Below, one piece after another: positions 1-64,000 of a stretch of DNA of 64,000 nucleotides. Where the stretch lies: the NCBI RefSeq assembly GCF_001428895.1, contig NZ_LMJA01000013.1:28649-92648 (forward strand), in the 5' to 3' direction. This DNA is from Mycobacterium sp. Root265 (GTDB lineage: Bacteria > Actinomycetota > Actinomycetes > Mycobacteriales > Mycobacteriaceae). The translations under genes and the position numbers were made by a program. Below the pieces are notes generated by a model. That model searched no databases, had not been told where the DNA came from, and was given only the letters and a program-made list of their open reading frames with translations. Within the stretch, counting starts at the first letter, position 1, and each line of letters starts with the position of its first letter.

Positions 1-515
1 TCGCGGCCGCCCTGGCCCAGCAGGGGGCCTTCCTCGGCTACCGGGTGACGGTGTGCGATGCCCGGCCGGTCTTCGCCACCGAAGCACGCTTCCCGGCGGC
101 CGACGACGTGGTCGTGGACTGGCCCGACCGCTATCTGCGCGCCCAGCAGGACGCCGGCGCCATCGACGGCCGCACCGCGATATGCGTGCTGACCCACGAC
201 CCCAAGTTCGACGTGCCCGCCCTGGAGGTGGCACTGCGACTGCCGCAGATCGGCTATATCGGGGCCATGGGTTCGCGGCGCACCCATCTCGACCGCCTCG
301 CCCGGTTACGCGAGGCGGGGATCACCGATGCCGATCTGGCGGGGCTGTCGAGCCCGATCGGACTGGACCTCGGGGCGCGCACCCCCGAGGAGACCGCTGT
401 CTCGATCGTGGCCGAGATCATCGCCCGCCGGTGGGGCGGCGGGGGTCGCCCGCTGGCCGCGGTGGACGGTCGGATCCACCACGAGCGGGCCGACACCAGC
501 ATCAACGTGCGGTAA
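1..515 (+). CDS. XdhC-family molybdoenzyme maturation protein, C-terminal part
   Basis: Only the 3' part is present; the reading frame is open from base 3, so the start lies upstream of the window. The roughly 170 visible residues form the Rossmann-like C-terminal domain of XdhC/CoxI proteins: the segment from GYRVTVCDARPVFA through CVLTHDPKFDVPAL to YIGAMGSRRTH and the ending LGARTPEETAVSIVAEIIA are typical. XdhC proteins handle molybdenum cofactor (sulfuration and insertion) for xanthine-dehydrogenase-type hydroxylases. It lies 111 bp upstream of the molybdenum hydroxylase genes on the same strand, so it is probably the maturation factor for that enzyme. The family call is firm; the exact partner is inferred from context. 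Confidence 0.85.
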   Translation, partial: AAALAQQGAFLGYRVTVCDARPVFATEARFPAADDVVVDWPDRYLRAQQDAGAIDGRTAICVLTHDPKFDVPALEVALRLPQIGYIGAMGSRRTHLDRLARLREAGITDADLAGLSSPIGLDLGARTPEETAVSIVAEIIARRWGGGGRPLAAVDGRIHHERADTSINVR

Positions 516-626
516 CGCCACTCTCTTCTTTTGGAACGCTGCTTCTCGGGGTAGGCTAACGCCGCTCGCATCAACGTGTGACACAGCCCACTTACACGCG
601 CAAGCATTCGAGGAACAGGAGCCCCT

Positions 627-2960
627 GTGACGGGAACCGTCGCCGCTCGCTACGCAGGCACCCGGGTGCCACGAATCGAAGATGCCCGCCTGCTCACCGG
701 CAAGGGCACCTTCGTCGATGATGTGCAGCGGCCCGGCATGCTGCATGCCTGCTTCGTGCGCAGCCCTTTCGCGCACGCCACCATCAACCGCATCGATACC
801 GCGGCCGCGCTCGCGCTGCCCGGCGTGCAGGCGGTGTTCACCGCCGCCGACATCAACCCCGGCGTGCACGAGGCCTGGCACGCGGTGGCCGGCAAGGATG
901 TCCCCGACACCCCGCGCCCGCCGCTGGCCGAGGGCGAGGTGAAGTTCGTCGGCGACCCGGTCGCCATCGTCATCGCCGAGAGCCGGCGCCTGGCCGAGGA
1001 CGCCGTCGACCTCGTCGACGTCGACTACACCCAGCTGCCCGCCGTCGCCGACTTCCGCAAAGCAATCGGCGGTGCCGCCGAAGACATTCCCGTCGTGCAC
1101 GAGGCCTACCCCGACAACGTCGCCGGCGGGATGGGCGGGATGCCGCCGGACGAGGAGCTGTTCGCCTCGGCGGCCCATGTGGTCGAAGAACGTATCTACC
1201 AACAGATGTACGTGCCGGTGCCGATGGAGACCCGCGGGATCGTCGTCGAGTGGACGGCAGGCACCTCCGAGCTCACCATCTGGGGCTCTACCCAGACACC
1301 GCACGAACTGCGTGCGTTCGCCGCCCGGCTGCTCGGCATCCCCGCCCAGGGCGTGCGGGTCATCGTCCGCGACACCGGCGGCGGATTCGGCCAGAAGGTC
1401 GTCCCGATGCGCGAGGACATGAGCATCATGCTGGCCGCACGCCGGGTGCCGGCGCCGCTGAAGTGGATCGAGGACCGCCGCGAGAACCTGATGTCGGCCG
1501 GGCAGTCCCGGCACGTCGACGGCACCGTCCGGATGGCCTTCGACGCCGAAGGGAAGATCCTGGCCGCCGATATCGACTTCGTCCAGGACGTCGGCTCCTA
1601 CCCGACGCCCTACCCAGTGCTCACCACCGCCGCGATCGGCATGTTCTTCCCCGGCCCCTACCGGGTGCCCAAGGCCAGCTTCAACTACAAGACGGTGTTC
1701 TCCAACACCCCCGGCCTGCACGCCTACCGCGGCCCGTGGCAGTACGAAACCCTCACCCGGGAAATGCTTCTCGACATCGCCGCGCGCAAGATCGGGATGG
1801 ATCCCGCGGAGCTTCGGCGCATCAACATCCTGCGCGGGGACGAGATGCCCTACTTCAATCCCAACGGCATGCCCTATGACAACTGCGCACCCGCCGACAC
1901 CTTCGAGCAGGCCGTCAAGATCCTCGACCTCGAGGGTTTCCGCAAGGAACAGGCCGAAGCGCTGGCCCAGGGCCGCTACATCGGGCTCGGGTTCTCGGCC
2001 TACATCGAACCCACCGGTGCGGCGACAGGGAACCTCGCCACCGAGGGCGCCACCATCCGGATGGAATCCACGGGCAAGATCAACGTCTACGTCAACGGCG
2101 GTTCCAGCGGAAACAGCATCGAGACCACAGTCGTCCAGCTCACCGCAGATGTGTTGGGCGCCAACATCAACGACGTGGCCACCATCCAGGGCGACACCGC
2201 GGTGACACCGTACGGCGCGGGCACCCAGGGCAGTCGCAGCGCGCCCATGACCGCGGGCGCGGTGAACGAGGCGGGCACCATCCTGCGCCGCCAGATCGTC
2301 GCGATCGCGGCCCAGATGCTCGGCGCCGAGGCCGACGACATCGAGCTGGCCGATTCACGGGCCATCCTCATCAGCGATCGCGAGAAGAGCGTCGGCTTCT
2401 CCGACATCGCCTACCGGTCCTACTATGACCCCGCTCAGCTGGGCGGGGTCTCCCCCACCCTGGAGGCCACCGCGCGGTTCAACTCACAGGCGATGATCCA
2501 CTGGGCCAATGCAACCCACGCCTGCACCTGCGAGGTCGACGTCGTCACCGGCCAGGTGACGCTGACCCGATACATCGTCAGCGAGGACGTCGGCCCGATG
2601 ATCAACCCGAACGTGGTCGAGGGCCAGGTGGCCGGCGGCACCGTGCAGGGCATCGGCGGCGCACTGCTGGAACAGCTGGCCTACGACGACGCCGGCAATC
2701 CGATCGCCTCGACGTTCGTGGACTATCTGCTGCCCACCGCCACCGAGGTACCGACCATCGAGTTCGGTCACATCGAGATCCCGGGACCCGGCGTCGGCGG
2801 CTACAAGGGTGCCGGCGAGGGCGGCGCCATCGGGTCGCCGCCCGCCGTCATCAACGCCATCAACGACGCGCTCGCCCCCTTGGGTGTGACGGTCACCCAG
2901 ATGCCCGCCACCCCGGCCAAGATCGTCGACCTGATCGAGAACGCCAGAAAGGACCGCTGA
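627..2960 (+). CDS. Molybdenum hydroxylase large subunit (xanthine dehydrogenase / CoxL-like)
   Basis: A 777-residue molybdopterin-binding subunit of the xanthine dehydrogenase/aerobic CO dehydrogenase family, full length for that family. It opens with the a/b-hammerhead segment (RIEDARLLTGKGTFVDD) and carries the cofactor motifs GGGFGQK (about residues 251-257) and GGYKGAGEGGAIGSP near the C-terminus. The active-site loop reads AYRGPW (about residue 367), not the AYxCSFR of true CO dehydrogenase or the AYRGAGR of form II enzymes, so the substrate is unknown and CO oxidation is not supported. The GTG start follows AGGAACAGGAG. It is the first gene of a four-gene operon with CoxG-, FAD- and 2Fe-2S-type partners. 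Confidence 0.9.
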   Translation: MTGTVAARYAGTRVPRIEDARLLTGKGTFVDDVQRPGMLHACFVRSPFAHATINRIDTAAALALPGVQAVFTAADINPGVHEAWHAVAGKDVPDTPRPPLAEGEVKFVGDPVAIVIAESRRLAEDAVDLVDVDYTQLPAVADFRKAIGGAAEDIPVVHEAYPDNVAGGMGGMPPDEELFASAAHVVEERIYQQMYVPVPMETRGIVVEWTAGTSELTIWGSTQTPHELRAFAARLLGIPAQGVRVIVRDTGGGFGQKVVPMREDMSIMLAARRVPAPLKWIEDRRENLMSAGQSRHVDGTVRMAFDAEGKILAADIDFVQDVGSYPTPYPVLTTAAIGMFFPGPYRVPKASFNYKTVFSNTPGLHAYRGPWQYETLTREMLLDIAARKIGMDPAELRRINILRGDEMPYFNPNGMPYDNCAPADTFEQAVKILDLEGFRKEQAEALAQGRYIGLGFSAYIEPTGAATGNLATEGATIRMESTGKINVYVNGGSSGNSIETTVVQLTADVLGANINDVATIQGDTAVTPYGAGTQGSRSAPMTAGAVNEAGTILRRQIVAIAAQMLGAEADDIELADSRAILISDREKSVGFSDIAYRSYYDPAQLGGVSPTLEATARFNSQAMIHWANATHACTCEVDVVTGQVTLTRYIVSEDVGPMINPNVVEGQVAGGTVQGIGGALLEQLAYDDAGNPIASTFVDYLLPTATEVPTIEFGHIEIPGPGVGGYKGAGEGGAIGSPPAVINAINDALAPLGVTVTQMPATPAKIVDLIENARKDR

Positions 2961-2963
2961 AAC

Positions 2964-3650
2964 GTGGAGCTGAACAACGAATTCCGGGTCGCGGTGCCCA
3001 CCGCCACCGTCTGGGAGGTTTTCACCGATGTGGAACGGGTGGCCCCGTGCCTGCCGGGAGCCACCCTGCTCAGCGTCGACGGCGATGACTTCACCGGGGC
3101 GGTGAAGGTCAAGGTCGGACCGATCACGGTGTCCTACAAGGGCGTGGCGACCTACCAGGAGAAGGACAGCGCAGCCCAGCGGATCGTGCTCAAGGCCGAG
3201 GGCAAGGAGACCCGCGGCAACGGCACCGCCGCAGCCACCGTGACCGCCCAGCTCAAGGACGAGGGAGACGCCACCACGGTGGTGATCACCACCGATCTCG
3301 CCATCTCCGGCAAGGCCGCCCAGTTCGGCCGCGGCGTGCTCGCCGATGTCTCGGGCAACCTGATCGCCCAGTTCGCCCGCAGCCTGGAGGCCGAACTACT
3401 CGGTGGCGCACCGTCTGCCACCTCCGCACCGTCCACCGAGACGGCCACCGCCGCCGCGCAACCCTCCGACTCCGTCGACCTGCTCAAGGTGGTCGCCGTG
3501 CCGGTGGCCAAGCGCTACGGACCCGCCGTCGCCGCGGCCGCGGCCGCCGGCGCCGCCGGATTCCTGGTCGGCCGGCGCAGGCGCACCGCCGCCGCCCCGC
3601 CCACGGTGTCCGCCGAACTGCAGGCCCTGCTGACCCGGTTGCTCGCGTGA
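2964..3650 (+). CDS. CoxG-like SRPBCC protein with C-terminal membrane anchor
   Basis: 228 residues starting at GTG, 3 bp after the large-subunit stop. Residues 1-150 are a SRPBCC/START-like domain of the CoxG family (MELNNEFRVAVPTATVWEVFTDVERVAPCLPGA). A Thr/Ala/Pro-rich linker follows, then a hydrophobic segment (about 177-203, rich in Ala) and an Arg-rich end (GRRRRTAAA), which looks like a tail anchor with a cytoplasmic basic flank. CoxG proteins tether CO dehydrogenase to the membrane and have been reported to deliver menaquinone to it, so this protein may couple the hydroxylase to the quinone pool. It is cotranscribed with the large, medium and small subunits. Confidence 0.85.
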   Translation: MELNNEFRVAVPTATVWEVFTDVERVAPCLPGATLLSVDGDDFTGAVKVKVGPITVSYKGVATYQEKDSAAQRIVLKAEGKETRGNGTAAATVTAQLKDEGDATTVVITTDLAISGKAAQFGRGVLADVSGNLIAQFARSLEAELLGGAPSATSAPSTETATAAAQPSDSVDLLKVVAVPVAKRYGPAVAAAAAAGAAGFLVGRRRRTAAAPPTVSAELQALLTRLLA

Positions 3651-4522
3651 AGGCCGCCCCGTTCGCCTATCACCGGGCCGAGTCGGTGAAGGAAGCCGCG
3701 GACGTGCTGGCCGAATTCGGTGACGAGGCCAAGGTGCTCGCGGGCGGGCAGAGCCTGATCCCGCTGCTGGCGATGCGGCTGACCCATTTCGAGAACCTGG
3801 TGGACATCTCCCGGGTACCCGAACTGCAGGGCATCGACCTGATCGAGGACGAGGTGGTCATCGGCGCCGGCACCGCGCACGCGTTGGTGGGCATGGACGA
3901 CGAGGTCGCCGATTCGGTGCCGCTGCTGTCCCTGGCCACCCCGCACATCGGGCATTTCCAGATCCGCAACCGGGGCACCCTCGGCGGCGCGATCGCCCAC
4001 GCCGACCCGGCGGCCGAATTCGCCGCGGTGGCACTGACGCTGGATGCCACCATCGACGCCGCGTCCTCGCGGGGTGACCGCCAGATCGCGGCCTCGGATT
4101 TCTTCACCGGCCTGTGGGAGAACTCGCTGGCCGCCGATGAGCTGCTGCGCGCGGTGCGCTTCCCGGTCTGGTCCGGGCGAACCGGCTTCGCCGTGCACGA
4201 GTTCGCGCGCAGACACGGTGATTTCGCGATCGCCGGCGCGACGGTGGCCGTCGAACTCGACACCGAGGATCGCGTCAAGCGCTGCGCGGTGGGGCTGCTC
4301 GGGCTGGGTTCCACCCCCGAGCGGGGCACGCCGGCCGAGCGGGCGATCACCGGCAGACCCGTCTCCGACATCACCGCAGAGGAATTCGGCCGGCTCGCGC
4401 TGTCCGAACTGCACGACGTCCCCGCCGACCTCCAGGGTTCGGCGTCCTACCGCATCCGGGTGGGAGCGGCGATGGTCGCCCGCGCCTGGACCGACGCCAC
4501 CACGGAGGCCCTCGATGCATGA
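3647..4522 (+). CDS. FAD-binding medium subunit of molybdenum hydroxylase (CoxM-like)
   Basis: 291 residues beginning at a GTG that overlaps the previous stop by 4 bp (GTGA), so translation is probably coupled. The N-terminal half is the FAD-binding PCMH-type domain: AGGQSLIPLLAMRLTHFENLVDI near residues 33-55 and IRNRGTLGGAIAHADPAAEF near 105-124, both contacting FAD. The C-terminal half is the CO dehydrogenase flavoprotein C-terminal domain. It should pass electrons from the 2Fe-2S subunit to the final acceptor. Length and motif order match the CoxM/CutM family. Confidence 0.9.
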   Translation: MKAAPFAYHRAESVKEAADVLAEFGDEAKVLAGGQSLIPLLAMRLTHFENLVDISRVPELQGIDLIEDEVVIGAGTAHALVGMDDEVADSVPLLSLATPHIGHFQIRNRGTLGGAIAHADPAAEFAAVALTLDATIDAASSRGDRQIAASDFFTGLWENSLAADELLRAVRFPVWSGRTGFAVHEFARRHGDFAIAGATVAVELDTEDRVKRCAVGLLGLGSTPERGTPAERAITGRPVSDITAEEFGRLALSELHDVPADLQGSASYRIRVGAAMVARAWTDATTEALDA

Positions 4523-4988
4523 ACTTCCCATCGCGGTGTCGGTGAACGGACGCGAGTACCGCGACACCGTCGAACCACGCGTGACGCTGGCCGATCACCT
4601 GCGCGAGAACTGCGGTCTGACCGGCACGCACCTGGGCTGCGAGCACGGCGCCTGCGGTGCATGCACGGTCCTGCTGGACGGTCAGGCCGTGCGGTCCTGC
4701 CTGGTGCTGGCCGTGCAGGCCGACGGCCGGGAGGTGACCACCGTGGAGGGCATCGCGTCCCCGGACGGCGAGCTGTCCCCGGTGCAGGCCGCCATGCGGG
4801 AATGCCACGGCCTGCAGTGCGGCTTCTGCACACCGGGTTTCGTCACCTCCATCACCGCACTGCTGGCCGAAAACCCCGACCCCACCGACGCGGAGATCCG
4901 CGAAGGACTGTCCGGCAACTTCTGCCGGTGCACGGGTTATCAGGGCATCGTCAATGCGGTGAAACGCGCCGCCGAGGTCATGAGTTAA
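4515..4988 (+). CDS. 2Fe-2S small subunit of molybdenum hydroxylase (CoxS-like)
   Basis: 157 residues. The ATG at 4515 overlaps the medium-subunit stop by 8 bp and gives the usual family length; a much longer in-frame extension upstream is just the medium-subunit gene read in another frame. The N-terminal plant-type ferredoxin domain has [15 protein letters not shown] with a fourth Cys in RSCLVL. The C-terminal helical domain has CGFCTPGF and NFCRCTGY, ligating the second cluster next to the molybdenum cofactor. This completes a heterotrimeric hydroxylase with the two preceding subunit genes. Confidence 0.93.
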
Positions 4989-5097
4989 CCGAGCGCCTCC
5001 TGGGCCGCTGCCGTGATCGACGGGTTGGGTAACGTCGGGTATCTGGCCGCCGATAGTCACCACGACGCTTCCCTCGGGGTGACGGGACAGGAGAACC

Positions 5098-5436
5098 ATG
5101 AGGACCACGACGATCAAGGGCGCCTTCGCCGCGGCCGTGCTCGCCGCCGGCACCGCGATCGCGCTGGCCGCACCGGCCATAGCCGACGAACAGCTCGACC
5201 AGCAGTTCCTCACGGCGCTCTCCGAGCGCGGCGTATCCGTGGGCAGCGACTCCAAGGCGATCGACATGGCCCAGTCGATGTGCCGCAAGCTGGGTAACGG
5301 CAGCAAGAAGGGCATCGAGACCGCGCTGTACTACATCAAGGACCACACCAACCTGGCCGACGACGAGATCACCACGTTCGCCGGAGTGGCGGCGCAGGCG
5401 TACTGCGCCGACAAGCTGCAGAAGCAGTCCGGCTAA
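5098..5436 (+). CDS. Secreted DUF732-family protein
   Basis: 112 residues with a cleavable signal peptide (basic MRTTTIKG, hydrophobic Ala-rich core, probable cut after AIA at about residue 27). The mature part is a small helical DUF732 domain with two cysteines (MCRKL and AYCADKL) that probably form a disulfide, the usual pattern of this mycobacterial secreted family. An AGGAGA ribosome site precedes the ATG by about 6 bases. No function is known for the family. The stop overlaps the end of the convergent SDR gene by 4 bp. Confidence 0.8.
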   Translation: MRTTTIKGAFAAAVLAAGTAIALAAPAIADEQLDQQFLTALSERGVSVGSDSKAIDMAQSMCRKLGNGSKKGIETALYYIKDHTNLADDEITTFAGVAAQAYCADKLQKQSG

Positions 5437-6269
5437 CTCTCGACGACCCCGCGCAGGCCGTCCGCGCCGAAAACCGGCTCCAGCATCGCCGACAGGTCGG
5501 GCCCGCGGCGCAGACCGTGTCCGCCGTCGATGTTGATGACCTGGCCGGTGATCCACCCCGAGGCATCGCTGAGCAGGAACACCGCGGCGTTGGCGATGTC
5601 TTCGACCTCGCCGTGCCGCGGTAGCGGCGTGTTGGCCGCGTAGTCGCCCTTGAGCTCTGGCATGGACAGGATCGGGGCGACCATATCGGTGGCGATCAAC
5701 CCCGGACGGATCGAGTTGACCCGCACCCAGGACGGGCCGAGCTCGTCGGCGGCCAGCATCATCAGGTGATCCAGCGCGGCCTTGGTGACACCGTAGGCAC
5801 CGAACCAGCGGTGGGTACTACCTGCGGCGATCGACGAGATCCCGATGAACGAGCCGCCGCCGCCGCGCACCAACTCACGCGCCGAATGCTTGAGCACGTA
5901 CATGCTGCCGTTGACGTTCAGATCGACGGCGCGGCGCCACCCGTCGGAGTCGACCTGGGTGAGCGGGCCGATGGTCTCGGTGCCGCCGGCGCAGTGCACC
6001 ACCCCGTTCAGCCGGCCCGTCCAGGCGGTTGCGGCGTCGACGGCGCGGGCCACCTCGTCCTCGTTGGTGACGTCGGCGGGTTCGAAGCGGACCTCGCCGT
6101 CTCCGGATCCCGCGGTGATCTCGTCTACCGCCGCCGACAGCTTGTCGGCGTTACGCCCGACCAACATCGCGTTGCCGCCGCTGGCCACCACGGCTGCGGC
6201 CACACCCTTGCCGATTCCGCTTCCGCCGCCGGTCACCAGGACCGTCTGTCCTGCCAAAGTAATTTGCAC
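5433..6269 (-). CDS. SDR-family oxidoreductase
   Basis: 278 residues from a GTG start (VQITLAGQTVLVTGG). Longer starts would extend into the divergent gene region without homology-like sequence. It is a classical short-chain dehydrogenase: cofactor motif TGGGSGIGKG near residues 12-21, NADP-type discrimination around GRNADKL, catalytic Ser in GISSIAAGS and Tyr-x3-Lys in YGVTKAA (about residue 163), and a C-terminal WITGQVINIDGGHG. The substrate is unknown. In M. tuberculosis an SDR-type gene also lies just upstream of otsA, but I cannot confirm orthology. Confidence 0.85.
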   Translation of the reverse strand: MQITLAGQTVLVTGGGSGIGKGVAAAVVASGGNAMLVGRNADKLSAAVDEITAGSGDGEVRFEPADVTNEDEVARAVDAATAWTGRLNGVVHCAGGTETIGPLTQVDSDGWRRAVDLNVNGSMYVLKHSARELVRGGGGSFIGISSIAAGSTHRWFGAYGVTKAALDHLMMLAADELGPSWVRVNSIRPGLIATDMVAPILSMPELKGDYAANTPLPRHGEVEDIANAAVFLLSDASGWITGQVINIDGGHGLRRGPDLSAMLEPVFGADGLRGVVES

Positions 6270-6328
6270 AGCTACACATTTACACGGGTGCCGACGGCGG
6301 TGGCCCGGACTTCGCATAGAATTACGAG

Positions 6329-6493
6329 ATGCCCGCCAAAACTGATAGCGCCGAGATCGGCGACGTCGAGCCCGTGGCCGACGACACCGCCAGCATGGCT
6401 CGCCGTGTGGTGGCCGCCTACGCCACCGACGCCGACGAATGTCGCACCTTCCTGGCCATGCTCGGTATCGGACCGGCAAAGCTCGAGGCCTAG
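6329..6493 (+). CDS. Small hypothetical protein directly upstream of otsA (Rv3489-like)
   Basis: A 54-residue ORF (MPAKTDSAEIGDVEPVADD...GIGPAKLEA) whose stop TAG at 6491-6493 abuts the otsA GTG. It is acidic at the N-terminus with a short helical C-terminal half and has no membrane segment. Codon use is strongly GC-rich in third position like its neighbours. M. tuberculosis has a similar-sized unknown gene (Rv3489) in the same place. The otsA ribosome site (GAGG) lies inside this ORF, so its translation may affect otsA expression. Function unknown. Confidence 0.65.
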   Translation: MPAKTDSAEIGDVEPVADDTASMARRVVAAYATDADECRTFLAMLGIGPAKLEA

Positions 6494-7969
6494 GTGTCGA
6501 TGGGAGTCGATTCCGCCGACTCCGCCCCAGACGGGGGCCAAGCCGAGTTCGTCGTCGTGGCCAATCGGCTACCGGTCGACCAGGTCGTGCTGCCCGACGG
6601 CTCCACCACCTGGAAACGCAGCCCCGGTGGCCTGGTCACGGCGCTGGAGCCGATCCTGCGCAAACAGCGCGGTGCCTGGATCGGCTGGCCCGGTGTCGCC
6701 GACGACCGCGTCGTCGACGGCGACGAGGAACCCATCGTCCAGGATGACCTTCAGCTCTACCCGGTGCGGCTGTCCGCCGACGACGTGGCGCTGTACTACG
6801 AGGGTTTCTCCAACGCCACGCTGTGGCCGCTGTACCACGACGTCATCGTCAAACCGATCTACCACCGCGAGTGGTGGGAGCGCTACGTCGAGGTGAACCG
6901 GCGGTTCGCCGAAGCCACCTCGCGGGCTGCCGCACCCGGCGCCACCGTGTGGATCCAGGACTACCAGCTGCAACTGGTGCCCAAGATGCTGCGCATGCTG
7001 CGCCCCGACCTCACCATCGGGTTCTTCCTGCACATCCCGTTCCCGCCGGTCGAGTTGTTCATGCAGATGCCGTGGCGCACCGAGATCATCGAGGGCCTGC
7101 TCGGCGCCGATCTGGTGGGCTTCCACCTGGCCGGCGGCGCCCAGAACTTCCTGATCCTGGCCCGCAGGCTGATCGGTGCCCACACCTCGCGCGCCTCCAT
7201 CGGCGTGCGCTCCCGCTTCGGCGAGGTCCAGGTCGGGTTCCGCACCGTCAAGGTCGGCGCGTTCCCCATCTCCATCGACTCCGCCGATCTCGACCGCAAA
7301 GCGCGCGACAAATCGGTCCGGCAGCGGGCCCGCCAGATCCGCGCCGAACTGGGTAACCCGCGCAAGATCCTGCTCGGAGTCGACAGGCTGGACTACACCA
7401 AGGGCATCGACGTCCGGCTCAGGGCGTTCTCCGAACTGCTCGAGCAGGACCGCGCCGATCGCAGCGACACCGTGCTGATCCAGCTGGCCACACCCAGCCG
7501 GGAACGGGTCGAGAGCTATATCGAGATGCGCGAGGACATCGAGCGACAGGTCGGCCATATCAACGGCGAGTACGGCGAGGTCGGGCATGCGGTGGTGCAC
7601 TACATCCACCGGCCGCTACCCCGCGATGAGCTGATCGCGTTCTTCGTGGCGGCCGACGTGATGCTGGTGACCCCGCTGCGCGACGGTATGAACCTGGTCG
7701 CCAAGGAGTACGTGGCCTGCCGCAGCGATCTCGGCGGCGCGCTGGTGCTTTCCGAATTCACCGGCGCCGCAGCCGAACTACGCCAGGCCTACCTGTGCAA
7801 CCCGCATCACACCGACGGTGTCCGCGATGCCATCGAGCAGGCGCTGAATCAGACCGTCGAGGACGGCAAGCGCCGGATGCGTGCGCTGCGCCGCCAGGTG
7901 CTCGCCCATGACGTCGACCGCTGGGCGAGGTCGTTCCTGGACGCCCTGGCCACCGCTAAATCGGAGTGA
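6494..7969 (+). CDS. otsA: Trehalose-6-phosphate synthase
   Basis: 491 residues, the normal length of actinobacterial OtsA (GT20). It makes trehalose-6-phosphate from a nucleoside diphosphate glucose and glucose-6-phosphate. Visible motifs: VANRLPV (about 22-28), [28 protein letters not shown] (about 176-185), [11 protein letters not shown] (about 296-306) and [14 protein letters not shown] (about 392-405), the last holding the nucleotide-sugar contacts. The GTG start is supported by GAGG 6 bases upstream; an in-frame ATG at 6500 is the alternative. Its 3' end overlaps the convergent mce4 operon end by 14 bp. Confidence 0.95.
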
Positions 7970-8441
7970 TGTAGCTGATCAACCACTTGCCGTCGATCTT
8001 CTGGTAATCGACGCGCAGGCGGCTGCCGTCATAGACGGGCTGCTTGGCCTTGTCGGTGACGGTGCGATTCATGAACACCAGCACCGACGCCGAATCCCGT
8101 TGCGCGCTCATCAGACCCGCGCCGACCGCGTGTGCCTGGCTGATCACCTGGCGCTCACGCGCCTGCGGGATGATGTCCTGGGTGGCGCGTTCCTGGAATT
8201 CGCGGCGGTATTCCGGCGTCAGCAGTGTCGCGGCATCGGTGAGACTGCGCTCGACGGTCTGGAAGTCGTAGCCGAACACCCGCGGGATCTGCTCGATGGC
8301 CATGCCCGGCAGCACCGCCTCGGCCTGCTCGGCCGCGCGGGTCTGCACCCGGTCCCAATACAACCCGCCCGCCGCTGCGGACAGGGCGATCAGACCGAGC
8401 GCGAAGACCGCGACGGCCAGCTGGATCAGTCTGGCGCGCAT
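7956..8441 (-). CDS. Mce4-associated membrane protein (Rv3492c-like)
   Basis: 161 residues, last gene of the mce4 operon. One N-terminal membrane segment (about residues 5-28, [23 protein letters not shown]) is followed by an extracytoplasmic domain of the NTF2-like fold common to Mce-associated (Mas/Mam) proteins: helices around residues 60-90 and a strand-rich C-terminus ending in [10 protein letters not shown]. The start ATG overlaps the upstream gene's stop by 1 base. Such proteins stabilise Mce complexes in the cell envelope; the specific role here is inferred from the family. Confidence 0.85.
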
Positions 8442-9133
8442 CAGTTGCCACCCTCGGGGTACTTCAGGTCGTAGCCGGTCATGTGACCGTTGTCGTCCTC
8501 GTGCACGATCACCCGCATCCGATAGGGCTGTGAGGGCTTGTTGACGCCCTCCAGGTCGGTGACGGTGACCCGCACCGAGACCAGCACCGCGGCGTTGCCA
8601 CCGATGTCGTCGACCTTCTCCAGTGCGGCACCACTGATGACCGCCTCGGAGGTGGCATTGGTGTCGCGGAAGATGGCCTTGAGGTTGTCGACGTTGTTGT
8701 CCTGGCTCAGCATGTCCCGCAACGGACCGCTGGTGCCGTCGACGAACCGGTTCACGCTCTCGTCGATCGTGTTCTGGTCGTAGCTGAACATGTTCATCAC
8801 GGTCTGTTCGGCGGTGTCGACGAACCGCTGATCACGGGCCTGGACGTCCTCGGCGTGCCGGTGCTGCACCATCAGCACGGCCACCACCACCACCAGTGCG
8901 ACCGCGGCGACCAGCGCGGCCACCCCGGACACCAGGGCGACCAGCGCGCGGTGGGGTTGGCGCGGCGGCAGCGCGGTGGGCGTGGCCGGCGTCGTGCGGG
9001 TCACCGGTGCGCTGGTGACCACCTTGGCGGCGGACTCACCCTCCGGGGCGGCCGCCGGGCCCGCCGCGCGCGAGGCACGCCGACGGGTGGGCTTGGCGGG
9101 TGTGTCCCCGGAAGCCCGTTCCTGCTCAACCAT
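8441..9133 (-). CDS. Mce4-associated membrane protein (Rv3493c-like)
   Basis: 230 residues. The first 60 or so are a low-complexity Lys/Arg/Pro/Thr/Ala cytoplasmic region (TPAKPTRRRASRAAGP...), followed by one strong membrane segment (about 66-90, LVALVSGVAALVAAVALVVVVAVLMV) and an NTF2-like extracytoplasmic domain. It begins right after the mce4F stop with no gap. It is paralogous in layout to the next gene, and the pair matches the two Mce-associated genes that close mce operons. Probably an accessory subunit of the sterol importer. Confidence 0.85.
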   Translation of the reverse strand: MVEQERASGDTPAKPTRRRASRAAGPAAAPEGESAAKVVTSAPVTRTTPATPTALPPRQPHRALVALVSGVAALVAAVALVVVVAVLMVQHRHAEDVQARDQRFVDTAEQTVMNMFSYDQNTIDESVNRFVDGTSGPLRDMLSQDNNVDNLKAIFRDTNATSEAVISGAALEKVDDIGGNAAVLVSVRVTVTDLEGVNKPSQPYRMRVIVHEDDNGHMTGYDLKYPEGGN

Positions 9134-10915
9134 TTACATCTTCCTCGGCGCCATCATCAGATCGACCCAGTTCTCCGCGGGTGTGAAGTCGTCGCTACCG
9201 GGGGCGAACACCCCGGTCTCGCCGCTCGCCGGGTCGGCGAACACACCTGTCTTCGGATCGTAGGTGCTCGTCAGGGAAGCGCTGGCAAGGGGTTGTTCCG
9301 CGGGCAGCGGACCCGGTGCCGGCGGCGGGCCCGGGGCGGGCGGCGGGGGCAGCAGCGCCTCCGGTGGCGGCGCCAGACCCGGTGCCTCCGAGCCCGGGGG
9401 CCGGTAGATCGGCGTACCGGGCGGCAACGGCGGCATCGGCTCCTGGCGGCCGTAGGGCGGCAGCACCTGATCCGGCGGCGCGTAGTACGGCCACGGCGGT
9501 GCCGGCGCATTGTTGTTCGGCGGCACCGGGTTCGGGAACGGCGCGTTCGGGGCCGGACCGGGGCCCGGTTGCACGCCCGGAGGCAGCTGCACCGCGGGTG
9601 CGCCCGGATCGTAATCGTGGGCCGGCGGGATGTTCGGGAACTTGTTCGGCGGCGTGATGTTCCGCGGATCGGTGATCGGGGTGTCGTACGGCACCGGCGG
9701 GCCGCGCCACGGGTTGCTGCCGATCGGCACATAACCGACCGGGTCGCGGCAGAGCTGGACCGTGGGCGCCCGCTTACCGGGGAACTCCTGGCACGGGTAG
9801 TTACGCGCACCACGCACCACCGCGGGATCGTTCTGCGCGGTCTTGCAGTACATGTCGGTCGGCAGCTCACGCAGGGTGGTGTCGGCCGGCGAGCGGATGT
9901 CCGAGGGCGGGATGAAGCCGGTCGAACACGGCGGCGAGTCACCCAGGTTGATCTTGAAGTCCAGCTTGCCGCCCTCGTCGGCGGGCAGGCCGGTGCCGAC
10001 CGTGATCAGCGCGGCCATCAGGGCCGGGAAGATGACCAGGGCCTGTTCGATCGACTTGTGATAGATGACGCCGATGCGACCGAAGTTGGCCAGGTTGGCG
10101 GCCAGCACCGGGAACGTCGGCCGGATGCCTTCGAACGTGGTGTTGGCCTCCGCCACCGCGCCGGGCACGGTCTGCAGCGTCGAACGGAACTGCGGGTCGG
10201 CGTTGGCGACCTCGGTGGTCAGCCGGGCCAGTCCGTCGGCGGAGGAACGGATGTCGTCGCCGGCGGTGATCTGGGCGTCCAGGAACGGGCCGGCCTGATC
10301 GATCAGCTGGCTGGTCTGCCCGTAGCTGGCGTTGGCCTCGTCGATGAGGTCACGCCCGGACTGGATCAGCCGCGCCAGCTCCGGCCCGGATCCGTTGAAT
10401 GCCTTGAACGTTTCCTTCAGCAGATCCTGGATCCGCGCGTCGCCGACGCTGGCCACCAGATCGTCGGCCTGCTTGAGCATGCCGGCGATGTCCTGGCCGA
10501 TCGCGGTGTGCTCGACCCCGATGTTGGAACCGTTGCGCAGCAGGCCGGGGGCGGCGCCACCGTCGTCATCGCTCGGCGGCACCAGGTCGATGTACTGCTC
10601 GCCCACCGCGGAGACACTCTTGACCGTGGCCGTGACGTTCTCCGGCACGTCGGTGTCGGTGTTGAGCCGCATGTGCGCCTCCACACCGTCATCGGTCAGT
10701 CCGACCGCCTCGACGCGCCCGATGGTCACGCCGCGGTAGGTGACGTTGGCGTTCTGGTACAGCCCGCCACCGGCCTTGAAGTCCGCGGTGACGTTGTAGG
10801 TGCCGATCCCCAGCGTCGCCGGGACGTGCAGGTAGAACGCCGAGATGGCGGTGACGGTCAGCACCGTGACGACGGCGAAGATGGACAGCTGCAAACGTGT
10901 CAGACGGGTCAGCAT
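9134..10915 (-). CDS. mce4F: Mce4F, sterol importer MCE subunit
   Basis: 593 residues. One N-terminal membrane helix (about 8-28) is followed by the MCE/MlaD domain (about 35-115, with NVTADFKAGGGLYQNANVTYRGVTIGRVEAV) and a long helical region expected to build the needle-like channel. From about residue 390 the chain becomes strongly Pro/Gly-rich, a low-complexity tail likely to reach the outer envelope. The start overlaps the lprN stop by 1 base. Mce4 proteins carry cholesterol across the periplasm; the F subunit closes the A-F hexamer. Confidence 0.93.
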   Translation of the reverse strand: MLTRLTRLQLSIFAVVTVLTVTAISAFYLHVPATLGIGTYNVTADFKAGGGLYQNANVTYRGVTIGRVEAVGLTDDGVEAHMRLNTDTDVPENVTATVKSVSAVGEQYIDLVPPSDDDGGAAPGLLRNGSNIGVEHTAIGQDIAGMLKQADDLVASVGDARIQDLLKETFKAFNGSGPELARLIQSGRDLIDEANASYGQTSQLIDQAGPFLDAQITAGDDIRSSADGLARLTTEVANADPQFRSTLQTVPGAVAEANTTFEGIRPTFPVLAANLANFGRIGVIYHKSIEQALVIFPALMAALITVGTGLPADEGGKLDFKINLGDSPPCSTGFIPPSDIRSPADTTLRELPTDMYCKTAQNDPAVVRGARNYPCQEFPGKRAPTVQLCRDPVGYVPIGSNPWRGPPVPYDTPITDPRNITPPNKFPNIPPAHDYDPGAPAVQLPPGVQPGPGPAPNAPFPNPVPPNNNAPAPPWPYYAPPDQVLPPYGRQEPMPPLPPGTPIYRPPGSEAPGLAPPPEALLPPPPAPGPPPAPGPLPAEQPLASASLTSTYDPKTGVFADPASGETGVFAPGSDDFTPAENWVDLMMAPRKM

Positions 10916-12090
10916 TACGGCGTCCCCCCATCGTGCTGTGTCGCGGTGCCGGGCGGGATCTTGAACGGATCGGCCGCCTGACCGGAGAGGTTGGCCATCG
11001 CACCGGTCAGGAAGTCCGGCGGGTTGATCACCTCGCTGAGATGCTTCATGTTCGGATCGAAGAACGATGTGGTGAACACCGACTCACCGAACCGCCGCAC
11101 CGTGAGGTCGAACGTCACGAAGACGTTCATGTAGTCACCGCGGACGGCGTTGCGCAGATACTTGTAGTGGAACGGGAACGTCGGCAGCAGCTCCAGGTCC
11201 TTGATGAAGTCATCGGCATTGTCGTTGAGCGCCTTGATGACCGGGAACAGGTCCTTGAGGTCGGCCGTGAAATCGGTCTTCGTCTCCGACAGCACGCGCG
11301 AACCCACCTCGGCGAAACTCTTCAGGGCCGTGAAGGCACTGACGATGTTGTCGCGGTTGTTGTTGAGCACCAGCAGCGCATTGGGCAGGCTGTCCAGCGT
11401 GCGACCCAGGTTGTCCTTGCTCTGCGCAAGGATCGAGGCGAACCGGTTGAGCCCGTCGGCGGCGGTGAGGATGTCCTCGGTCTGCCGGTCCAGTGAAGCG
11501 GTCAGTTCGGCCAGCCGGGGCAGCAACTCGGCGAAGCTGCCGGTCCGCCCGGCGACCGCGGCGTATGCCTCGTCGGTGATGTCCTGCAGCGCACCGAGAT
11601 TGCCCTTGTTGACCACCACACCGAGCGCGGAGAGCACCTCTTCGGTGGTCGGGTAGCGACCGATGGCCCCGAGCGGGATGTTCGAGCCCTGCTTCAGCTT
11701 CCCGACGGCATCGTCGATCGGCGGGGTCAGCTGCACGTGCTGGGAACCCAGCAGCGAGGTCTGCGCAACGGTGGCCGTCGAGTTCTGCGGCAGGTCGACA
11801 TCGCTGTCCAGCGACAGCTGCACCGCGGCGTAGAACGTCCCGTCCTGGCGCTGCACCGCCTCGATACCCGAGACGCTGCCGACGGTGACGTCGTCGACCA
11901 TCACCGGCGAGTTCTGCGGCAGCGTCGCGACGTCGGGCAGTTCCACGGTGATCGTGTACGAGCCGGAGCCGTGACCGGCGGTGCCCGGCATGTTCAGCGA
12001 GTTCAGCCCGCCGAACTGGCAACCCGCCAGCATGAGCGTGCCGCCGCCGAGCGCGGTGCCACGCAACAGGATCGATTTCATCGAGGTCAT
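10915..12090 (-). CDS. lprN: Mce4E / LprN, lipoprotein subunit of the sterol importer
   Basis: 391 residues from the ATG at 12090, which overlaps the mce4D stop as ATGA. The alternative upstream start adds a Pro/Arg-rich stretch that is merely mce4D coding sequence in another frame. A lipoprotein signal precedes Cys24 (LMLAGC), the hallmark of Mce E subunits, which are lipid-anchored rather than membrane-spanning. The MCE domain follows (YTITVELPDVATLPQNSPVMVDDVTVGSV), then the helical region. Expected to form a heterohexamer with Mce4A-D and F. Confidence 0.93.
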   Translation of the reverse strand: MTSMKSILLRGTALGGGTLMLAGCQFGGLNSLNMPGTAGHGSGSYTITVELPDVATLPQNSPVMVDDVTVGSVSGIEAVQRQDGTFYAAVQLSLDSDVDLPQNSTATVAQTSLLGSQHVQLTPPIDDAVGKLKQGSNIPLGAIGRYPTTEEVLSALGVVVNKGNLGALQDITDEAYAAVAGRTGSFAELLPRLAELTASLDRQTEDILTAADGLNRFASILAQSKDNLGRTLDSLPNALLVLNNNRDNIVSAFTALKSFAEVGSRVLSETKTDFTADLKDLFPVIKALNDNADDFIKDLELLPTFPFHYKYLRNAVRGDYMNVFVTFDLTVRRFGESVFTTSFFDPNMKHLSEVINPPDFLTGAMANLSGQAADPFKIPPGTATQHDGGTP

Positions 12091-13478
12091 CCGCCCGCCC
12101 CTCCGGCCGGCGCCGGGGCAGGCCCCGGCAGGGGTCCCGCGCCCATCGGCGGGGCCGGCTGTACCGGGCCTGCCGGTGAGATCTGTCCGGGCACCGCGGG
12201 TGGCGGCAGGATCAGTTGGCTGAGGTTGCCGCCCGGAGGTGCGATGGGCGGGGTGACCCCGGGTGCGGGCTGCCACTGCAGGTAGGGCACCGGTGTCTCG
12301 GCCTTCGCCTGGGTCTCCGGGGTGTCGTAGATGATCTGCCCCTTGTACGCGGTGATGCTGTCGATGGGGTGCAGCAGGATCGGCGGGTAGTTCATGGTGA
12401 TCCGCTTGAGCACCGGCGCCATGCGCTGGCGGCAGATCTCGGCGCGCTTGTAGTTGTCCGGCGAGGCGCCGACATCGAAGGTGCCACCGCAGATGAACTG
12501 CACCGGGTTGGCGAAGTTCGGCAGCGACAGCAGGCCGCCGACGGTGCCCTGCGCCGGGTTGTAGATGTTGTAGAAGTTGGCCAGACCGTTGGGCGTCACG
12601 TGCAGGATCTGCTCGATGTCATCGCTGTGGTCGGTGAGGATCTGGGTGAACTCACTGAGCTTGCCCACCGACTGGATCAGCGAGGCGTTGGACTCGCTGA
12701 GCAGACCGCGGACATCACCGAGCGCCTGATTGAGCGCGCCCAGGGTGGCGTCCAGATCCTGGGTGCTGGCCGCGAGCACCTGCGACACCGACGCGACGTG
12801 GTTGGTGAACTGCACGATCTGCTCGTTGCTGTTGGCCAGCGCGTTCACGAGCACCTGCAAATTGCGGATGGTGCCGAACAGGTCGGTCCGCGAATCCCCG
12901 AGGCGGCCCGCGGTCTGCGAGAGTTCGCGCAGCGCTTGGCGGAACGAGTCGCCGTTGTTGTCGAACGCGTCGGCGGCCTGGTTGACGACCTGGGTGAGCG
13001 GCCCCTGCAGGCCGCCCTCCTGCGGGCCGAGCTGGGTGCTCAGCGCGGTGAGCTGCTCCTTGACCTCGTCCCACTCGACCGGGACACCGGTACGGTCCAG
13101 CCCGATCTCCGCGCCGTCGGCCAGCACGTCACCTTCGGTGTAGGCGGGCGTCAGCTGGATGAACCTGGCGGACACCAGGTTCGGCGCGATGATGATGGCC
13201 TGCGCATTCGCTGGCACCCGCACACCGTCGTCCAGCGTCATGTTGATCTTGACGTCTTGGGCGCGCGGCTGGATCGAATCGATCCGCCCGATGGGCACAC
13301 CGACGATGCGGACATCGTCGCCGGGGTACAGCCCGACCGCAGTCGGGAAGTAGGCCACGACCTTCTGTCCGCCGCGGCTCGGCCACACCAGGTAGACACC
13401 GACGGCCAGCAGGACCGCAAGCGCCACCGCGAGAGTTCCGCGCAGCCACTTGCTCTTTCCGGATCTGATTTCTGTCAT
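12087..13478 (-). CDS. mce4D: Mce4D, sterol importer MCE subunit
   Basis: 463 residues. One N-terminal membrane helix (about 12-30, GTLAVALAVLLAVGVYLVW), an MCE domain (about 38-120, VAYFPTAVGLYPGDDVRIVGVPIGRIDSI), a long amphipathic helical region with many Leu/Gln/Asn, and a Pro-rich C-terminal tail (about 405-463). The start overlaps the mce4C stop by 4 bases. Length and position (fourth mce gene) match Mce4D of M. tuberculosis. Confidence 0.93.
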   Translation of the reverse strand: MTEIRSGKSKWLRGTLAVALAVLLAVGVYLVWPSRGGQKVVAYFPTAVGLYPGDDVRIVGVPIGRIDSIQPRAQDVKINMTLDDGVRVPANAQAIIIAPNLVSARFIQLTPAYTEGDVLADGAEIGLDRTGVPVEWDEVKEQLTALSTQLGPQEGGLQGPLTQVVNQAADAFDNNGDSFRQALRELSQTAGRLGDSRTDLFGTIRNLQVLVNALANSNEQIVQFTNHVASVSQVLAASTQDLDATLGALNQALGDVRGLLSESNASLIQSVGKLSEFTQILTDHSDDIEQILHVTPNGLANFYNIYNPAQGTVGGLLSLPNFANPVQFICGGTFDVGASPDNYKRAEICRQRMAPVLKRITMNYPPILLHPIDSITAYKGQIIYDTPETQAKAETPVPYLQWQPAPGVTPPIAPPGGNLSQLILPPPAVPGQISPAGPVQPAPPMGAGPLPGPAPAPAGGAGG

Positions 13479-14533
13479 GGCGTCTTGGGCCTCACCAGCA
13501 TGCGCTCGGAGATCATGCCGCGCAGGTAGTCGGCGAGGCTGTCCGGCAGCTTGCCCGGCTGGAAGTAGCCGTCCAGCAGGACTTCGGCGATGGTCGCCGG
13601 GGGCAGGCCGTAAAGGTTGATGTTGAAGCCGGGTCCGTTACCGACCACCTCGGCGAGCGCAGTGGCGTACGGCGGCAGTCGCTTCAGCGCCTCGCCGATG
13701 TGCTCCTTGCGCTCGAGCAGGTTGGCCATCACCGCGTCCAGCCGCTGCAGCACGGGCAGGAACTCACGCTTGTTGTCGGCGACGAAACCGGAAAGCTGGT
13801 GCGAGACATCGTCGATACCGGCGATCAGCGTGCTCAGTGCCTGCCTGCGCTCGTCGAGGGCGGCGAACAACTGGTTGCCATCGGTGATGAGCTGGTTCAC
13901 CTGACCGGCCCGCTGGGCCAGGGTGTCGGAGACGTTCTTGGCGTGCAGCAGCAATTCTTCGAGCGCCTGATCGCGCTTGTTCAGGCTGCGGCTCAGGTTC
14001 GCGACGCCGTCGAGCGCGCCGCGCAGCTGCGGGGTCGCGTCGCGCAGCGTATCGGTCAGGGTCTGCAGCGCCTGCTCGAACTTCGGCTTGTCGAGCGCGC
14101 TGACGTTGCCGCCGAGGTCCTGCAGTGCGGTGTTCAGGGTGTACGGGGTGGTGGTGCGGCCGACCGGGATGACGGTCGAGTCGCCGCTGCCTCCTGGTGT
14201 CACCGACAGCGACTTCTGGCCCAGCACGGTGTCGGTCTTGATGGCCACCAGAGTCTGGTTGCCCACCTTGATGTTCCGGTCGACGGTGAAGCCCACCTTG
14301 GCCTGATCGCGAGCCAGCGACACCGAGGTCACCTTGCCGACCTTGATACCGGACACCGCGACGTCGTTACCCGGTGAGATGCCACCGGCGTCGGAGAAAT
14401 AGGCCTCATATCCGCGGCCCTGCGGGTACCACGGCAGGCCGGTGTACCCGAAGGACACCAGCACCAGGCACGCCACCACGAAGATGCCGAGAATCCCGGT
14501 GCGCAGCGGGTTGCTGCGGTCTGGGCTAGCCAT
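13475..14533 (-). CDS. mce4C: Mce4C, sterol importer MCE subunit
   Basis: 352 residues from ATG 14533 (MASPDRSNPLRTGILGIFVV), overlapping the mce4B stop by 8 bases; an upstream start would add an Arg-rich stretch without family resemblance. Membrane helix at about 12-30, MCE domain (YEAYFSDAGGISPGNDVAVSGIKVGKV, about 40-120), then helices up to the C-terminus, without the Pro-rich tail of subunits D and F. Third MCE subunit of the Mce4 complex. Confidence 0.92.
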   Translation of the reverse strand: MASPDRSNPLRTGILGIFVVACLVLVSFGYTGLPWYPQGRGYEAYFSDAGGISPGNDVAVSGIKVGKVTSVSLARDQAKVGFTVDRNIKVGNQTLVAIKTDTVLGQKSLSVTPGGSGDSTVIPVGRTTTPYTLNTALQDLGGNVSALDKPKFEQALQTLTDTLRDATPQLRGALDGVANLSRSLNKRDQALEELLLHAKNVSDTLAQRAGQVNQLITDGNQLFAALDERRQALSTLIAGIDDVSHQLSGFVADNKREFLPVLQRLDAVMANLLERKEHIGEALKRLPPYATALAEVVGNGPGFNINLYGLPPATIAEVLLDGYFQPGKLPDSLADYLRGMISERMLVRPKTP

Positions 14534-15560
14534 TCTCCGAGCACCTCCCCTTCGACGGGTCCGGCGGGCCACCGAACGGGATCAGGATGTCGCTACCGGC
14601 CGGGCCGTTGATCTTCAGCCGGATGGAGCAGTAGTAGATGTTGAAGAACGCGCCGTAGGCACCCAGCGAGTTCAGCCGCATGTAGTTCTCCGCCAGCGGC
14701 TCGATCACCTTGTTGATATCGGCCTTGCGCTCGTCCATCCGCTGCAGCAGCGGGCGCGCGTTCTCGATGACGCCCTGCAGGGGGCGGCGTGAGGCCTCCA
14801 GCATCTCGGTCAGATCGTTTTCCGCCGATGCCAGCGGCGCGATCGCCCCGGCGATGGGGTCACGGTTCTCGGCCAGCCCGGTGATGAGCTTCTGCAGTTC
14901 GTCGACGCTGGCGTTGAACTGGGCGCCCTTCTCATCGACGGTGCCCAGCACGGTGTTCAGGTTGGTGATGACGTCGCCGATCAGCTGATCCCGGTCGGCG
15001 AGACGCTGGCTGAACGAGCTGGTGTTGGACAGCAGGCTCTGGATCGCGCCGCCCTGGCCCTGCAGCAGTTCGATGACCGCGTTGCTGATCTCGTTGACCT
15101 TGGCCCCGTCCAGACCCTTGAGCACCGGCTTCAACCCACCCAGCAGCGCGTCGAGATCCAGTGCGGGCTGGGTGTTGTCCTTCGAGATGGTGGCGCCGGC
15201 CGGCAGCTTCTTCAGCTCTCCCGGGCCGGAGGTGATCTCCATGTAGCGGTCGCCGACCAGGTTCTCGTAGCGCACCACCAACCGGGTGGAGGTGTAGAGC
15301 TGATAGCGCTTGTCCACGTCGAATGCGACGTTGACGGTGTTGTCGGGGTTCAGCGTGACCGAGCCGACCGAACCGACCGGCACGCCCGCGATGCGGACGT
15401 CCTGACCGGACTTCAGCCGGGAGGCCTCGGAGAAGGTGGCCGAGAACTGGTTGCTGGAGGCGAATCGGAACTGCCCGAACACCACGACCAGACCGGCGGC
15501 CACCAGCACCATCGCGAGCGTGAACACGATGACGTTGATCAGGGTCCTACGTTGGTTCAT
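14526..15560 (-). CDS. mce4B: Mce4B, sterol importer MCE subunit
   Basis: 344 residues. N-terminal membrane helix (about 8-28, VIVFTLAMVLVAAGLVVVF), MCE domain (SATFSEASRLKSGQDVRIAGVPVGSV, about 38-120) and a helical C-terminal part (IKPL/MDERKADINKVIEPLAENYMRLNSLG). It ends in a Cys-containing segment (YYCSIRLKINGPAG) typical of B-type subunits. It is preceded by a 67-bp gap after mce4A, the only larger gap within the mce genes; I see no convincing promoter there. Confidence 0.92.
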   Translation of the reverse strand: MNQRRTLINVIVFTLAMVLVAAGLVVVFGQFRFASSNQFSATFSEASRLKSGQDVRIAGVPVGSVGSVTLNPDNTVNVAFDVDKRYQLYTSTRLVVRYENLVGDRYMEITSGPGELKKLPAGATISKDNTQPALDLDALLGGLKPVLKGLDGAKVNEISNAVIELLQGQGGAIQSLLSNTSSFSQRLADRDQLIGDVITNLNTVLGTVDEKGAQFNASVDELQKLITGLAENRDPIAGAIAPLASAENDLTEMLEASRRPLQGVIENARPLLQRMDERKADINKVIEPLAENYMRLNSLGAYGAFFNIYYCSIRLKINGPAGSDILIPFGGPPDPSKGRCSENG

Positions 15561-15627
15561 CAGATTTCACTGTTCTTTGTGACACGAGGCTCTTCGCGTA
15601 GGCGCTCATCGCGGCGCAACCTGATCA

Positions 15628-16830
15628 TCAGAAATCGTCCCGTTCCGCGAACGCGCCGTTGAACAGGAACTGCAGTGTCGAGGGCGCATTGAACTGCAGT
15701 TCGGTGTTCGGTTGGTAGGGCACGTAGGCGTTGTCGGTCACCAGGAACGGTGTGTGATACCAGGATCCGCCGAGCTGCTTACCCGGGACGTCGGGAAGTC
15801 CGCGGCAGTTCGGTCCGCCCGAGGCATTCACCACGGGCAGGCTCTCGGGGTAGGTGTAGGACGGCGCGCCGGGCAGGAAGTTGGATGCGACGAACAGGCC
15901 GGGCCGGATGCCGCCGATGACGGGGGCGAAGGTGTCCAGCGCCTTCGACGTGCCCTGCAGCGTGCAACCGATCACCGGCGAGTAGTCGCCGGCCACCTTG
16001 AGGACCGCGCGCATCCGCTGGATCGCGGCGATGTAGTCGTCGGCGGCCGGTTCCAGTGTGGCGGTGCCGTTCTCGGCGAAACCGGTGGCCGCGAGCAGCG
16101 CGGCGTTGAGGTTGTCCTGTTCGTCGACGATGGTCTGGGCCAGCCGGGGCGCGTTGTCCAGGATGGTCGCCAGGTCCGGTCCGGCGTCACCGTAGATATC
16201 GGCCACCACGGCGGTCTTACGGAAGTCCTCGGCCACTGTGGGCAGCTTCGGATTGAGCTGGGCCAGATAGCTGTTCAGCCCGGCCATCGCGGCACCCGCA
16301 TCGTCTCCGTTGCCGCGCAGGCCCTCGCCCAACGCGGTCACGGTGGCGTTCAGGTTGATCGGATCCACCTTGTGCAGCACATCGGTGAGGGTCTGGAACA
16401 GCGTGTTGACCTCGAGCTGCACATCGGCGGCCGCGATGCTGGTGCCCGGCCGCAAGGGGGTGTCGCGGGGATCCTCCGGTGGCAGGAACTCCACCGACTT
16501 CGCACCGAAAACCGTGGTGCCGGCGATCTTCACGACGGCGTTGGACGGGATGAAGCGCATCTGGCTGCGGTCGATGGACAGCGTCAGCTTCGCCTGATCC
16601 CCGGCGTAGGCGATCTCGCTGACCTTGCCGATCTGGATACCCCGGTATTTGACCTTGGCGTCCCGCTCCATCACCAGGCCGGCCCGCTCCGAGGTCACCG
16701 TGACGGTGTCGGTCGGGGTGAATGCCGCGGTGAAGAACAGGTAGGTGAACAGCACGGCGAGGGCGATCAGCGCGGCCAGGATCGCGGCGGCGATCCGGAC
16801 ATGGCTGCGTTTGGCGGTTCCGTCGGACAT
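15628..16830 (-). CDS. mce4A: Mce4A, sterol importer MCE subunit
   Basis: 400 residues, the same length as I recall for Rv3499c. Membrane helix at about 14-34, MCE domain (VTVTSERAGLVMERDAKVKYRGIQIGKVSEI, about 40-125), then a long helical domain and a C-terminal part with paired cysteines (VIGCTLQG and GPNCRGLP). The A subunit is essential for cholesterol uptake by Mce4 in M. tuberculosis (established knowledge). It follows yrbE4B with a 7-bp gap. Confidence 0.94.
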   Translation of the reverse strand: MSDGTAKRSHVRIAAAILAALIALAVLFTYLFFTAAFTPTDTVTVTSERAGLVMERDAKVKYRGIQIGKVSEIAYAGDQAKLTLSIDRSQMRFIPSNAVVKIAGTTVFGAKSVEFLPPEDPRDTPLRPGTSIAAADVQLEVNTLFQTLTDVLHKVDPINLNATVTALGEGLRGNGDDAGAAMAGLNSYLAQLNPKLPTVAEDFRKTAVVADIYGDAGPDLATILDNAPRLAQTIVDEQDNLNAALLAATGFAENGTATLEPAADDYIAAIQRMRAVLKVAGDYSPVIGCTLQGTSKALDTFAPVIGGIRPGLFVASNFLPGAPSYTYPESLPVVNASGGPNCRGLPDVPGKQLGGSWYHTPFLVTDNAYVPYQPNTELQFNAPSTLQFLFNGAFAERDDF

Positions 16831-16837
16831 CCGTGGC

Positions 16838-17680
16838 CTACCCGGAGAGATTGAAGTTGCCGGACGCGCCGTACACGGCGAGTGAGATGAACAGGGTGAT
16901 GGTGACGACGACGATCAGCGAGGTGCGCACGGCCTGGCCGACCGCGATGCCCACGCCGACGGGTCCGCCGGAGGCGTTGTAGCCGTAGTAGGTGTGCACC
17001 AGCATGACCGCGATCGACATGACGATGGCCTGCAGGAAGGACCACAGCAGGTCGCTCGGTATCAGGAAGGTGTTGAAGTAATGGTCGTACAGACCTGCGC
17101 TCTGGCCGTTGATGAAGACGGTGGTGAAGCGGGCCGCGAAGAAAGCCGCGAGCACCGACAGCGAGTACAGCGGGACGATGGCGATCAGTCCGGCGATGAT
17201 CCGCGTCGACACCAGATACGAAACCGCGTGCACCGCCATGGCTTCCACGGCATCGATCTCTTCGGCCACCCGCATGGCGCCCAGCTGTGCTGTCGTACCG
17301 GCGCCGATGGTGGCCGCCAGCGCGATCCCGGCGATCACCGGGGCCACGATGCGCACGTTGAGGAAGGCCGAGAGGAAGCCGGTCAGCGCCTCGATGCCGA
17401 TGTTGCCCAGCGAGGAGTAGCCCTGCACCGCGATGACACCGCCGGAGGCCAGCGTGAGGAACGCCGCGACACCGACCGTTCCGCCGATCATGACCAGTGC
17501 GCCTGCGCCCATGGTCATCTCGGCGACCAGCCGGATGGTTTCCTTGCGGTAGCGGGTGAGCGCGTTGGGGATGTAGCGCATCGACTCGCCGTAGAACAGC
17601 GCCTGCTCACCGATGTTGTCCACGGCTCGCGGGACGCCCCGGAAGAACCGGCGCAGCCGCACCGTCGCGTCGTAGCTCAT
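16838..17680 (-). CDS. yrbE4B: YrbE4B, MlaE-type permease of the Mce4 importer
   Basis: 280 residues, the same length as I recall for Rv3500c. It is an MlaE/YrbE permease with about five to six membrane helices and the conserved cytoplasmic motif VAEEIDAMEAMAVHAVSYLVSTR (about residues 134-156), which contacts the ATPase MceG encoded elsewhere. It starts 7 bp after the yrbE4A stop. With YrbE4A it forms the inner-membrane core of the sterol ABC importer. Confidence 0.94.
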   Translation of the reverse strand: MSYDATVRLRRFFRGVPRAVDNIGEQALFYGESMRYIPNALTRYRKETIRLVAEMTMGAGALVMIGGTVGVAAFLTLASGGVIAVQGYSSLGNIGIEALTGFLSAFLNVRIVAPVIAGIALAATIGAGTTAQLGAMRVAEEIDAVEAMAVHAVSYLVSTRIIAGLIAIVPLYSLSVLAAFFAARFTTVFINGQSAGLYDHYFNTFLIPSDLLWSFLQAIVMSIAVMLVHTYYGYNASGGPVGVGIAVGQAVRTSLIVVVTITLFISLAVYGASGNFNLSG

Positions 17681-17687
17681 GAGCGCC

Positions 17688-18464
17688 TCACCGCTCCAGC
17701 ACTCGGACGCCGACGGCGGTCAGGATGACGTTGACCACGAACAGGCAGATGAAGGCGTAGACCACGGTCTCGTTCACCGCGATGCCCACACCCTTGGGCC
17801 CGCCCTGCACGGTCAGCCCGCGGTAGCAGCCGACCAGGCCGGCCAGCAGGCCGAACAGCAGGGCCTTGAACATGGCGAGCACCAGCTCGCCGAGGCCGGT
17901 GAGGATGGTCAGCCCGTTGATGAACGCGCCGGGGTTCACGCCCTGCAGGAAGACCGAGAACACGTAGCCGCCGGACAGGCCGATGGCGCACACCAGGCCG
18001 TTGAGCAGCACCGCCACGACGGTCGAGGCGAGCACGCGGGGCACCACGAGTCGCTGGATCGGATCGATGCCCAGCACCCGCATGGCGTCGATCTCTTCGC
18101 GGATGGTGCGGGCGCCGAGATCGGCGCAGATCGCGGTGGCGCCGGCGCCGGCGACCACCAGCACGGTCACCACCGGACCCAGCTGGGTGATGGTGCCGAA
18201 GGCAGTGCCTGCGCCGGACAGATCGGCGGCGCCGATCTCGCGCAGAAGGATGTTGAGGGTGAAGGCAACCAGAACCGTGAACGGGATGGACACCAGGAGC
18301 GTCGGCACCAACGACACCCGCGCGATCATCCACGTCTGGTCGAGAAATTCGCGGAACTGGAACGGCCGGCGCCACATCTTGACGAAGGTGTCGATGGTCA
18401 TTTCGACGAACCCACCCACGGCCCGCGCCGGAGCCGCAAGCTGTTCGATCAACCTCGACTCCAT
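17688..18464 (-). CDS. yrbE4A: YrbE4A, MlaE-type permease of the Mce4 importer
   Basis: 258 residues from ATG 18464 (MESRLIEQLAAPARAVGGFVEM); an ATG at 18488 (8 codons further upstream) is the alternative. It is the first gene of the mce4 operon. MlaE permease with the EEIDAMRVLGIDPIQRLVVPR motif (about 122-145) that couples to MceG, and multiple membrane helices. Upstream lie a strong sigma-A-like promoter and two KstR boxes, giving a leader of about 100 nt. Confidence 0.93.
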   Translation of the reverse strand: MESRLIEQLAAPARAVGGFVEMTIDTFVKMWRRPFQFREFLDQTWMIARVSLVPTLLVSIPFTVLVAFTLNILLREIGAADLSGAGTAFGTITQLGPVVTVLVVAGAGATAICADLGARTIREEIDAMRVLGIDPIQRLVVPRVLASTVVAVLLNGLVCAIGLSGGYVFSVFLQGVNPGAFINGLTILTGLGELVLAMFKALLFGLLAGLVGCYRGLTVQGGPKGVGIAVNETVVYAFICLFVVNVILTAVGVRVLER

Positions 18465-18578
18465 TCTCGAACGGGGTTGGCATCCCACACTGGCGAAGTA
18501 CCCGACAATAGCCGGAATTTGTTCGCTCTGGCGGTCTTTCCACCCCTGATGTGCACGGTGCGCTTAGTGAGCGGGCTC

Positions 18579-18608
18579 ATAGTAACTAGAACACGTTCAC
18601 AGTGTCAA
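18579..18608 (-). promoter_or_regulatory. Promoter of the mce4 operon
   Basis: On the minus strand a perfect -35 TTGACA (18608-18603) and a -10 TACTAT (18584-18579) are separated by 18 bases. The spacer contains a KstR box (18587-18600), so bound KstR would directly block RNA polymerase. The predicted start near 18572 leaves a leader of about 108 nt before yrbE4A. Confidence 0.7.
18587..18600. promoter_or_regulatory. KstR operator in the mce4 promoter
   Basis: TAGAACACGTTCAC fits the KstR consensus TnnAACnnGTTnnA at the AAC and GTT core; only the last base departs from it. It sits between the -35 and -10 elements of the mce4 promoter. Confidence 0.8.
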
Positions 18609-18674
18609 AGAACCGCAATCTTCGTGGAAAACTCCCGTTTCTGCTGGTCACAGACGGTGTGATCGAGGTCATTC

Positions 18675-18688
18675 TAGAACGTGTTCTA
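18675..18688. promoter_or_regulatory. Second KstR operator upstream of mce4
   Basis: TAGAACGTGTTCTA has perfect TAGAAC/GTTCTA half-sites. It lies 88 bp from the first box and 37 bp beyond the end of hsd4A, within the 260-bp intergenic region before yrbE4A. Confidence 0.85.
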
Positions 18689-18724
18689 TCGACCCCAGAA
18701 CGGTGAATATACGGTTCTCCGGAC

Positions 18725-19654
18725 TCAAGAACCCATTAGCGCAGTAGCGGAGAATCCTATTTCCGGATCCCTCTCAGCAAAGAACTCGCCCAGCGTCGCG
18801 CTCAGCGCCGCCGGATCCCAGGCGTCCCCGCCGGCATCGAAACGCTGCGCGGCCACCGGCGCGGCGACCAGGGTCACCGTCGGGCCGTACACGATGAACA
18901 GCTGACCGTTGACGCGGTCCGAGGACGGCGAGGCCAGGTAGCTCACCAGCGTCACGACGTGTTCCGGTGACAGCGCGTCGACCTGACCGTCGGCAAGATC
19001 GGGCGCGTCACCGAACACGTCGGCGGTCATCGCGGTGCGCGCGCGCGGCGCGATCGCATTGGCTCGCACGCCGTACCGGCTCAGGCCACGGGCCGCCGAG
19101 AGCGTCAGTGCGGTGATACCGGCCTTGGCCGCGCCGTAGTTGGCCTGCCCGACCGGACCGGCGATACCGGCCTCCGACGACGTGTTGATGATCCGGCCGT
19201 ACACCTGACCGTCGGCGGATTCCTTGGCCTTGGCCTTCCAGTACGTCGCGGCATTGCGGGTCAGCAGGAAGTGACCGCGCAGATGCACGGCGATCACCGC
19301 ATCCCAGTCCTCGTCGGACATGTTGAACAGCATGCGGTCCCGGGTGATCCCGGCGTTGTTGACCACGATGCCCAGGCCACCCAGCCGGTCCGCGGTCTCG
19401 ACGAGTTCGTCCGCGGTGCTGCGGGCGCTGATATCGCCGGCCACCGCCACGCCCTTGGACCCGGCCGCCTCGATCTCGGCGAGCACATCGGACTTGTCGA
19501 GCGCCCCGGCCATGTCGTTGACCACGACGGTCGCGCCGGCGCGGGCCAGCCCGATCGCCTCGGCACGACCCAGGCCTGCGGCCGCGCCGGTGACGACGGC
19601 GACCTTCCCGGACAGATCGATCGCGTTATCGCTCGTTGCGGTGTCTGGAGCCAC
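18725..19654 (-). CDS. hsd4A: Hsd4A-type SDR, 17beta-hydroxysteroid / side-chain beta-hydroxyacyl-CoA dehydrogenase
   Basis: 309 residues. Classical SDR with TGAAAGLGRAEAIGLARAGA (cofactor loop, about 21-40), NNAG near 97-100, catalytic Ser in INTSSEAGIAG and Tyr-x3-Lys in YGAAKAG (about 176-182). The size and the SxxEAGIAGPxGQxNYGAAKAG block match Rv3502c/Hsd4A. Hsd4A enzymes act in sterol side-chain degradation as 3-hydroxyacyl-CoA dehydrogenases and also oxidise 17beta-hydroxysteroids. It follows fdxD on the same strand with a 22-bp gap, presumably under the KstR box at 19944. Confidence 0.88.
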   Translation of the reverse strand: MAPDTATSDNAIDLSGKVAVVTGAAAGLGRAEAIGLARAGATVVVNDMAGALDKSDVLAEIEAAGSKGVAVAGDISARSTADELVETADRLGGLGIVVNNAGITRDRMLFNMSDEDWDAVIAVHLRGHFLLTRNAATYWKAKAKESADGQVYGRIINTSSEAGIAGPVGQANYGAAKAGITALTLSAARGLSRYGVRANAIAPRARTAMTADVFGDAPDLADGQVDALSPEHVVTLVSYLASPSSDRVNGQLFIVYGPTVTLVAAPVAAQRFDAGGDAWDPAALSATLGEFFAERDPEIGFSATALMGS

Positions 19655-19676
19655 AGTACGAATACCTCTAGTTTCT

Positions 19677-19868
19677 TCAGTCTTTGCGGATCAGGGCTGC
19701 CCGTGGGCACTCTGCGACGGACTGCTCGGCCAGGTCCTCCTGGTCGGCGGGTACCGGGTCGGCCTTGACCACCGCGTAGTCATCGTCATCGAGATCAAAC
19801 AGGTCGGGGGCGATACCGAGACACACCGCATTGCCTTCGCAGCGGTCCCGATCGACTTCTACGTGCAT
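19677..19868 (-). CDS. fdxD: Ferredoxin FdxD
   Basis: 63 residues from ATG 19868, preceded by GAGGAGG; the longer in-frame start lacks a ribosome site. It is a short bacterial ferredoxin of the type that serves mycobacterial P450s: MHVEVDRDRCEGNAVCLGIAPDLFDLDDDD...VAECPRAAL, with Cys10, Cys16 and Cys54 in a C-x5-C...CP pattern that points to a 3Fe-4S cluster. Rv3503c has the same length. It probably supplies electrons to a sterol-pathway P450 or a related enzyme; the partner is not shown by the sequence. Confidence 0.9.
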   Translation of the reverse strand: MHVEVDRDRCEGNAVCLGIAPDLFDLDDDDYAVVKADPVPADQEDLAEQSVAECPRAALIRKD

Positions 19869-19943
19869 GACAACCTCCTCGCACTCCGGGTCAGGGCGGG
19901 CTGCCCCTGTGCTGTCCGACAATACCGCCCTGGACCGCAAGAC

Positions 19944-19957
19944 TAGAACGTGTTACA
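19944..19957. promoter_or_regulatory. KstR operator between fdxD and fadE26
   Basis: TAGAACGTGTTACA matches the KstR consensus. It lies between the divergent fdxD (start 19868) and fadE26 (start 20034) and probably represses both directions. A TGGACC (19931) / TACAAC (19954) pair spaced 17 bp could be the fadE26 promoter, overlapping the box. Confidence 0.85.
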
Positions 19958-20033
19958 ACGAGACAGATGGACGGGTACCACCATGTGCCCGCCGGTGCAC
20001 CGGCAACGAACCCCGAACAGTGAGGACGTCCCC

Positions 20034-21218
20034 ATGCGGATCGGTTATACCGCCGAGCAGGAGGAGTTGCGCCGCGAACTGCGGTCCTACTTCCAGAAAC
20101 TGATGACTCCGGAGCGGGCCGAAGCGCTGGGCGCCAGCGATGGCGAGATGGGCCGCGGCAACGTCTACCGCGAAACCGTCGAGCAGATGGGCAAGGACGG
20201 CTGGCTGACGCTGTCCTGGCCCAAGGAGTACGGCGGCCAGGCCCGTCCGCCGATGGACGGCCTGATCTTCAACGACGAGGCCTCGATCGCCAATGTGCCG
20301 GTCCCGTTCCTGACCATCAACTCCGTCGCGCCGACCATCATGCATTTCGGCACCGAGGAGCAGAAGCAGTTCTTCCTGCCCAAGATCGCGGCAGGCAAAC
20401 TGCATTTCTCCATCGGCTATTCCGAGCCCGGCGCCGGCACCGACCTCGCATCCCTGCGTACCACCGCCGTCCGCAGTGGTGACGAGTACGTCATCAACGG
20501 GCAGAAGATGTGGACCAGCCTGATCGCCTACGCCGATTACGTGTGGCTGGCGGTGCGCACCAACCCGGAAGCCAAGAAGCACCGCGGTATCTCGATGCTG
20601 ATCGTGCCGACCACCGCCGAGGGTTTTTCCTGGACCCCGGTGCACACCATGTCCGGTGTGGACACCAGCGCCACCTACTACCAGGACGTCCGGGTGCCGA
20701 CCAGCGCCCTGGTCGGCGAGGAGAACGCGGGCTGGAAACTGGTCACCAACCAGCTCAACCATGAGCGCGTCGCGCTGGTGTCGGCGCAGCCGATCTTCGT
20801 CGCCCTCAACGGCGTTCGCGAATGGGCACAAAACACCAAGGACGTGCACGGCAAGCGGCTGATCGATTCCGAGTGGGTCCAGCTCAACCTCGCCCGGGTG
20901 CACGCCAAGGCCGAGGTGCTCAAGCTCATCAACTGGGAGCTCGCGTCCGCCTCCGACGACAATGCGCCGTCTCCGGCCGATGCGTCCGCGGCCAAGGTGT
21001 TCGGCACCGAACTCGCGACCGAGGCCTACCGCCTGCTGATGGAGGTGCTCGGCACCTCGGCGACGCTGCGGACCGGATCACCCGGCGCGCTGCTGCGCGG
21101 GCGGGTCGAGCGGATGCACCGCTCCTGCCTGATCCTGACCTTCGGCGGCGGCACCAACGAGATCCAGCGCGACATCATCGGCATGGTCGCACTCGGCCTG
21201 CCCCGAGTGAACCGGTAA
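20034..21218 (+). CDS. fadE26: Acyl-CoA dehydrogenase FadE26 (ChsE4), alpha subunit
   Basis: 394 residues from ATG 20034, which follows GAGGA; an upstream start would run through the operator region. Acyl-CoA dehydrogenase fold with the FAD-contacting FSIGYSEPGAGTDLASL and the C-terminal FGGGTNEIQRDIIG. Glu in LNHERVAL (about residue 244) aligns with the catalytic base of isovaleryl-CoA-type enzymes and with that reported for ChsE4. FadE26 and FadE27 form a heterotetramer that dehydrogenates the C26-oyl-CoA side chain at the first beta-oxidation round (established in M. tuberculosis). Its partner gene follows after 9 bp. Confidence 0.94.
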   Translation: MRIGYTAEQEELRRELRSYFQKLMTPERAEALGASDGEMGRGNVYRETVEQMGKDGWLTLSWPKEYGGQARPPMDGLIFNDEASIANVPVPFLTINSVAPTIMHFGTEEQKQFFLPKIAAGKLHFSIGYSEPGAGTDLASLRTTAVRSGDEYVINGQKMWTSLIAYADYVWLAVRTNPEAKKHRGISMLIVPTTAEGFSWTPVHTMSGVDTSATYYQDVRVPTSALVGEENAGWKLVTNQLNHERVALVSAQPIFVALNGVREWAQNTKDVHGKRLIDSEWVQLNLARVHAKAEVLKLINWELASASDDNAPSPADASAAKVFGTELATEAYRLLMEVLGTSATLRTGSPGALLRGRVERMHRSCLILTFGGGTNEIQRDIIGMVALGLPRVNR

Positions 21219-21227
21219 GGAACAGAC

Positions 21228-22325
21228 ATGGACTTCACCCCTACCGAAGCCTCCGTCGATCTCGGCGGACTGGTGCGCACCATCACCGAATCGGTGGTCA
21301 CCCCCGAGCACCAGCGGGTGCTCGACGGACTCGACCAGCGTTTCGACCGCGACCTGTGGGCCAAGCTGATCGAGGCCGACATCCTGTCCACCGCGGCCCC
21401 GGAATCCCTGGGCGGCGGCGGTTTCGGTGTGCTGGAGCAGGCGGCCGTGCTGACCGCGCTGGGACGGCAGCTGGCCGCGGTGCCCTACCTGGAATCGGCG
21501 GTGCTCGCCGCCGGTGCGCTGGAAAAGTTCGGATCGCAGGCGCTGCAGCAGGATTGGGCAGTGCCCGCGGTCAACGGCACCAAGATCCTCACGGTCGCCG
21601 TGGACGGCGAGATGGGCCAGGGCCCGGTCCAGGCGCAGGCGGACGGTTCAGGGTTCCGGCTGACCGGTTCGCGCACCCAGGTGGCCTACGGTCCGGTGGC
21701 CGACGCCTTCCTGGTGCCCGCCGAGACCGACTCCGCCACCTTGGTCTTCCTGGTGAGCACCGATGACCCCGGCGTCACGCTGAGCACGTTGGACACCACC
21801 GGTCACGGTGCCGTCGGGCACCTGGAACTCTCCGGCACGTCCGTCGGCGCCGAACGCGTCGTCGGCGATGCCGAGGTGCTGGAGTGGCTCACCGTGCAGG
21901 CGGCACTGGGCCGCACCGCATTCCAGCTCGGTGTGCTCGAACGCGCCCTGGAACTCACCGCGGTGTACGCCCGCGAGCGGGAGCAGTTCGATCGGCCGAT
22001 CGGCAGCTTCCAGGCCGTCTCGGCGCGACTTGCCGACGGCTATATCGACGTCAAGGCGCTGCGGTCGACGCTCACCCAGGCCGCGTGGCGGCTGTCCGAG
22101 GACCTACCCGCCGCTATCGACGTGGCCAGTGCCGCGTTCTGGGCGGCCGACGCCGGACATCGCGTCGCCCACACCGCGGTGCATGTGCACGGCGGTGTCG
22201 GTATCGATACGGATCACCCGATCCACCGCTACTTCCTGGCCGCCAAGCAGACCGAGTTCGCGATCGGCGGGGCGACCGGCCAGTTGCTGCGGATCGGCCG
22301 TGAGCTGGCCGACGCACCCGTGTAG
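21228..22325 (+). CDS. fadE27: Acyl-CoA dehydrogenase FadE27 (ChsE5), beta subunit
   Basis: 365 residues. Shorter, divergent acyl-CoA dehydrogenase: the middle domain is weakly conserved, while VHVHGGVGIDTDHPIHRYFLAAKQ near the C-terminus is a clear family signature (FAD contact across the dimer). No obvious catalytic Glu stands at the position used by FadE26, consistent with a non-catalytic, FAD-binding beta subunit. It lies immediately downstream of fadE26 and upstream of fadD17 (3-bp gap). Confidence 0.93.
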   Translation: MDFTPTEASVDLGGLVRTITESVVTPEHQRVLDGLDQRFDRDLWAKLIEADILSTAAPESLGGGGFGVLEQAAVLTALGRQLAAVPYLESAVLAAGALEKFGSQALQQDWAVPAVNGTKILTVAVDGEMGQGPVQAQADGSGFRLTGSRTQVAYGPVADAFLVPAETDSATLVFLVSTDDPGVTLSTLDTTGHGAVGHLELSGTSVGAERVVGDAEVLEWLTVQAALGRTAFQLGVLERALELTAVYAREREQFDRPIGSFQAVSARLADGYIDVKALRSTLTQAAWRLSEDLPAAIDVASAAFWAADAGHRVAHTAVHVHGGVGIDTDHPIHRYFLAAKQTEFAIGGATGQLLRIGRELADAPV

Positions 22326-22328
22326 CCG

Positions 22329-23840
22329 GTGGCAGAACACGGCGGACCCACCGTCACCGAACTGCTGAGGCCACTTGTCGATGTCACCGACCGTGGTGTG
22401 TACGAGGGAGATTCGTTCAGCAGCTGGCAGGAGCACATCGCGTCCGGCGCGCAGCTGGCCGCGGCTCTCGGCGCGCGGCTGGATCCGTCCCGGCCCCCGC
22501 ACATCGGCGCGCTGCTCGGCAACACCACGTTCTTCTCCACGCTGTTGGTGGCGGCCGGGCTGCAGGGCCTGGTCCCGGTGGGGCTGAACCCGACCCGTCG
22601 CGGCGCGGCCCTGACCTCCGATATCGCCAGGGCCGATTGCCAGTTGGTCCTCACCGACGACCCGAGCGTGGTGCCGCCCGGAGTCGATCACATCGACGTC
22701 GGATCCGCCTCGTGGAAAGCCGAACTCGCCTCCTACGCCGGCGCTCCGGTGACGTTCGCCGACCTGTCCGGCAATGACCTGTTCATGCTGATCTTCACCT
22801 CCGGCACCAGCGGTGAACCCAAGGCCGTGCGGGTGACCCATGACAAGGTCGCCTTCCCCGGAGCGATGTTGGCCGAGCGGTTCGGGCTGGGTCCCGAGGA
22901 CACCTGCTATCTGTCCATGCCGCTGTTCCACTCCAACGCGATCATGGCCGGCTGGTCGGTGGGGGTCGCCGCAGGCGCCTCGATTGCGCTGCGCCGCAAA
23001 TTCTCCGCGTCACAGTTCATCCCCGACGCTCGCCGCTACCGCGCCACCTACGCCAACTACGTCGGCAAACCGCTGTCCTACATCCTGGCCACCCCCGAGC
23101 GTCCCGACGACGCCGACAATCCGCTGAAATTCCTGTACGGCAACGAGGGTGCGCCGCGTGACCTGCCCCGGTTCGCCGCCCGTTTCGGCGTGCGGGTGGT
23201 CGACGGGTTCGGCTCCACCGAAGGCGGTGTGGCGATCGCCCGCACCCCCGACACCCCGGACGGCTCGCTGGGACCGCTGACCGACGAGGTGGCGATCGTC
23301 GATGTCGAGACCGGGCAGCCGTGCGAACCAGGTGTGGTCGGCGAGCTGGTCAACCCGACCGGCGCGGGCTGGTTCCGCGGCTACTACAACTCCCCCGACG
23401 CCGAGTCCGACCGGATGGCCGGCGGTGTCTATCACACCGGCGACCTCGCCTACCGCGACGAAGCCGGCTACATCTACTTCGCCGGACGGCTCGGCGATTG
23501 GATGCGGGTGGACGGCGAGAACCTGGGCACCGCACCCATCGAGCGGATCCTGTTGCGCCATATCGATATCGCCGAAGCGGCCGTGTACCCGATCCCGGAC
23601 CCGGCCGTCGGCGACCGGGTGATGGCCGCGGTGGTCCTCGCCAACGCTGCCACCTTCGACGTGGAGGCGTTCCGCGCGTTCCTGGACGAGCAGCCGGATC
23701 TCGGGCCGAAGCAGTGGCCGTCGTTCGTCCGGGTCGCCACCGCGCTGCCCCGCACCGCGACCTTCAAGGTGCTCAAGCGGGTGCTGTCCGCGCAGGGAAC
23801 AGACTGCGCCGATCCGGTGTACCCGGTTAAAGTCCGCTGA
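22329..23840 (+). CDS. fadD17: Steroid-acyl-CoA ligase FadD17
   Basis: 503 residues from GTG, 3 bp after fadE27. Adenylate-forming ligase: P-loop FTSGTSGEPKAV (about 157-168), DGFGSTEGG (about 295-303), YHTGDLAYRDE and the C-terminal LPRTATFKVLK lysine loop. FadD17 homologues have been reported to activate steroid acids with a five-carbon (C24) side chain. The first 150 residues are shorter than in most FadD proteins, which is normal for the FadD17 group. The next gene's start overlaps its stop (TGATG). Confidence 0.92.
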   Translation: MAEHGGPTVTELLRPLVDVTDRGVYEGDSFSSWQEHIASGAQLAAALGARLDPSRPPHIGALLGNTTFFSTLLVAAGLQGLVPVGLNPTRRGAALTSDIARADCQLVLTDDPSVVPPGVDHIDVGSASWKAELASYAGAPVTFADLSGNDLFMLIFTSGTSGEPKAVRVTHDKVAFPGAMLAERFGLGPEDTCYLSMPLFHSNAIMAGWSVGVAAGASIALRRKFSASQFIPDARRYRATYANYVGKPLSYILATPERPDDADNPLKFLYGNEGAPRDLPRFAARFGVRVVDGFGSTEGGVAIARTPDTPDGSLGPLTDEVAIVDVETGQPCEPGVVGELVNPTGAGWFRGYYNSPDAESDRMAGGVYHTGDLAYRDEAGYIYFAGRLGDWMRVDGENLGTAPIERILLRHIDIAEAAVYPIPDPAVGDRVMAAVVLANAATFDVEAFRAFLDEQPDLGPKQWPSFVRVATALPRTATFKVLKRVLSAQGTDCADPVYPVKVR

Positions 23841-24655
23841 TGGCCCTCGACCCGTCCGCAGTATCCCTGCAGGGACGGGTCGCGGTCGTCACCGGCGGCG
23901 GGGCCGGCATTGGCCGTGGCATCGCTGCCGGTCTGGTCGCTTTCGGCGCCCGCGTGGCGATCTGGGAACGCGACGAGGCCACCTGCGTCGCGGCGGCGAC
24001 CGAGATCGGCGGGCTCGCGCTGGTGACCGATGTCCGGGAGTCCGCGGCCGTGGATGCGGCGCTGACCCGCACCGTCGAGCACCTCGGCCCTCCGCACATC
24101 CTGGTCAACAATGCCGGCGGAACCTTCGGCTCACCCCTGCTGGACACCTCCGAGAACGGCTGGGATGCCTTGTACCGCGCCAACCTCCGGCAGGTCTTCC
24201 TGTGTACACAGCGGGTGGCCCGGGTGATGGTCGAGGCCGCGCACGGCGGCAGCATCATCAACGTGACATCGATCGAAGGTGTCCGCGCCGCACCCGGTTA
24301 CGCGGCGTATGCCGCGGCGAAGGCCGGTGTCATCAACTACACCAGGACCGCCGCACTCGAACTCGCCGAGCACGGCATCCGGGTCAACGGTCTGGCACCG
24401 GATTTCACCCTTACCGAGGGGCTGGCGGCGATGTCGGGCCCGCAACGCCTACAGGACGCGGGGCGGATGGTCCCGATGGGCCGCGGTGGTCACGTCGACG
24501 AAATGGCCGGCGCGGCGGTGTTCCTGGCCTCAGATCTGTCCAGTTACGTGACCGGCCAGACCATTCATGTCGACGGCGGGACGCACGCCGCCGGCGGCTG
24601 GTACCGGCACCCCGAGTCCGGTGACTACACGCTCGGCCCGGGCAGAACATCGTAA
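23840..24655 (+). CDS. SDR-family oxidoreductase coupled to fadD17
   Basis: 271 residues, overlapping the fadD17 stop by 1 base, so probably part of the KstR-controlled fadE26-fadE27-fadD17 unit. Classical SDR: TGGGAGIGRG (about 16-25), NNAGG (about 92-96), Ser in NVTSIEGVRAAPGYAAYAAAKAG with Tyr-x3-Lys, and YVTGQTIHVDGGTHAAGGWYRHP at the end. M. tuberculosis has PE_PGRS genes at this place instead. Context suggests a side-chain hydroxyacyl-CoA or hydroxysteroid substrate, but none can be assigned from the sequence. Confidence 0.85.
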   Translation: MALDPSAVSLQGRVAVVTGGGAGIGRGIAAGLVAFGARVAIWERDEATCVAAATEIGGLALVTDVRESAAVDAALTRTVEHLGPPHILVNNAGGTFGSPLLDTSENGWDALYRANLRQVFLCTQRVARVMVEAAHGGSIINVTSIEGVRAAPGYAAYAAAKAGVINYTRTAALELAEHGIRVNGLAPDFTLTEGLAAMSGPQRLQDAGRMVPMGRGGHVDEMAGAAVFLASDLSSYVTGQTIHVDGGTHAAGGWYRHPESGDYTLGPGRTS

Positions 24656-24758
24656 GAGAATTTGCTGTCACGGTCGAGACTTATCCGGGCGCACTTTTTG
24701 AGTACTTCTACCTAGCATGTAGCAGCGATATCTGAGCTACGCTTCCGAACGGAATGAG

Positions 24759-24778
24759 CATGGCAAGTGTTTGCCATG
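24759..24778. repeat. Inverted repeat upstream of the LpqN-like gene
   Basis: CATGGCAA and TTGCCATG, perfect 8-bp arms around GTGT, 26 bp before the start codon. It could be an operator or a leader hairpin. The rest of the 149-bp intergenic region shows no other clear signal. Confidence 0.5.
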
Positions 24779-24804
24779 AATAAGACTTTCACAACAAGGG
24801 GTTC

Positions 24805-25539
24805 ATGATGAAGACATCTGCAATTGCCGGTGTTGCGGCAATAGCCACCACATTGGGCTTGATCCTGTCCGGCTGCGGCTCGGACACCAAGACCACCGAG
24901 GGGTCCGCCAAGACCAGTGCCTCCGCGGAATCCTCGAAGGCGTCGGCGAGCGAATCCGCGCCGAAGACAACGAAGCCCAAGGTGGCACCGCGCGACGAGG
25001 TCACCGGCGCCACGGGTCCCAATGAGACGATCGCCAGCTACATCGAGGCCAACGGTATCCAGGAGACGCCGGTCAAGCGTGGCGACCCGGGCTCGCCGAC
25101 CATCGACCTGCCGTTCCCCGAAGGCTGGGAGGACGCCGGCGCGGACACCCCCGAATGGGCTTACGGCGCAATCATCTACACCGGTCCCGAGGCTGCCGAG
25201 TACACCCCCAGCATCGTCGCCCTGGTGTCCAAGCTGACCGGCAACGTCGACCCGCAGCGGATCATCGACCTGGCCGGCGGCGAGCTGCAGAACCTGCCGG
25301 AGTACGAGGGCTGGAACGAGGGCGCGGTGAGTACCCTGGGCGAGTACCCGGCCTTCCAGCTCGGTGGCACCTGGGTGTCGGACGGACAGACCAAGATCGT
25401 GGCGCAGAAGACGGTCGTCATCCCGGGCGCCGACGGCCTCTACGTGCTGCAGCTCAATGCGGACGGCACCGAGGACCAGGCCGATATCGTCAGCTCGGCA
25501 ACCGATGCCATCGATTCGGAGACCACCATCACGCCTTGA
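24805..25539 (+). CDS. LpqN/LpqT-family lipoprotein
   Basis: 244 residues with a lipoprotein signal ending at Cys24 (LILSGC). A Ser/Lys/Thr-rich linker (about 25-70) separates the anchor from the globular domain. The domain carries the LpqN hallmarks: IDLPFPEGWEDAGADTPEWAYGAI, AALV-type strand IVALVSKLTGNVD and the end YVLQLNADGTEDQ. LpqN-type proteins are mycobacterial surface lipoproteins implicated in envelope processes and host interaction; the exact role is unknown. AAGGGG precedes the ATG. It is followed by a strong bidirectional hairpin. Confidence 0.82.
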   Translation: MMKTSAIAGVAAIATTLGLILSGCGSDTKTTEGSAKTSASAESSKASASESAPKTTKPKVAPRDEVTGATGPNETIASYIEANGIQETPVKRGDPGSPTIDLPFPEGWEDAGADTPEWAYGAIIYTGPEAAEYTPSIVALVSKLTGNVDPQRIIDLAGGELQNLPEYEGWNEGAVSTLGEYPAFQLGGTWVSDGQTKIVAQKTVVIPGADGLYVLQLNADGTEDQADIVSSATDAIDSETTITP

Positions 25540-25557
25540 TCCTCTCGGCGTGATCGA

Positions 25558-25599
25558 CGATGCCGGCGCACCGCAGCTTCACCGCGGTCGCCGGCATCG
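25558..25599. terminator. Bidirectional hairpin terminator between the lipoprotein and OYE genes
   Basis: Arms CGATGCCGGCG and CGCCGGCATCG, extended inward by ACCGC/GCGGT with one bulged base, give a stem of about 16 bp. It lies between two convergent genes and lacks a U-tract, as is common for mycobacterial terminators. Confidence 0.65.
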
Positions 25600-25611
25600 C
25601 TCGTCCGGGCA

Positions 25612-26787
25612 TCAGGCCGGTGTACGGATGACACAGCGGGTGCCGCTGTACACCGTCGGCATGCATTTCATGCAGTGCACGCACAATCCCGCCGTCGCCG
25701 TCTCGTCGCGGAACCGGTTGACCAGAGCAGGATCCCGCAGCAACGCACGGGCCATCGCCACGAATTCGAAACCCTCGTCCAGTGCGCCGTGCACGGTGTC
25801 CAGCTCGTTGATACCGCCCAGCAGGATCAGCGGCATCTCCAGCGTCTCGCGGAACTGGCGGGCTGTCGGCAGGAAGAACGCCTCCTCGAAGGGGTATTCA
25901 CGAAAGAGCCTTCTGCCGATGACGCGCAACCCCAGTCCGACCGGCGCCGGCTGCGAGGCGATGAACTCCGCCATCGGGACCGGACCGCGAAAGTAGTACA
26001 TCGGGTTGAGTAGTGAACTGCCCCCGGTGAGTTGCAGCGCGTCGAGATGCCCGTCGGACTGCAGGAGGTGTGCCGTCGCGAGGCTGTCGGTGAGCCAGAA
26101 GCCGCCGGGCACACCATCGTCCATGTTGAATTTGGCTGTCACGGCGACGGATTCACCCACCGTGGCGCGAACCCGCTCGGCCACCCGACGGGCCAGCTCG
26201 GCACGCCGGGTGGTGTCACCGCCGAATTCGTCGCTGCGGCGATTGAGGTTCGGGCTGAAGAACGAACTGATGAGATAGCCGTGGCCCATGTGGATCTCGA
26301 TGGCATCGAACCCGGCCTCGACCGCATGGCGGGCCGCGGCACCGAACCCGTCCACCACGGCGGCGAGCTGAGTGGTGGTGGCCGCCCTGACCCGGCCCAT
26401 CGCCGGAGCGCTGAACCGGCTGCTCGGCGCCAGCGACGGGGTGCGGTTGGACAGCGTGTTGGCGACCAGTCCGGCGTGCCCGATCTGGGCACATGCCAGG
26501 GCACCTTCGGCGTGCACCACCTCGGTCAGGCGCCGCAGTCCGGGCACGGCATCCGCGCCGAGCACGACGGTGTCGCGGTGCACCCGACCGCCTGGTGAGA
26601 TCGCCAGATAGGCGACGGTGGTCATCGCCGCGCCACCGCGCGCGACCTCGGCGTGGAAGTCGATCAGCGCGTCACCGACCCGCCCTCCGCCCATCACGCC
26701 CTCGAACGTGGCCGCCTTGATGAACCTGTTTTTCAGCGTCAGGGGGCCCAGCGTCCCCGGCGTGAATGCTTTCGATACCATTGGCAT
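25612..26787 (-). CDS. NADH:flavin oxidoreductase (old yellow enzyme family)
   Basis: 391 residues from ATG 26787 (MPMVSKAFTPGTLGPLTLKNRF). TIM-barrel FMN oxidoreductase: LKNRFIKAATFEG at the N-terminus, CAQIGHAG, IEIHMGHGYLISSFFSPNLNRRSDEFGG with the substrate His and Tyr/Asn region, and FVAMARALLRDPALV near the end. The last 25 residues hold four cysteines (C-x2-C-x2-C-x9-C), resembling but not matching the 4Fe-4S motif of 2,4-dienoyl-CoA reductases, and the second flavin/NAD half of those enzymes is absent. Substrate unknown; enone reduction is plausible. It is divergent from the epimerase gene, 22 bp apart. Confidence 0.85.
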   Translation of the reverse strand: MPMVSKAFTPGTLGPLTLKNRFIKAATFEGVMGGGRVGDALIDFHAEVARGGAAMTTVAYLAISPGGRVHRDTVVLGADAVPGLRRLTEVVHAEGALACAQIGHAGLVANTLSNRTPSLAPSSRFSAPAMGRVRAATTTQLAAVVDGFGAAARHAVEAGFDAIEIHMGHGYLISSFFSPNLNRRSDEFGGDTTRRAELARRVAERVRATVGESVAVTAKFNMDDGVPGGFWLTDSLATAHLLQSDGHLDALQLTGGSSLLNPMYYFRGPVPMAEFIASQPAPVGLGLRVIGRRLFREYPFEEAFFLPTARQFRETLEMPLILLGGINELDTVHGALDEGFEFVAMARALLRDPALVNRFRDETATAGLCVHCMKCMPTVYSGTRCVIRTPA

Positions 26788-26809
26788 CGAAATATAGCAG
26801 GAGGTTCGC

Positions 26810-27784
26810 ATGCGCATCGCGGTCACCGGGGGCACCGGCTATCTGGGCGCTCACACCGTGCGCGCACTGCTGGAGGCCGGGCACCAGATCCGGCTGCTGG
26901 TCGCGCCGGGCTGCGCCGGCGACGCGGTGATCCCCCGGCTCGCCGCGCTCGGCGAGGCGGACGTCCTCGACGGCGACATCCGCTCGGCCGACACCGTCAC
27001 CCGCCTGCTGAACGGTTGCGATGCCGTCATCCACGCCGCCGGGGTGGTCGGCACCGACCGCCGCCGCGAGGCACTGATGTGGGAGATCAACGCCCATGCG
27101 ACCGAAGCGGTGCTCACCCGGGCCGCCGAGGCGGGCTTGGATCCGATCGTCTCGGTGAGCAGTTACAGCGCGCTCTTCCCGCCGCCGGATGGCGTGATCA
27201 CGGCCGACACTCCCCCGGCGCCGGGACGCAGCCCGTACGCCCAGACCAAGGCGTACGCCGACCGGGCCGCGCGGCGGCTGCAGGAGCGGGGTGCGCCGGT
27301 GGTCGTCACCTACCCGTCCAGCGTCGTGGGTCCGGCCTTCTGGACCGCCGCCGGGGTGACCGAACGCGGCTGGGGCCCGATGGTGCGCGCCGGTGTCGCG
27401 CCGCGCATGCCGGGCGGCATGCAGATGGTCGACGTCCGCGATGTCGCCGACGTGCACGCCACGCTGATGCACGCCGGGTGCGGGCCCAGGCGGTACGTGT
27501 GCGGCGGCCTGATGCTGACGTTCGACGCGATGGTCGACGCGCTGGAGCAGGGATCTGGCCACCCCATCCGGCGAGTACCGCTGTCGCCGAGGGTCTTTCG
27601 GGGCATCGGATGGGTAGCCGATGCGTTCGGCCGGGTGGTGCCGCTCGGGGACGGCCTCAGCCACGAGGCGGCGCTGCTGCTGACCGCGGCGACCCCGACC
27701 GATGATGCGCGCACGCTCACCGAGCTGGGCCTGACCGGCTGGCGGTCACCACGGCGGGCGATCATCGCGTCATTCGGGCGGTGA
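26810..27784 (+). CDS. NAD(P)-dependent epimerase/dehydratase-family (extended SDR) protein
   Basis: 324 residues, AGGAGG before the ATG. Extended SDR: VTGGTGYLGAHTVRALLEAGH (about 5-25) with the NAD(P) glycine loop, DAVIHAAGVVGT, catalytic region SVSSYSALF and Tyr-x3-Lys in YAQTKAYAD (about 144-152). The C-terminal part is short and lacks a clear sugar-nucleotide site; it resembles dihydroflavonol-reductase/3beta-HSD-like members. The substrate is unknown. It is convergent with the TetR gene (15-bp overlap). Confidence 0.82.
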   Translation: MRIAVTGGTGYLGAHTVRALLEAGHQIRLLVAPGCAGDAVIPRLAALGEADVLDGDIRSADTVTRLLNGCDAVIHAAGVVGTDRRREALMWEINAHATEAVLTRAAEAGLDPIVSVSSYSALFPPPDGVITADTPPAPGRSPYAQTKAYADRAARRLQERGAPVVVTYPSSVVGPAFWTAAGVTERGWGPMVRAGVAPRMPGGMQMVDVRDVADVHATLMHAGCGPRRYVCGGLMLTFDAMVDALEQGSGHPIRRVPLSPRVFRGIGWVADAFGRVVPLGDGLSHEAALLLTAATPTDDARTLTELGLTGWRSPRRAIIASFGR

Positions 27785-28324
27785 TGCGCCCAGTGCGGTG
27801 CACAGCAGCTGCACCAGCCGGTCCTGCAGCATCGGCGCATCGTCGTCGGCGGCGACGGTGGTGACGAACAACGCCGCGCCCGCCGCCATGGCCAGTGCCG
27901 CCCGGGCATCCACTTCGGCGCCGTACCCCTGCGCGGCGAACAGCTCGATCGCCGGTCCGCTGAACCCGGCCCACAGCGCCGTGCGCATCTCGTCGTTCTC
28001 CCGCAGCGCCAGCAGCAGTCCGGGAACCGCCTCCTTGACGTCGGGGCGGCCGAACAACAGGTGACTGCCGCGCACCACCCAGTCGATCCACCCCGTGAGG
28101 TCCGTGCCGGTGAACGGGGACATGTCGGGGGTCTCGCCGAGGATGGCGTGCAGGACCAGTTCTGCCTTGGAGGACCAGCGCCGGTTCAGACTGGAACGCC
28201 CGACCCCGGCGCGGGTGGCCACCAACCGCACGCTCAGTTCGTCCCAACCGACCTCGACCAGCAGTTCCCGTGTCACGGCCAGCACGCGCTCGTCGATCGA
28301 GGCGTCCCGTGGCCGTCCGGTCAT
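27770..28324 (-). CDS. TetR-family transcriptional regulator
   Basis: 184 residues. The N-terminal helix-turn-helix is clear (about 8-55): RVLAVTRELLVEVGWDELSVRLVATRAGVGRSSLNRRWSSKAELV, with a slightly unusual RSSLNRRW in the recognition helix where most TetR proteins have a Tyr. The C-terminal ligand domain (about 60-184) is helical. It is divergent from gabD2 with about 95 bp between them, so it is a candidate regulator of gabD2 and the coupled DinB gene; I see no strong palindrome there. Confidence 0.85.
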   Translation of the reverse strand: MTGRPRDASIDERVLAVTRELLVEVGWDELSVRLVATRAGVGRSSLNRRWSSKAELVLHAILGETPDMSPFTGTDLTGWIDWVVRGSHLLFGRPDVKEAVPGLLLALRENDEMRTALWAGFSGPAIELFAAQGYGAEVDARAALAMAAGAALFVTTVAADDDAPMLQDRLVQLLCTALGASPPE

Positions 28325-28418
28325 GCCCCAGATTCAACCGCATCGGCCTTGGTCGGAACCGCCGGTACCAGGTATGTTGGGCGACACCAGCAAGTTACTC
28401 ACCAGTAGGAGAGTTGCC

Positions 28419-29972
28419 ATGCCCGCTCCGTCCGCCGCCGACTTCGCCCGCCTCCGGGCGTTGTGCGCCATCGAGGACATCGACACCCGACCGTCCCGCC
28501 AGATCTATGAGGTGTTCACCGGCAGGGAACTGACCACCATCCCGGTCGGCACCACCGAGGATGTCGCTGCCGCCTTCGCGAAGGCCCGCGCGGCACAGGT
28601 CGCCTGGGCCGCCCGCCCGGCCCGCGAGCGCGCCGCCATCATCGAACGATTCCGCAGCCTGGTGATCGAGCACCGCGACTTCCTGATGGATGTGGCGCAG
28701 GCCGAGACCGGCAAGGCACGGGCGGCCGCGCAAGAAGAGATTCTCGACATGATGCTCAACGCCCGGTACTACGCGCGTGAGGCGAACCGGCTGTTGTCCC
28801 CGAAGCGGGTTCAGGGCCTGTTGCCCGGCCTGGTCAAGACCGTGGTGAATCACTGGCCCAAGGGCGTCATCGGTGTCATCGCGCCGTGGAACTACCCGAT
28901 GGCGCTGTCCATCTCGGATTCCATCCCGGCACTGCTTGCCGGCAACGCGGTGGTCGTCAAACCCGACAGCCAGACCCCCTACTGCACCCTGGCCAACGCC
29001 GAATTGCTCTATGCCGCAGGCATTCCACCCGAGGTGTTCGCGGTGGTGCCAGGGCCGGGATCGGTGGTCGGCACCGCCATCGTGGAGCACTGCGACTACC
29101 TGATGTTCACCGGATCGACGGCCACCGGCCGCGCCCTGGCCGAGCAGTGCGGGCGCCGGCTGATCGGGTTCTCCGCCGAACTGGGCGGCAAGAACCCGAT
29201 GATCGTCACCAAGGGCGCCAATCTCGATGTGGCCGCCAAGGCCGCGACCCGGGCCTGCTTCTCCAATGCCGGGCAGCTGTGCATCTCCATCGAACGCATC
29301 TACGTCGAGCGCGAGATCGCCGACGAATTCACCGCCAAGTTCGGGGAGCGGGTGCGCAACATGCGGCTCTCCACTGCCTATGACTTCACCGCCGACATGG
29401 GCAGCCTGATGTCCGAGGACCAAGTCAAGACCATGACCAATCATGTCGACGATGCGAAGGTCAAGGGCGCCAAGGTGGTTGCCGGTGGCAACGCCCGGCC
29501 CGACCTCGGGCCGCTGTTCTACGAGCCGACGGTGCTCACCGATGTCACCGATGAGATGGAGTGCGGGCGCAACGAAACCTTCGGTCCGCTGGTGTCGATC
29601 TACCCGGTGGCCGACGTCGAGGAGGCCATCGAGCGGGCCAACGACACCGAGTACGGACTCAACGCCAGCGTGTGGGCGGCCAGCAAGGCCGAGGGCGAGG
29701 CGATCGCCGCGCGGCTGCAGGCCGGCACCGTCAACGTCGACGAGGGTTACGCCCTGGCGTTCGGCAGCACCGCCGCCCCGATGGGCGGCATGAAGGCCTC
29801 CGGTATCGGCCGTAGGCACGGCGCGGACGGCATCCTGAAATACACCGAATCGCAGACGGTGTCCACCGCGCGGGTGATCAATCTCGATGCGCCGCTGGGG
29901 ATCCCACAGACGCTGTGGCAGAAGGCGCTGACCCCGATGATCCAGCTGGTGCAGAAGCTGCCCGGGCGGTGA
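28419..29972 (+). CDS. gabD2: Succinate-semialdehyde dehydrogenase (GabD2-type)
   Basis: 517 residues, nearly the 518 I recall for M. tuberculosis GabD2, starting at ATG with AGGAGAG upstream. Aldehyde dehydrogenase family: PWNYPMALSISDSIPALLAGNAVVVKPDSQTP (about 160-190), catalytic Glu in FSAELGGKNP (about residue 256) and catalytic Cys in NAGQLCISIERIYV (about 290), then NETFGPLVSIYPV. It oxidises succinate semialdehyde to succinate with NAD(P). Downstream a DinB-family gene overlaps by 4 bp. Confidence 0.88.
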   Translation: MPAPSAADFARLRALCAIEDIDTRPSRQIYEVFTGRELTTIPVGTTEDVAAAFAKARAAQVAWAARPARERAAIIERFRSLVIEHRDFLMDVAQAETGKARAAAQEEILDMMLNARYYAREANRLLSPKRVQGLLPGLVKTVVNHWPKGVIGVIAPWNYPMALSISDSIPALLAGNAVVVKPDSQTPYCTLANAELLYAAGIPPEVFAVVPGPGSVVGTAIVEHCDYLMFTGSTATGRALAEQCGRRLIGFSAELGGKNPMIVTKGANLDVAAKAATRACFSNAGQLCISIERIYVEREIADEFTAKFGERVRNMRLSTAYDFTADMGSLMSEDQVKTMTNHVDDAKVKGAKVVAGGNARPDLGPLFYEPTVLTDVTDEMECGRNETFGPLVSIYPVADVEEAIERANDTEYGLNASVWAASKAEGEAIAARLQAGTVNVDEGYALAFGSTAAPMGGMKASGIGRRHGADGILKYTESQTVSTARVINLDAPLGIPQTLWQKALTPMIQLVQKLPGR

Positions 29973-30472
29973 GCACCGAGCGGCCGATGCCGCCGCTCGA
30001 CGGGGACGAACGCACAAACCTTGCGAGCTGGCTAGATTTCTACCGGGCCACCCTCGCGGGCAAGTGCGCCGGCCTGACCGACGCGCAACTGCGCACCGCG
30101 CCGGTGCCGCCGTCGACGCTCACGCTGCAGGGTCTGCTGCAGCACGAGACCGAGGTCGAGCGGAACTGGTTCCGCCGGGTGCTGCTCGGCGACGATGTGC
30201 CCGCCCTGTACGGGCCCCGATCGGTCGAGGGTCACGACGGCGGGTTCGCACCGGCCGACGTGTCCTTCGAAAGTGTCTACCGCACATGGCAGGACGAGGT
30301 CGACCGGTCGCGAACCGCCTGCGCCGACCGGCAGCTCGACGACACCAGCCCGTTCATGGGTGGTGCGGTCACGCTGCGCTGGATCTACACGCACATGATC
30401 GGTGAGTACGCCCGCCACTGCGGGCACGCCGACCTGATCCGGGAGGCCCTGGACGGGGCCACCGGCGTCTAA
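29969..30472 (+). CDS. DinB-family (DUF664) protein
   Basis: 167 residues from a GTG that overlaps the gabD2 stop (GTGA). Four-helix DinB/DUF664 fold: ERTNLASWLDFYRATLAGKCAGL, STLTLQGLLQHETEVERNWF with the first metal-site His (about 49), and WIYTHMIGEYARHCGHADLIREALDGATGV holding the two C-terminal His residues. Such proteins bind a divalent metal and are often mycothiol- or bacillithiol-dependent transferases. Its role here is unknown. The end overlaps the convergent nitronate monooxygenase-like gene by 4 bp. Confidence 0.83.
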   Translation: MSTERPMPPLDGDERTNLASWLDFYRATLAGKCAGLTDAQLRTAPVPPSTLTLQGLLQHETEVERNWFRRVLLGDDVPALYGPRSVEGHDGGFAPADVSFESVYRTWQDEVDRSRTACADRQLDDTSPFMGGAVTLRWIYTHMIGEYARHCGHADLIREALDGATGV

Positions 30473-31590
30473 CTTCCGGCGATGCCGTCGAGACGCTTGG
30501 TGGCTTCCTCGAAACCGCTGACCAGTTCGCCGATGATGTCGGCGACGGGGCGGATCTCGTTCATCCGGCCCACGATCTGACCGACCGGCATCGCGACGGC
30601 GGTCGGATCCGAGGACTCGTTCATCCGCTGATGGGCCTCGCTGACGAGGATGTTCTGCAGCGGCATGGGCAGCGGGTCGGGTGCGTTCTCGGCATCCCAC
30701 GCGTCGGTCCAGCGACTCTTGAGCAGCCGGGCCGGCTTGCCGGTGTAGATCTTGCGGCGCACGGTGTCACTGGAGGTGGCGTCGAGCATGGCCTGCTGGA
30801 TGGTCGACACCCCGGAGGCCTGCCGCACACCGAGGTCGTACTCGGCAGAGGTCAGGAAGGCCGAGCCCATCCAGACGCCTTGCGCACCGAGGGCCAGCGC
30901 CGCGGCGACCTGGCGTCCGGTCCCGATACCGCCGGCTGCGAGCACCGGGGCCTTACCGTCGAGTGCGTCGACGATCTCGGGCCACAGGACCACCGATCCG
31001 ATCTCACCGGTGTGCCCACCGGCCTCATGGCCCTGGGCGACGACGATGTCGACACCGTTCTCGGCATGGCGCAGTGCGTGTTTGGCGCTGCCGGCCAGCG
31101 CGGCCACCGGCACACCGGCGGCGTGGGCCTGGTCGATGACATCCTTGGGCGGCGAGCCGAGTGCATTGGCGATCAGCTTGATCGGATGCTTGAGTGCCAC
31201 ATCGACGTGGCTGCGGGCCACCGAGTGCAGCCAGCCCAGCACGCCCTCGGACTTCTCCTCGTCCTCGGGCAGCGGGGGCACCCCGAGATCGGCGAGCGTC
31301 TTGGCCACGAAATCGCGGTGCGTCTCCGGGATCAGCTTGTTGATGTCGACGCTGGTGCCTTCGGTGGGGATCTTGGCGGGCATCACGATGTCGACGCCGT
31401 AGGGCTTGCCGTCGGTGTTGGCGTCCATCCACTGCAGGACGTTCTCCAGGTCGTCGGCATCGTTGAACCGCACGCAGCCCAGCACGCCGAGCCCGCCGGC
31501 CTTGCTGACCGCGGCGGCCACCTTCTCCGACGGGGTGAAGACGAAGATCGGGTATTCGATCCCGAACCGTTCACACAGTTCAGTTCTCAT
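30469..31590 (-). CDS. Nitronate monooxygenase / 2-nitropropane dioxygenase-family FMN protein
   Basis: 373 residues from ATG 31590, overlapping the fadD19 stop (ATGA), so cotranscribed with fadD19 under KstR. FMN TIM barrel: FGIEYPIFVFTP, AAAVSKAGGLGVLG, IVVAQGHEAGGHTGEIGSVVLWPEI with the conserved His, and AAGGIGTGRQVAAALALGAQGVWMGSAFL phosphate-binding loop. Family members oxidise nitronates, but steroid-cluster members such as IpdC act as reductases or oxidases on steroid ring intermediates, so a role on a steroid CoA ester or ring substrate is possible. Confidence 0.85.
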   Translation of the reverse strand: MRTELCERFGIEYPIFVFTPSEKVAAAVSKAGGLGVLGCVRFNDADDLENVLQWMDANTDGKPYGVDIVMPAKIPTEGTSVDINKLIPETHRDFVAKTLADLGVPPLPEDEEKSEGVLGWLHSVARSHVDVALKHPIKLIANALGSPPKDVIDQAHAAGVPVAALAGSAKHALRHAENGVDIVVAQGHEAGGHTGEIGSVVLWPEIVDALDGKAPVLAAGGIGTGRQVAAALALGAQGVWMGSAFLTSAEYDLGVRQASGVSTIQQAMLDATSSDTVRRKIYTGKPARLLKSRWTDAWDAENAPDPLPMPLQNILVSEAHQRMNESSDPTAVAMPVGQIVGRMNEIRPVADIIGELVSGFEEATKRLDGIAGS

Positions 31591-33251
31591 GATGCGGCTC
31601 CTGCGTGCTTGGCGTGGATATCGTCGGCGGGTCGTTCCTCGGTGGTGTCCTTGGCCCAGCGGTAATCCGGCTTGCCCGCGGGCGAGCGCTTCACCTCGTC
31701 GACCAGCCAAAGGCTGCGCGGCACCTTGTATCCCGCGATCTCGGTACGGACGTGCGCGTCCAGATCGGCCAGCGTCGGACGGGTCCCCTCGCGAGGCTGC
31801 ACCACGGCGGCGACGTGCTGGCCGAAGCGTTCGTCGGGCACGCCGACGACGAGTGCATCGAACACATCGGGATGTCCCTTGAGCGCCGCCTCGACCTCTT
31901 CGGGGTAGATCTTCTCGCCGCCGCTGTTGATCGACACCGAGCCGCGGCCCAGCATCGTCACGCTGCCGTCGGCTTCGACCTCTGCGTAATCACCCGGAAT
32001 CGCATACCGCACACCGTTGTACGTCCGGAACGTCTCGGCGGTCTTCTTCTCGTCCTTGAAGTAGCCGACCGGGATGTGACCGCATTTGGCGATGATGCCG
32101 CGCACACCCGAACCGGGTACGACCTCGTTACCGTCCTCGTCGAGCACCTTGGTGTTCTTGTCGATGGTGACCCGCGGACCGCCGGTGTGCGACTGGCCCT
32201 TTGCCACGATGCTCGTGCCACCGAATCCGGTTTCCGAGGAACCGATCGAGTCGGTGATGACCCGGTTGGGCAGCAGCTCGAGGAACTTCTCCTTGAGGCT
32301 GGTGGAGAACAGCGCCGCGGTGCTGGCCAACAGGAAGAGCGAGGACAGGTCATAAGGTTCTGATCCTGGGGTGCCCTCGTCCTGGTGTGCCAGCAGGGCG
32401 TCGAGCAGCGGGCGCGCCATCGCGTCGCCGGTGAAGAAGAGCAGATTGACCTTGTGGTCGTGGATCAGACGCCACACCTGATCGGCGTCGAATTCCGGTG
32501 TCAGCACCACGGTCTGACCGGAGAACAGGGCCATCCAGGTGGCCGACTGGGTGGCGCCGTGGATCATCGGGGGGATGGGCAGCCGGATCATCGGCGCGTT
32601 GGCAGCGGCCTGCTTGGACAGGTCGTATTCGTCGGCGATGGGCTCCCCGGTGGCGAAGTCGGTGCCGCCGAACAACACCCGGTAGATGTCCTCGTGGCGC
32701 CACATCACACCCTTGGGGAAACCGGTGGTGCCGCCGGTGTAGAGCAGGTAGATGTCGTCGGCGCTGCGCGGGCCGAAATCGCGCTCCGGCGAGCCCTGGG
32801 CGAGGGCGGCCTCGAACTCGACGCCGCCGTACCGCTGGTAGTCGTCGTCGGATCCGTCCTCGACGACCAGGACGGTCTTCACGTTCGGCGTCTCGGGCAG
32901 CACGTTGGCGACCCGGTCGGCGTAGCGGCGCTCGTGGATCAGCGCGACCATGTCGGAGTTGTCGAAGAGGTATTTCAGCTCGCCCTCGACATAACGGAAG
33001 TTGACGTTGACCAGGATCGCGCCGGCCTTGACGATGCCGAGCATCCCGATCACGATCTCGATCCGGTTGCGGCAGTACAGACCGACCTTGTCGTCCTTCT
33101 TGACACCCTGGTCCTGGAGGTAGTGGGCCAGACGATTGGCCTTGTCCTCGAGCTGGGCGTAGGTCAGTTGTTCGTCACCACATATGAGGGCGACGCGGTC
33201 CGGGACGGCGTCGATTGAGTGCTCGGCAAGATCGGCGATGTTCAGGGCCAT
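31587..33251 (-). CDS. fadD19: Steroid-26-oyl-CoA ligase FadD19
   Basis: 554 residues. Adenylating enzyme with YTGGTTGFPKGVMW (about 172-185), GSSETGFGG (about 341-349), SINSGGEKIYPEEVEAAL and the C-terminal KRSPAGKPDYRWAK lysine loop. FadD19 activates C26 sterol acids such as 3-oxocholestenoate, and in rhodococci it is needed for C24-branched sterol side chains. A KstR box ends 11 bp upstream of the ATG. It is divergent from echA19, as in M. tuberculosis, and is coupled to the downstream nitronate monooxygenase-like gene. Confidence 0.94.
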   Translation of the reverse strand: MALNIADLAEHSIDAVPDRVALICGDEQLTYAQLEDKANRLAHYLQDQGVKKDDKVGLYCRNRIEIVIGMLGIVKAGAILVNVNFRYVEGELKYLFDNSDMVALIHERRYADRVANVLPETPNVKTVLVVEDGSDDDYQRYGGVEFEAALAQGSPERDFGPRSADDIYLLYTGGTTGFPKGVMWRHEDIYRVLFGGTDFATGEPIADEYDLSKQAAANAPMIRLPIPPMIHGATQSATWMALFSGQTVVLTPEFDADQVWRLIHDHKVNLLFFTGDAMARPLLDALLAHQDEGTPGSEPYDLSSLFLLASTAALFSTSLKEKFLELLPNRVITDSIGSSETGFGGTSIVAKGQSHTGGPRVTIDKNTKVLDEDGNEVVPGSGVRGIIAKCGHIPVGYFKDEKKTAETFRTYNGVRYAIPGDYAEVEADGSVTMLGRGSVSINSGGEKIYPEEVEAALKGHPDVFDALVVGVPDERFGQHVAAVVQPREGTRPTLADLDAHVRTEIAGYKVPRSLWLVDEVKRSPAGKPDYRWAKDTTEERPADDIHAKHAGAAS

Positions 33252-33261
33252 GCCCCTAAAC

Positions 33262-33275
33262 TAGAACGTGTTACA
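33262..33275. promoter_or_regulatory. KstR operator between fadD19 and echA19
   Basis: TAGAACGTGTTACA, identical to the box at 19944. It lies 11 bp before the fadD19 ATG and 63 bp before the echA19 GTG and can serve both divergent promoters. Confidence 0.87.
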
Positions 33276-33338
33276 TTTTTGTTCAAGTAGCGCAGTGTGA
33301 CAAGTCCGAGTTGTCATCGAGCAGGAAGGCGGACACCC

Positions 33339-34139
33339 GTGAGCGAGGCCGACGGCACACCCGATGCCCTCATCGAGCAGCGCGGACACACGCTGATCGT
33401 GACGCTGAACCGGCCGGAGGCGCGCAATGCGCTTTCCACCGAGATGCTCTCGATAATGGTCGAGGCCTGGGACCGCGTGGACAGCGATCCGGACATCCGG
33501 ACCTGCATCCTGACCGGCGCAGGCGGCTACTTCTGCGCGGGCATGGACCTCAAGGGCGCCACCAAGAAACCACCGGGCGATTCGTTCAAGGACGGCAGCT
33601 ACGACCCGTCACGAATCGACGGTCTGCTGAAGGGGCGTCGTCTCACCAAGCCGCTCATTGCGGCGGTCGAGGGGCCGGCGATCGCGGGCGGCACCGAGAT
33701 CCTGCAGGGCACCGATATCCGGGTCGCCGGCGAGAGCGCCAAGTTCGGCATCTCCGAGGCCAAGTGGAGCCTGTACCCGATGGGCGGCTCGGCGGTGCGC
33801 CTGGTTCGCCAGATTCCGTACACCATCGCCTGCGACATGCTGCTGACCGGCCGCCACATCACCGCGGCCCAGGCCCTGGAGTACGGGCTGATCGGTCACG
33901 TGGTGCCCGATGGCACGGCGCTGGAGAAGGCCCTGGAGATCGCCGAGATCATCAACAACAACGGCCCGCTGGCCGTGCAGGCGATCCTCAAGACCATCCG
34001 CGACACCGAGGGCATGCACGAGCTCGACGCCTTCAAGCCCGATACCGCCAACGGCATCCCGGTGTTCCTCAGCGATGACGCCAAGGAAGGTCCGCGGGCG
34101 TTCGCCGAGAAGCGGCCGCCCAACTTCCAGATGAAGTAG
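33339..34139 (+). CDS. echA19: Enoyl-CoA hydratase EchA19
   Basis: 266 residues from GTG, with AGGAAGG about 10 bases upstream. Crotonase fold: [28 protein letters not shown] (oxyanion-hole region, about 65-77), [39 protein letters not shown] and [22 protein letters not shown]. EchA19 of M. tuberculosis hydrates the C22 double bond of 3-oxo-chol-4,22-dien-24-oyl-CoA in side-chain beta-oxidation and is slowed by succinylation (published). Divergent from fadD19 and sharing its KstR box. Confidence 0.92.
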
Positions 34140-34192
34140 CGGCCCACCTACCTGGCGCGGCGGCACAGGAGCCTGTCCGCCTACCGTGATTG

Positions 34193-34221
34193 AGCCTGGG
34201 CGGCCGAAGCTGCACCAGGCT
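34193..34221. terminator. Possible terminator hairpin after echA19
   Basis: AGCCTGG and CCAGGCT, 7-bp arms with a 15-nt loop, in the 139-bp gap between the convergent echA19 and the transporter gene. Weak evidence. Confidence 0.35.
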
Positions 34222-34278
34222 GAACTCCGGTAGACCTCGGAGCCGATCTGCCTTAGATTGGGCTGCCCGGCCTCAGCG

Positions 34279-35613
34279 TCACCGCAGGAACGCCGAGCCC
34301 CGCTCGCGATCGAGGTAGGTGTCGGACTTGTTCTTCAGGAAGAACAGGTACACCACCAGCGATATCGCGATACACACCGTGACGTAGCCGATGAACAACG
34401 GCACCTGATCGCGCGCCTTGAGTGCCTGGTAGATCAGCGGCGCGGTGCCACCGAACATCGAATTCGCCAGCGCGTAGCCGACTCCCACACCCAGTGCGCG
34501 CACACGCGCCGGGAACAGCTCCGACTTCACCAGGGCGTTGATCGAGGTGTAGCCGGTCAGGATGATGTAGCCGACACCCACCAGCAGCAGTGACATGATC
34601 GGCGACTGCGTCTGCGGCAGATAGGTGATCAGTACGTAGGTGTAGAGGACACCGCCGATGCCGAAGAAGACCAGCAGCGGTTTGCGGCCGATCCGGTCGC
34701 TGATGATGCCACCGATGGGCTGCAACAGCATCAGGAAGATGAGCCCGATCAGGTTGATCCATGTCGCGGTCATCGCCTGGTCCTTGTAGGTGGCCTTGAC
34801 CATCGCCGGGGCGTTGACGCTGTAGGTGTAGAACGCCACGGTGCCACCGAGGGTGATCAGGAAGCACAGCAGCAGCGGCCTCCAGTACCGGGTGGCCAAC
34901 TCGCGGATCGAGCCGGCGCCGGTGTCCTCGCCGGACCGGATGGCGGCCAGCTGATCCTCGGACAGCGACTCGTCCATCGAGCGGCGCAACCAGAACACCA
35001 CGACGGCGGCCACACCGCCGATGGCAAAGCCGATGCGCCAGCCGAATTCGCGCAGCTGCTCGTCGGTGAGCACGGTGTCCAGGACGAGCAGGGTGAACTG
35101 GGCCAGCACGTGCCCGCCCACCAGCGTCACGTACTGGAACGACGAGAAGAAGCCGCGACGCTCGCGGGTCGCCGCCTCGGACATGTAGGTGGCCGAGGTG
35201 CCGTACTCACCGCCGGTGGCGAATCCCTGGACCAGTCGGGCAAGGATCAGGATGACCGGCGCGGCGATGCCGATGGTGGCCTGCGAGGGCACCAGTGCGA
35301 TCACCATCGAGCAGGCCGCCATCAAAGAGACACTGAACGTCAGCGCGGCGCGCCGGCCACGCCGGTCGGCGTAGCGGCCGAAGAACCAGGAGCCGACCGG
35401 ACGCATCAGGAACGTGACGGCGAAGATCGCGTACACGTAGATCGTCGAGTTCTTCTCCGATTCATCGAAGAACTGCCCCTCGAAGTACGACGCGAACACC
35501 GTGTAGATGTAGACGTCGTACCACTCGACCAGGTTGCCCGACGACCCCCTGATGGTGTTCCAGATGGCCCGCCGGGTCTGCGCCGGCGTAGAGATCGGTG
35601 TCGCTGTGGTCAT
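34279..35613 (-). CDS. MHS-family (metabolite:H+ symporter) MFS transporter
   Basis: 444 residues, 12 predicted membrane helices. N-terminal GSSGNLVEWYDVYIYTVFASYFEGQFF is the signature of the KgtP/ProP/ShiA symporter group. The loop between helices 2 and 3 reads MRPVGSWFFGRYADRRGRRAAL, the MFS GxxxDRxGRR motif. GFATGGEYGTSATYMSEAATRERRGFFSS is also typical. Likely imports a carboxylate or other small organic acid. A perfect hairpin abuts the start codon. It sits within the sterol cluster but has no KstR box. Confidence 0.87.
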   Translation of the reverse strand: MTTATPISTPAQTRRAIWNTIRGSSGNLVEWYDVYIYTVFASYFEGQFFDESEKNSTIYVYAIFAVTFLMRPVGSWFFGRYADRRGRRAALTFSVSLMAACSMVIALVPSQATIGIAAPVILILARLVQGFATGGEYGTSATYMSEAATRERRGFFSSFQYVTLVGGHVLAQFTLLVLDTVLTDEQLREFGWRIGFAIGGVAAVVVFWLRRSMDESLSEDQLAAIRSGEDTGAGSIRELATRYWRPLLLCFLITLGGTVAFYTYSVNAPAMVKATYKDQAMTATWINLIGLIFLMLLQPIGGIISDRIGRKPLLVFFGIGGVLYTYVLITYLPQTQSPIMSLLLVGVGYIILTGYTSINALVKSELFPARVRALGVGVGYALANSMFGGTAPLIYQALKARDQVPLFIGYVTVCIAISLVVYLFFLKNKSDTYLDRERGSAFLR

Positions 35614-35637
35614 CGCCTCATCATGGGCGATGAGGCG
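35614..35637 (-). promoter_or_regulatory. Perfect hairpin abutting the transporter start codon
   Basis: CGCCTCATC and GATGAGGCG, 9-bp arms with a 6-nt loop, directly adjoin the ATG (35613). In mRNA it would occlude the ribosome entry region, or in DNA it may be an operator. Confidence 0.5.
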
Positions 35638-35702
35638 CCGCCGACGGGAAACCTTTGCGCGACATGGCCCGGTTTTCTTGCAAAGTCCTCACACAAGCGG
35701 CC

Positions 35703-36299
35703 CTAGACGGCGACCTCCCGGGCCTCCCACAGCAGGTCGATCTGCGCCTGGCCGTCGGCGAGACTCTGCGCCGCCAGCCCCTTGAGCTCGGCCATCGCCG
35801 GATTGGTGTCGGCCAGGGTGAATTCCACGACGATGAAGCGAGATTCCAATCCGGTCATGGACAGCGCGTGCGCGAGCCAGCCCTGGGCGTGGTCCCAGCC
35901 TTCACGCGGCGCGCCGGGGCCATAGCCGCCGCCGCGGGTCTCGATGGCCACCAGCTCGGTGCCCGCCAGCAGTCCTTGACCGGTGGCGAAGTCGACGGAC
36001 AGGCCGTCCACGAGGACATGATCGACCCACGCCTTGACAGTGCTCGGCGGCCCGTAGTTGTAGAGCGGCAGTCCCAGCAGGACCGCGTCGGCGGCCTTGA
36101 TCTCGTCGACGAGTTCGGCGCTGATCGGCGCCGAACGGCTGGGGTCCAGGTGTGGCAGCGGATGTGCCGCCAGATCGCGGTAGGTCACCGTCCCGCCCGG
36201 ATGGGCGGCCCGCCAGCGATCGACGGCGCGGGCGGTGAGACGACGGCTGACCGAACGGTCCCCCTGGACCGACGAGTCGATATGGAGCAGGTGCGACAT
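35703..36299 (-). CDS. FMN-dependent NADH-azoreductase-like flavoprotein
   Basis: 198 residues, AAGGGG before the ATG. Flavodoxin-like fold of the AzoR/NQO family: MSHLLHIDSSVQGDRSVSRRLT (FMN phosphate site), AVLLGLPLYNYGPPSTVKAWVDHVL (about 90-115, flavin contact) and ETRGGGYGPGAPREGWDHAQGWL. It reduces quinones and azo compounds by two-electron transfer from NAD(P)H. It is divergent from a MarR gene with a 25-bp inverted repeat between them, the usual arrangement for quinone- or electrophile-sensing regulation. Confidence 0.86.
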   Translation of the reverse strand: MSHLLHIDSSVQGDRSVSRRLTARAVDRWRAAHPGGTVTYRDLAAHPLPHLDPSRSAPISAELVDEIKAADAVLLGLPLYNYGPPSTVKAWVDHVLVDGLSVDFATGQGLLAGTELVAIETRGGGYGPGAPREGWDHAQGWLAHALSMTGLESRFIVVEFTLADTNPAMAELKGLAAQSLADGQAQIDLLWEAREVAV

Positions 36300-36314
36300 A
36301 ACTGACCCCTTACT

Positions 36315-36339
36315 GATAGTTTGTGTAGTACAAACTATC
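36315..36339. promoter_or_regulatory. Probable MarR operator between azoreductase and MarR genes
   Basis: Perfect 10-bp arms GATAGTTTGT and ACAAACTATC with a 5-bp spacer GTAGT. It is unusually AT-rich for this genome and sits 15 bp upstream of the azoreductase ATG, so it can control both divergent genes. Confidence 0.72.
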
Positions 36340-36382
36340 TATACCACGGTATCGATATGTGTATTCCCGTACTCTTGCCCAG

Positions 36383-36868
36383 GTGAGTGACAGTCCGGTG
36401 CGCGACCAGCTGGTGGGGCCGTTACTGGACCTGCTCGCGCGCAGGCTGCGTGGTGCCGCGGAGGCCGAGCTCGCCGCGTTCGATCTGCGTCCGCGTCACG
36501 TCATCGGGCTGACCCTGTTGCGCGACTTCGGCGAACACAGTCAGGCCGCGCTCGCCGCAAGCCTCGGCATCGATCCGACCAATGTGGTGGCGCTGCTCAA
36601 CGAACTCGAATCGGCCGGGCTGATCGAGCGCCGCCGGTCCCCGCAGGACCGCAGGCGCCACACCGTCGTGCTGACGCGGGCAGGTGGACATCGCCTCGCC
36701 GAGATCGAGACCGCCCTGGCCCGCCTGGAGCACCGACTGTTCGCGGCAATGGACAGCGAGGAACAGGCGGCGCTGTACGAACTGCTGCAGCGCGCCGCAT
36801 CGGCCACCGGCGGAACCCCTGGGTCACCGGAGCTCGGGTGCCCCGGTGCCGCAGGCGAGAGTTGTTAA
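36383..36868 (+). CDS. MarR-family transcriptional regulator
   Basis: 161 residues from GTG 36383; a GTG at 36359 is the alternative, and neither has a good ribosome site. Winged helix with LRPRHVIGLTLLRDFGEHSQAALAASLGIDPTNVVALLNELESAGLIERRRSPQDRRRHTVVLTRAG: recognition helix, then the DRR(R/H) wing typical of MarR. It probably represses the azoreductase and itself through the inverted repeat at 36315. The stop overlaps the convergent cyp142 end by 4 bp. Confidence 0.85.
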   Translation: MSDSPVRDQLVGPLLDLLARRLRGAAEAELAAFDLRPRHVIGLTLLRDFGEHSQAALAASLGIDPTNVVALLNELESAGLIERRRSPQDRRRHTVVLTRAGGHRLAEIETALARLEHRLFAAMDSEEQAALYELLQRAASATGGTPGSPELGCPGAAGESC

Positions 36869-38079
36869 GGCCGAACGGGTTTCGTCGGGGTGAACACCAC
36901 CGGCATAGACTCCAGTCCGCTGACGAAGTTCGCCGGCCGCAGCGGCAGCATGTTCTCGTCGGCCAGCCTCAGATCGGGCAGCCGCTGTAACACCTTGTCC
37001 AGCATGATCTTCAGCTCCAGGCGCGCGAGCTGGTTCCCCATGCAGAAGTGTGTGCCGAAGCCGAAGGCGACGTGGTTGTTCGGGTTGCGGTCGATCCGGA
37101 AGTTCTCCGGGTCACCGAACACCTCCTCGTCGAAGTTCGCGCCCTCGAACATCAGCATGATCTTCTCGTCCTTGCGCAGCTGGGCGCCGTGGAACTCGGT
37201 GTCGGCGGTGAGGGTGCGGCACATGTTCTTCACCGGCGAGGTCCAGCGCAACATCTCCTCGATCGCCATCGGCAGCTTCTCCGGATCGGCGGTGAGCTGG
37301 TTCCACTGATCACGGTGACGCAGAATCTGTTCGGTGCCGCCGGAGAGGGTGTGCCGCGTCGTTTCATCGCCGCCGATGAGGATCAGCAGCGTCTCCATGA
37401 CGATCTCGGCGTCCTCCATCCGCGAGCCCTCGACCTCGGAGTTGACCAGGATCGAGAACAGGTCGTCGGTCGGTTCGGCGCGCCGCTTGGTGATCACATC
37501 CATGGTGAACGCGGTGTAGGCGGCGAAGGTGTCCATCAGCAGCTTGATGGTCGCCTCATCGACGTGGGAGCTCAGCCCGCACACCAGGTCGTCGGACCAC
37601 TTGAGCAGTAGATCGCGCTCCTGGGGCAGCACGCCGAGCATGTCGCCGATGACGGCCATCGGCAAGGGGGCGGCGATATCACGGACGAAATCGCACTCGC
37701 CCTTCTCGCACACCGCGTCGATCAGGGTGTCGCACAGGTTGCCGATCGACGGCAGCTTGTCCATCACCCGCTTGCGGGTGAAGCCGGCATTGACGAGCTT
37801 GCGGCGCAACAGATGTGACGGGTCGTCCATATCGATCATGTACGGCATGCCGGGCTGGTCGGGGCGAATGCCCCCGGCGCTGGAGAACAGCTCGGGGTTG
37901 CGCTCGGCGTCGAGCACCGCGGCATGGCTGACCGCGGCGGCCTGCCCCGTGCGGTCGCGGAACACCGGTTCGTGGGCCCGCATCCACCGGTAGGCCTCAC
38001 GCGCGGTCGTGCCGTCCGCGTAGAACCGGCCGTCGGCCAGGTCCACATCGGGACGCGTCTCGGTCAAAACCTCAGTCAT
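36865..38079 (-). CDS. cyp142: Cytochrome P450 CYP142 (sterol C26/27-hydroxylase)
   Basis: 404 residues. P450 motifs: I-helix GGDETTRHTLSGG (about 242-254), ExxR in EEMLRW, and the haem loop FGFGTHFCMGNQLA with Cys346 as ligand. CYP142 oxidises the terminal methyl of cholesterol and cholestenone to the C26/27 acid, opening side-chain degradation; it overlaps in function with CYP125. The ATG overlaps the upstream gene's stop (ATGA), so it is cotranscribed with the acetoacetate-decarboxylase-like gene. FdxD is a candidate electron donor. Confidence 0.92.
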   Translation of the reverse strand: MTEVLTETRPDVDLADGRFYADGTTAREAYRWMRAHEPVFRDRTGQAAAVSHAAVLDAERNPELFSSAGGIRPDQPGMPYMIDMDDPSHLLRRKLVNAGFTRKRVMDKLPSIGNLCDTLIDAVCEKGECDFVRDIAAPLPMAVIGDMLGVLPQERDLLLKWSDDLVCGLSSHVDEATIKLLMDTFAAYTAFTMDVITKRRAEPTDDLFSILVNSEVEGSRMEDAEIVMETLLILIGGDETTRHTLSGGTEQILRHRDQWNQLTADPEKLPMAIEEMLRWTSPVKNMCRTLTADTEFHGAQLRKDEKIMLMFEGANFDEEVFGDPENFRIDRNPNNHVAFGFGTHFCMGNQLARLELKIMLDKVLQRLPDLRLADENMLPLRPANFVSGLESMPVVFTPTKPVRP

Positions 38080-38804
38080 GCAATCTCCTTGGCATCGCCG
38101 AATGTCATTTGTACGTTTTCAGCCGAACTGGAGATGAATGCGCGTTTGGGCAAACCGAGCGCGGCCAGTTCCCGGCCGATCGGGTGCCCGCCGAGTCGCA
38201 CCGACACTCCCCCGGGCCGGTACCGCACCCCCGAAAGCGTCATCTCCCCCGCCGTTTCGCGGGTGACCCCGTCCAGATGCGAGTACGTCGGATGAACCTG
38301 CGGTTTCGACGTCAACGCCGCGGGCACTGCCAGTCCCTTGCGGAACTCCATGCTCACAGCGTGCCGGCCGTCGATGTTCACATCGAAGCCGAAGCTCTGG
38401 CCCTCACGAACCGTGAAGTCCGCCATGACCTTCGGGTAGCCCCAGATATGGCGGCCCGCTTCCATGGTGAACGCGCCGTCAACCGGTAGGTGGTGGATGA
38501 ACGCCGCTGCCTCACCCAGCGCCCGCAGACCCGACGCCGTGGATCCCGGCGGGTTCACCATCACATTGGTGCCGTATTCCAGATACGGCCCGAGGTCCCC
38601 GTCGACGTAGTGCATCAACATCAGGATCACCATGGCGCGCCCGCGCCCGTACCGGCAGACCTGCAGTCCGCTGTAGTCGATCATCCGCTGCGCGGCATCG
38701 GCGTCGACCGGGAACATGGCCATGTGCTGGGTCGCCCGGCGGATCTGCACGGGCATGGTCACGGTTTCACCCGCGATCACGTACTGGGATGTGGCGTGGG
38801 TCAC
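38076..38804 (-). CDS. Acetoacetate-decarboxylase-family protein (possibly the Rv3519 counterpart)
   Basis: 242 residues from GTG 38804; a GTG at 38834 is the alternative but lies inside an inverted repeat. The sequence GRHIWGYPKVMADF (about residues 113-126) matches the ADC active-site block GFPKK, with Lys present as the Schiff-base residue. Other ADC-like strands follow (VREGQSFGFDVNIDGRHAVSMEFRKG). The domain can decarboxylate beta-keto acids, but many members have other functions. It is coupled to cyp142 downstream, so a role in sterol degradation is likely though undefined. A TTGCAA/TACATT promoter would put the transcript start at or near the GTG. Confidence 0.72.
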   Translation of the reverse strand: MTHATSQYVIAGETVTMPVQIRRATQHMAMFPVDADAAQRMIDYSGLQVCRYGRGRAMVILMLMHYVDGDLGPYLEYGTNVMVNPPGSTASGLRALGEAAAFIHHLPVDGAFTMEAGRHIWGYPKVMADFTVREGQSFGFDVNIDGRHAVSMEFRKGLAVPAALTSKPQVHPTYSHLDGVTRETAGEMTLSGVRYRPGGVSVRLGGHPIGRELAALGLPKRAFISSSAENVQMTFGDAKEIA

Positions 38805-38827
38805 GCGCCCCAATGTAGGGCTCGCAG

Positions 38828-38852
38828 TAGACACTTTGCAAGGAAGTGTCTA
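38828..38852. promoter_or_regulatory. Inverted repeat upstream of the ADC-like gene
   Basis: TAGACACTT and AAGTGTCTA, perfect 9-bp arms, 7-bp spacer. On the minus strand a TTGCAA inside it pairs with TACATT 18 bp downstream, so it overlaps a plausible promoter and looks like an operator. It is not a KstR box (no AAC/GTT core). Confidence 0.6.
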
Positions 38853-38861
38853 GTCGGCGAG

Positions 38862-39893
38862 TTACACCAGCGCGGCGAGATCTTTGATCTGCTCGCTCGA
38901 TCGGGCGCCGACGACCATCATGGTCACGCCCGCGGCCTCCCAGGCGACGATCTGTTCCTTGACGTAGTCGAGGTTGCCGACGATCGCCGAGTCGTCCACG
39001 AGCTCATCGGGGATCACCTTGGCCGCCTCGTCCTTGCGGTCGGTACGGAACAGTTTGGTGACGTCGTCGACGACCTCGGAGTACCCCATCCGGCGATACA
39101 CGTCGGCGTGGAAGTTGGTGTCCTCGGCGCCCATCCCGCCCATGTAGAGCGCCAGGTGGGGCTTCATCAGTTCCATGATGGCCGGCCGGTCATCGGTGAC
39201 GACGACCTGTGCCGTCGCGCAGATCTCGAAGGTTTCCCGGGTACGCCGCGCGCCGGGGCGGGCGAAACCCTCATCGAGCCATTCGTTGTACATGCCCGCG
39301 ATGCGCGGTGAGTAGAAGATGGGCAGCCAACCGTCGGCGACCTCGGCGGCCAGAGCCACGTTCTTGGGCCCCTCGGCGCCGAGCATCACCGGGATGTCGG
39401 CGCGCAACGGGTGGGTGATCGGCTTGAGGTTCTTCCCGAGCCCGGTGGTGCCCTCGCCGGTCAGCGGCAGCGGGTAGTGCGGGCCGTCGCTGCGCACCGG
39501 GGCCTCGCGGGCCCAGACCTGGCGCAGAATGTCGATGTACTCGCGGGTGCGGGCCAGCGGCTTGGGGAACTTGGCGCCGTACCAGCCCTCGACCACCTGC
39601 GGCCCGGAGACGCCGAGGCCGACGATGTGCCGCCCGCCGGAGAGATGATCGAGCGTCAGCGCGGCCATGGCGAGCGCGGTAGGGGTGCGGGCCGAGAGCT
39701 GCAGCACCGAGGTGCCCAGCCGCATGCGGGTGGTCTCGCGGCCCCACCAGGCCAGCGGGGTGTAGGCATCCGAGCCCCAGGCCTCCGCGGTGAAGACGGT
39801 GTCGAAGCCCTCGGCTTCGGCGGTGGCGACCAGTTCGGCGTGGTCGGTCGGTGGCTTGGCGCCCCAGTATCCGAGCTGAAGACCCAACTTCAT
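38862..39893 (-). CDS. LLM-class F420-dependent oxidoreductase (Rv3520c-like)
   Basis: 343 residues. Luciferase-like TIM barrel: MKLGLQLGYWGAKPPTDHAELVATAEAEGFDTVFTAEAWGSDAYTPLAWW and LTLDHLSGGRHIVGLGVSGPQVVEGWYG are the signature of mycobacterial F420-dependent enzymes close to methylenetetrahydromethanopterin reductase. Its length and position next to the KstR box match Rv3520c. A coenzyme F420-dependent step on a steroid intermediate is the natural inference, but the substrate is not known. Divergent from the DUF35 gene. Confidence 0.87.
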   Translation of the reverse strand: MKLGLQLGYWGAKPPTDHAELVATAEAEGFDTVFTAEAWGSDAYTPLAWWGRETTRMRLGTSVLQLSARTPTALAMAALTLDHLSGGRHIVGLGVSGPQVVEGWYGAKFPKPLARTREYIDILRQVWAREAPVRSDGPHYPLPLTGEGTTGLGKNLKPITHPLRADIPVMLGAEGPKNVALAAEVADGWLPIFYSPRIAGMYNEWLDEGFARPGARRTRETFEICATAQVVVTDDRPAIMELMKPHLALYMGGMGAEDTNFHADVYRRMGYSEVVDDVTKLFRTDRKDEAAKVIPDELVDDSAIVGNLDYVKEQIVAWEAAGVTMMVVGARSSEQIKDLAALV

Positions 39894-39929
39894 CTAACTC
39901 ACCTCTCGACCCATGGTTGAAACCATTCT

Positions 39930-39943
39930 TAGAACCTGTTCTA
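39930..39943. promoter_or_regulatory. KstR operator between the LLM oxidoreductase and DUF35 genes
   Basis: TAGAACCTGTTCTA, with perfect half-sites, 10 bp before the DUF35 GTG and 37 bp before the opposite ATG. Confidence 0.87.
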
Positions 39944-39952
39944 CTCGATGCC

Positions 39953-40954
39953 GTGACCACAGGCCAAAGCAGCCCGGTGCAGATCGACGAGCATGAGCGG
40001 CCCCTCTCGGCGCCGCTGAGACTCTCATTCGACTACACCCGTTCAGTCGGACCGCTCCTATCTCAGTTCTTCACCGCACTGCGTGAACGACGCATCGTCG
40101 GCGTGCGCGGTTCGGACGGCCGGGTGCACGTACCACCCGCTGAGTATGACCCGGTCACCTACGAAGCCCTGACCGAGGTCGTGCCCGTCAGCGCCGTCGG
40201 CACGGTGCAGTCCTGGACCTGGCAGCCGGCGCCGCTGGAGGGCCAGCCGCTGGACCGGCCGTTCGCCTGGGCGCTCATCAAACTCGACGGCGCAGACACC
40301 CCCCTGCTGCACGCGGTGGACGCCCCGGAGGGGTCCATAAAGACCGGTGACCGGGTGCACGCGCACTGGATCGACGAGCCGGTCGGTGCGATCACCGATA
40401 TCGCCTGGTTCGTCCCCGGAGAGGACTCGGAACCAGAGGGCCAGCCCGATGACCGCGATCCGGTCACCGTGCAGGTGAGCCCCAGCTTCATCGAGATCCA
40501 GCACACCGCGTCGCTGCCCGAGACCACCTTCCTCAAGGCACTCGAGGAGGGCAAGCTGCTCGGCGGCCGGAGCCGGAGCGGGCGCGACGGCAAGCCCGGC
40601 AAGGTCTACTTCCCGCCCAAGGAAGCCGATCCCGCAACCGGTTTGGCGCTCGATGAGTTCCTCGAGCTGCCCGACGTGGGCACGGTCACCACGTTCGCGA
40701 TCATCAACATCCCGTTCCCCGGGCAGCGGATCAAACCGCCCTATGTCGCGGCCTATGTGTTGCTCGACGGTGCCGATATCCCGTTCCTGCACCTGGTCGT
40801 CGAGATCGATCCGGCCGATGTGCGGATGGGTATGCGCGTGCAGGCGGTGTGGAAGCCCCGCGAGGAGTGGGGCCTTGGCATCGACAACATCGACTATTTC
40901 AAGCCCAACGGCGAACCCGATGCCGACTACGACACCTACAAGCACCACCTGTAA
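39953..40954 (+). CDS. Tandem DUF35 (OB-fold) protein, Rv3521-like
   Basis: 333 residues from GTG 39953; later starts such as the GTG at 39977 are possible, since the family member in M. tuberculosis is shorter. Two DUF35 repeats are visible: RIVGVRGSDGRVHVPPAEYDP...VGTVQSWTW...ALIKLDGADTPLLH (about 48-130) and LLGGRSRSGRDGKPGKVYFPPKEADP...VGTVTTFAIINIPF...AYVLLDGADIPFLH (about 203-285). The Zn-ribbon cysteines normal for DUF35 are missing from both; the whole protein has no cysteine. DUF35 proteins act as partners of thiolase-fold enzymes (as in Ltp2-ChsH2), so it probably pairs with Ltp4 and/or Ltp3 encoded next. Confidence 0.87.
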   Translation: MTTGQSSPVQIDEHERPLSAPLRLSFDYTRSVGPLLSQFFTALRERRIVGVRGSDGRVHVPPAEYDPVTYEALTEVVPVSAVGTVQSWTWQPAPLEGQPLDRPFAWALIKLDGADTPLLHAVDAPEGSIKTGDRVHAHWIDEPVGAITDIAWFVPGEDSEPEGQPDDRDPVTVQVSPSFIEIQHTASLPETTFLKALEEGKLLGGRSRSGRDGKPGKVYFPPKEADPATGLALDEFLELPDVGTVTTFAIINIPFPGQRIKPPYVAAYVLLDGADIPFLHLVVEIDPADVRMGMRVQAVWKPREEWGLGIDNIDYFKPNGEPDADYDTYKHHL

Positions 40955-40967
40955 AGGGCCCGAACTG

Positions 40968-42023
40968 ATGACCGAAATCGCAGTGGTGGGCTTCGCACAC
41001 GCGCCCCACGTCCGCCGCACCGACGGCACCACCAACGGCGTCGAGATGCTGATGCCGTGTTTTCACCAGCTCTACGAAGAACTCGGCCTCAAGCAGACCG
41101 ATATCGGGTTCTGGTGCTCGGGATCCTCGGATTACCTTGCCGGTCGCGCTTTCTCGTTCATCTCGGCCATCGACTCGATCGGCGCGATCCCGCCGATCAA
41201 CGAGTCGCATGTCGAGATGGACGCCGCGTGGGCGCTCTATGAGGCCTACATCAAGCTGCTCACCGGCCAGGTCGAGACCGCGCTGGTGTACGGATTCGGC
41301 AAGTCCTCGGCAGGCACTCTGCGCCGCGTGCTCGCCCTGCAGACCGACCCCTACACCGTTGCGCCGCTGTGGCCGGACTCGGTATCGCTGGCCGGCCTGC
41401 AGGCTCGCGCCGGGCTGGACGCCGGCACGTGGACCGCCGAGCAGATGGCCCAGGTGGCACTGGACTCCTATGCCGCCGCAGGCCGCACCGACCGGGAGGA
41501 GGTCACCGGCGACATCGACGAGCTGCTGTCCCGGCCGTTCTTCGCCGACCCGTTGCGCCGCCACGACATCGCCCCGATCACCGATGGTGCGTCCGCGATC
41601 GTGCTGGCTTCCGGAGACAAGGCCCGCGAACTCCGGGAGAACCCGGCCTGGATCACGGGTATCGAGCATCGCATCGAGACACCCATCCTGGGCGCCCGTG
41701 ACCTGACCTCCTCACCGTCGACGGCGGCCTCGGCCAAGGCGGCCACCGGGGGCGACGCCGGTTCGATCGACATCGCCGAGATCTACGCGCCGTTCACCCA
41801 CCAGCAGCTGATTCTCACCGAGGCGATCGGGCTCGGGTCGCAGACGACGGTGAACCCGTCCGGTGGCGCGCTGGCCGCCAACCCGATGTTCTCCGCAGGC
41901 TTGGAGCGCATCGGCTTCGCCGCTCAGCACATCTTCGACGGCTCCGCGCAGCGGGTGCTGGCCCATGCGACCAGCGGCCCTGCGCTGCAACAGAATCTCG
42001 TCGCCGTGCTGGAAGGGAAGTAG
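40968..42023 (+). CDS. ltp4: Thiolase-fold Ltp4, probable sterol side-chain aldolase subunit
   Basis: 351 residues, 13 bp after the DUF35 gene. SCP2-thiolase fold, but the catalytic set is altered: the segment that should hold the nucleophilic Cys reads NESHVEMDAAWALYEAY (about 77-93), and the C-terminal GHPxGxxG is replaced by ANPMFSAG (about 304-311). Such cysteine-less thiolases act as retro-aldolases in steroid side-chain cleavage (Ltp2). In rhodococci ltp3 and ltp4 are required to degrade C24-branched sterol side chains, which fits. Likely complex partners are the DUF35 protein and Ltp3. Confidence 0.88.
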   Translation: MTEIAVVGFAHAPHVRRTDGTTNGVEMLMPCFHQLYEELGLKQTDIGFWCSGSSDYLAGRAFSFISAIDSIGAIPPINESHVEMDAAWALYEAYIKLLTGQVETALVYGFGKSSAGTLRRVLALQTDPYTVAPLWPDSVSLAGLQARAGLDAGTWTAEQMAQVALDSYAAAGRTDREEVTGDIDELLSRPFFADPLRRHDIAPITDGASAIVLASGDKARELRENPAWITGIEHRIETPILGARDLTSSPSTAASAKAATGGDAGSIDIAEIYAPFTHQQLILTEAIGLGSQTTVNPSGGALAANPMFSAGLERIGFAAQHIFDGSAQRVLAHATSGPALQQNLVAVLEGK

Positions 42024-42027
42024 CGAA

Positions 42028-43218
42028 GTGGCTGCATCAAAGAATTTGGCCGCGGTGCTGGGAACCGGGCAGACCAAGTACGTCGCCAAGCGCCATGACG
42101 TGTCGATGAACGGCCTCGTGCGCGAGGCGATCGACCGAGCACTCGCCGATGCCGGGTCGACGTTCGACGACATCGACGCCGTGGTGGTCGGTAAGGCGCC
42201 CGACTTCTTCGAGGGCGTCATGATGCCCGAGCTGTTCATGGCCGACGCCACCGGTGCGACGAACAAGCCGCTGATCCGGGTGCACACCGCCGGTTCGGTG
42301 GGTGGCTCGACCGCCATCGTCGCGGCCAGCCTGGTGCAATCGGGCAAGTACAAGCGCGTGCTGACGATGGCCTGGGAGAAGCAGTCGGAATCGAATGCCA
42401 TGTGGGCGTTGAGCATTCCGGTGCCATTCACCAAACCGGTGGGCGCAGGCGCGGGTGGGTACTTCGCTCCGCACATCCGCGCGTACATCCGGCGCTCGGG
42501 CGCCCCTGATCACATCGGCGCCATCGTGGCGGTCAAGGACCGGCTCAACGGCGCGAAGAACCCGCTGGCTCATCTGCACCAGCCGGACATCACCCTGGAG
42601 AAGGTGATGGCCTCCCCCATGCTGTGGGATCCGATCCGCTATGACGAGACCTGCCCGTCGTCCGACGGTGCGGCGGCCATGGTGATCGGCAACGAGGAAG
42701 CGGCGGAAGCGCATCTGGCGAACGGAAATCCCGTGGCGTGGATCCACGCCACGGCGTTGCGCACCGAGCCGCTGGCCTACGCCGGTCGCGATCAGGTGAA
42801 CCCGCAGGCCAGCCGCGATGCCGCGGCCGCACTGTGGCGTGACGCCGGGATCACCTCCCCCATCGACGAGATCGACGCCGCCGAGGTCTACGTTCCGTTC
42901 TCCTGGTATGAACCGATGTGGCTGGAGAGCCTCGGTTTCGCCGCCGAGGGCGAGGGCTGGAAGCTCACCGAGGCCGGCGAGACCGCGATCGGCGGGCGTA
43001 TCCCGTTCAACGCCTCCGGGGGTGTGCTGTCCTCCAACCCGATCGGCGCGTCCGGCATGATCCGGTTCGCCGAATCGGCCATCCAGGTGATGGGCAAGGC
43101 CGGCGACCACCAGGTGCCCGGCGCACGCAAGGCCCTTGGTCACGCCTATGGCGGTGGCGCACAGTACTACTCGATGTGGGTCGTCTCCAGCGACAAGCCG
43201 GCGCCCACACCGGCATGA
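42028..43218 (+). CDS. ltp3: Thiolase-fold Ltp3, probable sterol side-chain aldolase subunit
   Basis: 396 residues from GTG, 4 bp after ltp4, with GGAAGG upstream. SCP2-thiolase fold: IRVHTAGSVGGSTAIVAASLVQSGKYKRVLTMAWEK (about 83-118) places Ser or Gly where thiolases have the nucleophilic Cys. The GHP motif has become SSNPIGASG (about 334-342), and the third catalytic segment reads GHAYGGGAQYY without Cys. The loss of all thiolase catalytic residues argues for an aldolase or a structural partner of Ltp4. The SnoaL-like gene that follows overlaps as ATGA. Confidence 0.9.
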   Translation: MAASKNLAAVLGTGQTKYVAKRHDVSMNGLVREAIDRALADAGSTFDDIDAVVVGKAPDFFEGVMMPELFMADATGATNKPLIRVHTAGSVGGSTAIVAASLVQSGKYKRVLTMAWEKQSESNAMWALSIPVPFTKPVGAGAGGYFAPHIRAYIRRSGAPDHIGAIVAVKDRLNGAKNPLAHLHQPDITLEKVMASPMLWDPIRYDETCPSSDGAAAMVIGNEEAAEAHLANGNPVAWIHATALRTEPLAYAGRDQVNPQASRDAAAALWRDAGITSPIDEIDAAEVYVPFSWYEPMWLESLGFAAEGEGWKLTEAGETAIGGRIPFNASGGVLSSNPIGASGMIRFAESAIQVMGKAGDHQVPGARKALGHAYGGGAQYYSMWVVSSDKPAPTPA

Positions 43219-43619
43219 CGGAGCGCCCGGTCACCCTGGCGGGCCGGCGGTCGCGGGAAGCGGCCGTCGCCCGCGACAAACAGACCTGGCTCGACCTGTT
43301 CGCCGATGACGCGATCATCGAGGACCCGATCGGGCCGTCGCATTTCGACCCGGAGGGCAAAGGCCATCGCGGTAAGGACGCCATCGCGGCGTTCTTCGAT
43401 ATGGCGATTGCGCCCAGCGAGCTTGAGTTCCACTTCGAGAAGTCCTACGTCTGCGGCGACGAGGAAGCCAACACGGGCCACATCGTGATCGTCGCGAGCG
43501 GCTACCGGGTCATCGCCGAGGGCGTGTTCACCTACCGGGTGAACGCCGACGGCAAGATCGCCGCACTGCGCGCGTACTGGGAGCTGGACAAGGCGGCAGC
43601 CAGCGCGCAGCCGGTGTAG
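43215..43619 (+). CDS. SnoaL / NTF2-like (ketosteroid-isomerase fold) protein
   Basis: 134 residues, start overlapping the ltp3 stop (ATGA). NTF2-like cone fold: REAAVARDKQTWLDLFADDAIIEDPIGPSHFDPEGKGHRGKDAIAAFFDMAI with typical DAxIEDP, then three strands (VIVASGYRVIAEGVFTYRVNADGKIAALRAYWEL). The catalytic Asp/Tyr pair of ketosteroid isomerase cannot be assigned with confidence. Cotranscription with ltp4-ltp3 suggests a steroid or acyl-CoA substrate, for example an isomerase or hydratase step, but none is demonstrated. Confidence 0.8.
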   Translation: MTERPVTLAGRRSREAAVARDKQTWLDLFADDAIIEDPIGPSHFDPEGKGHRGKDAIAAFFDMAIAPSELEFHFEKSYVCGDEEANTGHIVIVASGYRVIAEGVFTYRVNADGKIAALRAYWELDKAAASAQPV

Positions 43620-43654
43620 GGCCGGCGCGAAGCAGCCCGGGAATCGAGCCGGCC
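43620..43654. terminator. Possible terminator hairpin after the ltp cluster
   Basis: GGCCGGC and GCCGGCC, 7-bp arms and a 21-nt loop, begin right after the stop codon. Weak to moderate evidence. Confidence 0.4.
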
Positions 43655-43718
43655 AGTCGCGTACCGTGGTAGGCGATTTCATCCTGCACACCCAGAAGAG
43701 CTGTTGAGTTTCACATAC

Positions 43719-44336
43719 ATGTTGTCCCGATCACACTTTGCCGCCGCCGCCCTGCTCACCGTCACCATCAGCGCCTGCGCACCCGCCGAACCCGGCGGTG
43801 GTGCGACCAGCGCTCCGGCGCCGACGCTGCCGGCGTTCACCACCAGCTCCACCACCACGTCGGCGACTGCGGCGCCCGAGGACACCGACTACCGGGATCT
43901 GCTGCTGACGGCGGGTGATCTCACCGACGCCGACGACACCTTCGTGGAGCGCTCCCGCGAGCCGTCGCCCGACGGTCACGCGGGTGCGAGCGCGTTCTTC
44001 GTCAACGAGCAGGACACCCGCGCCATCATCGACACCGTGTTGATCTACCCGGACGACGCGGCCGCTGCGGCCGCGCTCCAGCAGGCGGTCAACACCAGGA
44101 AAGTGTCCGGCGATCCGCAGCCGATCGGTGTCGGTCAGGGCGGCGTCCTCATCCGGGGCACCCGCCCGGATGAGGACAAGGCGGTCACCCTGCTGTTGTT
44201 CACCGCAGGTCCCGCACTGGTCCGGATCGAGTTCCAGAGCGCCGACGGGGACGTCACCACGGATCCGTTCGTCACCAGCGTCGGCAAGATGCAGCAGATC
44301 GCGCTGCGGATCGGCCTCGCCGACAACCAGCAGTAG
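43719..44336 (+). CDS. Putative lipoprotein
   Basis: 205 residues from ATG 43719; a TTG at 43704 with AGAAGAG upstream is an alternative adding five residues. Signal sequence MLSRSHFAAAALLTVTISAC gives a lipobox with Cys20, followed by a Thr/Ser/Pro/Ala linker (about 21-50). The globular part (YRDLLLTAGDLTDADDTFVERSREPSPDGHAGASAFFVNEQDTRAI...) resembles mycobacterial sensor-like or LppX-unrelated lipoproteins, and I do not recognise the family. It lies between the ltp cluster and gamma carbonic anhydrase. Confidence 0.75.
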   Translation: MLSRSHFAAAALLTVTISACAPAEPGGGATSAPAPTLPAFTTSSTTTSATAAPEDTDYRDLLLTAGDLTDADDTFVERSREPSPDGHAGASAFFVNEQDTRAIIDTVLIYPDDAAAAAALQQAVNTRKVSGDPQPIGVGQGGVLIRGTRPDEDKAVTLLLFTAGPALVRIEFQSADGDVTTDPFVTSVGKMQQIALRIGLADNQQ

Positions 44337-44339
44337 CGC

Positions 44340-44864
44340 TCACACCTCCTTGAGCCCCGCGCGGTAGCGCAACGCCAGCTCGCGGTAGATCTCGGAGCTG
44401 GTCTTCACCCACCTCTCGGCGCCGGTTCCGGCGACCGGTCCGCGGATCTTCGCCGGCGCGCCGGCCACCACCACTTCGTCGGGGATCTTGGTGCCCGGAG
44501 TCACCAGCGCGTGCGCAGCGACCAGGCTGCGGGCGCCGATGACGACGCCGTCGAGCACGGTGGCGTGGTTCGCGATGACGGCGTCGGCACCGATATGGGC
44601 GCCGTGCACGACGCAGGCGTGCCCGATGGTGGCGCCCGGTCCCACGTCGACGGGGATGCCCGGCGGTGCGTGCAGCACCGATCCGTCCTGCACGTTGGCG
44701 TCGGCCCGGATCACGATCGGGGCGAAGTCCCCGCGCAACACCGTGTTGAACCACACCGAGGCGCCCGCTTCCACCGTGACGTCGCCGATCAGCGTGGCCG
44801 TGGGGGCAATGAATGCCTCCGGGTCGATTCTGGGTATACGGCCTTCGAACGAATAAACCGGCAT
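44340..44864 (-). CDS. Gamma-class carbonic anhydrase-family protein (Rv3525c-like)
   Basis: 174 residues, the length I recall for Rv3525c. Left-handed beta-helix of hexapeptide repeats (PTATLIGDVTVEAGASVWFNTVLRGDFAPIVIRADANVQDGSVLHAPPG...). The Zn ligands are in place: His in LHAPPG (about 66), and His86 and His91 in IGHACVVHGAHIG, with a further conserved His in IANHATV. It is divergent from kshA; the KstR box between them may influence both. In the family the enzyme hydrates CO2, but catalytic competence is not certain for YrdA-like members. Confidence 0.85.
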   Translation of the reverse strand: MPVYSFEGRIPRIDPEAFIAPTATLIGDVTVEAGASVWFNTVLRGDFAPIVIRADANVQDGSVLHAPPGIPVDVGPGATIGHACVVHGAHIGADAVIANHATVLDGVVIGARSLVAAHALVTPGTKIPDEVVVAGAPAKIRGPVAGTGAERWVKTSSEIYRELALRYRAGLKEV

Positions 44865-44930
44865 CGTCTACATATACAGCGTGGTCCGCGCAGGTCGCAG
44901 AGTTTACGTTGCGCTATGGCGGCACAAAAC

Positions 44931-44944
44931 TGTAACGTGTTCTA
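44931..44944. promoter_or_regulatory. KstR operator upstream of kshA
   Basis: TGTAACGTGTTCTA fits TnnAACnnGTTnnA. It lies 31 bp before the kshA GTG and 67 bp before the divergent carbonic anhydrase ATG. Confidence 0.85.
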
Positions 44945-44974
44945 GTTAGAGAGACCAGATACGGGAGGCCCACC

Positions 44975-46144
44975 GTGACTACCGAGACTGCCGGCATTCG
45001 TGAAATCGACACCGGCGACCTGCCCGACCGCTATGCCCGCGGGTGGCACTGCCTAGGCCCGGTGAAGGATTTCCTGGACGGCAAGCCACACAGCGTCGAG
45101 ATCTTCGGCACCATGCTGGTGGTTTTCGCCGACTCCGAGGGTCAGCTGAAGGTGCTGGACGGGTACTGCCGCCACATGGGCGGAAACCTCGCCCAGGGCA
45201 CCATCAAGGGCGACACCGTGGCCTGCCCGTTCCACGACTGGCGCTGGGGCGGCGACGGCAAGTGCAAGCTGGTGCCCTACGCCAAGCGCACGCCGCGGCT
45301 GGCCCGCACCCGCGCCTGGGATACCGACGTCCGTGGCGGCCTGCTGTTCGTGTGGCACGACGCCGAGGGCAACCCGCCGCAGCCCGAGGTCCGCATCCCC
45401 GAGATCCCCGAGGCCGCCGACGACCAGTGGACCGAGTGGCGCTGGAACACGATGCTCATCGAGGGCTCCAACTGCCGCGAGATCATCGACAACGTCACCG
45501 ATATGGCGCACTTCTTCTACATCCACTACGGGCTGCCCACGTACTTCAAGAACGTCTTCGAAGGCCATATCGCCAGCCAGTACCTGCACAATGTGGGCCG
45601 CGCGGACATCAACGACCTCGGCACCACTTACGGTGAGGCACACCTGGATTCGGAAGCCTCGTACTTTGGGCCGTCCTTCATGATCAACTGGCTGCACAAC
45701 AATTACGGCGGTTTCAAGGCCGAATCCATCTTGATCAACTGCCACTACCCGGTGAGCCAGAATTCGTTCATGCTGCAGTGGGGTGTCATCGTCGAGAAGC
45801 CCAAGGGCCTCGACGAAAAGACCACCGACAAGCTGGCCCGGGTGTTCACCGAGGGCGTGTCCAAGGGCTTCCTGCAGGATGTGGAGATCTGGAAGCACAA
45901 GACCCGCATCGACAATCCGCTGCTGGTCGAAGAGGACGGCGCCGTCTACCAGATGCGCCGCTGGTACCAGCAGTTCTATGTCGACGTCGCCGATGTGACC
46001 CCGGAGATGACCGACCGGTTCGAGATGGAGGTCGACACCACCGCCGCGAACGAGAAGTGGGCCGTCGAAGTTCAGGAGAACCTGCAGGAGCAGGAGAACC
46101 TCAAGCAGGCGGAACAGAAGGAATCGGCGGAGCAGTCGAGCTGA
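44975..46144 (+). CDS. kshA: 3-ketosteroid 9alpha-hydroxylase, oxygenase component KshA
   Basis: 389 residues from GTG with GGGAGG upstream. Rieske oxygenase: Cys65-x-His67 and Cys84-x2-His87 ligate the 2Fe-2S cluster (YCRHMGG and CPFHDW). The mononuclear iron site is in NVTDMAHFFYIHYG (Asp176, His179, His184). KshA with the reductase KshB hydroxylates C9 of androstadienedione or related steroids, opening ring B. A KstR box precedes it. The C-terminal 20 residues are Gln/Glu-rich. Coupled to the downstream gene by TGATG. Confidence 0.95.
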   Translation: MTTETAGIREIDTGDLPDRYARGWHCLGPVKDFLDGKPHSVEIFGTMLVVFADSEGQLKVLDGYCRHMGGNLAQGTIKGDTVACPFHDWRWGGDGKCKLVPYAKRTPRLARTRAWDTDVRGGLLFVWHDAEGNPPQPEVRIPEIPEAADDQWTEWRWNTMLIEGSNCREIIDNVTDMAHFFYIHYGLPTYFKNVFEGHIASQYLHNVGRADINDLGTTYGEAHLDSEASYFGPSFMINWLHNNYGGFKAESILINCHYPVSQNSFMLQWGVIVEKPKGLDEKTTDKLARVFTEGVSKGFLQDVEIWKHKTRIDNPLLVEEDGAVYQMRRWYQQFYVDVADVTPEMTDRFEMEVDTTAANEKWAVEVQENLQEQENLKQAEQKESAEQSS

Positions 46145-46617
46145 TGACCACCAGCAACGAGCAGGCCCAGACGCCCGACGTCGATCGTCTGGCCCGCTCG
46201 ATGCTGCTACTGACCGGGCACGACGACGATGACGACCATGGTCGGTCCGAGGCCAGTCCAAGTACCGGAAACTGGTCCAAGGCACCCGATTTCGGGTCCG
46301 ATCCGCAGCGCGCCGCGGCCGTTCACGAGGCCACGGCACGCGACAAGGAACGGTATCTGACAGCCGGGCTGGCCTCGGTGGACTGCCGGTTCTGCCACGC
46401 GACCGTCCAGGTCAAGAAGCTCGGACCCGAACACACCACCGTGCAGTGGAACGGCCAGGCGGCCAAACGCTGCGCCGTCTTCGACGAGATCCGCTCCACC
46501 GGTGGCGATCCGGCGCGCGCCAAGTCCTGCCACCGGCTCACCGACAGCATCCGGCACGCCATCGCCGAGGGGTGCCTGGAAGAGATATCCAGCGCACCGT
46601 CCCCCGGCGACGGCTGA
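46144..46617 (+). CDS. Conserved hypothetical protein coupled to kshA (Rv3527-like)
   Basis: 157 residues, start overlapping the kshA stop. The N-terminal third is acidic and disordered, with a run of Asp (GHDDDDDHG). The C-terminal part has a CRFC motif (about 81-84) followed by KRCAVFDE, KSCHRLTDSIRHAIAEGC: five cysteines in total that could bind a metal or form disulfides. No membrane segment or signal. It is conserved downstream of kshA in mycobacteria as I recall, with no known function. Co-translation suggests a role with KshA. Confidence 0.8.
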   Translation: MTTSNEQAQTPDVDRLARSMLLLTGHDDDDDHGRSEASPSTGNWSKAPDFGSDPQRAAAVHEATARDKERYLTAGLASVDCRFCHATVQVKKLGPEHTTVQWNGQAAKRCAVFDEIRSTGGDPARAKSCHRLTDSIRHAIAEGCLEEISSAPSPGDG

Positions 46618-46659
46618 TCACGCGTCGGCCCGGTCACCTGCCCGCCGGACCTGATGCGC

Positions 46660-47793
46660 TCATGACCGGGCGCTCAGGTGGTCGCGGAAGAAGGTGGACA
46701 GCGTGTCGAACGGGATGAGGTCGACGCGATCGTAGAGATCGACGTGCCCGGCGCCCGGAACGAGCACCAGTTGCTTGGGCTGAGCCGCCAATTGATAGGC
46801 CTGCTCGCTGAATTCGCGTGAGTGGGCCTGATCGCCGGTGATGAAGAGCATCGGCCGCGGCGAAATGGTCTCGATACCCTCGAACGGATAGAAGTTCATG
46901 AATCGCACGTTGCTGCTCAGCGTGGGATGGGTGGTCGTATCCGGGCTGTGGCCCCGGCCCGTGCGGTAGAAATCGTAGAACTCCCGGTCGATGGCGCCCG
47001 ACTGATCGGTGAGCTCCTCGGGTGTGCCGCCGGTGTATTCGACGTCCCCACCGGCGAACTCGATATCGCGTTGCTGCGCCGCTCGTGTCAGCATCTCCTG
47101 GCGCTGCTCGGCGGTCACCGAATTACGTAGCCCGTTGCGGGCGGCGCCGCCCATGTCGTACATGCTGACGGTGGCGACTGCCTTGATGCGCGGATCGATC
47201 TTGGCCGCGCTGATGACGAAGCTGCCGCTGCCGCAGACACCCAGCGCGCCGATGCGTTCGGTGTCGATGAACGGTTGGGTGCGCAGGTAATCGACGGCCG
47301 CACTGAAGTCCTCGGTGTACACGTCGGGGGCCACCAGGTTGCGTGGCTCACCGGCGCTCTCACCCCAGTACGACAGATCCAGCGACATGGTGACGAAGCC
47401 CTGTTCCGCCATCTTCGTGGCGTACAGGTTGGCGCTCTGCTCCTTGACCGCACCCATCGGGTGCCCGACCACCATCGCCGCGTTCTTGACGTTGCGGTCG
47501 AGATCGTTGGGAACGAAAAGATTACCGGTGACATCCATCTGGTATTGGTTCTTGAAGGTGACCTTCTGCACGCTCACCCGGTCGCTGACGTAGAAGTTGT
47601 CGGCTCCGTCGGACAGGTCCCCCTGTGCGAGTGGGGACGTCCGCTCAGCAGGCGTCGACGCGGGCGCGCGATCCTGCTGCTGCGCGGTGCAGCCTGCGGT
47701 GACGACGGCCAGCACGGCGGCCACTCCGGTCAGCGCCCTCAGCCGGCGACTGCCGGATTGCTGTCGCGGGGCTGTTCTGGTGGTGATGTTCAT
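46660..47793 (-). CDS. Exported lipoprotein alpha/beta hydrolase with Cys nucleophile
   Basis: 377 residues from ATG 47793 with AAAGGAG upstream; the start overlaps the MFS stop (ATGA). Signal sequence with twin Arg (SRRLRAL) and lipobox Cys35 (VVTAGC). The fold is an alpha/beta hydrolase of the YcjY/dienelactone-hydrolase-like group: HPMGAVKEQSANLYATKMAEQGFVTMSLDLSYWGES, then GVCGSGSF (about 199-206), with Cys rather than Ser as nucleophile, and GAGHVDLYDRVD with the catalytic His. Substrate unknown; coupling to an efflux-type transporter suggests detoxification or processing of an exported compound. Confidence 0.82.
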   Translation of the reverse strand: MNITTRTAPRQQSGSRRLRALTGVAAVLAVVTAGCTAQQQDRAPASTPAERTSPLAQGDLSDGADNFYVSDRVSVQKVTFKNQYQMDVTGNLFVPNDLDRNVKNAAMVVGHPMGAVKEQSANLYATKMAEQGFVTMSLDLSYWGESAGEPRNLVAPDVYTEDFSAAVDYLRTQPFIDTERIGALGVCGSGSFVISAAKIDPRIKAVATVSMYDMGGAARNGLRNSVTAEQRQEMLTRAAQQRDIEFAGGDVEYTGGTPEELTDQSGAIDREFYDFYRTGRGHSPDTTTHPTLSSNVRFMNFYPFEGIETISPRPMLFITGDQAHSREFSEQAYQLAAQPKQLVLVPGAGHVDLYDRVDLIPFDTLSTFFRDHLSARS

Positions 47794-49031
47794 GCTGCGT
47801 ACTCCTTTGTTCTCGGGGTTGGGGTCGGTTGCGCCGAGGCTGGTGTGGTGGCCTGAAATGCCAGTGCGGCAAGCGGAATCAAGGTCAGCGCAGCGATGAC
47901 CGTGCCGACGACCGGTGGGCCGAGCTCCCGAAGTGGGGACTCCAGCGCCCGGCCTGCCGCCCACGACCCGACGGCGGTGCCGAGGTTGAACGCCGACGTG
48001 GCCAACGCCGAGGCCAGCGTCGGGGCGCGATCGGCGAAGCGGACCGCCAACGCGATGAGGATGGGGTTGACCGTCATCGAGGCCAGGCCCAGCAGGACCA
48101 GCAAGGCGACCGTCGGCCACGCCTGGCTGGACAGCAGGCAGATCGCGAGTAGCACCGCGGCGGTGGCCGCCGCAGCCGTCAGCGTGGTGGCGTACGGGTG
48201 CGTGTCGCCGAGGCGGCCGCCGAGGAAGGACCCGGCCAGCGCGCCGACGCCGAACCCGACAAGTGCCAGGGCCACCAGTTCACCGGGCAGTCCGGACCGC
48301 TGCGTCAGCAGGGGTGCGACGTAGCTGTAGGTCGCCAGGGTGCCGCCCATGATCATCGTGGCCGAAGCCAGCACCAACCACAGTCGTCGCGAACGCAGGC
48401 CGGCGAACTCTGCACGCACCGAGGGCCGGCCCCGGTTCTGGTCGTCGTGGGGGACGAAACGCACAATGAGCGTTGCGGCCACGATCGCGAGTCCGGCGAG
48501 GACCCAGAACGGGCCGCGCCAGCCGATCCACTGACCGGCGAACGCGCCCAGCGGGACGCCGATGACGTTGGCCAGCATCCCGCCGCCGAGCACGATGCCC
48601 AGCGCCCGTGAACCGGCCGCGGGCCCGGCGGTGCGGCTCGCGACGACGGCGGCAACCGCCCAGAACGCGCCGGTGGCCAGGGCTGTGCAGAAGCGGGCGA
48701 CCAGCAGCAGCGCGAATCCCGAGCCGAGGGCCACGACCACATGCCCGATTGCGAACACGCACAGGGCCATCGCCAGGGTCACCCGCCGCGGAAGCCGCAA
48801 CGTCACGATCGCCATCGCCGGGGTGCCCACGATCATGCCGACGGCGAAGACCGTGATGAGCAGACCGGCCGCAGCATTCGAGACCTCGAGATCGCGGGCG
48901 ATCTCGGGAAGCAGCCCGGCGATGATGAACTCGGTCGTTCCCATCAGGAACGTGCCGATGGCCAGGACATAGGTGACGAAGGGCAGACGCGCGGGCGGCG
49001 CGGATCGGAGGGCGGGTCGACTCGGGTCCAT
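47790..49031 (-). CDS. MFS transporter of the Cmx/AraJ (DHA1) type
   Basis: 413 residues, 12 predicted helices. N-terminal YVLAIGTFLMGTTEFIIAGLLPEIARDLEVSNAAAGLLITVFAVGMIVGTPAMA is the hallmark of the CmlA/Cmx/AraJ drug-efflux group, and IGVPLGAFAGQWIGWRGPFW is its motif C region. Probably exports a drug or sugar-like compound. Cotranscribed with the lipoprotein hydrolase (ATGA overlap) and divergent from the XRE-type regulator 103 bp away. Confidence 0.87.
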   Translation of the reverse strand: MDPSRPALRSAPPARLPFVTYVLAIGTFLMGTTEFIIAGLLPEIARDLEVSNAAAGLLITVFAVGMIVGTPAMAIVTLRLPRRVTLAMALCVFAIGHVVVALGSGFALLLVARFCTALATGAFWAVAAVVASRTAGPAAGSRALGIVLGGGMLANVIGVPLGAFAGQWIGWRGPFWVLAGLAIVAATLIVRFVPHDDQNRGRPSVRAEFAGLRSRRLWLVLASATMIMGGTLATYSYVAPLLTQRSGLPGELVALALVGFGVGALAGSFLGGRLGDTHPYATTLTAAAATAAVLLAICLLSSQAWPTVALLVLLGLASMTVNPILIALAVRFADRAPTLASALATSAFNLGTAVGSWAAGRALESPLRELGPPVVGTVIAALTLIPLAALAFQATTPASAQPTPTPRTKEYAA

Positions 49032-49133
49032 GTCTACGAGGAAACGGGATCCGGGACCGGTCAGGGAGTTCCTGAGAAGGGGTGTACCGACAGTGCATCC
49101 CAGAAATCCCGGTCCGCTCGTACCGTGGTGAGC

Positions 49134-50015
49134 ATGGACAACCGTGCCGAAGTCCGCGAATTCCTGATGACGCGGCGGGCGAAGATCACCCCGCAGCAGG
49201 CCGGGCTGCCCGAAATCGGCACACGCCGGGTGCCGGGACTGCGCCGCGGCGAGGTCGCGTCACTGGCCGGGGTCAGCATCGAGTACTACAGCAAGCTCGA
49301 ACGCGGCGGCCTGGGCGGTGTGTCCGCGTCGGTCCTCGACGCTATCGCCCGGGCTCTGCAACTCGATGACGCCGAGCGGTCTCACCTGTTTCATCTCGCG
49401 CACGCCGCCGATGGCACCAGCGCAGGCATGCGGCCCCGGCGCCGGCCGGCGAAACGCTGGACCCCGCGACCCAGCTTGGTATGGGCCCTCGACACATTCA
49501 GCGCCCCCGCGATCGTGCGCAACGGCCGGATGGATCTGCTGGCGGTCAATCACCTCGGCCGCGGTATGCACTCGTCGCTCTACGAGAGAGATCCCACGCG
49601 GCCGCCGAACTTCGCCCGGTACACCTTTCTCGATGAGGATTCGCGCCGCTTCTACCCGCATTGGGACGAGGCAGCCGACGTGTGCGTGGCCATCCTGCGG
49701 ACGGAGGCAGGCCGTGACCCCTTCGACGATTCGATGCAGGATCTGGTCGGTGAACTGTCGACCCGCAGCGCCGAGTTCCGCCACCGGTGGGGCGCCCACG
49801 ATGTGCGTGCGCACGGGGCCGGCGCCAAGACCTTCCATCACGAGGTGGTGGGCAACCTCGAGCTGTCCTACGAGAGCATGGACATGATTTCCGATCCGGG
49901 GCTGACGCTCACCCTCTACATCGCCGAACCCGCGTCACCGACTGCGCACGCCCTGGATCTGCTGGCGTCCTGGACCGCAGGCCTGGCACAGGAAGTGGTG
50001 CCCGGCGAGGTCTAG
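49134..50015 (+). CDS. XRE-type regulator with MmyB-like ligand domain
   Basis: 293 residues from ATG 49134. Helix-turn-helix at about 10-75 (LMTRRAKITPQQAGLPEIGTRRVPGLRRGEVASLAGVSIEYYSKLERG), a highly conserved pattern of this actinobacterial family. The C-terminal part (about 100-290) is the MLTR/MmyB ligand-binding domain (LDTFSAPAIVRNGRMDLLAVNHLGRGMHSSLY...). It is probably the regulator of the divergent MFS-hydrolase pair. Its stop overlaps the convergent sulfotransferase end by 4 bp. Confidence 0.88.
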   Translation: MDNRAEVREFLMTRRAKITPQQAGLPEIGTRRVPGLRRGEVASLAGVSIEYYSKLERGGLGGVSASVLDAIARALQLDDAERSHLFHLAHAADGTSAGMRPRRRPAKRWTPRPSLVWALDTFSAPAIVRNGRMDLLAVNHLGRGMHSSLYERDPTRPPNFARYTFLDEDSRRFYPHWDEAADVCVAILRTEAGRDPFDDSMQDLVGELSTRSAEFRHRWGAHDVRAHGAGAKTFHHEVVGNLELSYESMDMISDPGLTLTLYIAEPASPTAHALDLLASWTAGLAQEVVPGEV

Positions 50016-51169
50016 AGCCCTCTGAAGCGCTCCCTGACCTGCTCATCGGTCAGCCCGTAGTCGCTGAGGGAGTAGGTGTGCTTCGGCGCGCGCGGCCCCT
50101 TCTTGCTCTCCTCATGGCTGTCCGAGATCGCCTGCCGGGCCTCATCGGTGAAGTCGATGCCGAAGGTGCGGTAGATGCCTTCGACGGCACCGACCGGATC
50201 CTTGATGAACTCGAAGTAGTCGACATCGCAGAACTGGGCCGGGTCGTGCTTGGCCCGTTCGGCATCGAACAGTTCCAGCCCACGCGACCAGGTCTCCAAG
50301 GAATCCTCACCGATCACCTTGCCCGAGAAGCTGTTCGACCAGCCCTCGGTGGTGTGCTGGGCCAGTGAGCACATCGAGGCCATGATGGTCTCCGCCGGGC
50401 GGTGGCACTGCACCACCAACGCGTCCGGATAGGTCGCGAACAGCGCATCGAGGGCGAACAGATGACTGGGATTTTTGAGCACCCAGCGTTTCTCGGGTTC
50501 GTTCAGACCGATCAGCTGCAGATTTCGGCGGTGCCGTTGATACGACTTGGTCCAGTCCTGCTGTGCCAACCACCGCGAATAGGTGGGGATGTGAGCCAGC
50601 GTCTCATAGGACACCGAATGCAGCGACTGACGCAGCAGTTGCCAGCATTCCTCGACCTCGTCGGCGGTCATGTAATGCAGGCCGGTGTAATCCGGATTTT
50701 CCTCGTGCGCCTTGCTGAACTGCGCGTCGAGTTGTTGAAACACCGGGTTCTGCGACCAGGTTTCGCGCGGCGGGCGCGGCTGCGGAAATTCGGCGAGCCA
50801 CAGTTCCAGACCCTGGTGCCGCGGGTCCGCGGTGAGCAACCGGTGGATCACCGTCGTCCCGGTGCGCGGCAGCCCGGTCACGAAGATGGGGCGCTCGACC
50901 GGCACATCGGCGTGCTGGGGGAACTGCTTGAACGCCGCCTCCGACACCAGCCGGGCCACCAGCGCGTTGCGCACGAAGAAGCGCTGCATCTTGCTGCCGA
51001 ACTCGGTCAGATCGGCATCGCGCTGATAGGACTCGAGCAGGACGCTCAGGGCCTCTTTGTAGTTGTCGTCATCGGAGCCGAAATCGTCGAGCCCGCAGGC
51101 CTTCACGGCCGATGCGTGCAGGTCCTCGACGGTACCGACATTGGTACGAGATGTGCTGGCGCTACTCAT
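50012..51169 (-). CDS. Sulfotransferase-family protein (Rv3529c-like)
   Basis: 385 residues from ATG 51169. The PAPS-binding loop is TGLPRTGTTVIHRLL (about 95-109), and WVLKNPSHLFALDALFATYPDALVVQCHRPAETIMASM carries the 3'-phosphate site. It belongs to the large actinobacterial sulfotransferase family with an unknown acceptor. Last gene of the operon with the SDR (70-bp gap) and the Rv3531c-like gene, controlled by the KstR box at 53212. A sterol or steroid acceptor would fit the regulon but is not shown. Confidence 0.87.
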   Translation of the reverse strand: MSSASTSRTNVGTVEDLHASAVKACGLDDFGSDDDNYKEALSVLLESYQRDADLTEFGSKMQRFFVRNALVARLVSEAAFKQFPQHADVPVERPIFVTGLPRTGTTVIHRLLTADPRHQGLELWLAEFPQPRPPRETWSQNPVFQQLDAQFSKAHEENPDYTGLHYMTADEVEECWQLLRQSLHSVSYETLAHIPTYSRWLAQQDWTKSYQRHRRNLQLIGLNEPEKRWVLKNPSHLFALDALFATYPDALVVQCHRPAETIMASMCSLAQHTTEGWSNSFSGKVIGEDSLETWSRGLELFDAERAKHDPAQFCDVDYFEFIKDPVGAVEGIYRTFGIDFTDEARQAISDSHEESKKGPRAPKHTYSLSDYGLTDEQVRERFRGL

Positions 51170-51239
51170 TGCTCGACTCCCACTCGCTCCGGTCCTCGCT
51201 CGTACCTCGCTGCGATCCTCACTCGCGCTCGTCTTCGCA

Positions 51240-52022
51240 TCAGTAGTGGTACTCCCCGCAGTTGACATCCAGTGTCTGCCCGGTGATGCCGCTGGACAGA
51301 TCGCTGGCCATGAACAGGATGGCCGAGGCCACCTCGTCCTCGGTCGGCAGCTTCTTGAGATCGCTGTTGGCGGCGGCCGCTTTGTAGATCTCGTCCACCG
51401 TGGTGCCGTACTTGCCGGCCTGGTGTTCGAAGTAGCTCTGCAGCGTGCCGCCCCAGATATAGCCGGGCAGAACGGAGTTCACCCGGATTCCGGCCTCCCC
51501 GAGCTCGCTGGCCAGCGACTGCGACATGGCCAGCAGCGCGGACTTGGCCATCTTGTACGCACCCTGTTTGGGGTCGGAATGCCGGACCACCATCGAGTTC
51601 ACGTTGACCACCGAACCTTTCGCCTCGGTGAGCGCGGGGGTGAAACCCTGGATCAGCCGCAGCGCGCCGAGCACGGTCAGTTCGATGGTGTCGCGGATGT
51701 GGTCGAAACTGGTCCGGGCGAACGGTTTCATCGACGGCACCCGGAACGCGTTGTTGATCAGCACGTCGACCCTGCCGAACTCCGCGATCGAGGTGGACAC
51801 CAGATTGGCGACCTGCTCCTCGTCGGTGATGTCGGTACCGACCGCCAGGGCACGCCGGCCCAGCGCCGTGACCTGACCCGCGACATCCTCCAGCCGTTCC
51901 ACGGTGCGGGCCGCCAGGATGAGATCGGCGCCCTCCTCGGCACATCGACGGGCCAGTGTGGTGCCCAGCGCCGGGCCCACACCGCTGATGACGACGACCT
52001 TGTCCTGCAGCAGACCTGCCAT
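51240..52022 (-). CDS. SDR-family oxidoreductase (Rv3530c-like)
   Basis: 260 residues from ATG 52022, the length I recall for Rv3530c. Classical SDR, with VVISGVGPALGTTLARRCAEEGADL (cofactor loop, a variant GVGPALG), NNAFRV in place of NNAG, catalytic Ser in NVNSMVVRHSDPKQGAYKMAKSAL with Tyr-x3-Lys (YKMAK, about 153-157), and SGITGQTLDVNCGEYHY at the end. The start lies 3 bp from the Rv3531c-like stop. Probably oxidises a steroid hydroxyl or hydroxyacyl intermediate. Confidence 0.87.
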   Translation of the reverse strand: MAGLLQDKVVVISGVGPALGTTLARRCAEEGADLILAARTVERLEDVAGQVTALGRRALAVGTDITDEEQVANLVSTSIAEFGRVDVLINNAFRVPSMKPFARTSFDHIRDTIELTVLGALRLIQGFTPALTEAKGSVVNVNSMVVRHSDPKQGAYKMAKSALLAMSQSLASELGEAGIRVNSVLPGYIWGGTLQSYFEHQAGKYGTTVDEIYKAAAANSDLKKLPTEDEVASAILFMASDLSSGITGQTLDVNCGEYHY

Positions 52023-52024
52023 GC

Positions 52025-53152
52025 TCAACCCACCATTCTTTCGCCGATCAGCTTCTGACGCAGTGCGATTCGCTTCCGCCAGTCCTCATCCGAGATCTTG
52101 TTCGATTCGTAGTACGGCAGCGCATCCGCGACGTCGGCCACGTCGAGGATCTGCAGGGTCGGTCCGTCGGTCTCGGTCAGCTCCCGTGAGACACGCTGCC
52201 AGCGGAACTGCAGATAGCCCTTGCCGTGCCCGAGCGTCTCGCACCAGTTCGCCACCCCGGGATTGGCGTCGGACACCACGATCCGGATCTTGCCGTCCGG
52301 ATCGGCCAGTGCCTGAGTGCCGTTCAGCGATGTCTGGTGGTTGATGTAGTCCAGCGAGATGTACCAGAGGCTGCCCAGCTGGAAGCCGATATAGGGCGCG
52401 TCGGTGACCGGCAGGGTGATGACGATCGCCTGCTGCGGGGTCAGATCGAAATGCCCGACCGAGGAGTACTGGGTGGCCAGCCCGCCGGGGGTCAGCCGCG
52501 GTGCGGTCAGCGTGTTCACCGGCAGGTTGTCGTAGAACCATTTCGGGAACTGCAGCCACGTCTTCACCCGCTGGATGAGTTGCTTGCCCGCGACGGCGTA
52601 GCGCTTTTCGATGAGTTCCTTGGTCAGCGCGGGCGGCGCGGTACCCACGGTGTCGGTCCGCGCGATCGCGAATGTGCCGCGCTGCGCCGACCAGTCGTTG
52701 TAGACCTCCCGGATCACCAGCTGCGCGGGCTTGTCCGGGGTGAATCGCCATTCGAAGGTGCCGTCGGCGGCGATGTCGAGTTTGCGGTCGTCAAAGGCGG
52801 ACTCGCTGTCGGGCACGACCTCATCGGTGTACTCGCCGCCGATCAGCTGGAAGCTGACATCGGTGGTGGTGCCGCGCCGGCCGGTCACCACATATTCGTT
52901 GCCGGGCTGGACGCGGGTGCCGAAGTACATGGTGTCGGGATTGTCCAGGCCCATCTTGGTGAAGGGCCCGGTGCCGCTGTGCAGGAACGGGTGATCGCGG
53001 TCGTAGTCGAAGGCGACATGCGTGCAGGCCGCGATGCACCCGGCCAGGTACTGCAGACCTTCCAGCAGGTCGGCCTCGGACTCGATGAAGGGTGCCTCGG
53101 CGACCAGGCGCTCGGCCTCGGCGATGGCTTCCACCAACGGCTGTGAATACAT
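52025..53152 (-). CDS. Conserved hypothetical protein of the steroid cluster (Rv3531c-like)
   Basis: 375 residues from ATG 53152, the length I recall for Rv3531c; ATG 53161 would add three. No catalytic motif is recognised. It has an N-terminal helical region (LVEAIAEAERLVAEAPFIESEADLLEGLQYLAGCIAACTHVAF) and a beta-rich rest resembling DUF1214/DUF1254-type proteins (LGSLWYISLDYINHQTSLNG, ANWCETLGHGKGYLQFRWQ). First gene of a KstR-controlled operon with SDR and sulfotransferase. A 22-bp palindrome lies 12 bp upstream. Confidence 0.82.
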   Translation of the reverse strand: MYSQPLVEAIAEAERLVAEAPFIESEADLLEGLQYLAGCIAACTHVAFDYDRDHPFLHSGTGPFTKMGLDNPDTMYFGTRVQPGNEYVVTGRRGTTTDVSFQLIGGEYTDEVVPDSESAFDDRKLDIAADGTFEWRFTPDKPAQLVIREVYNDWSAQRGTFAIARTDTVGTAPPALTKELIEKRYAVAGKQLIQRVKTWLQFPKWFYDNLPVNTLTAPRLTPGGLATQYSSVGHFDLTPQQAIVITLPVTDAPYIGFQLGSLWYISLDYINHQTSLNGTQALADPDGKIRIVVSDANPGVANWCETLGHGKGYLQFRWQRVSRELTETDGPTLQILDVADVADALPYYESNKISDEDWRKRIALRQKLIGERMVG

Positions 53153-53164
53153 GGCTTCCATTCT

Positions 53165-53186
53165 TTCGGTCCAATATTGGACCGAA
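53165..53186. promoter_or_regulatory. 22-bp perfect palindrome, probable IclR operator
   Basis: Two 11-bp arms, TTCGGTCCAAT and its reverse complement, with no spacer. It lies between the Rv3531c-like start (53152) and the KstR box, next to a divergent IclR regulator gene, whose autoregulatory operator it may be. Confidence 0.7.
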
Positions 53187-53210
53187 GTGGTAGAGTTTCC
53201 GCTCCCGAGA

Positions 53211-53226
53211 CTAGAACGCGTTCTAG
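53211..53226. promoter_or_regulatory. KstR operator upstream of the Rv3531c-like operon
   Basis: CTAGAACGCGTTCTAG, a perfect 16-bp palindrome containing the TAGAAC/GTTCTA half-sites. It is 59 bp before the Rv3531c-like ATG and 31 bp before the divergent iclR ATG. Confidence 0.9.
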
Positions 53227-53256
53227 TTCGAGTCAACGTCCGGAGGTGTGCGCAGC

Positions 53257-54168
53257 ATGTCCGTCCCCCCATCACCAGGCCGCGCGTCACCGCCCACCGA
53301 ACGGGTGATCGCCGTCCTGGCTTTCCTCGCCCGACATCCGCACGACCGGTTCGGGCTCTCCGAGCTGGCCCGCCGCGTCGAGCTGAGCAAGCCCACCTGC
53401 CTGGGCATCCTCACCGCCCTGACCGAGGCGGGCTATCTGGTGCGCGACGCCGGGGAGACCGGCCGGGACAAGACCTATCGACTGGGTCCGACGCTGATCA
53501 CTCTCGGCCACATCGCGCAGGAATCGCTGCGGGTCAGCCCGTCCGCCCGTGACGAGCTGCGCCGGCTCTCGGAGGCCTACGGCGCCACCGCTGCGCTGTC
53601 CGGGGTTGTCGATGACCGGATCACCCTGCTCGAACTGGTTGCACCGCCGGGCACGCCCGCCACCGTGCGGGTCGGGCAGAGCTACCCGTTCGCTCCGCCG
53701 GTGGGTCTGATGTTCGTGCTGTGGGACGAACGTGCGGTCCGCGACTGGCTGCACAAGGAGCCGACGATTCCGTTGCGCACCGACACCGAGCGTTTCGAAC
53801 GGGTGATCACCGAATGTCGCGCCTCGGGCTACCTCGTGGAACGACTCACCCCCGGCGGACGACGGCTGTATGCGCTGATGGCAGGCATGTCCAACACGTT
53901 GCCCGACGAACTGCGGGCCCTGCTGGGCGAATTGGTCTCTGATATCGGGGAGCGGGTCTATCTGCGTGGCGAGGACGGCCCCGAAGGACGCCACGACATC
54001 AGCGTCATCGCCGCGCCGGTGTTCGACCACCACCAGCGCCAAGTCATGGTGGTCTCACTGCAGATCGGTCATGCGCTCACCGATGCCGAGATCGGCTCAC
54101 GCGCCGAGGGTCTGCTGGTGACCGCCGATGCGCTCACCGCCCGCCTCGGCGGCTCCAAGCCGGTGTGA
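53257..54168 (+). CDS. IclR-family transcriptional regulator
   Basis: 303 residues from ATG 53257, placed 10 bases after CGGAGG. N-terminal winged helix (about 15-75): ERVIAVLAFLARHPHDRFGLSELARRVELSKPTCLGILTALTEAGYLVRDA. The C-terminal IclR effector domain (about 90-300) includes SGVVDDRITLLELVAPPG and VGQSYPFAPPVGLMFVLW, a typical small-molecule pocket. It is divergent from the Rv3531c-like operon, with both a KstR box and a 22-bp palindrome between them. It may add substrate-specific control to that operon. M. tuberculosis has PPE genes at this position. Confidence 0.9.
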   Translation: MSVPPSPGRASPPTERVIAVLAFLARHPHDRFGLSELARRVELSKPTCLGILTALTEAGYLVRDAGETGRDKTYRLGPTLITLGHIAQESLRVSPSARDELRRLSEAYGATAALSGVVDDRITLLELVAPPGTPATVRVGQSYPFAPPVGLMFVLWDERAVRDWLHKEPTIPLRTDTERFERVITECRASGYLVERLTPGGRRLYALMAGMSNTLPDELRALLGELVSDIGERVYLRGEDGPEGRHDISVIAAPVFDHHQRQVMVVSLQIGHALTDAEIGSRAEGLLVTADALTARLGGSKPV

Positions 54169-54375
54169 TCACGCGCCTTCGGCAAGCGTGTGCGCGACCA
54201 GTGCGTTGGCGTGGCCATGACCAACGCCGTACTCGGATTTGAGCAGACCGACCAGCTCCATGTGCTTCGTCAGCCCCGAGTCGCGAATCAGTTGCTGCCA
54301 TTCAGCGATCGGTCGTCCGTATTTCTTCTCGATCGAGGGAAAATAACTGGCGGGCCCCTTCACGATGTCAGCCAT
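54169..54375 (-). CDS. DUF4287 small protein
   Basis: 68 residues from ATG 54375, chosen because AAGGAG lies 7 bases upstream; the ATG at 54381 is too close to it. Sequence pattern MADIVKGPASYFPSIEKKYGRPIAEWQQLIRDSGLTKHMELVGLLKSEYGVGHGHANALVAH is diagnostic of DUF4287, a small helical domain found alone or fused to DUF5655. Function unknown. The stop directly adjoins the iclR stop. Confidence 0.85.
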   Translation of the reverse strand: MADIVKGPASYFPSIEKKYGRPIAEWQQLIRDSGLTKHMELVGLLKSEYGVGHGHANALVAHTLAEGA

Positions 54376-54448
54376 CGTCATGCTCCTTCATCCGGTGCGT
54401 TGTCTCCAATGCAGACTTACTCCGCGACGCGGACTCATCGCGGACACC

Positions 54449-56521
54449 TCAGCTGGTACTGGCGAGCGCGAGCGGCAGCACGTCGGCCGCACCGGCCGCG
54501 CGCACCGCACGGGCCGCCATCGTCAGCGTCCAGCCCGTGTCCGTCATATCGTCCACCAACAGCACGGTTTCACCGTCGATCGCCGTGGGTGCCTCCCACG
54601 CGCCGGTCAGTGCGGCCACCCGATAGGCGGAGTTCGCAGCGGCCACCGGCCGGTGTTCGGGCGAATACTGCAGCACACCAAGGTTGTTCAGCCGGCCCAT
54701 CTCAGCCAGCCGGGCCGCCAGCGACCTGATCAGGATCGGGTGACTGACCGAATCCAGCGCCAGCACCGCGGTCGGTCGCTGCGCCCAGTTCCACGATTTG
54801 AGCACGGCGACGGCGGCGGCGATCACCTCATCGGGCACGTCCGCATCCGGGGCGTCCAGCAGCTTGCGCAACCGGGCTCCCCACCCCAGGTCGGTGAGCC
54901 TGCCGATGACGCGGCCCGCAGCGGGACCGTCGGCGATCTTTCCGGAATGCTCGATGCCGAGCTTGCCGAGACCGGTGGGCCACTGCTTGCGCGGAGTGAT
55001 CTCGACGCCGGGGCGCATCAGCTGCTCCCGGGTGGCCTCGGCCGCGCCGGCGTCCACCTCGGCGTGGTACGCGGAGCCGGCGCAGTTGTCGCACCGACCG
55101 CACGGCTGGGGGCCGAGTTCGGGATCGTCGAGTTGCTTGCGCAGGAACGACATCCGGCAATCGGGGGTGCTCTGATAGTCGAGCATCGCCTGCTGCTCGC
55201 GTTTGCGCGCCTCGTCGAGGTGGCGGTAGCGGGGTTCGTCGTACTCCCAGGGCTGCCCGGTGCCGATCCAGCCGCCCTTCACCCGGCGCACGGCACCGTC
55301 GACGTCGAGCACCTTGAGCACCATCTCGAGCCGGGACCGGTTGAGGTCCACCAGCGGTTCCAGTGCGGCGGTCGACAGCGCCCGGTCCGGTTCGAGCGCG
55401 TCGATCACATGGCGCACCATGGCTTCCGACGGGAAGGCCACCGACGCGAAGTACCGCCACACATCGGCGTCCTCGCGGCCGGGCAGCAGGATCACCTCCG
55501 CGCTGGCCGTCGAACGACCGGCGCGGCCGACCTGCTGGTAGTAGGCGATCGGCGACGACGGCGCGCCCAGATGGACCACGAAGCCGAGATCGGGCTTGTC
55601 GAAACCCATCCCCAACGCCGACGTGGCGATCAGCGCCTTGACCTTGTTGTTGAGCAGGTCGGCTTCGAGTTGTTCACGTTCGGCGGCTTCGGTGGAGCCC
55701 GTGTAGGAGGCCACGGCGTGCCCCTGGTCGCGCAGCAGGGTGGCGATATCGTGAGCCTGCGCGACGGTCAGCGTGTAGACGATGCCCGATCCGGGTAGCG
55801 AATCAATATGTGCTCCCAACCATGCCGCGCGCTGGGCCGGTCCGCCCGCCTGCACCACCGACAGCCTCAGCGACTCACGGTCCAGCCCGCCGCGCAGCAC
55901 CAGGGTGTCCCCACCGCCGACCCCCAACTGCGCCGCGACATCGGCGACCACCCGGTCGTTGGCGGTCGCGGTGGTGGCCAGCACCGGGACGTCGGAGCCC
56001 AACTCGGCGATCAGCGTGCGGATGCGCCGGTAGTCGGGCCGGAAATCGTGGCCCCAGTCCGAGACGCAGTGCGCCTCGTCGACCACCACCAGCCCGGCGT
56101 CGGCGGCAAGTGCGGGCAGCACGGCGTCCCGAAAGTCGGGATTGTTCAAGCGTTCCGGGCTGACCAGCAGGACGTCGAGTTCGCCGGCGTTGACCCGCTG
56201 GTGCACGGTGTCCCATTCGGTGACATTGCTGGAGTTGATCGTCGCGGCCTTGACCCCTGCCCGCTCCGCCGCGGCCACCTGGTTGCGCATCAGCGCGAGC
56301 AGCGGAGACACGATGACGGTCGGCCCGCGCCCCTCGGCGCGCAGCAGCTTGGCGGCGATGAAGTACACCGCCGACTTGCCCCACCCGGTGCGTTGCACCA
56401 CCAGCGCCCGCTTGCGCTGCACCACCAGCGCCTCGATCGCGATCCACTGGTCATCGCGCAGTGTCGCCTGCGGCCCGGCGAGCTGCTCCAGAATTGCCTG
56501 CGCGTCAGCCCGTGTTGCCAT
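54449..56521 (-). CDS. RecQ-family helicase with C-terminal phosphoribosyltransferase-like domain
   Basis: 690 residues from ATG 56521; ATG 56530 adds three. Superfamily 2 helicase: Walker A QRTGWGKS (about 43-50), DEAH box (148-151), TATAND, and motif [11 protein letters not shown] zinc domain follows ([10 protein letters not shown]...CGRCDNC, about 450-480). The C-terminus (about 520-690) is not the usual HRDC domain: [34 protein letters not shown] (from about 653) is a PRPP-binding loop of phosphoribosyltransferase type. This fused architecture is known in actinobacteria, but the role of the PRT part is unclear. Probably DNA repair. Confidence 0.87.
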
Positions 56522-56627
56522 GGCACCCATCGTGCCCGGTCCGACCGACAGTCACGAAAGTGGCAGAAACTGCCAAGCGTGTCGCTTAATCGCCGCGGGG
56601 GCGTGCGCGCCGTGGTACAGCTAACTC

Positions 56628-58379
56628 ATGGACAACGGGGGAGCTGTCGGTCGGGTCGGTGCGTTGGCGGTGGCGTTGGGGATCGGATCTGCGGTGATGA
56701 TCGGGGGTTGCCCGGTCGCGGCCGCCGACTCCGCAGGCACATCGCAGGCGCCGGGCAACGCCACATCCGCCGAGCAACCGGCACCTTCCGAGCAGAACGA
56801 GAGCCCGCCGCGCAGCGTCGATACCCACCCCACCACCCGCAACCCGGCCGAGGACTTCGCGTCCCGGGTACGTGGCGCGCTGCGCGATGCATTCGGTCGC
56901 CGGGGCCCGCAACGCGCCGAAGGCGACACCACCCCTGGCAGTGACACCCGAGAACGCAAACGGGCCGAGCGCGAAGAAGCGGCTCTCACCCGACCCGACA
57001 AGCGAGTCACCCTGGCGTCAGGGGACGCGGCAGATCCGAACAGCGATCCAGGGCGCGAGCCGATCGACTCGGCAACCGTCGAGGACGAATCGATCGCCGG
57101 CATTCCGCGGTCTGCACCCGCGACGACCATCGAGGTGCGGGCCGCCGCGGCCCAACGCACACCCGCCATCCACGGAGGCTTGGTCAACACCGTTGTCGCA
57201 GCGGTGCGAAACGTGTTCGCGGCACTTTCGGCGAATTCGACTCCCGATACACCGGACGTCACCCCGGCCGCCTGGGCGTTGCTCGCCGCCGCGCGGCGCG
57301 AGATCAACCAGACGATGCATCCGCGGACAGCACAGGCCGGCGGGGTGGTAGCAGAACGGGAGCTCGAAGCCGCCGCTGCATCGACCACCTTGGCGCCCGG
57401 AATCGTGGTGCCACCCGAACTTTCGGACAAGGTGACCACCACCGGTCGGCCGTCACTGATCGACATCATCACGGTGCGCGCCATGGAGGTGATCAAGCGC
57501 GTCAGCCAGTTCATCGGCGTCAACATCACGATGCAGTTGGGCCGGGTGATCACCACGCCTACCCCGCCGTGGTTCACCACGATCGGCCTCGACGTCACCA
57601 AGGACACCTACGAGGGCGGTGATGTCTGGGTGATCTCCCGGCCGAACCCGACCGACGAACGCGTGATCGCGGTGCACGGCAGCGGATTCATCTTCAACCC
57701 CAACATCATCCACTGGATGGACTACGCCCAGATGGCGCGCGAAACCGGCGCCACGGTGATCGTGCCCCGATATCCCTTGATCCCGAACGGTGGCAACGCG
57801 GCCAATTCAGTCCCCGCCATGGCCGATTTCATTGCCGCCGAGGTCCAAACGTACGGCGCCGAGAATGTCAGCGTCTATGCCGATTCGGCCGGCGGCAACC
57901 TCTCCACGCTCGCCGTGCAGAAGATAGTCCGCGAGTGCGGCGGCGACGCCGGCTGCCTGACCGCCCGCGTGCCCTCCCGCATGGTTCTGCTCTCCCCCGC
58001 CCTGGACGGGAAAGGCATGTTCACCGACCCGAACGCGGCGTTGACGAATGACCCGGTCACCTGGGTCCCCGCCAAAGATCTGGAGTACTACCAGTCCTGG
58101 TCCACCGGTCCGGAAGAGCTCTGGAACCCGATGATCGGCCCCACCGAGGGCATGCCGCCGACGGTGATCTACGTGGCCTCACGCGAGCAGTCCGCCCCCG
58201 GTGCCCTGCTCTACGCCGCACGCCTGGTCAACGCGAACCCCGCCGCCGATATCTCCGTGGTGATCGGGATGGGGCAGATTCACGACTGGGCGCAGGGCGG
58301 CTACCTGCCGATCAATTCCCAGGCGGCGAAGTATCGTCGCGCCATCTACCAGCAGCTGGGAATCCTCGACGTGACCTGA
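56628..58379 (+). CDS. Exported alpha/beta hydrolase (HSL-like esterase) with disordered N-terminal region
   Basis: 583 residues. An N-terminal signal peptide (hydrophobic VGALAVALGIGSAVMIGGCPVAAADS, cut likely after AAA) precedes about 220 residues of Pro/Thr/Ala/Glu-rich disordered sequence, then a hydrolase domain (about 330-583). The oxyanion motif is HGSGF (His350) instead of HGGGF; the nucleophile Ser420 is in YADSAGGNLS; the His is in GMGQIHDWA (about 552). Similar secreted esterases occur in mycobacteria, often with PE-PPE-like N-termini, though this N-terminus is not PE or PPE. Substrate: an ester or lipid, not identified. Confidence 0.82.
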   Translation: MDNGGAVGRVGALAVALGIGSAVMIGGCPVAAADSAGTSQAPGNATSAEQPAPSEQNESPPRSVDTHPTTRNPAEDFASRVRGALRDAFGRRGPQRAEGDTTPGSDTRERKRAEREEAALTRPDKRVTLASGDAADPNSDPGREPIDSATVEDESIAGIPRSAPATTIEVRAAAAQRTPAIHGGLVNTVVAAVRNVFAALSANSTPDTPDVTPAAWALLAAARREINQTMHPRTAQAGGVVAERELEAAAASTTLAPGIVVPPELSDKVTTTGRPSLIDIITVRAMEVIKRVSQFIGVNITMQLGRVITTPTPPWFTTIGLDVTKDTYEGGDVWVISRPNPTDERVIAVHGSGFIFNPNIIHWMDYAQMARETGATVIVPRYPLIPNGGNAANSVPAMADFIAAEVQTYGAENVSVYADSAGGNLSTLAVQKIVRECGGDAGCLTARVPSRMVLLSPALDGKGMFTDPNAALTNDPVTWVPAKDLEYYQSWSTGPEELWNPMIGPTEGMPPTVIYVASREQSAPGALLYAARLVNANPAADISVVIGMGQIHDWAQGGYLPINSQAAKYRRAIYQQLGILDVT

Positions 58380-58398
58380 CGGCGCCAGGCGCTTTCGC

Positions 58399-59526
58399 TC
58401 AGTGGACCCTGGCGATGACGTCGAGTTCGACGCCGCGCGCCACGGCGAGGTGCACCGGGTGGCGGGCCGCCCCCTGCCGGAGATCGACCGGTCCGTGTGG
58501 GGAATCCCAGCCCCAGCCGTCGAAGGCGCGCCTGGCGTCTTCGACGGTGGGCACCGAGGCGCCGGCGATCCCGGCCAGGAGGTGCACCCCGGAGTAGGTC
58601 GTCTCGGCCATCGTCCCCGGTTGTGGTGCGGCCGACTCATCTATCGGCCCGGTACCGTTGACCAGGTCGAATGCCCGGGTGAATCCGGCAGTGAATTCAG
58701 CGGCCGACGCCGATGCCAGCCCCGCGAACCAGCCCGCTGAGACGAAGAGGTTTCTGGTTGCGCCGCTTCCGCTGGCCAGTACCACGGTCTCGTCGGTGAA
58801 CGGGCTGAAGCGGGCCACCGTGGCATCCAGGCCGGCCCCGGCGAACGCCCTGTTGAAGCGCACCGCGTCGGATCCCACCAGCAGGGTGACGACACCGTCC
58901 GGTTCGGTCGCGGCGATATCGGCCAGCACCTGCTCCCAGGCATGCGGATCCTGCACACCCAACGGCACGAACCGCTCCCCCAGGATGGAGATGTCGGAAC
59001 CCTCCAATCCCGCCCGGGTCGCCGCCGCCGAACCGCGCGGCCACACGTAGTCGTTGCCGACGATGAACCACCGGCGTAACCGGAGTTCGGTGCGCAGCCA
59101 GCGCAACGAGGCAATGATCTGGTCCCCGGGTACCTCACCGCTGCACAGCACACCGTCACTGCGCTCGCCACCCTCGTATGCGGCGGCGTACACGTAGGGG
59201 ATCCTGCCGCCGACCACCTTGGCGATGGCCTGCCGGGCATTGGACAGATGCCATCCGGTCACGGCATCGATGGAGCCGGCCTCCATCAGGTCCCTGATGC
59301 TGCCGGCCACCGCGGCCGGATCGCCGCCGGCATCGACGTGGACGAACTGCACCGAGCGGCCGGCGACCCCGCCGGATGCGTCGATCTCCGCGGCGGCCAG
59401 TTCTGCCGCCGCGTGGCATTCGAGCCCGAATATCCCCGCCGGACCGCGACGCGGCAGGGCCAACGCCACCCGGAACTCGGTGCGCTGTGCACGAGACCGT
59501 TCCGCCCGGGCGGCCGCATCTGGCAT
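58399..59526 (-). CDS. AmiC-like amide-sensor or substrate-binding protein without signal peptide
   Basis: 375 residues from ATG 59526. Periplasmic-binding-protein type I fold of the FmdD/AmiC group: FRVALALPRRGPAGIFGLECHAAAELAAAEIDASGGVAGRSVQFVHVDAGGDPAAVAGSIRDLMEAGSIDAVTGWHLSNARQAIAKVV, then a typical hinge and second lobe. It lacks a signal peptide or lipobox (the start region MPDAAARAERSRAQRTEF is hydrophilic), as in AmiC of Pseudomonas and M. smegmatis, which senses amides in the cytoplasm. It is divergent from a MarR gene and sits next to formamidase genes. Confidence 0.8.
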   Translation of the reverse strand: MPDAAARAERSRAQRTEFRVALALPRRGPAGIFGLECHAAAELAAAEIDASGGVAGRSVQFVHVDAGGDPAAVAGSIRDLMEAGSIDAVTGWHLSNARQAIAKVVGGRIPYVYAAAYEGGERSDGVLCSGEVPGDQIIASLRWLRTELRLRRWFIVGNDYVWPRGSAAATRAGLEGSDISILGERFVPLGVQDPHAWEQVLADIAATEPDGVVTLLVGSDAVRFNRAFAGAGLDATVARFSPFTDETVVLASGSGATRNLFVSAGWFAGLASASAAEFTAGFTRAFDLVNGTGPIDESAAPQPGTMAETTYSGVHLLAGIAGASVPTVEDARRAFDGWGWDSPHGPVDLRQGAARHPVHLAVARGVELDVIARVH

Positions 59527-59583
59527 GCTGTGGACTCCCGGGATCACTTCCACCGGTGCATCGTTCGATCGAGAAGGCAAGTC

Positions 59584-59949
59584 ATGGACGACCTCGTCGA
59601 GGTACTCGCGTTGCTTCGGCGCGCCGCCGTCGTCGCTGCCGAGATCGACGGCGCGCTCGCCGGTACCGACCTCACCGTGGACCGCTGGCGCGCCCTGCAC
59701 GTCGTGCACCACCGTCCGGGATGCTCGATGTCCGACATCGTCGAGGCACTGGCAGTTCCGTCCACTTCCGCGACACGCATCGTCGATGCGCTGGTCGAAC
59801 TCGGCGCGGTCTACCGCACCGTGTCGCAGCAGGACCGCCGCCGAACCACTCTGCGATCGTCGTCGCATGGTGCCGAACTCCTTCGAGCCGCGGAGTCAGC
59901 AATCACCCCAATGGTTTTCCTCAAGGAAAGTGACCCCACGCCAATCTAG
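59584..59949 (+). CDS. MarR-family regulator of the formamidase island
   Basis: 121 residues from ATG 59584, with GAAGGC 7 bases upstream. Winged-helix of MarR type: LTVDRWRALHVVHHRPGCSMSDIVEALAVPSTSATRIVDALVELGAVYRTVSQQDRRRTTLRSSSHG, with the DRRRTT wing; it lacks a long C-terminal dimer helix (ends at residue 121), shorter than most MarR proteins. It lies between the AmiC-like gene (divergent) and fmdB-fmdA (same strand, 192 bp later), so it is the probable regulator of formamide utilisation. Confidence 0.8.
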   Translation: MDDLVEVLALLRRAAVVAAEIDGALAGTDLTVDRWRALHVVHHRPGCSMSDIVEALAVPSTSATRIVDALVELGAVYRTVSQQDRRRTTLRSSSHGAELLRAAESAITPMVFLKESDPTPI

Positions 59950-60064
59950 GACGTGCGTGTTGCACCAGTGTAAATCCGCGTGGCCGGGTGTATACCTCGA
60001 TCGACGACAGACGTGACAGCCCGGTGAACTTCGCGCTCCGGTCGGGCGCATCGCGCGTTATCTC

Positions 60065-60114
60065 TTGACGTCGCGCTCGGCGGGTGTAGGTTCGACATTA
60101 TTCCCAAATGGGAA
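60065..60114 (+). promoter_or_regulatory. Promoter and operator of the fmdB-fmdA operon
   Basis: TTGACG (60065-60070) and TAGGTT (60087-60092), 16 bp apart, form a sigma-A-like promoter. The inverted repeat TTCCCA-AA-TGGGAA (60101-60114) directly follows the expected transcription start, a position for a repressor. The rest of the 59950-60141 gap shows nothing clear. Confidence 0.55.
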
Positions 60115-60141
60115 CATTGTGGTCGATCAGTGGAGGCTCAC

Positions 60142-60426
60142 GTGCCACGTTACCGCTACCGTTGCGCCGTAGACGGCCCCTTCGAACTGCACTTCACCAT
60201 CGGCAGCGCCCCCACCTCCGTGGAATGTCAAACATGTTGCGGCACAAGCAATCGCGTGTACTCCCTTGCAGGGATGCTGACCTCCGACCCGGTCGGCGCG
60301 TGCATACTCGACCTGCATGCGGAGTCCCAGTCGGCGCCCACCGTCGTCCGCAGACCGGTCGGCACCGCAGCAGGGTCGCCCGGTCGCTACGCGGACCCAC
60401 GCCACCGGCTGTTACCCAGACCGTAG
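60142..60426 (+). CDS. fmdB: FmdB-like zinc-ribbon regulatory protein
   Basis: 94 residues from GTG 60142, 5 bases after GGAGG; the upstream GTG 60130 lacks a ribosome site. N-terminal FmdB zinc-ribbon: VPRYRYRCAVDGPFELHFTIGSAPTSVECQTCCGTSNRVYSLAGM. The second Cys of the first pair is missing (CAVDG instead of CxxC), while CQTC is intact, so zinc binding is doubtful. The C-terminal half is Pro/Ala/Arg-rich and unstructured. FmdB proteins are cotranscribed with formamidase and proposed to be regulatory. Confidence 0.78.
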   Translation: MPRYRYRCAVDGPFELHFTIGSAPTSVECQTCCGTSNRVYSLAGMLTSDPVGACILDLHAESQSAPTVVRRPVGTAAGSPGRYADPRHRLLPRP

Positions 60427-60469
60427 AAACCGCAGTGTGAGAACACTTTCCGATACCGAGGAGTCATGC

Positions 60470-61714
60470 ATGCCTGAGCTCATCTTTCCCGTCGATCAGA
60501 GCAAACCGTTCCGCGACCAGCAGCTCGTCGGCCACAACCGATGGCATCCCGACATCCCGGCCGTGGCGACGGTGAAATCGGGCGACAGCTTCCGCGTCGA
60601 GTCCAAGGAATGGTTCGACGGCACCATCGTCAACACCGATGATGCCAACGATATCCGCGACTGCGACCTGTCGATGGTGCACCAGCTCTCTGGCCCGTTC
60701 GCGGTCGAAGGCGCACAACCCGGCGACCTGCTCGTCGTCGATATCCTCGACGTCGGCCCGGTACCTCAGCAGAGCGGGCCGGTGGCCGGCCAGGGCTGGG
60801 GATACACCGGGATCTTCGCCAAGGAGAACGGTGGCGGATTCCTCACCGACTGGTTTCCCGCCGCCTACAAGGCGATCTGGGATTTCACCGGCCAGAAGGC
60901 GACCAGCCGACACGTCCCCGGCGTGGAATTCACCGGCCTCATCCATCCGGGACTGATGGGTACCGCACCCAGCGCCGACCTGCTGGCCAACTGGAATCAC
61001 CGGGAAGCCCAGCTCATCGCCACCGACCCGGACCGGGTGCCGCCCCTGGCGTTGCCACCGCAACCGTCCAACGCGGTGTTGGGCAGTCTGACCGGGGCCG
61101 ACTATGAGCGGGCTGCTGCCGAAGCCGCCCGGACCGCACCACCCCGGGAGAACGGCGGCAACCAGGACATCAAGAACCTGTCCAAAGGCAGCCGGATCTT
61201 CTACCCGGTGTTCGTCGACGGTGCCAACCTGTCGCTGGGTGATCTGCACTTCTCCCAGGGGGACGGGGAGATCACCTTCTGCGGCGCCATTGAAATGGGC
61301 GGTTATATCGATCTGCGGGTGGAGATCATCAAGGGCGGTATGGAAACCTACGGCGTCACCACCAACCCGATCTTCATGCCAGGCATCGTCGAGCCCCGAT
61401 ATTCCGAGTTCCTGACGTTCGTCGGATTCTCGGTGGACCGCAACGGAACTCAGCACTTCCTGGACACCACACTGGCCTACCAGAACGCCTGCCTCAACGC
61501 CATCGAGTACCTCTCCAAATTCGGTTGGACCAAGGAGCAGGCGTACCTGATCCTTGGCGCAGCCCCCGTGGAGGGGCGTCTCTCCGGCGTCGTGGATGTG
61601 CCCAATTCGTGTGCCACGCTGTATGTCCCGACCGCGATTTTCGATATCGACATACGGCCGTCGACCACCCCACCGCAGCTTGTCGACCGCGGTCAGTGCG
61701 CGGTGAGCAACTGA
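60470..61714 (+). CDS. fmdA: Formamidase FmdA
   Basis: 414 residues from ATG 60470, with GAGGAG 7 bases upstream. Acetamidase/formamidase family: NRWHPDIPAVATVKSGDSFRVESKEWFDG, DLSMVHQLSGPFAVEGAQPGDLLVVDILDVGP, GVEFTGLIHPGLMGTAPS, ILDIHFSQGDGE-like LGDLHFSQGDGEITFCGAIEMGG and FMPGIVEPRYSEFLTFVGFSVD. It hydrolyses formamide to formate and ammonia, giving nitrogen. The downstream hydrolase overlaps it by 1 base. It is regulated probably by the MarR/AmiC-like pair. Confidence 0.94.
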   Translation: MPELIFPVDQSKPFRDQQLVGHNRWHPDIPAVATVKSGDSFRVESKEWFDGTIVNTDDANDIRDCDLSMVHQLSGPFAVEGAQPGDLLVVDILDVGPVPQQSGPVAGQGWGYTGIFAKENGGGFLTDWFPAAYKAIWDFTGQKATSRHVPGVEFTGLIHPGLMGTAPSADLLANWNHREAQLIATDPDRVPPLALPPQPSNAVLGSLTGADYERAAAEAARTAPPRENGGNQDIKNLSKGSRIFYPVFVDGANLSLGDLHFSQGDGEITFCGAIEMGGYIDLRVEIIKGGMETYGVTTNPIFMPGIVEPRYSEFLTFVGFSVDRNGTQHFLDTTLAYQNACLNAIEYLSKFGWTKEQAYLILGAAPVEGRLSGVVDVPNSCATLYVPTAIFDIDIRPSTTPPQLVDRGQCAVSN

Positions 61715-62760
61715 TGCCGGCACCCACCGACGCCGAGTATTTCGATCTCGGCGATGTCACCCTGCAGAACGGCCGCACGCTGCGAAACGCCCGGCTCGCC
61801 TTCAAGACCTACGGCGAACTCAACGCCGACAAGTCGAACGTGATCGTCTACCCGACCTGGTATTCGGGCTGGCACACCGACAACGAGTGGCTCCTCGGTG
61901 CGGGACGGGCGCTCGACCCTGCCGAGAAGTTCATCATCATCCCGAACATGCTCGGCAACGGCCTGTCTTCGTCGCCGTCCAATACGCCGGCGCCCAATGA
62001 CGGACCTCGTTTCCCGGCAGTCACGTTCTACGACCAGGTCGAAGCGCAGCATCGGCTGGTCACCGAGAAGTTCGGCATCTCGTCGATCGCGCTGGTGACG
62101 GGCTGGTCGATGGGAGCGGGACAGACGTATCAGTGGGCGGTGAGCCATCCCGAGATGGTGCAACGGGCTGCGCCGTTCTGCGGTTCCAGTATGACCGCAC
62201 CGCACAACAAGGTGTTCCTGGAATCCCTGGTCGCAGCGATCACTGCGGATGCGGCATTCCAGGAGGGCGATTACGACCCGGACAAGCTGCCGGTCAAGGG
62301 ATTGCGTGCGTTCGCACGGGTCTACTCGGGCTGGGGCTACTCGCAGGCGTTCTACTGGGAGGAGACGTGGCGCGAGCTCGGCTACACCTCGTTCGACGAC
62401 TTCCTGTACGGGTTCTGGGAAGGCTTCTTCCGTGACGGTAGAGACCCCAATAACCTGATCGCGATGATCGGTACCTGGCACAGCGGAAACGTCGGCAATA
62501 CACCGGGTTTCGACGGTGACGTGAAGAAGGCGCTCGCCTCCATCAGGTGTCCGCTACTGGCCATGCCCGCCGAGAAGGACCTCTACTTTCCGCCCGAGGA
62601 CGAGCAGTGGGCAAGTCAGTTCATCCCGCACGGCGAGGTGAGGGTCATTCCCGGCATCTGGGGACACTTCGCCGGAGGCGGCGCCAACGCCGCCGACACC
62701 GACTTCATCGATGCCGGCCTGCGCGAACTCCTCGCCGCCCCCGGCTACTCGCCGGCCTAG
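61714..62760 (+). CDS. MetX-like alpha/beta hydrolase coupled to formamidase
   Basis: 348 residues, start overlapping the fmdA stop (TGATG). Homoserine acetyltransferase-like alpha/beta hydrolase: DLGDVTLQNGRTLRNARLAFKTYGELNADKSNVIVYPTWYSG at the N-terminus, nucleophile Ser in GWSMGAGQTYQWAVSHPEMV (about residues 130-150), Asp in MPAEKDLYFPPEDEQ and His in IWGHFAGGG. The size and divergence from MetX suggest a hydrolase, not homoserine acetyltransferase. Linked to formamidase, it may release an acid from an ester or amide substrate; not known. Confidence 0.82.
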   Translation: MPAPTDAEYFDLGDVTLQNGRTLRNARLAFKTYGELNADKSNVIVYPTWYSGWHTDNEWLLGAGRALDPAEKFIIIPNMLGNGLSSSPSNTPAPNDGPRFPAVTFYDQVEAQHRLVTEKFGISSIALVTGWSMGAGQTYQWAVSHPEMVQRAAPFCGSSMTAPHNKVFLESLVAAITADAAFQEGDYDPDKLPVKGLRAFARVYSGWGYSQAFYWEETWRELGYTSFDDFLYGFWEGFFRDGRDPNNLIAMIGTWHSGNVGNTPGFDGDVKKALASIRCPLLAMPAEKDLYFPPEDEQWASQFIPHGEVRVIPGIWGHFAGGGANAADTDFIDAGLRELLAAPGYSPA

Positions 62761-62766
62761 CGATGC

Positions 62767-63890
62767 TCAGGCGTTCTGCGCCTCTTGTTCGCGTTTGATT
62801 TCCAGGGCGATGTCGATGAGTTGGTCTTCCTGGCCGCCGATGAGCTTGCGCTGCCCGGCGCGGTGCAGCAGCTGGTGCGCCGGGACGCCGTAGCGTTCGG
62901 ACTGGCGGATGGCGTGCTTGAGGAAGCTGGAGTACACCCCGGAGTAGCCCATGATCAGGGCGTTGCGGTCGAGCAGGCATTCGGCGGGCATGGCCGGGCG
63001 GACCACATCCTCGGCGGCGTCGGCGATCTCGAAGAAATCGATACCGGTCTTCACGCCGATCTTGTCGAAGACACCGATCATGGCCTCCACGGGTGCGTTG
63101 CCCGCACCGGCGCCGAAGCGGCGGGGTTCACGCCGATCTTGTCGAAGACACCGATCATGGCCTCCACGGGTGCGTTGCCCGCACCGGCGCCGAAGCGGCG
63201 GGTGCTGCCATCGATCTGCTTGGCACCGGCGCGCACGGCCTCGATGCTGTTGGCCACGCCGAGCCCGAGATTCTCGTGCCCGTGGAATCCGACCTGGGCG
63301 TCCTCGCCGAGTTCGGCGACCAGCGCGGCCACCCGGTCAGCGACCTGGTCGAGCACCAGTGCACCCGCGGAATCGACCACGTAGACGCACTGGCAGCCGG
63401 CATCGGCCATGATGCGGGCCTGGGCGGCCAGCTTCTCCGGGCTGATGGTGTGGGACATCATCAAAAAGCCGACGGTCTCCAACCCGAGTTCGCGGGCCAG
63501 CCCGAAGTGCTGGATGGAGACATCGGCCTCGGTGCAGTGGGTGGCGATCCGGCAGATCTCGCCACCATTGTTCTGCGCCTCCTTGATGTCCTCCTTGGTG
63601 CCCACACCTGGCAGCATCAGGAAGGCGATCTTGGCGTTCGTGGCGGTCTGGGCCGCCAGCTTGATCAGTTCCTGCTCAGGCGTTTTGGAGAACCCGTAAT
63701 TGAAGCTCGAGCCGCCCAGCCCGTCGCCGTGGGTGACCTCGATGACCGGCACCCCGGCCGCATCGAGTGCGGCCACGATGGAGCGCACCTCGTCGGCGCT
63801 GAACTGATGACGCTTGTGATGGGACCCGTCGCGCAGCGACGTGTCGGTCATCCGGACATCCCACACCGGGTTGAAGAAAATATCGCTCAT
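62767..63890 (-). pseudogene. hsaF: 4-hydroxy-2-oxovalerate aldolase HsaF, frameshifted by a tandem duplication
   Basis: The gene is full length but broken: residues 1-254 (from ATG 63890) read normally, including the [14 protein letters not shown] active site and metal motif HGHEN, then a 77-bp tandem duplication (63050-63202) shifts the frame and ends translation after 16 aberrant residues at 63078. The remaining 94 residues ([17 protein letters not shown]...REQEAQNA) lie in another frame, including the Tyr-containing [15 protein letters not shown] segment. Removing one copy restores a 348-residue protein, the normal HsaF size. HsaF cleaves 4-hydroxy-2-oxohexanoate in steroid ring degradation and forms a complex with HsaG. 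ATG overlaps the hsaG stop (ATGA). Confidence 0.9.
63050..63202. repeat. Tandem duplication (76-bp unit, 77-bp offset) inside hsaF
   Basis: 63050-63125 and 63127-63202 are identical over 76 bases, separated by one extra G at 63126. The net 77-bp insertion is not a multiple of three and frameshifts hsaF. Confidence 0.95.
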
Positions 63891-64000
63891 GCTTGCGCTC
63901 CTGCCGAGACACGTTCCTTGGCGATTTCCTCGCCGACCTTGGTGGCCGCCGCGGTCATGATGTCCAGGTTCCCGGCATAGGGGGGCAGGTAATCACCGGC
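63887..64000 (-). CDS. hsaG: Acetaldehyde/propanal dehydrogenase HsaG, C-terminal end
   Basis: Only the last 37 codons are in the window ([35 protein letters not shown]), the gene continuing beyond 64000. [17 protein letters not shown] is the typical C-terminal end of acylating acetaldehyde dehydrogenases (DmpF/BphJ/HsaG). The stop overlaps the hsaF ATG. HsaG converts the aldehyde from HsaF into acyl-CoA and channels it from the aldolase. Confidence 0.92.

Follow-up and report, generated by a model that had tools for sequence, protein, structure and literature searches.

Gene content of the locus

The window, the whole stretch of 64 000 nucleotides from Mycobacterium sp. Root265 that was analysed, carries four genes in a row on the forward strand behind a KstR operator. 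The first three (DUF35x2, ltp4 and ltp3) are referred to below as the trio. The features discussed here are the following.

31587..33251, reverse strand: FadD19-type acyl-CoA synthetase (NF005863)
33297..34139, forward strand: EchA19-type enoyl-CoA hydratase
38862–39893, reverse strand: divergent oxidoreductase gene, across the KstR operator from DUF35x2
39930..39943, no strand: KstR operator, perfect TAGAAC-N2-GTTCTA palindrome, 0 mismatches
39953..40954, forward strand: DUF35x2, OB_ChsH2_C twice, 333 aa, GTG start, 0 Cys (ORF, Pfam, AlphaFold model)
40968..42023, forward strand: Ltp4, diverged thiolase-fold protein, 351 aa (ORF, NF005924)
42028..43218, forward strand: Ltp3, thiolase-fold protein, 396 aa, GTG start, proposed catalytic subunit (NF006180)
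43215..43619, forward strand: SnoaL/NTF2-like protein, 134 aa, optional neighbour (ORF)

A motif scan of the window locates the perfect KstR palindrome TAGAACCTGTTCTA at 39930–39943, 9 bp upstream of the GTG of DUF35x2 and between this gene and the divergent oxidoreductase gene. The original prediction had placed the same four open reading frames under one KstR box, and this arrangement is borne out. With up to three mismatches allowed, the window contains 22 KstR-type sites against 4.4 expected in shuffles; the published motif is given in the cited passages of PMC1995591. A sigma-70 scan returned no promoter-like sites.

Conservation and distribution of the trio

The genes DUF35x2, ltp4 and ltp3 constitute a real unit. 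All of the 120 loci show the three in this order. Ltp3 and Ltp4 co-occur in the identical 78 of the 296 genomes of the class; among these 296 genomes, neither was found without the other. The 120 loci are composed of a wider sample of 40, taken from 38 of the 78 trio genomes, and of 80 further loci. The column counts exclude 6 Ltp3 rows shorter than 370 aa and 11 DUF35 rows shorter than 270 aa, which correspond to split genes, single-half matches or cut ends. An identity filter left 52 and 68 rows, and manual thinning reduced these to the 43 and 39 on which models were built. Gene linkage, residues and distribution are direct observations, and the folds of Ltp4 and DUF35x2 are those of models.

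A KshA match (threshold E ≤ 1e-80) is missing in 41 of the 78 trio genomes, and the idea that the trio is confined to KshA genomes was therefore rejected. Relatives of FadD19 and EchA19 recur beside the trio in other families, also where KshA is undetected.

Active-site residues of Ltp3 and Ltp4

Ltp3 scores 754.7 bits against NF006180 (curated cut-off 514) and Ltp4 649.3 bits against NF005924 (curated cut-off 419). The nucleophilic Cys and the GHP His that define SCP2-type thiolases are absent from both proteins, as had been predicted: Ltp3 has Gly89 and SNP at these positions, and Ltp4 has Glu83 and ANP. The description 'cysteine-less thiolases' is nevertheless incorrect as worded, since Ltp3 contains one Cys (Cys209, in a CPSSDG stretch, with Cys there in all 114 aligned Ltp3 sequences) and Ltp4 contains two (Cys31 and Cys50).

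Gly89 at the nucleophile site, Tyr288 at the base position in YVPF and Pro290 at the place of the YDHF His are each found in 114 of 114 aligned Ltp3 sequences. In the alignment with the 6OK1 sequence, Asn337 and Pro338 flank a one-residue gap at the place of the Ltp2 acid Tyr344. In Ltp4, the base place of YDHF is occupied by Tyr in only 55 of 120 sequences, so that there is no conserved base, and the nucleophile elbow carries the polar set His81, Glu83 and Asp85 in all 120. The placing of Glu83 against the Cys relies on one alignment together with strand 79–82 and helix 86–98 of the Ltp4 model; in a global profile alignment it is shifted by one residue and pairs with Ser90. The two proteins are considered non-equivalent, because the Tyr base is invariant in Ltp3 but not in Ltp4.

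Two known aldolase systems can be compared with the trio. Ltp2–ChsH2 (PDB 6OK1) likewise joins a thiolase fold to a DUF35 partner, which is encoded beside it here. The change of the nucleophile Cys to Gly and the Tyr base of Ltp2 are both present in Ltp3, whereas Ltp4 has Glu83. The trio probably also shares the substrate logic of Ltp2 (a tertiary β-hydroxy acyl-CoA, α-methyl group). However, Ltp2–ChsH2 has one thiolase subunit type and the trio has two thiolase paralogues, and neither the acid Tyr344 of Ltp2 nor its YDHF His has a counterpart in Ltp3. Sal–Shy of Comamonas testosteroni (PDB 9MYR) is again a thiolase-fold aldolase with a DUF35 protein, but with a single subunit type, unlike Ltp3/Ltp4. 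The position of the Sal Tyr base is common to Ltp3; its acid Cys304, in YDCY, corresponds to Pro290 in all aligned Ltp3. Ltp3 keeps the Gly and the Tyr base of Ltp2 and Sal and neither of their acids.

By VIA-align, the top fold match of the Ltp4 model is 6ET9, and thiolase complexes with DUF35 are among the closest solved folds of the Ltp4 and DUF35x2 models (a fold missing from these lists is no evidence of absence). DUF35 is a staple of 6ET9-type assemblies, as it would be in the trio, but their names and PMC12329534 indicate thiolase or acyltransferase chemistry, not retro-aldolases.

The double DUF35 protein

Pfam OB_ChsH2_C matches two stretches of DUF35x2, and the AlphaFold model (mean pLDDT 92.8) repeats one series of helices and strands, giving an N-half at about 19–155 and a C-half at about 173–318. 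By synteny, we take this protein to be the orthologue of Rv3521. The predicted tandem DUF35 protein of 333 aa with no Cys is thus confirmed, and the claim that it cannot hold a zinc ribbon is upheld for the window protein. It does not extend to the family: outside the window's family, the C-terminal halves retain three to five ribbon Cys in 26 of 27 cases, and the N-terminal half is without ribbon. We therefore reject the zinc-free DUF35 as a family trait; for the C-half, this state is partly lineage-specific. In ChsH2, the DUF35 domain belongs to a hydratase protein and has a Cys4 zinc site; DUF35x2, by comparison, is double and has no Cys. Shy keeps its zinc as Cys3His1, and an altered DUF35 zinc finger is a theme that it has in common with DUF35x2.

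The two halves are fused in most loci read. In several genomes of families f13, f15 and f37 they match apart or as two genes (e.g. locus L137), and a single chain is therefore not required. A literature search for ltp3 joined with DUF35 found one publication, in which the two are dealt with separately.

A proposed asymmetric retro-aldolase

In Rhodococcus rhodochrous DSM 43269, Ltp3 and Ltp4 are reportedly essential for C24-branched side chains. The link of ltp3 and ltp4 to branched side chains is thus already known, and a heteromeric Ltp3–Ltp4 aldol-lyase is in print in a later review (PMC6678751, in a passage citing Wilbrink 2012). The Rhodococcus proteins bear the same gene names, and the citing passages name no DUF35 subunit.

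We consider it probable that DUF35x2, Ltp4 and Ltp3 form one asymmetric retro-aldolase for C24-branched sterol side chains, such as those of plant sterols, in which Ltp3 is catalytic. A multi-subunit aldolase is indicated by the conserved gene trio, by the identical distribution of Ltp3 and Ltp4, by the aldolase-like Gly and Tyr of Ltp3 and by the presence of thiolase–DUF35 complexes among the closest solved folds. Such an enzyme had been proposed originally; two thiolase subunits with DUF35 are its best-supported part, and the SnoaL-like protein, the equivalence of the subunits and the family-wide loss of zinc are not retained. For Mycobacterium sp. Root265, we infer the complex, its stoichiometry, the catalytic roles and the substrate, and activity and interaction are predicted.

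FadD19 would form the CoA ester, EchA19 or another enoyl-CoA hydratase would add water, and the trio would then cleave. A tertiary β-alcohol cannot be oxidized to a ketone, and a retro-aldol step is therefore needed just at the branch. Ltp3 and Ltp4, probably old paralogues, would form a thiolase-type heterodimer, and the two DUF35 domains, fused here, would each hold one thiolase-fold subunit. In Ltp3, Gly89 would open the former nucleophile site and Tyr288 would act as the base on the tertiary β-hydroxyl of the CoA ester; the Cα–Cβ bond would be broken and an acyl-CoA released, as in Ltp2. The proton donor would have to be a third solution (candidates are His182, Asn337 and water), because Pro290 and Asn337-Pro338 occupy the His-or-Cys and Tyr-or-Gln places of Ltp2 and Sal. 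Ltp4 would be a non-equivalent partner that may build the pocket or, with its invariant elbow residues, carry out a second chemistry. Counting carbons, a difference between acetyl and propionyl products would match the loss of the C28 branch; a direct C24–C25 cut of the 24-hydroxy-26-oyl-CoA would yield propionyl-CoA from both the 24-ethyl and the 24-methyl substrate.

Alternative readings

The trio might instead be a general retro-aldolase for β-branched acyl-CoAs (e.g. terpenoid or other isoprenoid acids) that acts on C24-branched sterols only in sterol degraders, a reading to which we give appreciable weight but rather less than an even chance, and which would leave the proposed complex and mechanism unchanged. 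It draws on the 41 trio genomes without a KshA match. Of 22 genomes hand-picked for spread, 19 lacked KshA; in 16 of these, FadD19 had its best or second-best match at the trio, and in 14, EchA19 had its best match there. A named example is the Streptomyces clavuligerus plasmid pF1D10B. However, a missing KshA match is also compatible with attack on the side chain alone or with a diverged KshA, the relatives of FadD19 suggest that the acid is sterol-like, and in the window a KstR box precedes the trio. A bolder version, unlikely in our view, combines retro-aldol cleavage by Ltp3 using a third acid with a second chemistry of Ltp4 (Glu83/His81/Asp85), which might for example deal with the additional carboxylate of a carboxylated branch, both on one double-DUF35 platform serving branched acids well beyond sterols.

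Ltp3 and Ltp4 could also be two independent homodimeric aldolases, each with one DUF35 half, which serve different steps or substrates and are only co-transcribed. The strictly conserved polar residues of Ltp4 (120 of 120), needless for a passive partner, would fit this, as would the loci with separate DUF35 halves and a table in PMC7807495, which sets ltp3 and ltp4 against two conversions. We regard it as distinctly unlikely, given that the two genes were not found apart in the 296 genomes, that Ltp4 does not conserve the aldolase base position and that the usual fusion of the DUF35 halves argues for one particle.

That both are non-catalytic lipid-transfer or scaffold proteins, as their old name implies, appears very improbable: the thiolase Cys and GHP His are lost in both and NF005924 is annotated 'lipid-transfer protein', but the active-site positions of Ltp3 are invariant in 114 sequences, and Sal and Ltp2, shown to be aldolases, likewise have no thiolase Cys (PMC12329534). 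The knockouts of ltp3 and ltp4 in one M. neoaurum strain do count against the aldolase reading and would suit a non-catalytic role: in the cited passages of PMC10398937, phytosterols were still converted, single knockouts had no loss of 4-HBC and neither gene was shown to be essential there.

The SnoaL-like protein had been regarded as a fourth, coupled subunit. Its gene does overlap ltp3 by ATGA in the window, and it follows ltp3 immediately in 16 of 120 loci; in another 33, out of 80, it lies about 0.9–1.0 kb downstream. However, it is absent from 58 of 120 loci despite at least 3 kb of room, the wider sample of 40 loci has no case of it next to ltp3, and another gene intervenes in five loci inspected. 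Its nearest solved relatives are Rv0760c, which is a putative steroid isomerase, several entries under the name OHP9 and the steroid delta-isomerase 5Z3R. It was rejected as a core part, and its membership of the complex is very unlikely.

Implications

What the present analysis adds to the known role of ltp3 and ltp4 is a DUF35 protein as a probable subunit, the differences between the active sites and a FadD19/EchA19 module that recurs beside the trio, even in genomes where KshA was not detected. If the third subunit is DUF35x2, as is probable, and catalysis lies with Ltp3, with Tyr288 as its candidate base, the retro-aldolase can be tested directly by reconstitution in vitro. The loss of the zinc ribbon lineage by lineage and the change from Cys to Glu in Ltp4 also show a thiolase scaffold in the course of being rebuilt.

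Gene order and conservation of the trio

The setting of the stretch is the mycobacterial cholesterol locus, with Mce-family genes, an acyl-CoA dehydrogenase pair, an AMP-binding ligase, a FadD19-type ligase, an EchA19-type enoyl-CoA hydratase, a P450 and a KshA-type oxygenase. The locus is syntenic with that of M. tuberculosis, and the gene names follow the usage there. The KstR box predicted ahead of the gene cluster is present and perfect:

39930–39943, perfect KstR box, ahead of the trio and the SnoaL-like gene
39953–40954, tandem DUF35 protein (DUF35x2), behind the KstR box
40968–42023, Ltp4, far over the cut-off of NCBIfam NF005924
42028–43218, Ltp3, far over the cut-off of NCBIfam NF006180
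43215–43619, SnoaL-like gene, after Ltp3

Two further perfect KstR palindromes lie at 18675–18688 and 53212–53225.

Among 296 genomes drawn over the class (114 genera), Ltp4 (E ≤ 1e-20) was found in 78, belonging to 25 genera. Ltp3 (E ≤ 1e-90) occurs in the same 78 genomes, and DUF35x2 (E ≤ 1e-12) in these and in one more with a weak half-match; a named example of the trio is on a Streptomyces clavuligerus plasmid. We compared 120 loci: 80 with an Ltp4 80–96% identical to that of the window (the best 80 of at least 570 relatives) and 40 wider loci from 38 of the 78 trio genomes. DUF35-Ltp4-Ltp3 is a real unit: all three genes are present, in this order and on a single strand, in 120 of 120 loci. 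In a midpoint-rooted tree with long stems, one branch (support 95/90) separates Ltp3 and Ltp4 from 12 other proteins, a grouping that would be expected of a duplicated pair.

The window's own genome has 11 DUF35 loci including that of the trio (contigs C3, C11, C12, C13, C25, C27, C28 and C29), each adjoined by a thiolase-fold gene according to the gene coordinates. In genome G082 the trio region occurs twice on one contig; the second copy (C1:5086332–5092987) is close to the contig's opposite end, with Ltp4 and DUF35x2 matched only piecewise. One contig filed as Bifidobacterium breve (a MAG; locus L109) has an 80% identical Ltp4 and is possibly mis-binned.

The SnoaL-like protein, which has Rv0760c and a steroid delta-isomerase among its closest solved relatives, had been predicted to be coupled to the complex. 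Its gene lies directly behind ltp3 in only 16 of the 120 loci; a further 37 have it at another place in the locus, 58 lack it although 3 kb or more were available, and nine are cut off. The protein was left out as a core member on these counts. An extra gene separates ltp3 from snoaL in five loci inspected (L045, L059, L077, L116 and L141); the one scanned, in L059, is luciferase-like, and the window has no such intervening gene.

The FadD19/EchA19 module

KshA (E ≤ 1e-80) was detected in 37 of the 296 genomes, all among the 78 with the trio, and was not found at this threshold in the other 41 trio genomes. We checked 22 hand-picked trio genomes (families f13, f15, f18, f19 and f20), 19 of them without KshA. 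In 16 of the 22 the genome's best FadD19 match is on the trio contig, no more than about 7 kb away, and in three the second best is; matches are away from the trio in three genomes of one genus (G100, G132 and G242). For EchA19, the best match is near the trio in 17, the second best in one (G276) and a weaker one in another (G242), with none nearby in G100, G132 and G150. The NCBIfam model to which the window's FadD19 belongs accepts four FadD19-like genes beside the trio, and two EchA19-like genes there pass PRK07799 but fall below the EchA19 cut-off. Genes for CoA activation and hydration are thus frequent companions of the trio, including in genomes with no detected KshA.

A compact side-chain set of DUF35, short Ltp4 (about 300 aa), Ltp3, ChsE4/ChsE5-like and FadD19-like genes occurs in L135, L137, L151 and L162 (f15) and L136 (f13), in genomes where KshA was not detected at E ≤ 1e-80. 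ChsE4/ChsE5-like dehydrogenases lie beside the trio in five f13/f15 loci, and a P450 (L137) and an SDR (L162) were identified in one locus each.

Zinc ribbon of the tandem DUF35 protein

Ribbon cysteines were read row by row in 32 sequences, one from the window and 31 from the 40 wider loci. None of the 32 has a ribbon Cys pair in the N-terminal half; five f19 rows carry a single stray Cys there. The C-terminal half has four or five ribbon cysteines in 14 of the 31 wider rows (f20, 6/6; f18, 6/8; f19, 1/8; f15, 1/1), three in 12 (f28, 4/4; f19, 7/8; f18, 1/8) and none in five: 4/4 of f1, the window's family, and L132 of f18, outside that family. None was found in 78 of 78 rows from the closest-relative loci (the best 80 of at least 570). 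The lack of any cysteine noted at first holds for the window's protein, and its close relatives share the C-terminal half without ribbon cysteines, but 26 of the 31 wider rows keep ribbon cysteines in that half. The zinc-free form of the window is thus the endpoint of a loss that went step by step.

The two halves match as separate pieces in genomes of f13, f15 and f37, except G150; in L137 one half is a DUF35 of 146 aa, which gives no zinc-ribbon match, and the other a DUF35 of 168 aa, which does. Diverged second DUF35/Ltp4/Ltp3 sets are present in L140 (G107) and L157 (G031), with Ltp4 43–45% identical to the window's; their C-terminal DUF35 half is a short gene that keeps its zinc ribbon, which is thus retained within f1 in L140.

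Active sites of Ltp3 and Ltp4

The cluster had also been called cysteine-less, which is correct for DUF35x2 (no Cys) but not for Ltp3 (one, Cys209) or Ltp4 (two). Ltp3 and Ltp4 were aligned with 12 further members of the thiolase superfamily from the window's genome, whose nucleophile site is Cys in seven (L164, L166, L167, L168, L171, L172 and L174), Gly in three (L163, L165 and L170), Thr in L169 and a gap in L175. Ltp3 has Gly at this site, as do L170, a YDHF protein, and L163, a relative of Sal that scores 450 bits against PDB 9MYR. It has YVPF at the place of YDHF in Ltp2 and YDCY in Sal, and SNP at that of the thiolase GHP. Gly89, His182, Cys209, Tyr288, Pro290, Asn337 and Pro338 are invariant over 114 Ltp3 sequences. 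The catalytic acids given in PMC12329534 are Tyr344 in Ltp2 and Cys304 in Sal; by comparison with these residues and the 6OK1 sequence, neither is matched in Ltp3.

All 120 loci have Glu83 at the nucleophile site of Ltp4, and its His81 and Asp85 do not vary either. At the base site of Ltp4, the 80 closest-relative loci have Tyr (55), His (18) or Cys (7) and the 40 wider ones His (30), Ser (6) or Gln (4). Because Gly89 and Tyr288 are fixed in Ltp3, and Ltp4 combines Glu83 with a variable base site, the two are not equivalent subunits. Three DUF35-adjoining thiolases of the window's genome (L167, L168 and L171) have QDT for HDC and GEP for GHP.

Proposed mechanism

In M. smegmatis, FadD19 is required for beta-sitosterol and not for cholesterol, and loss of EchA19 slows sitosterol use; the same substrate-specific need is cited for Ltp3 and Ltp4 (PMC6273163). 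Hydration of a side chain branched at C24 gives a tertiary alcohol; since this is not oxidisable to a ketone, the way on is to cut the bond that joins the hydroxyl-bearing carbon to the alpha carbon, probably the same reaction locally as that of Ltp2 at C17. Tyr288 of Ltp3 may act as the base and Gly89 as the opened site, Ltp4 with its Glu at the nucleophile site would be the partner, and the double DUF35 may bridge the two unlike thiolase-fold subunits.

A 'heteromeric aldol-lyase (Ltp3-Ltp4)' is already in print, in PMC6678751. Among openly available papers, we found none with the DUF35 protein as a subunit with Ltp3/Ltp4 (Rv3521–Rv3523). As described in PMC10398937, deletions of fadA5, ltp2, ltp3, ltp4 or atf2 in M. 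neoaurum WIII did not stop 4-HBC formation from phytosterols; only the deletion of atf1 did. This is evidence against ltp3 and ltp4 being strictly essential in that strain, because forming 4-HBC from a branched sterol needs removal of the C24 part. We conclude that the trio is a true, well-conserved aldolase-like module.
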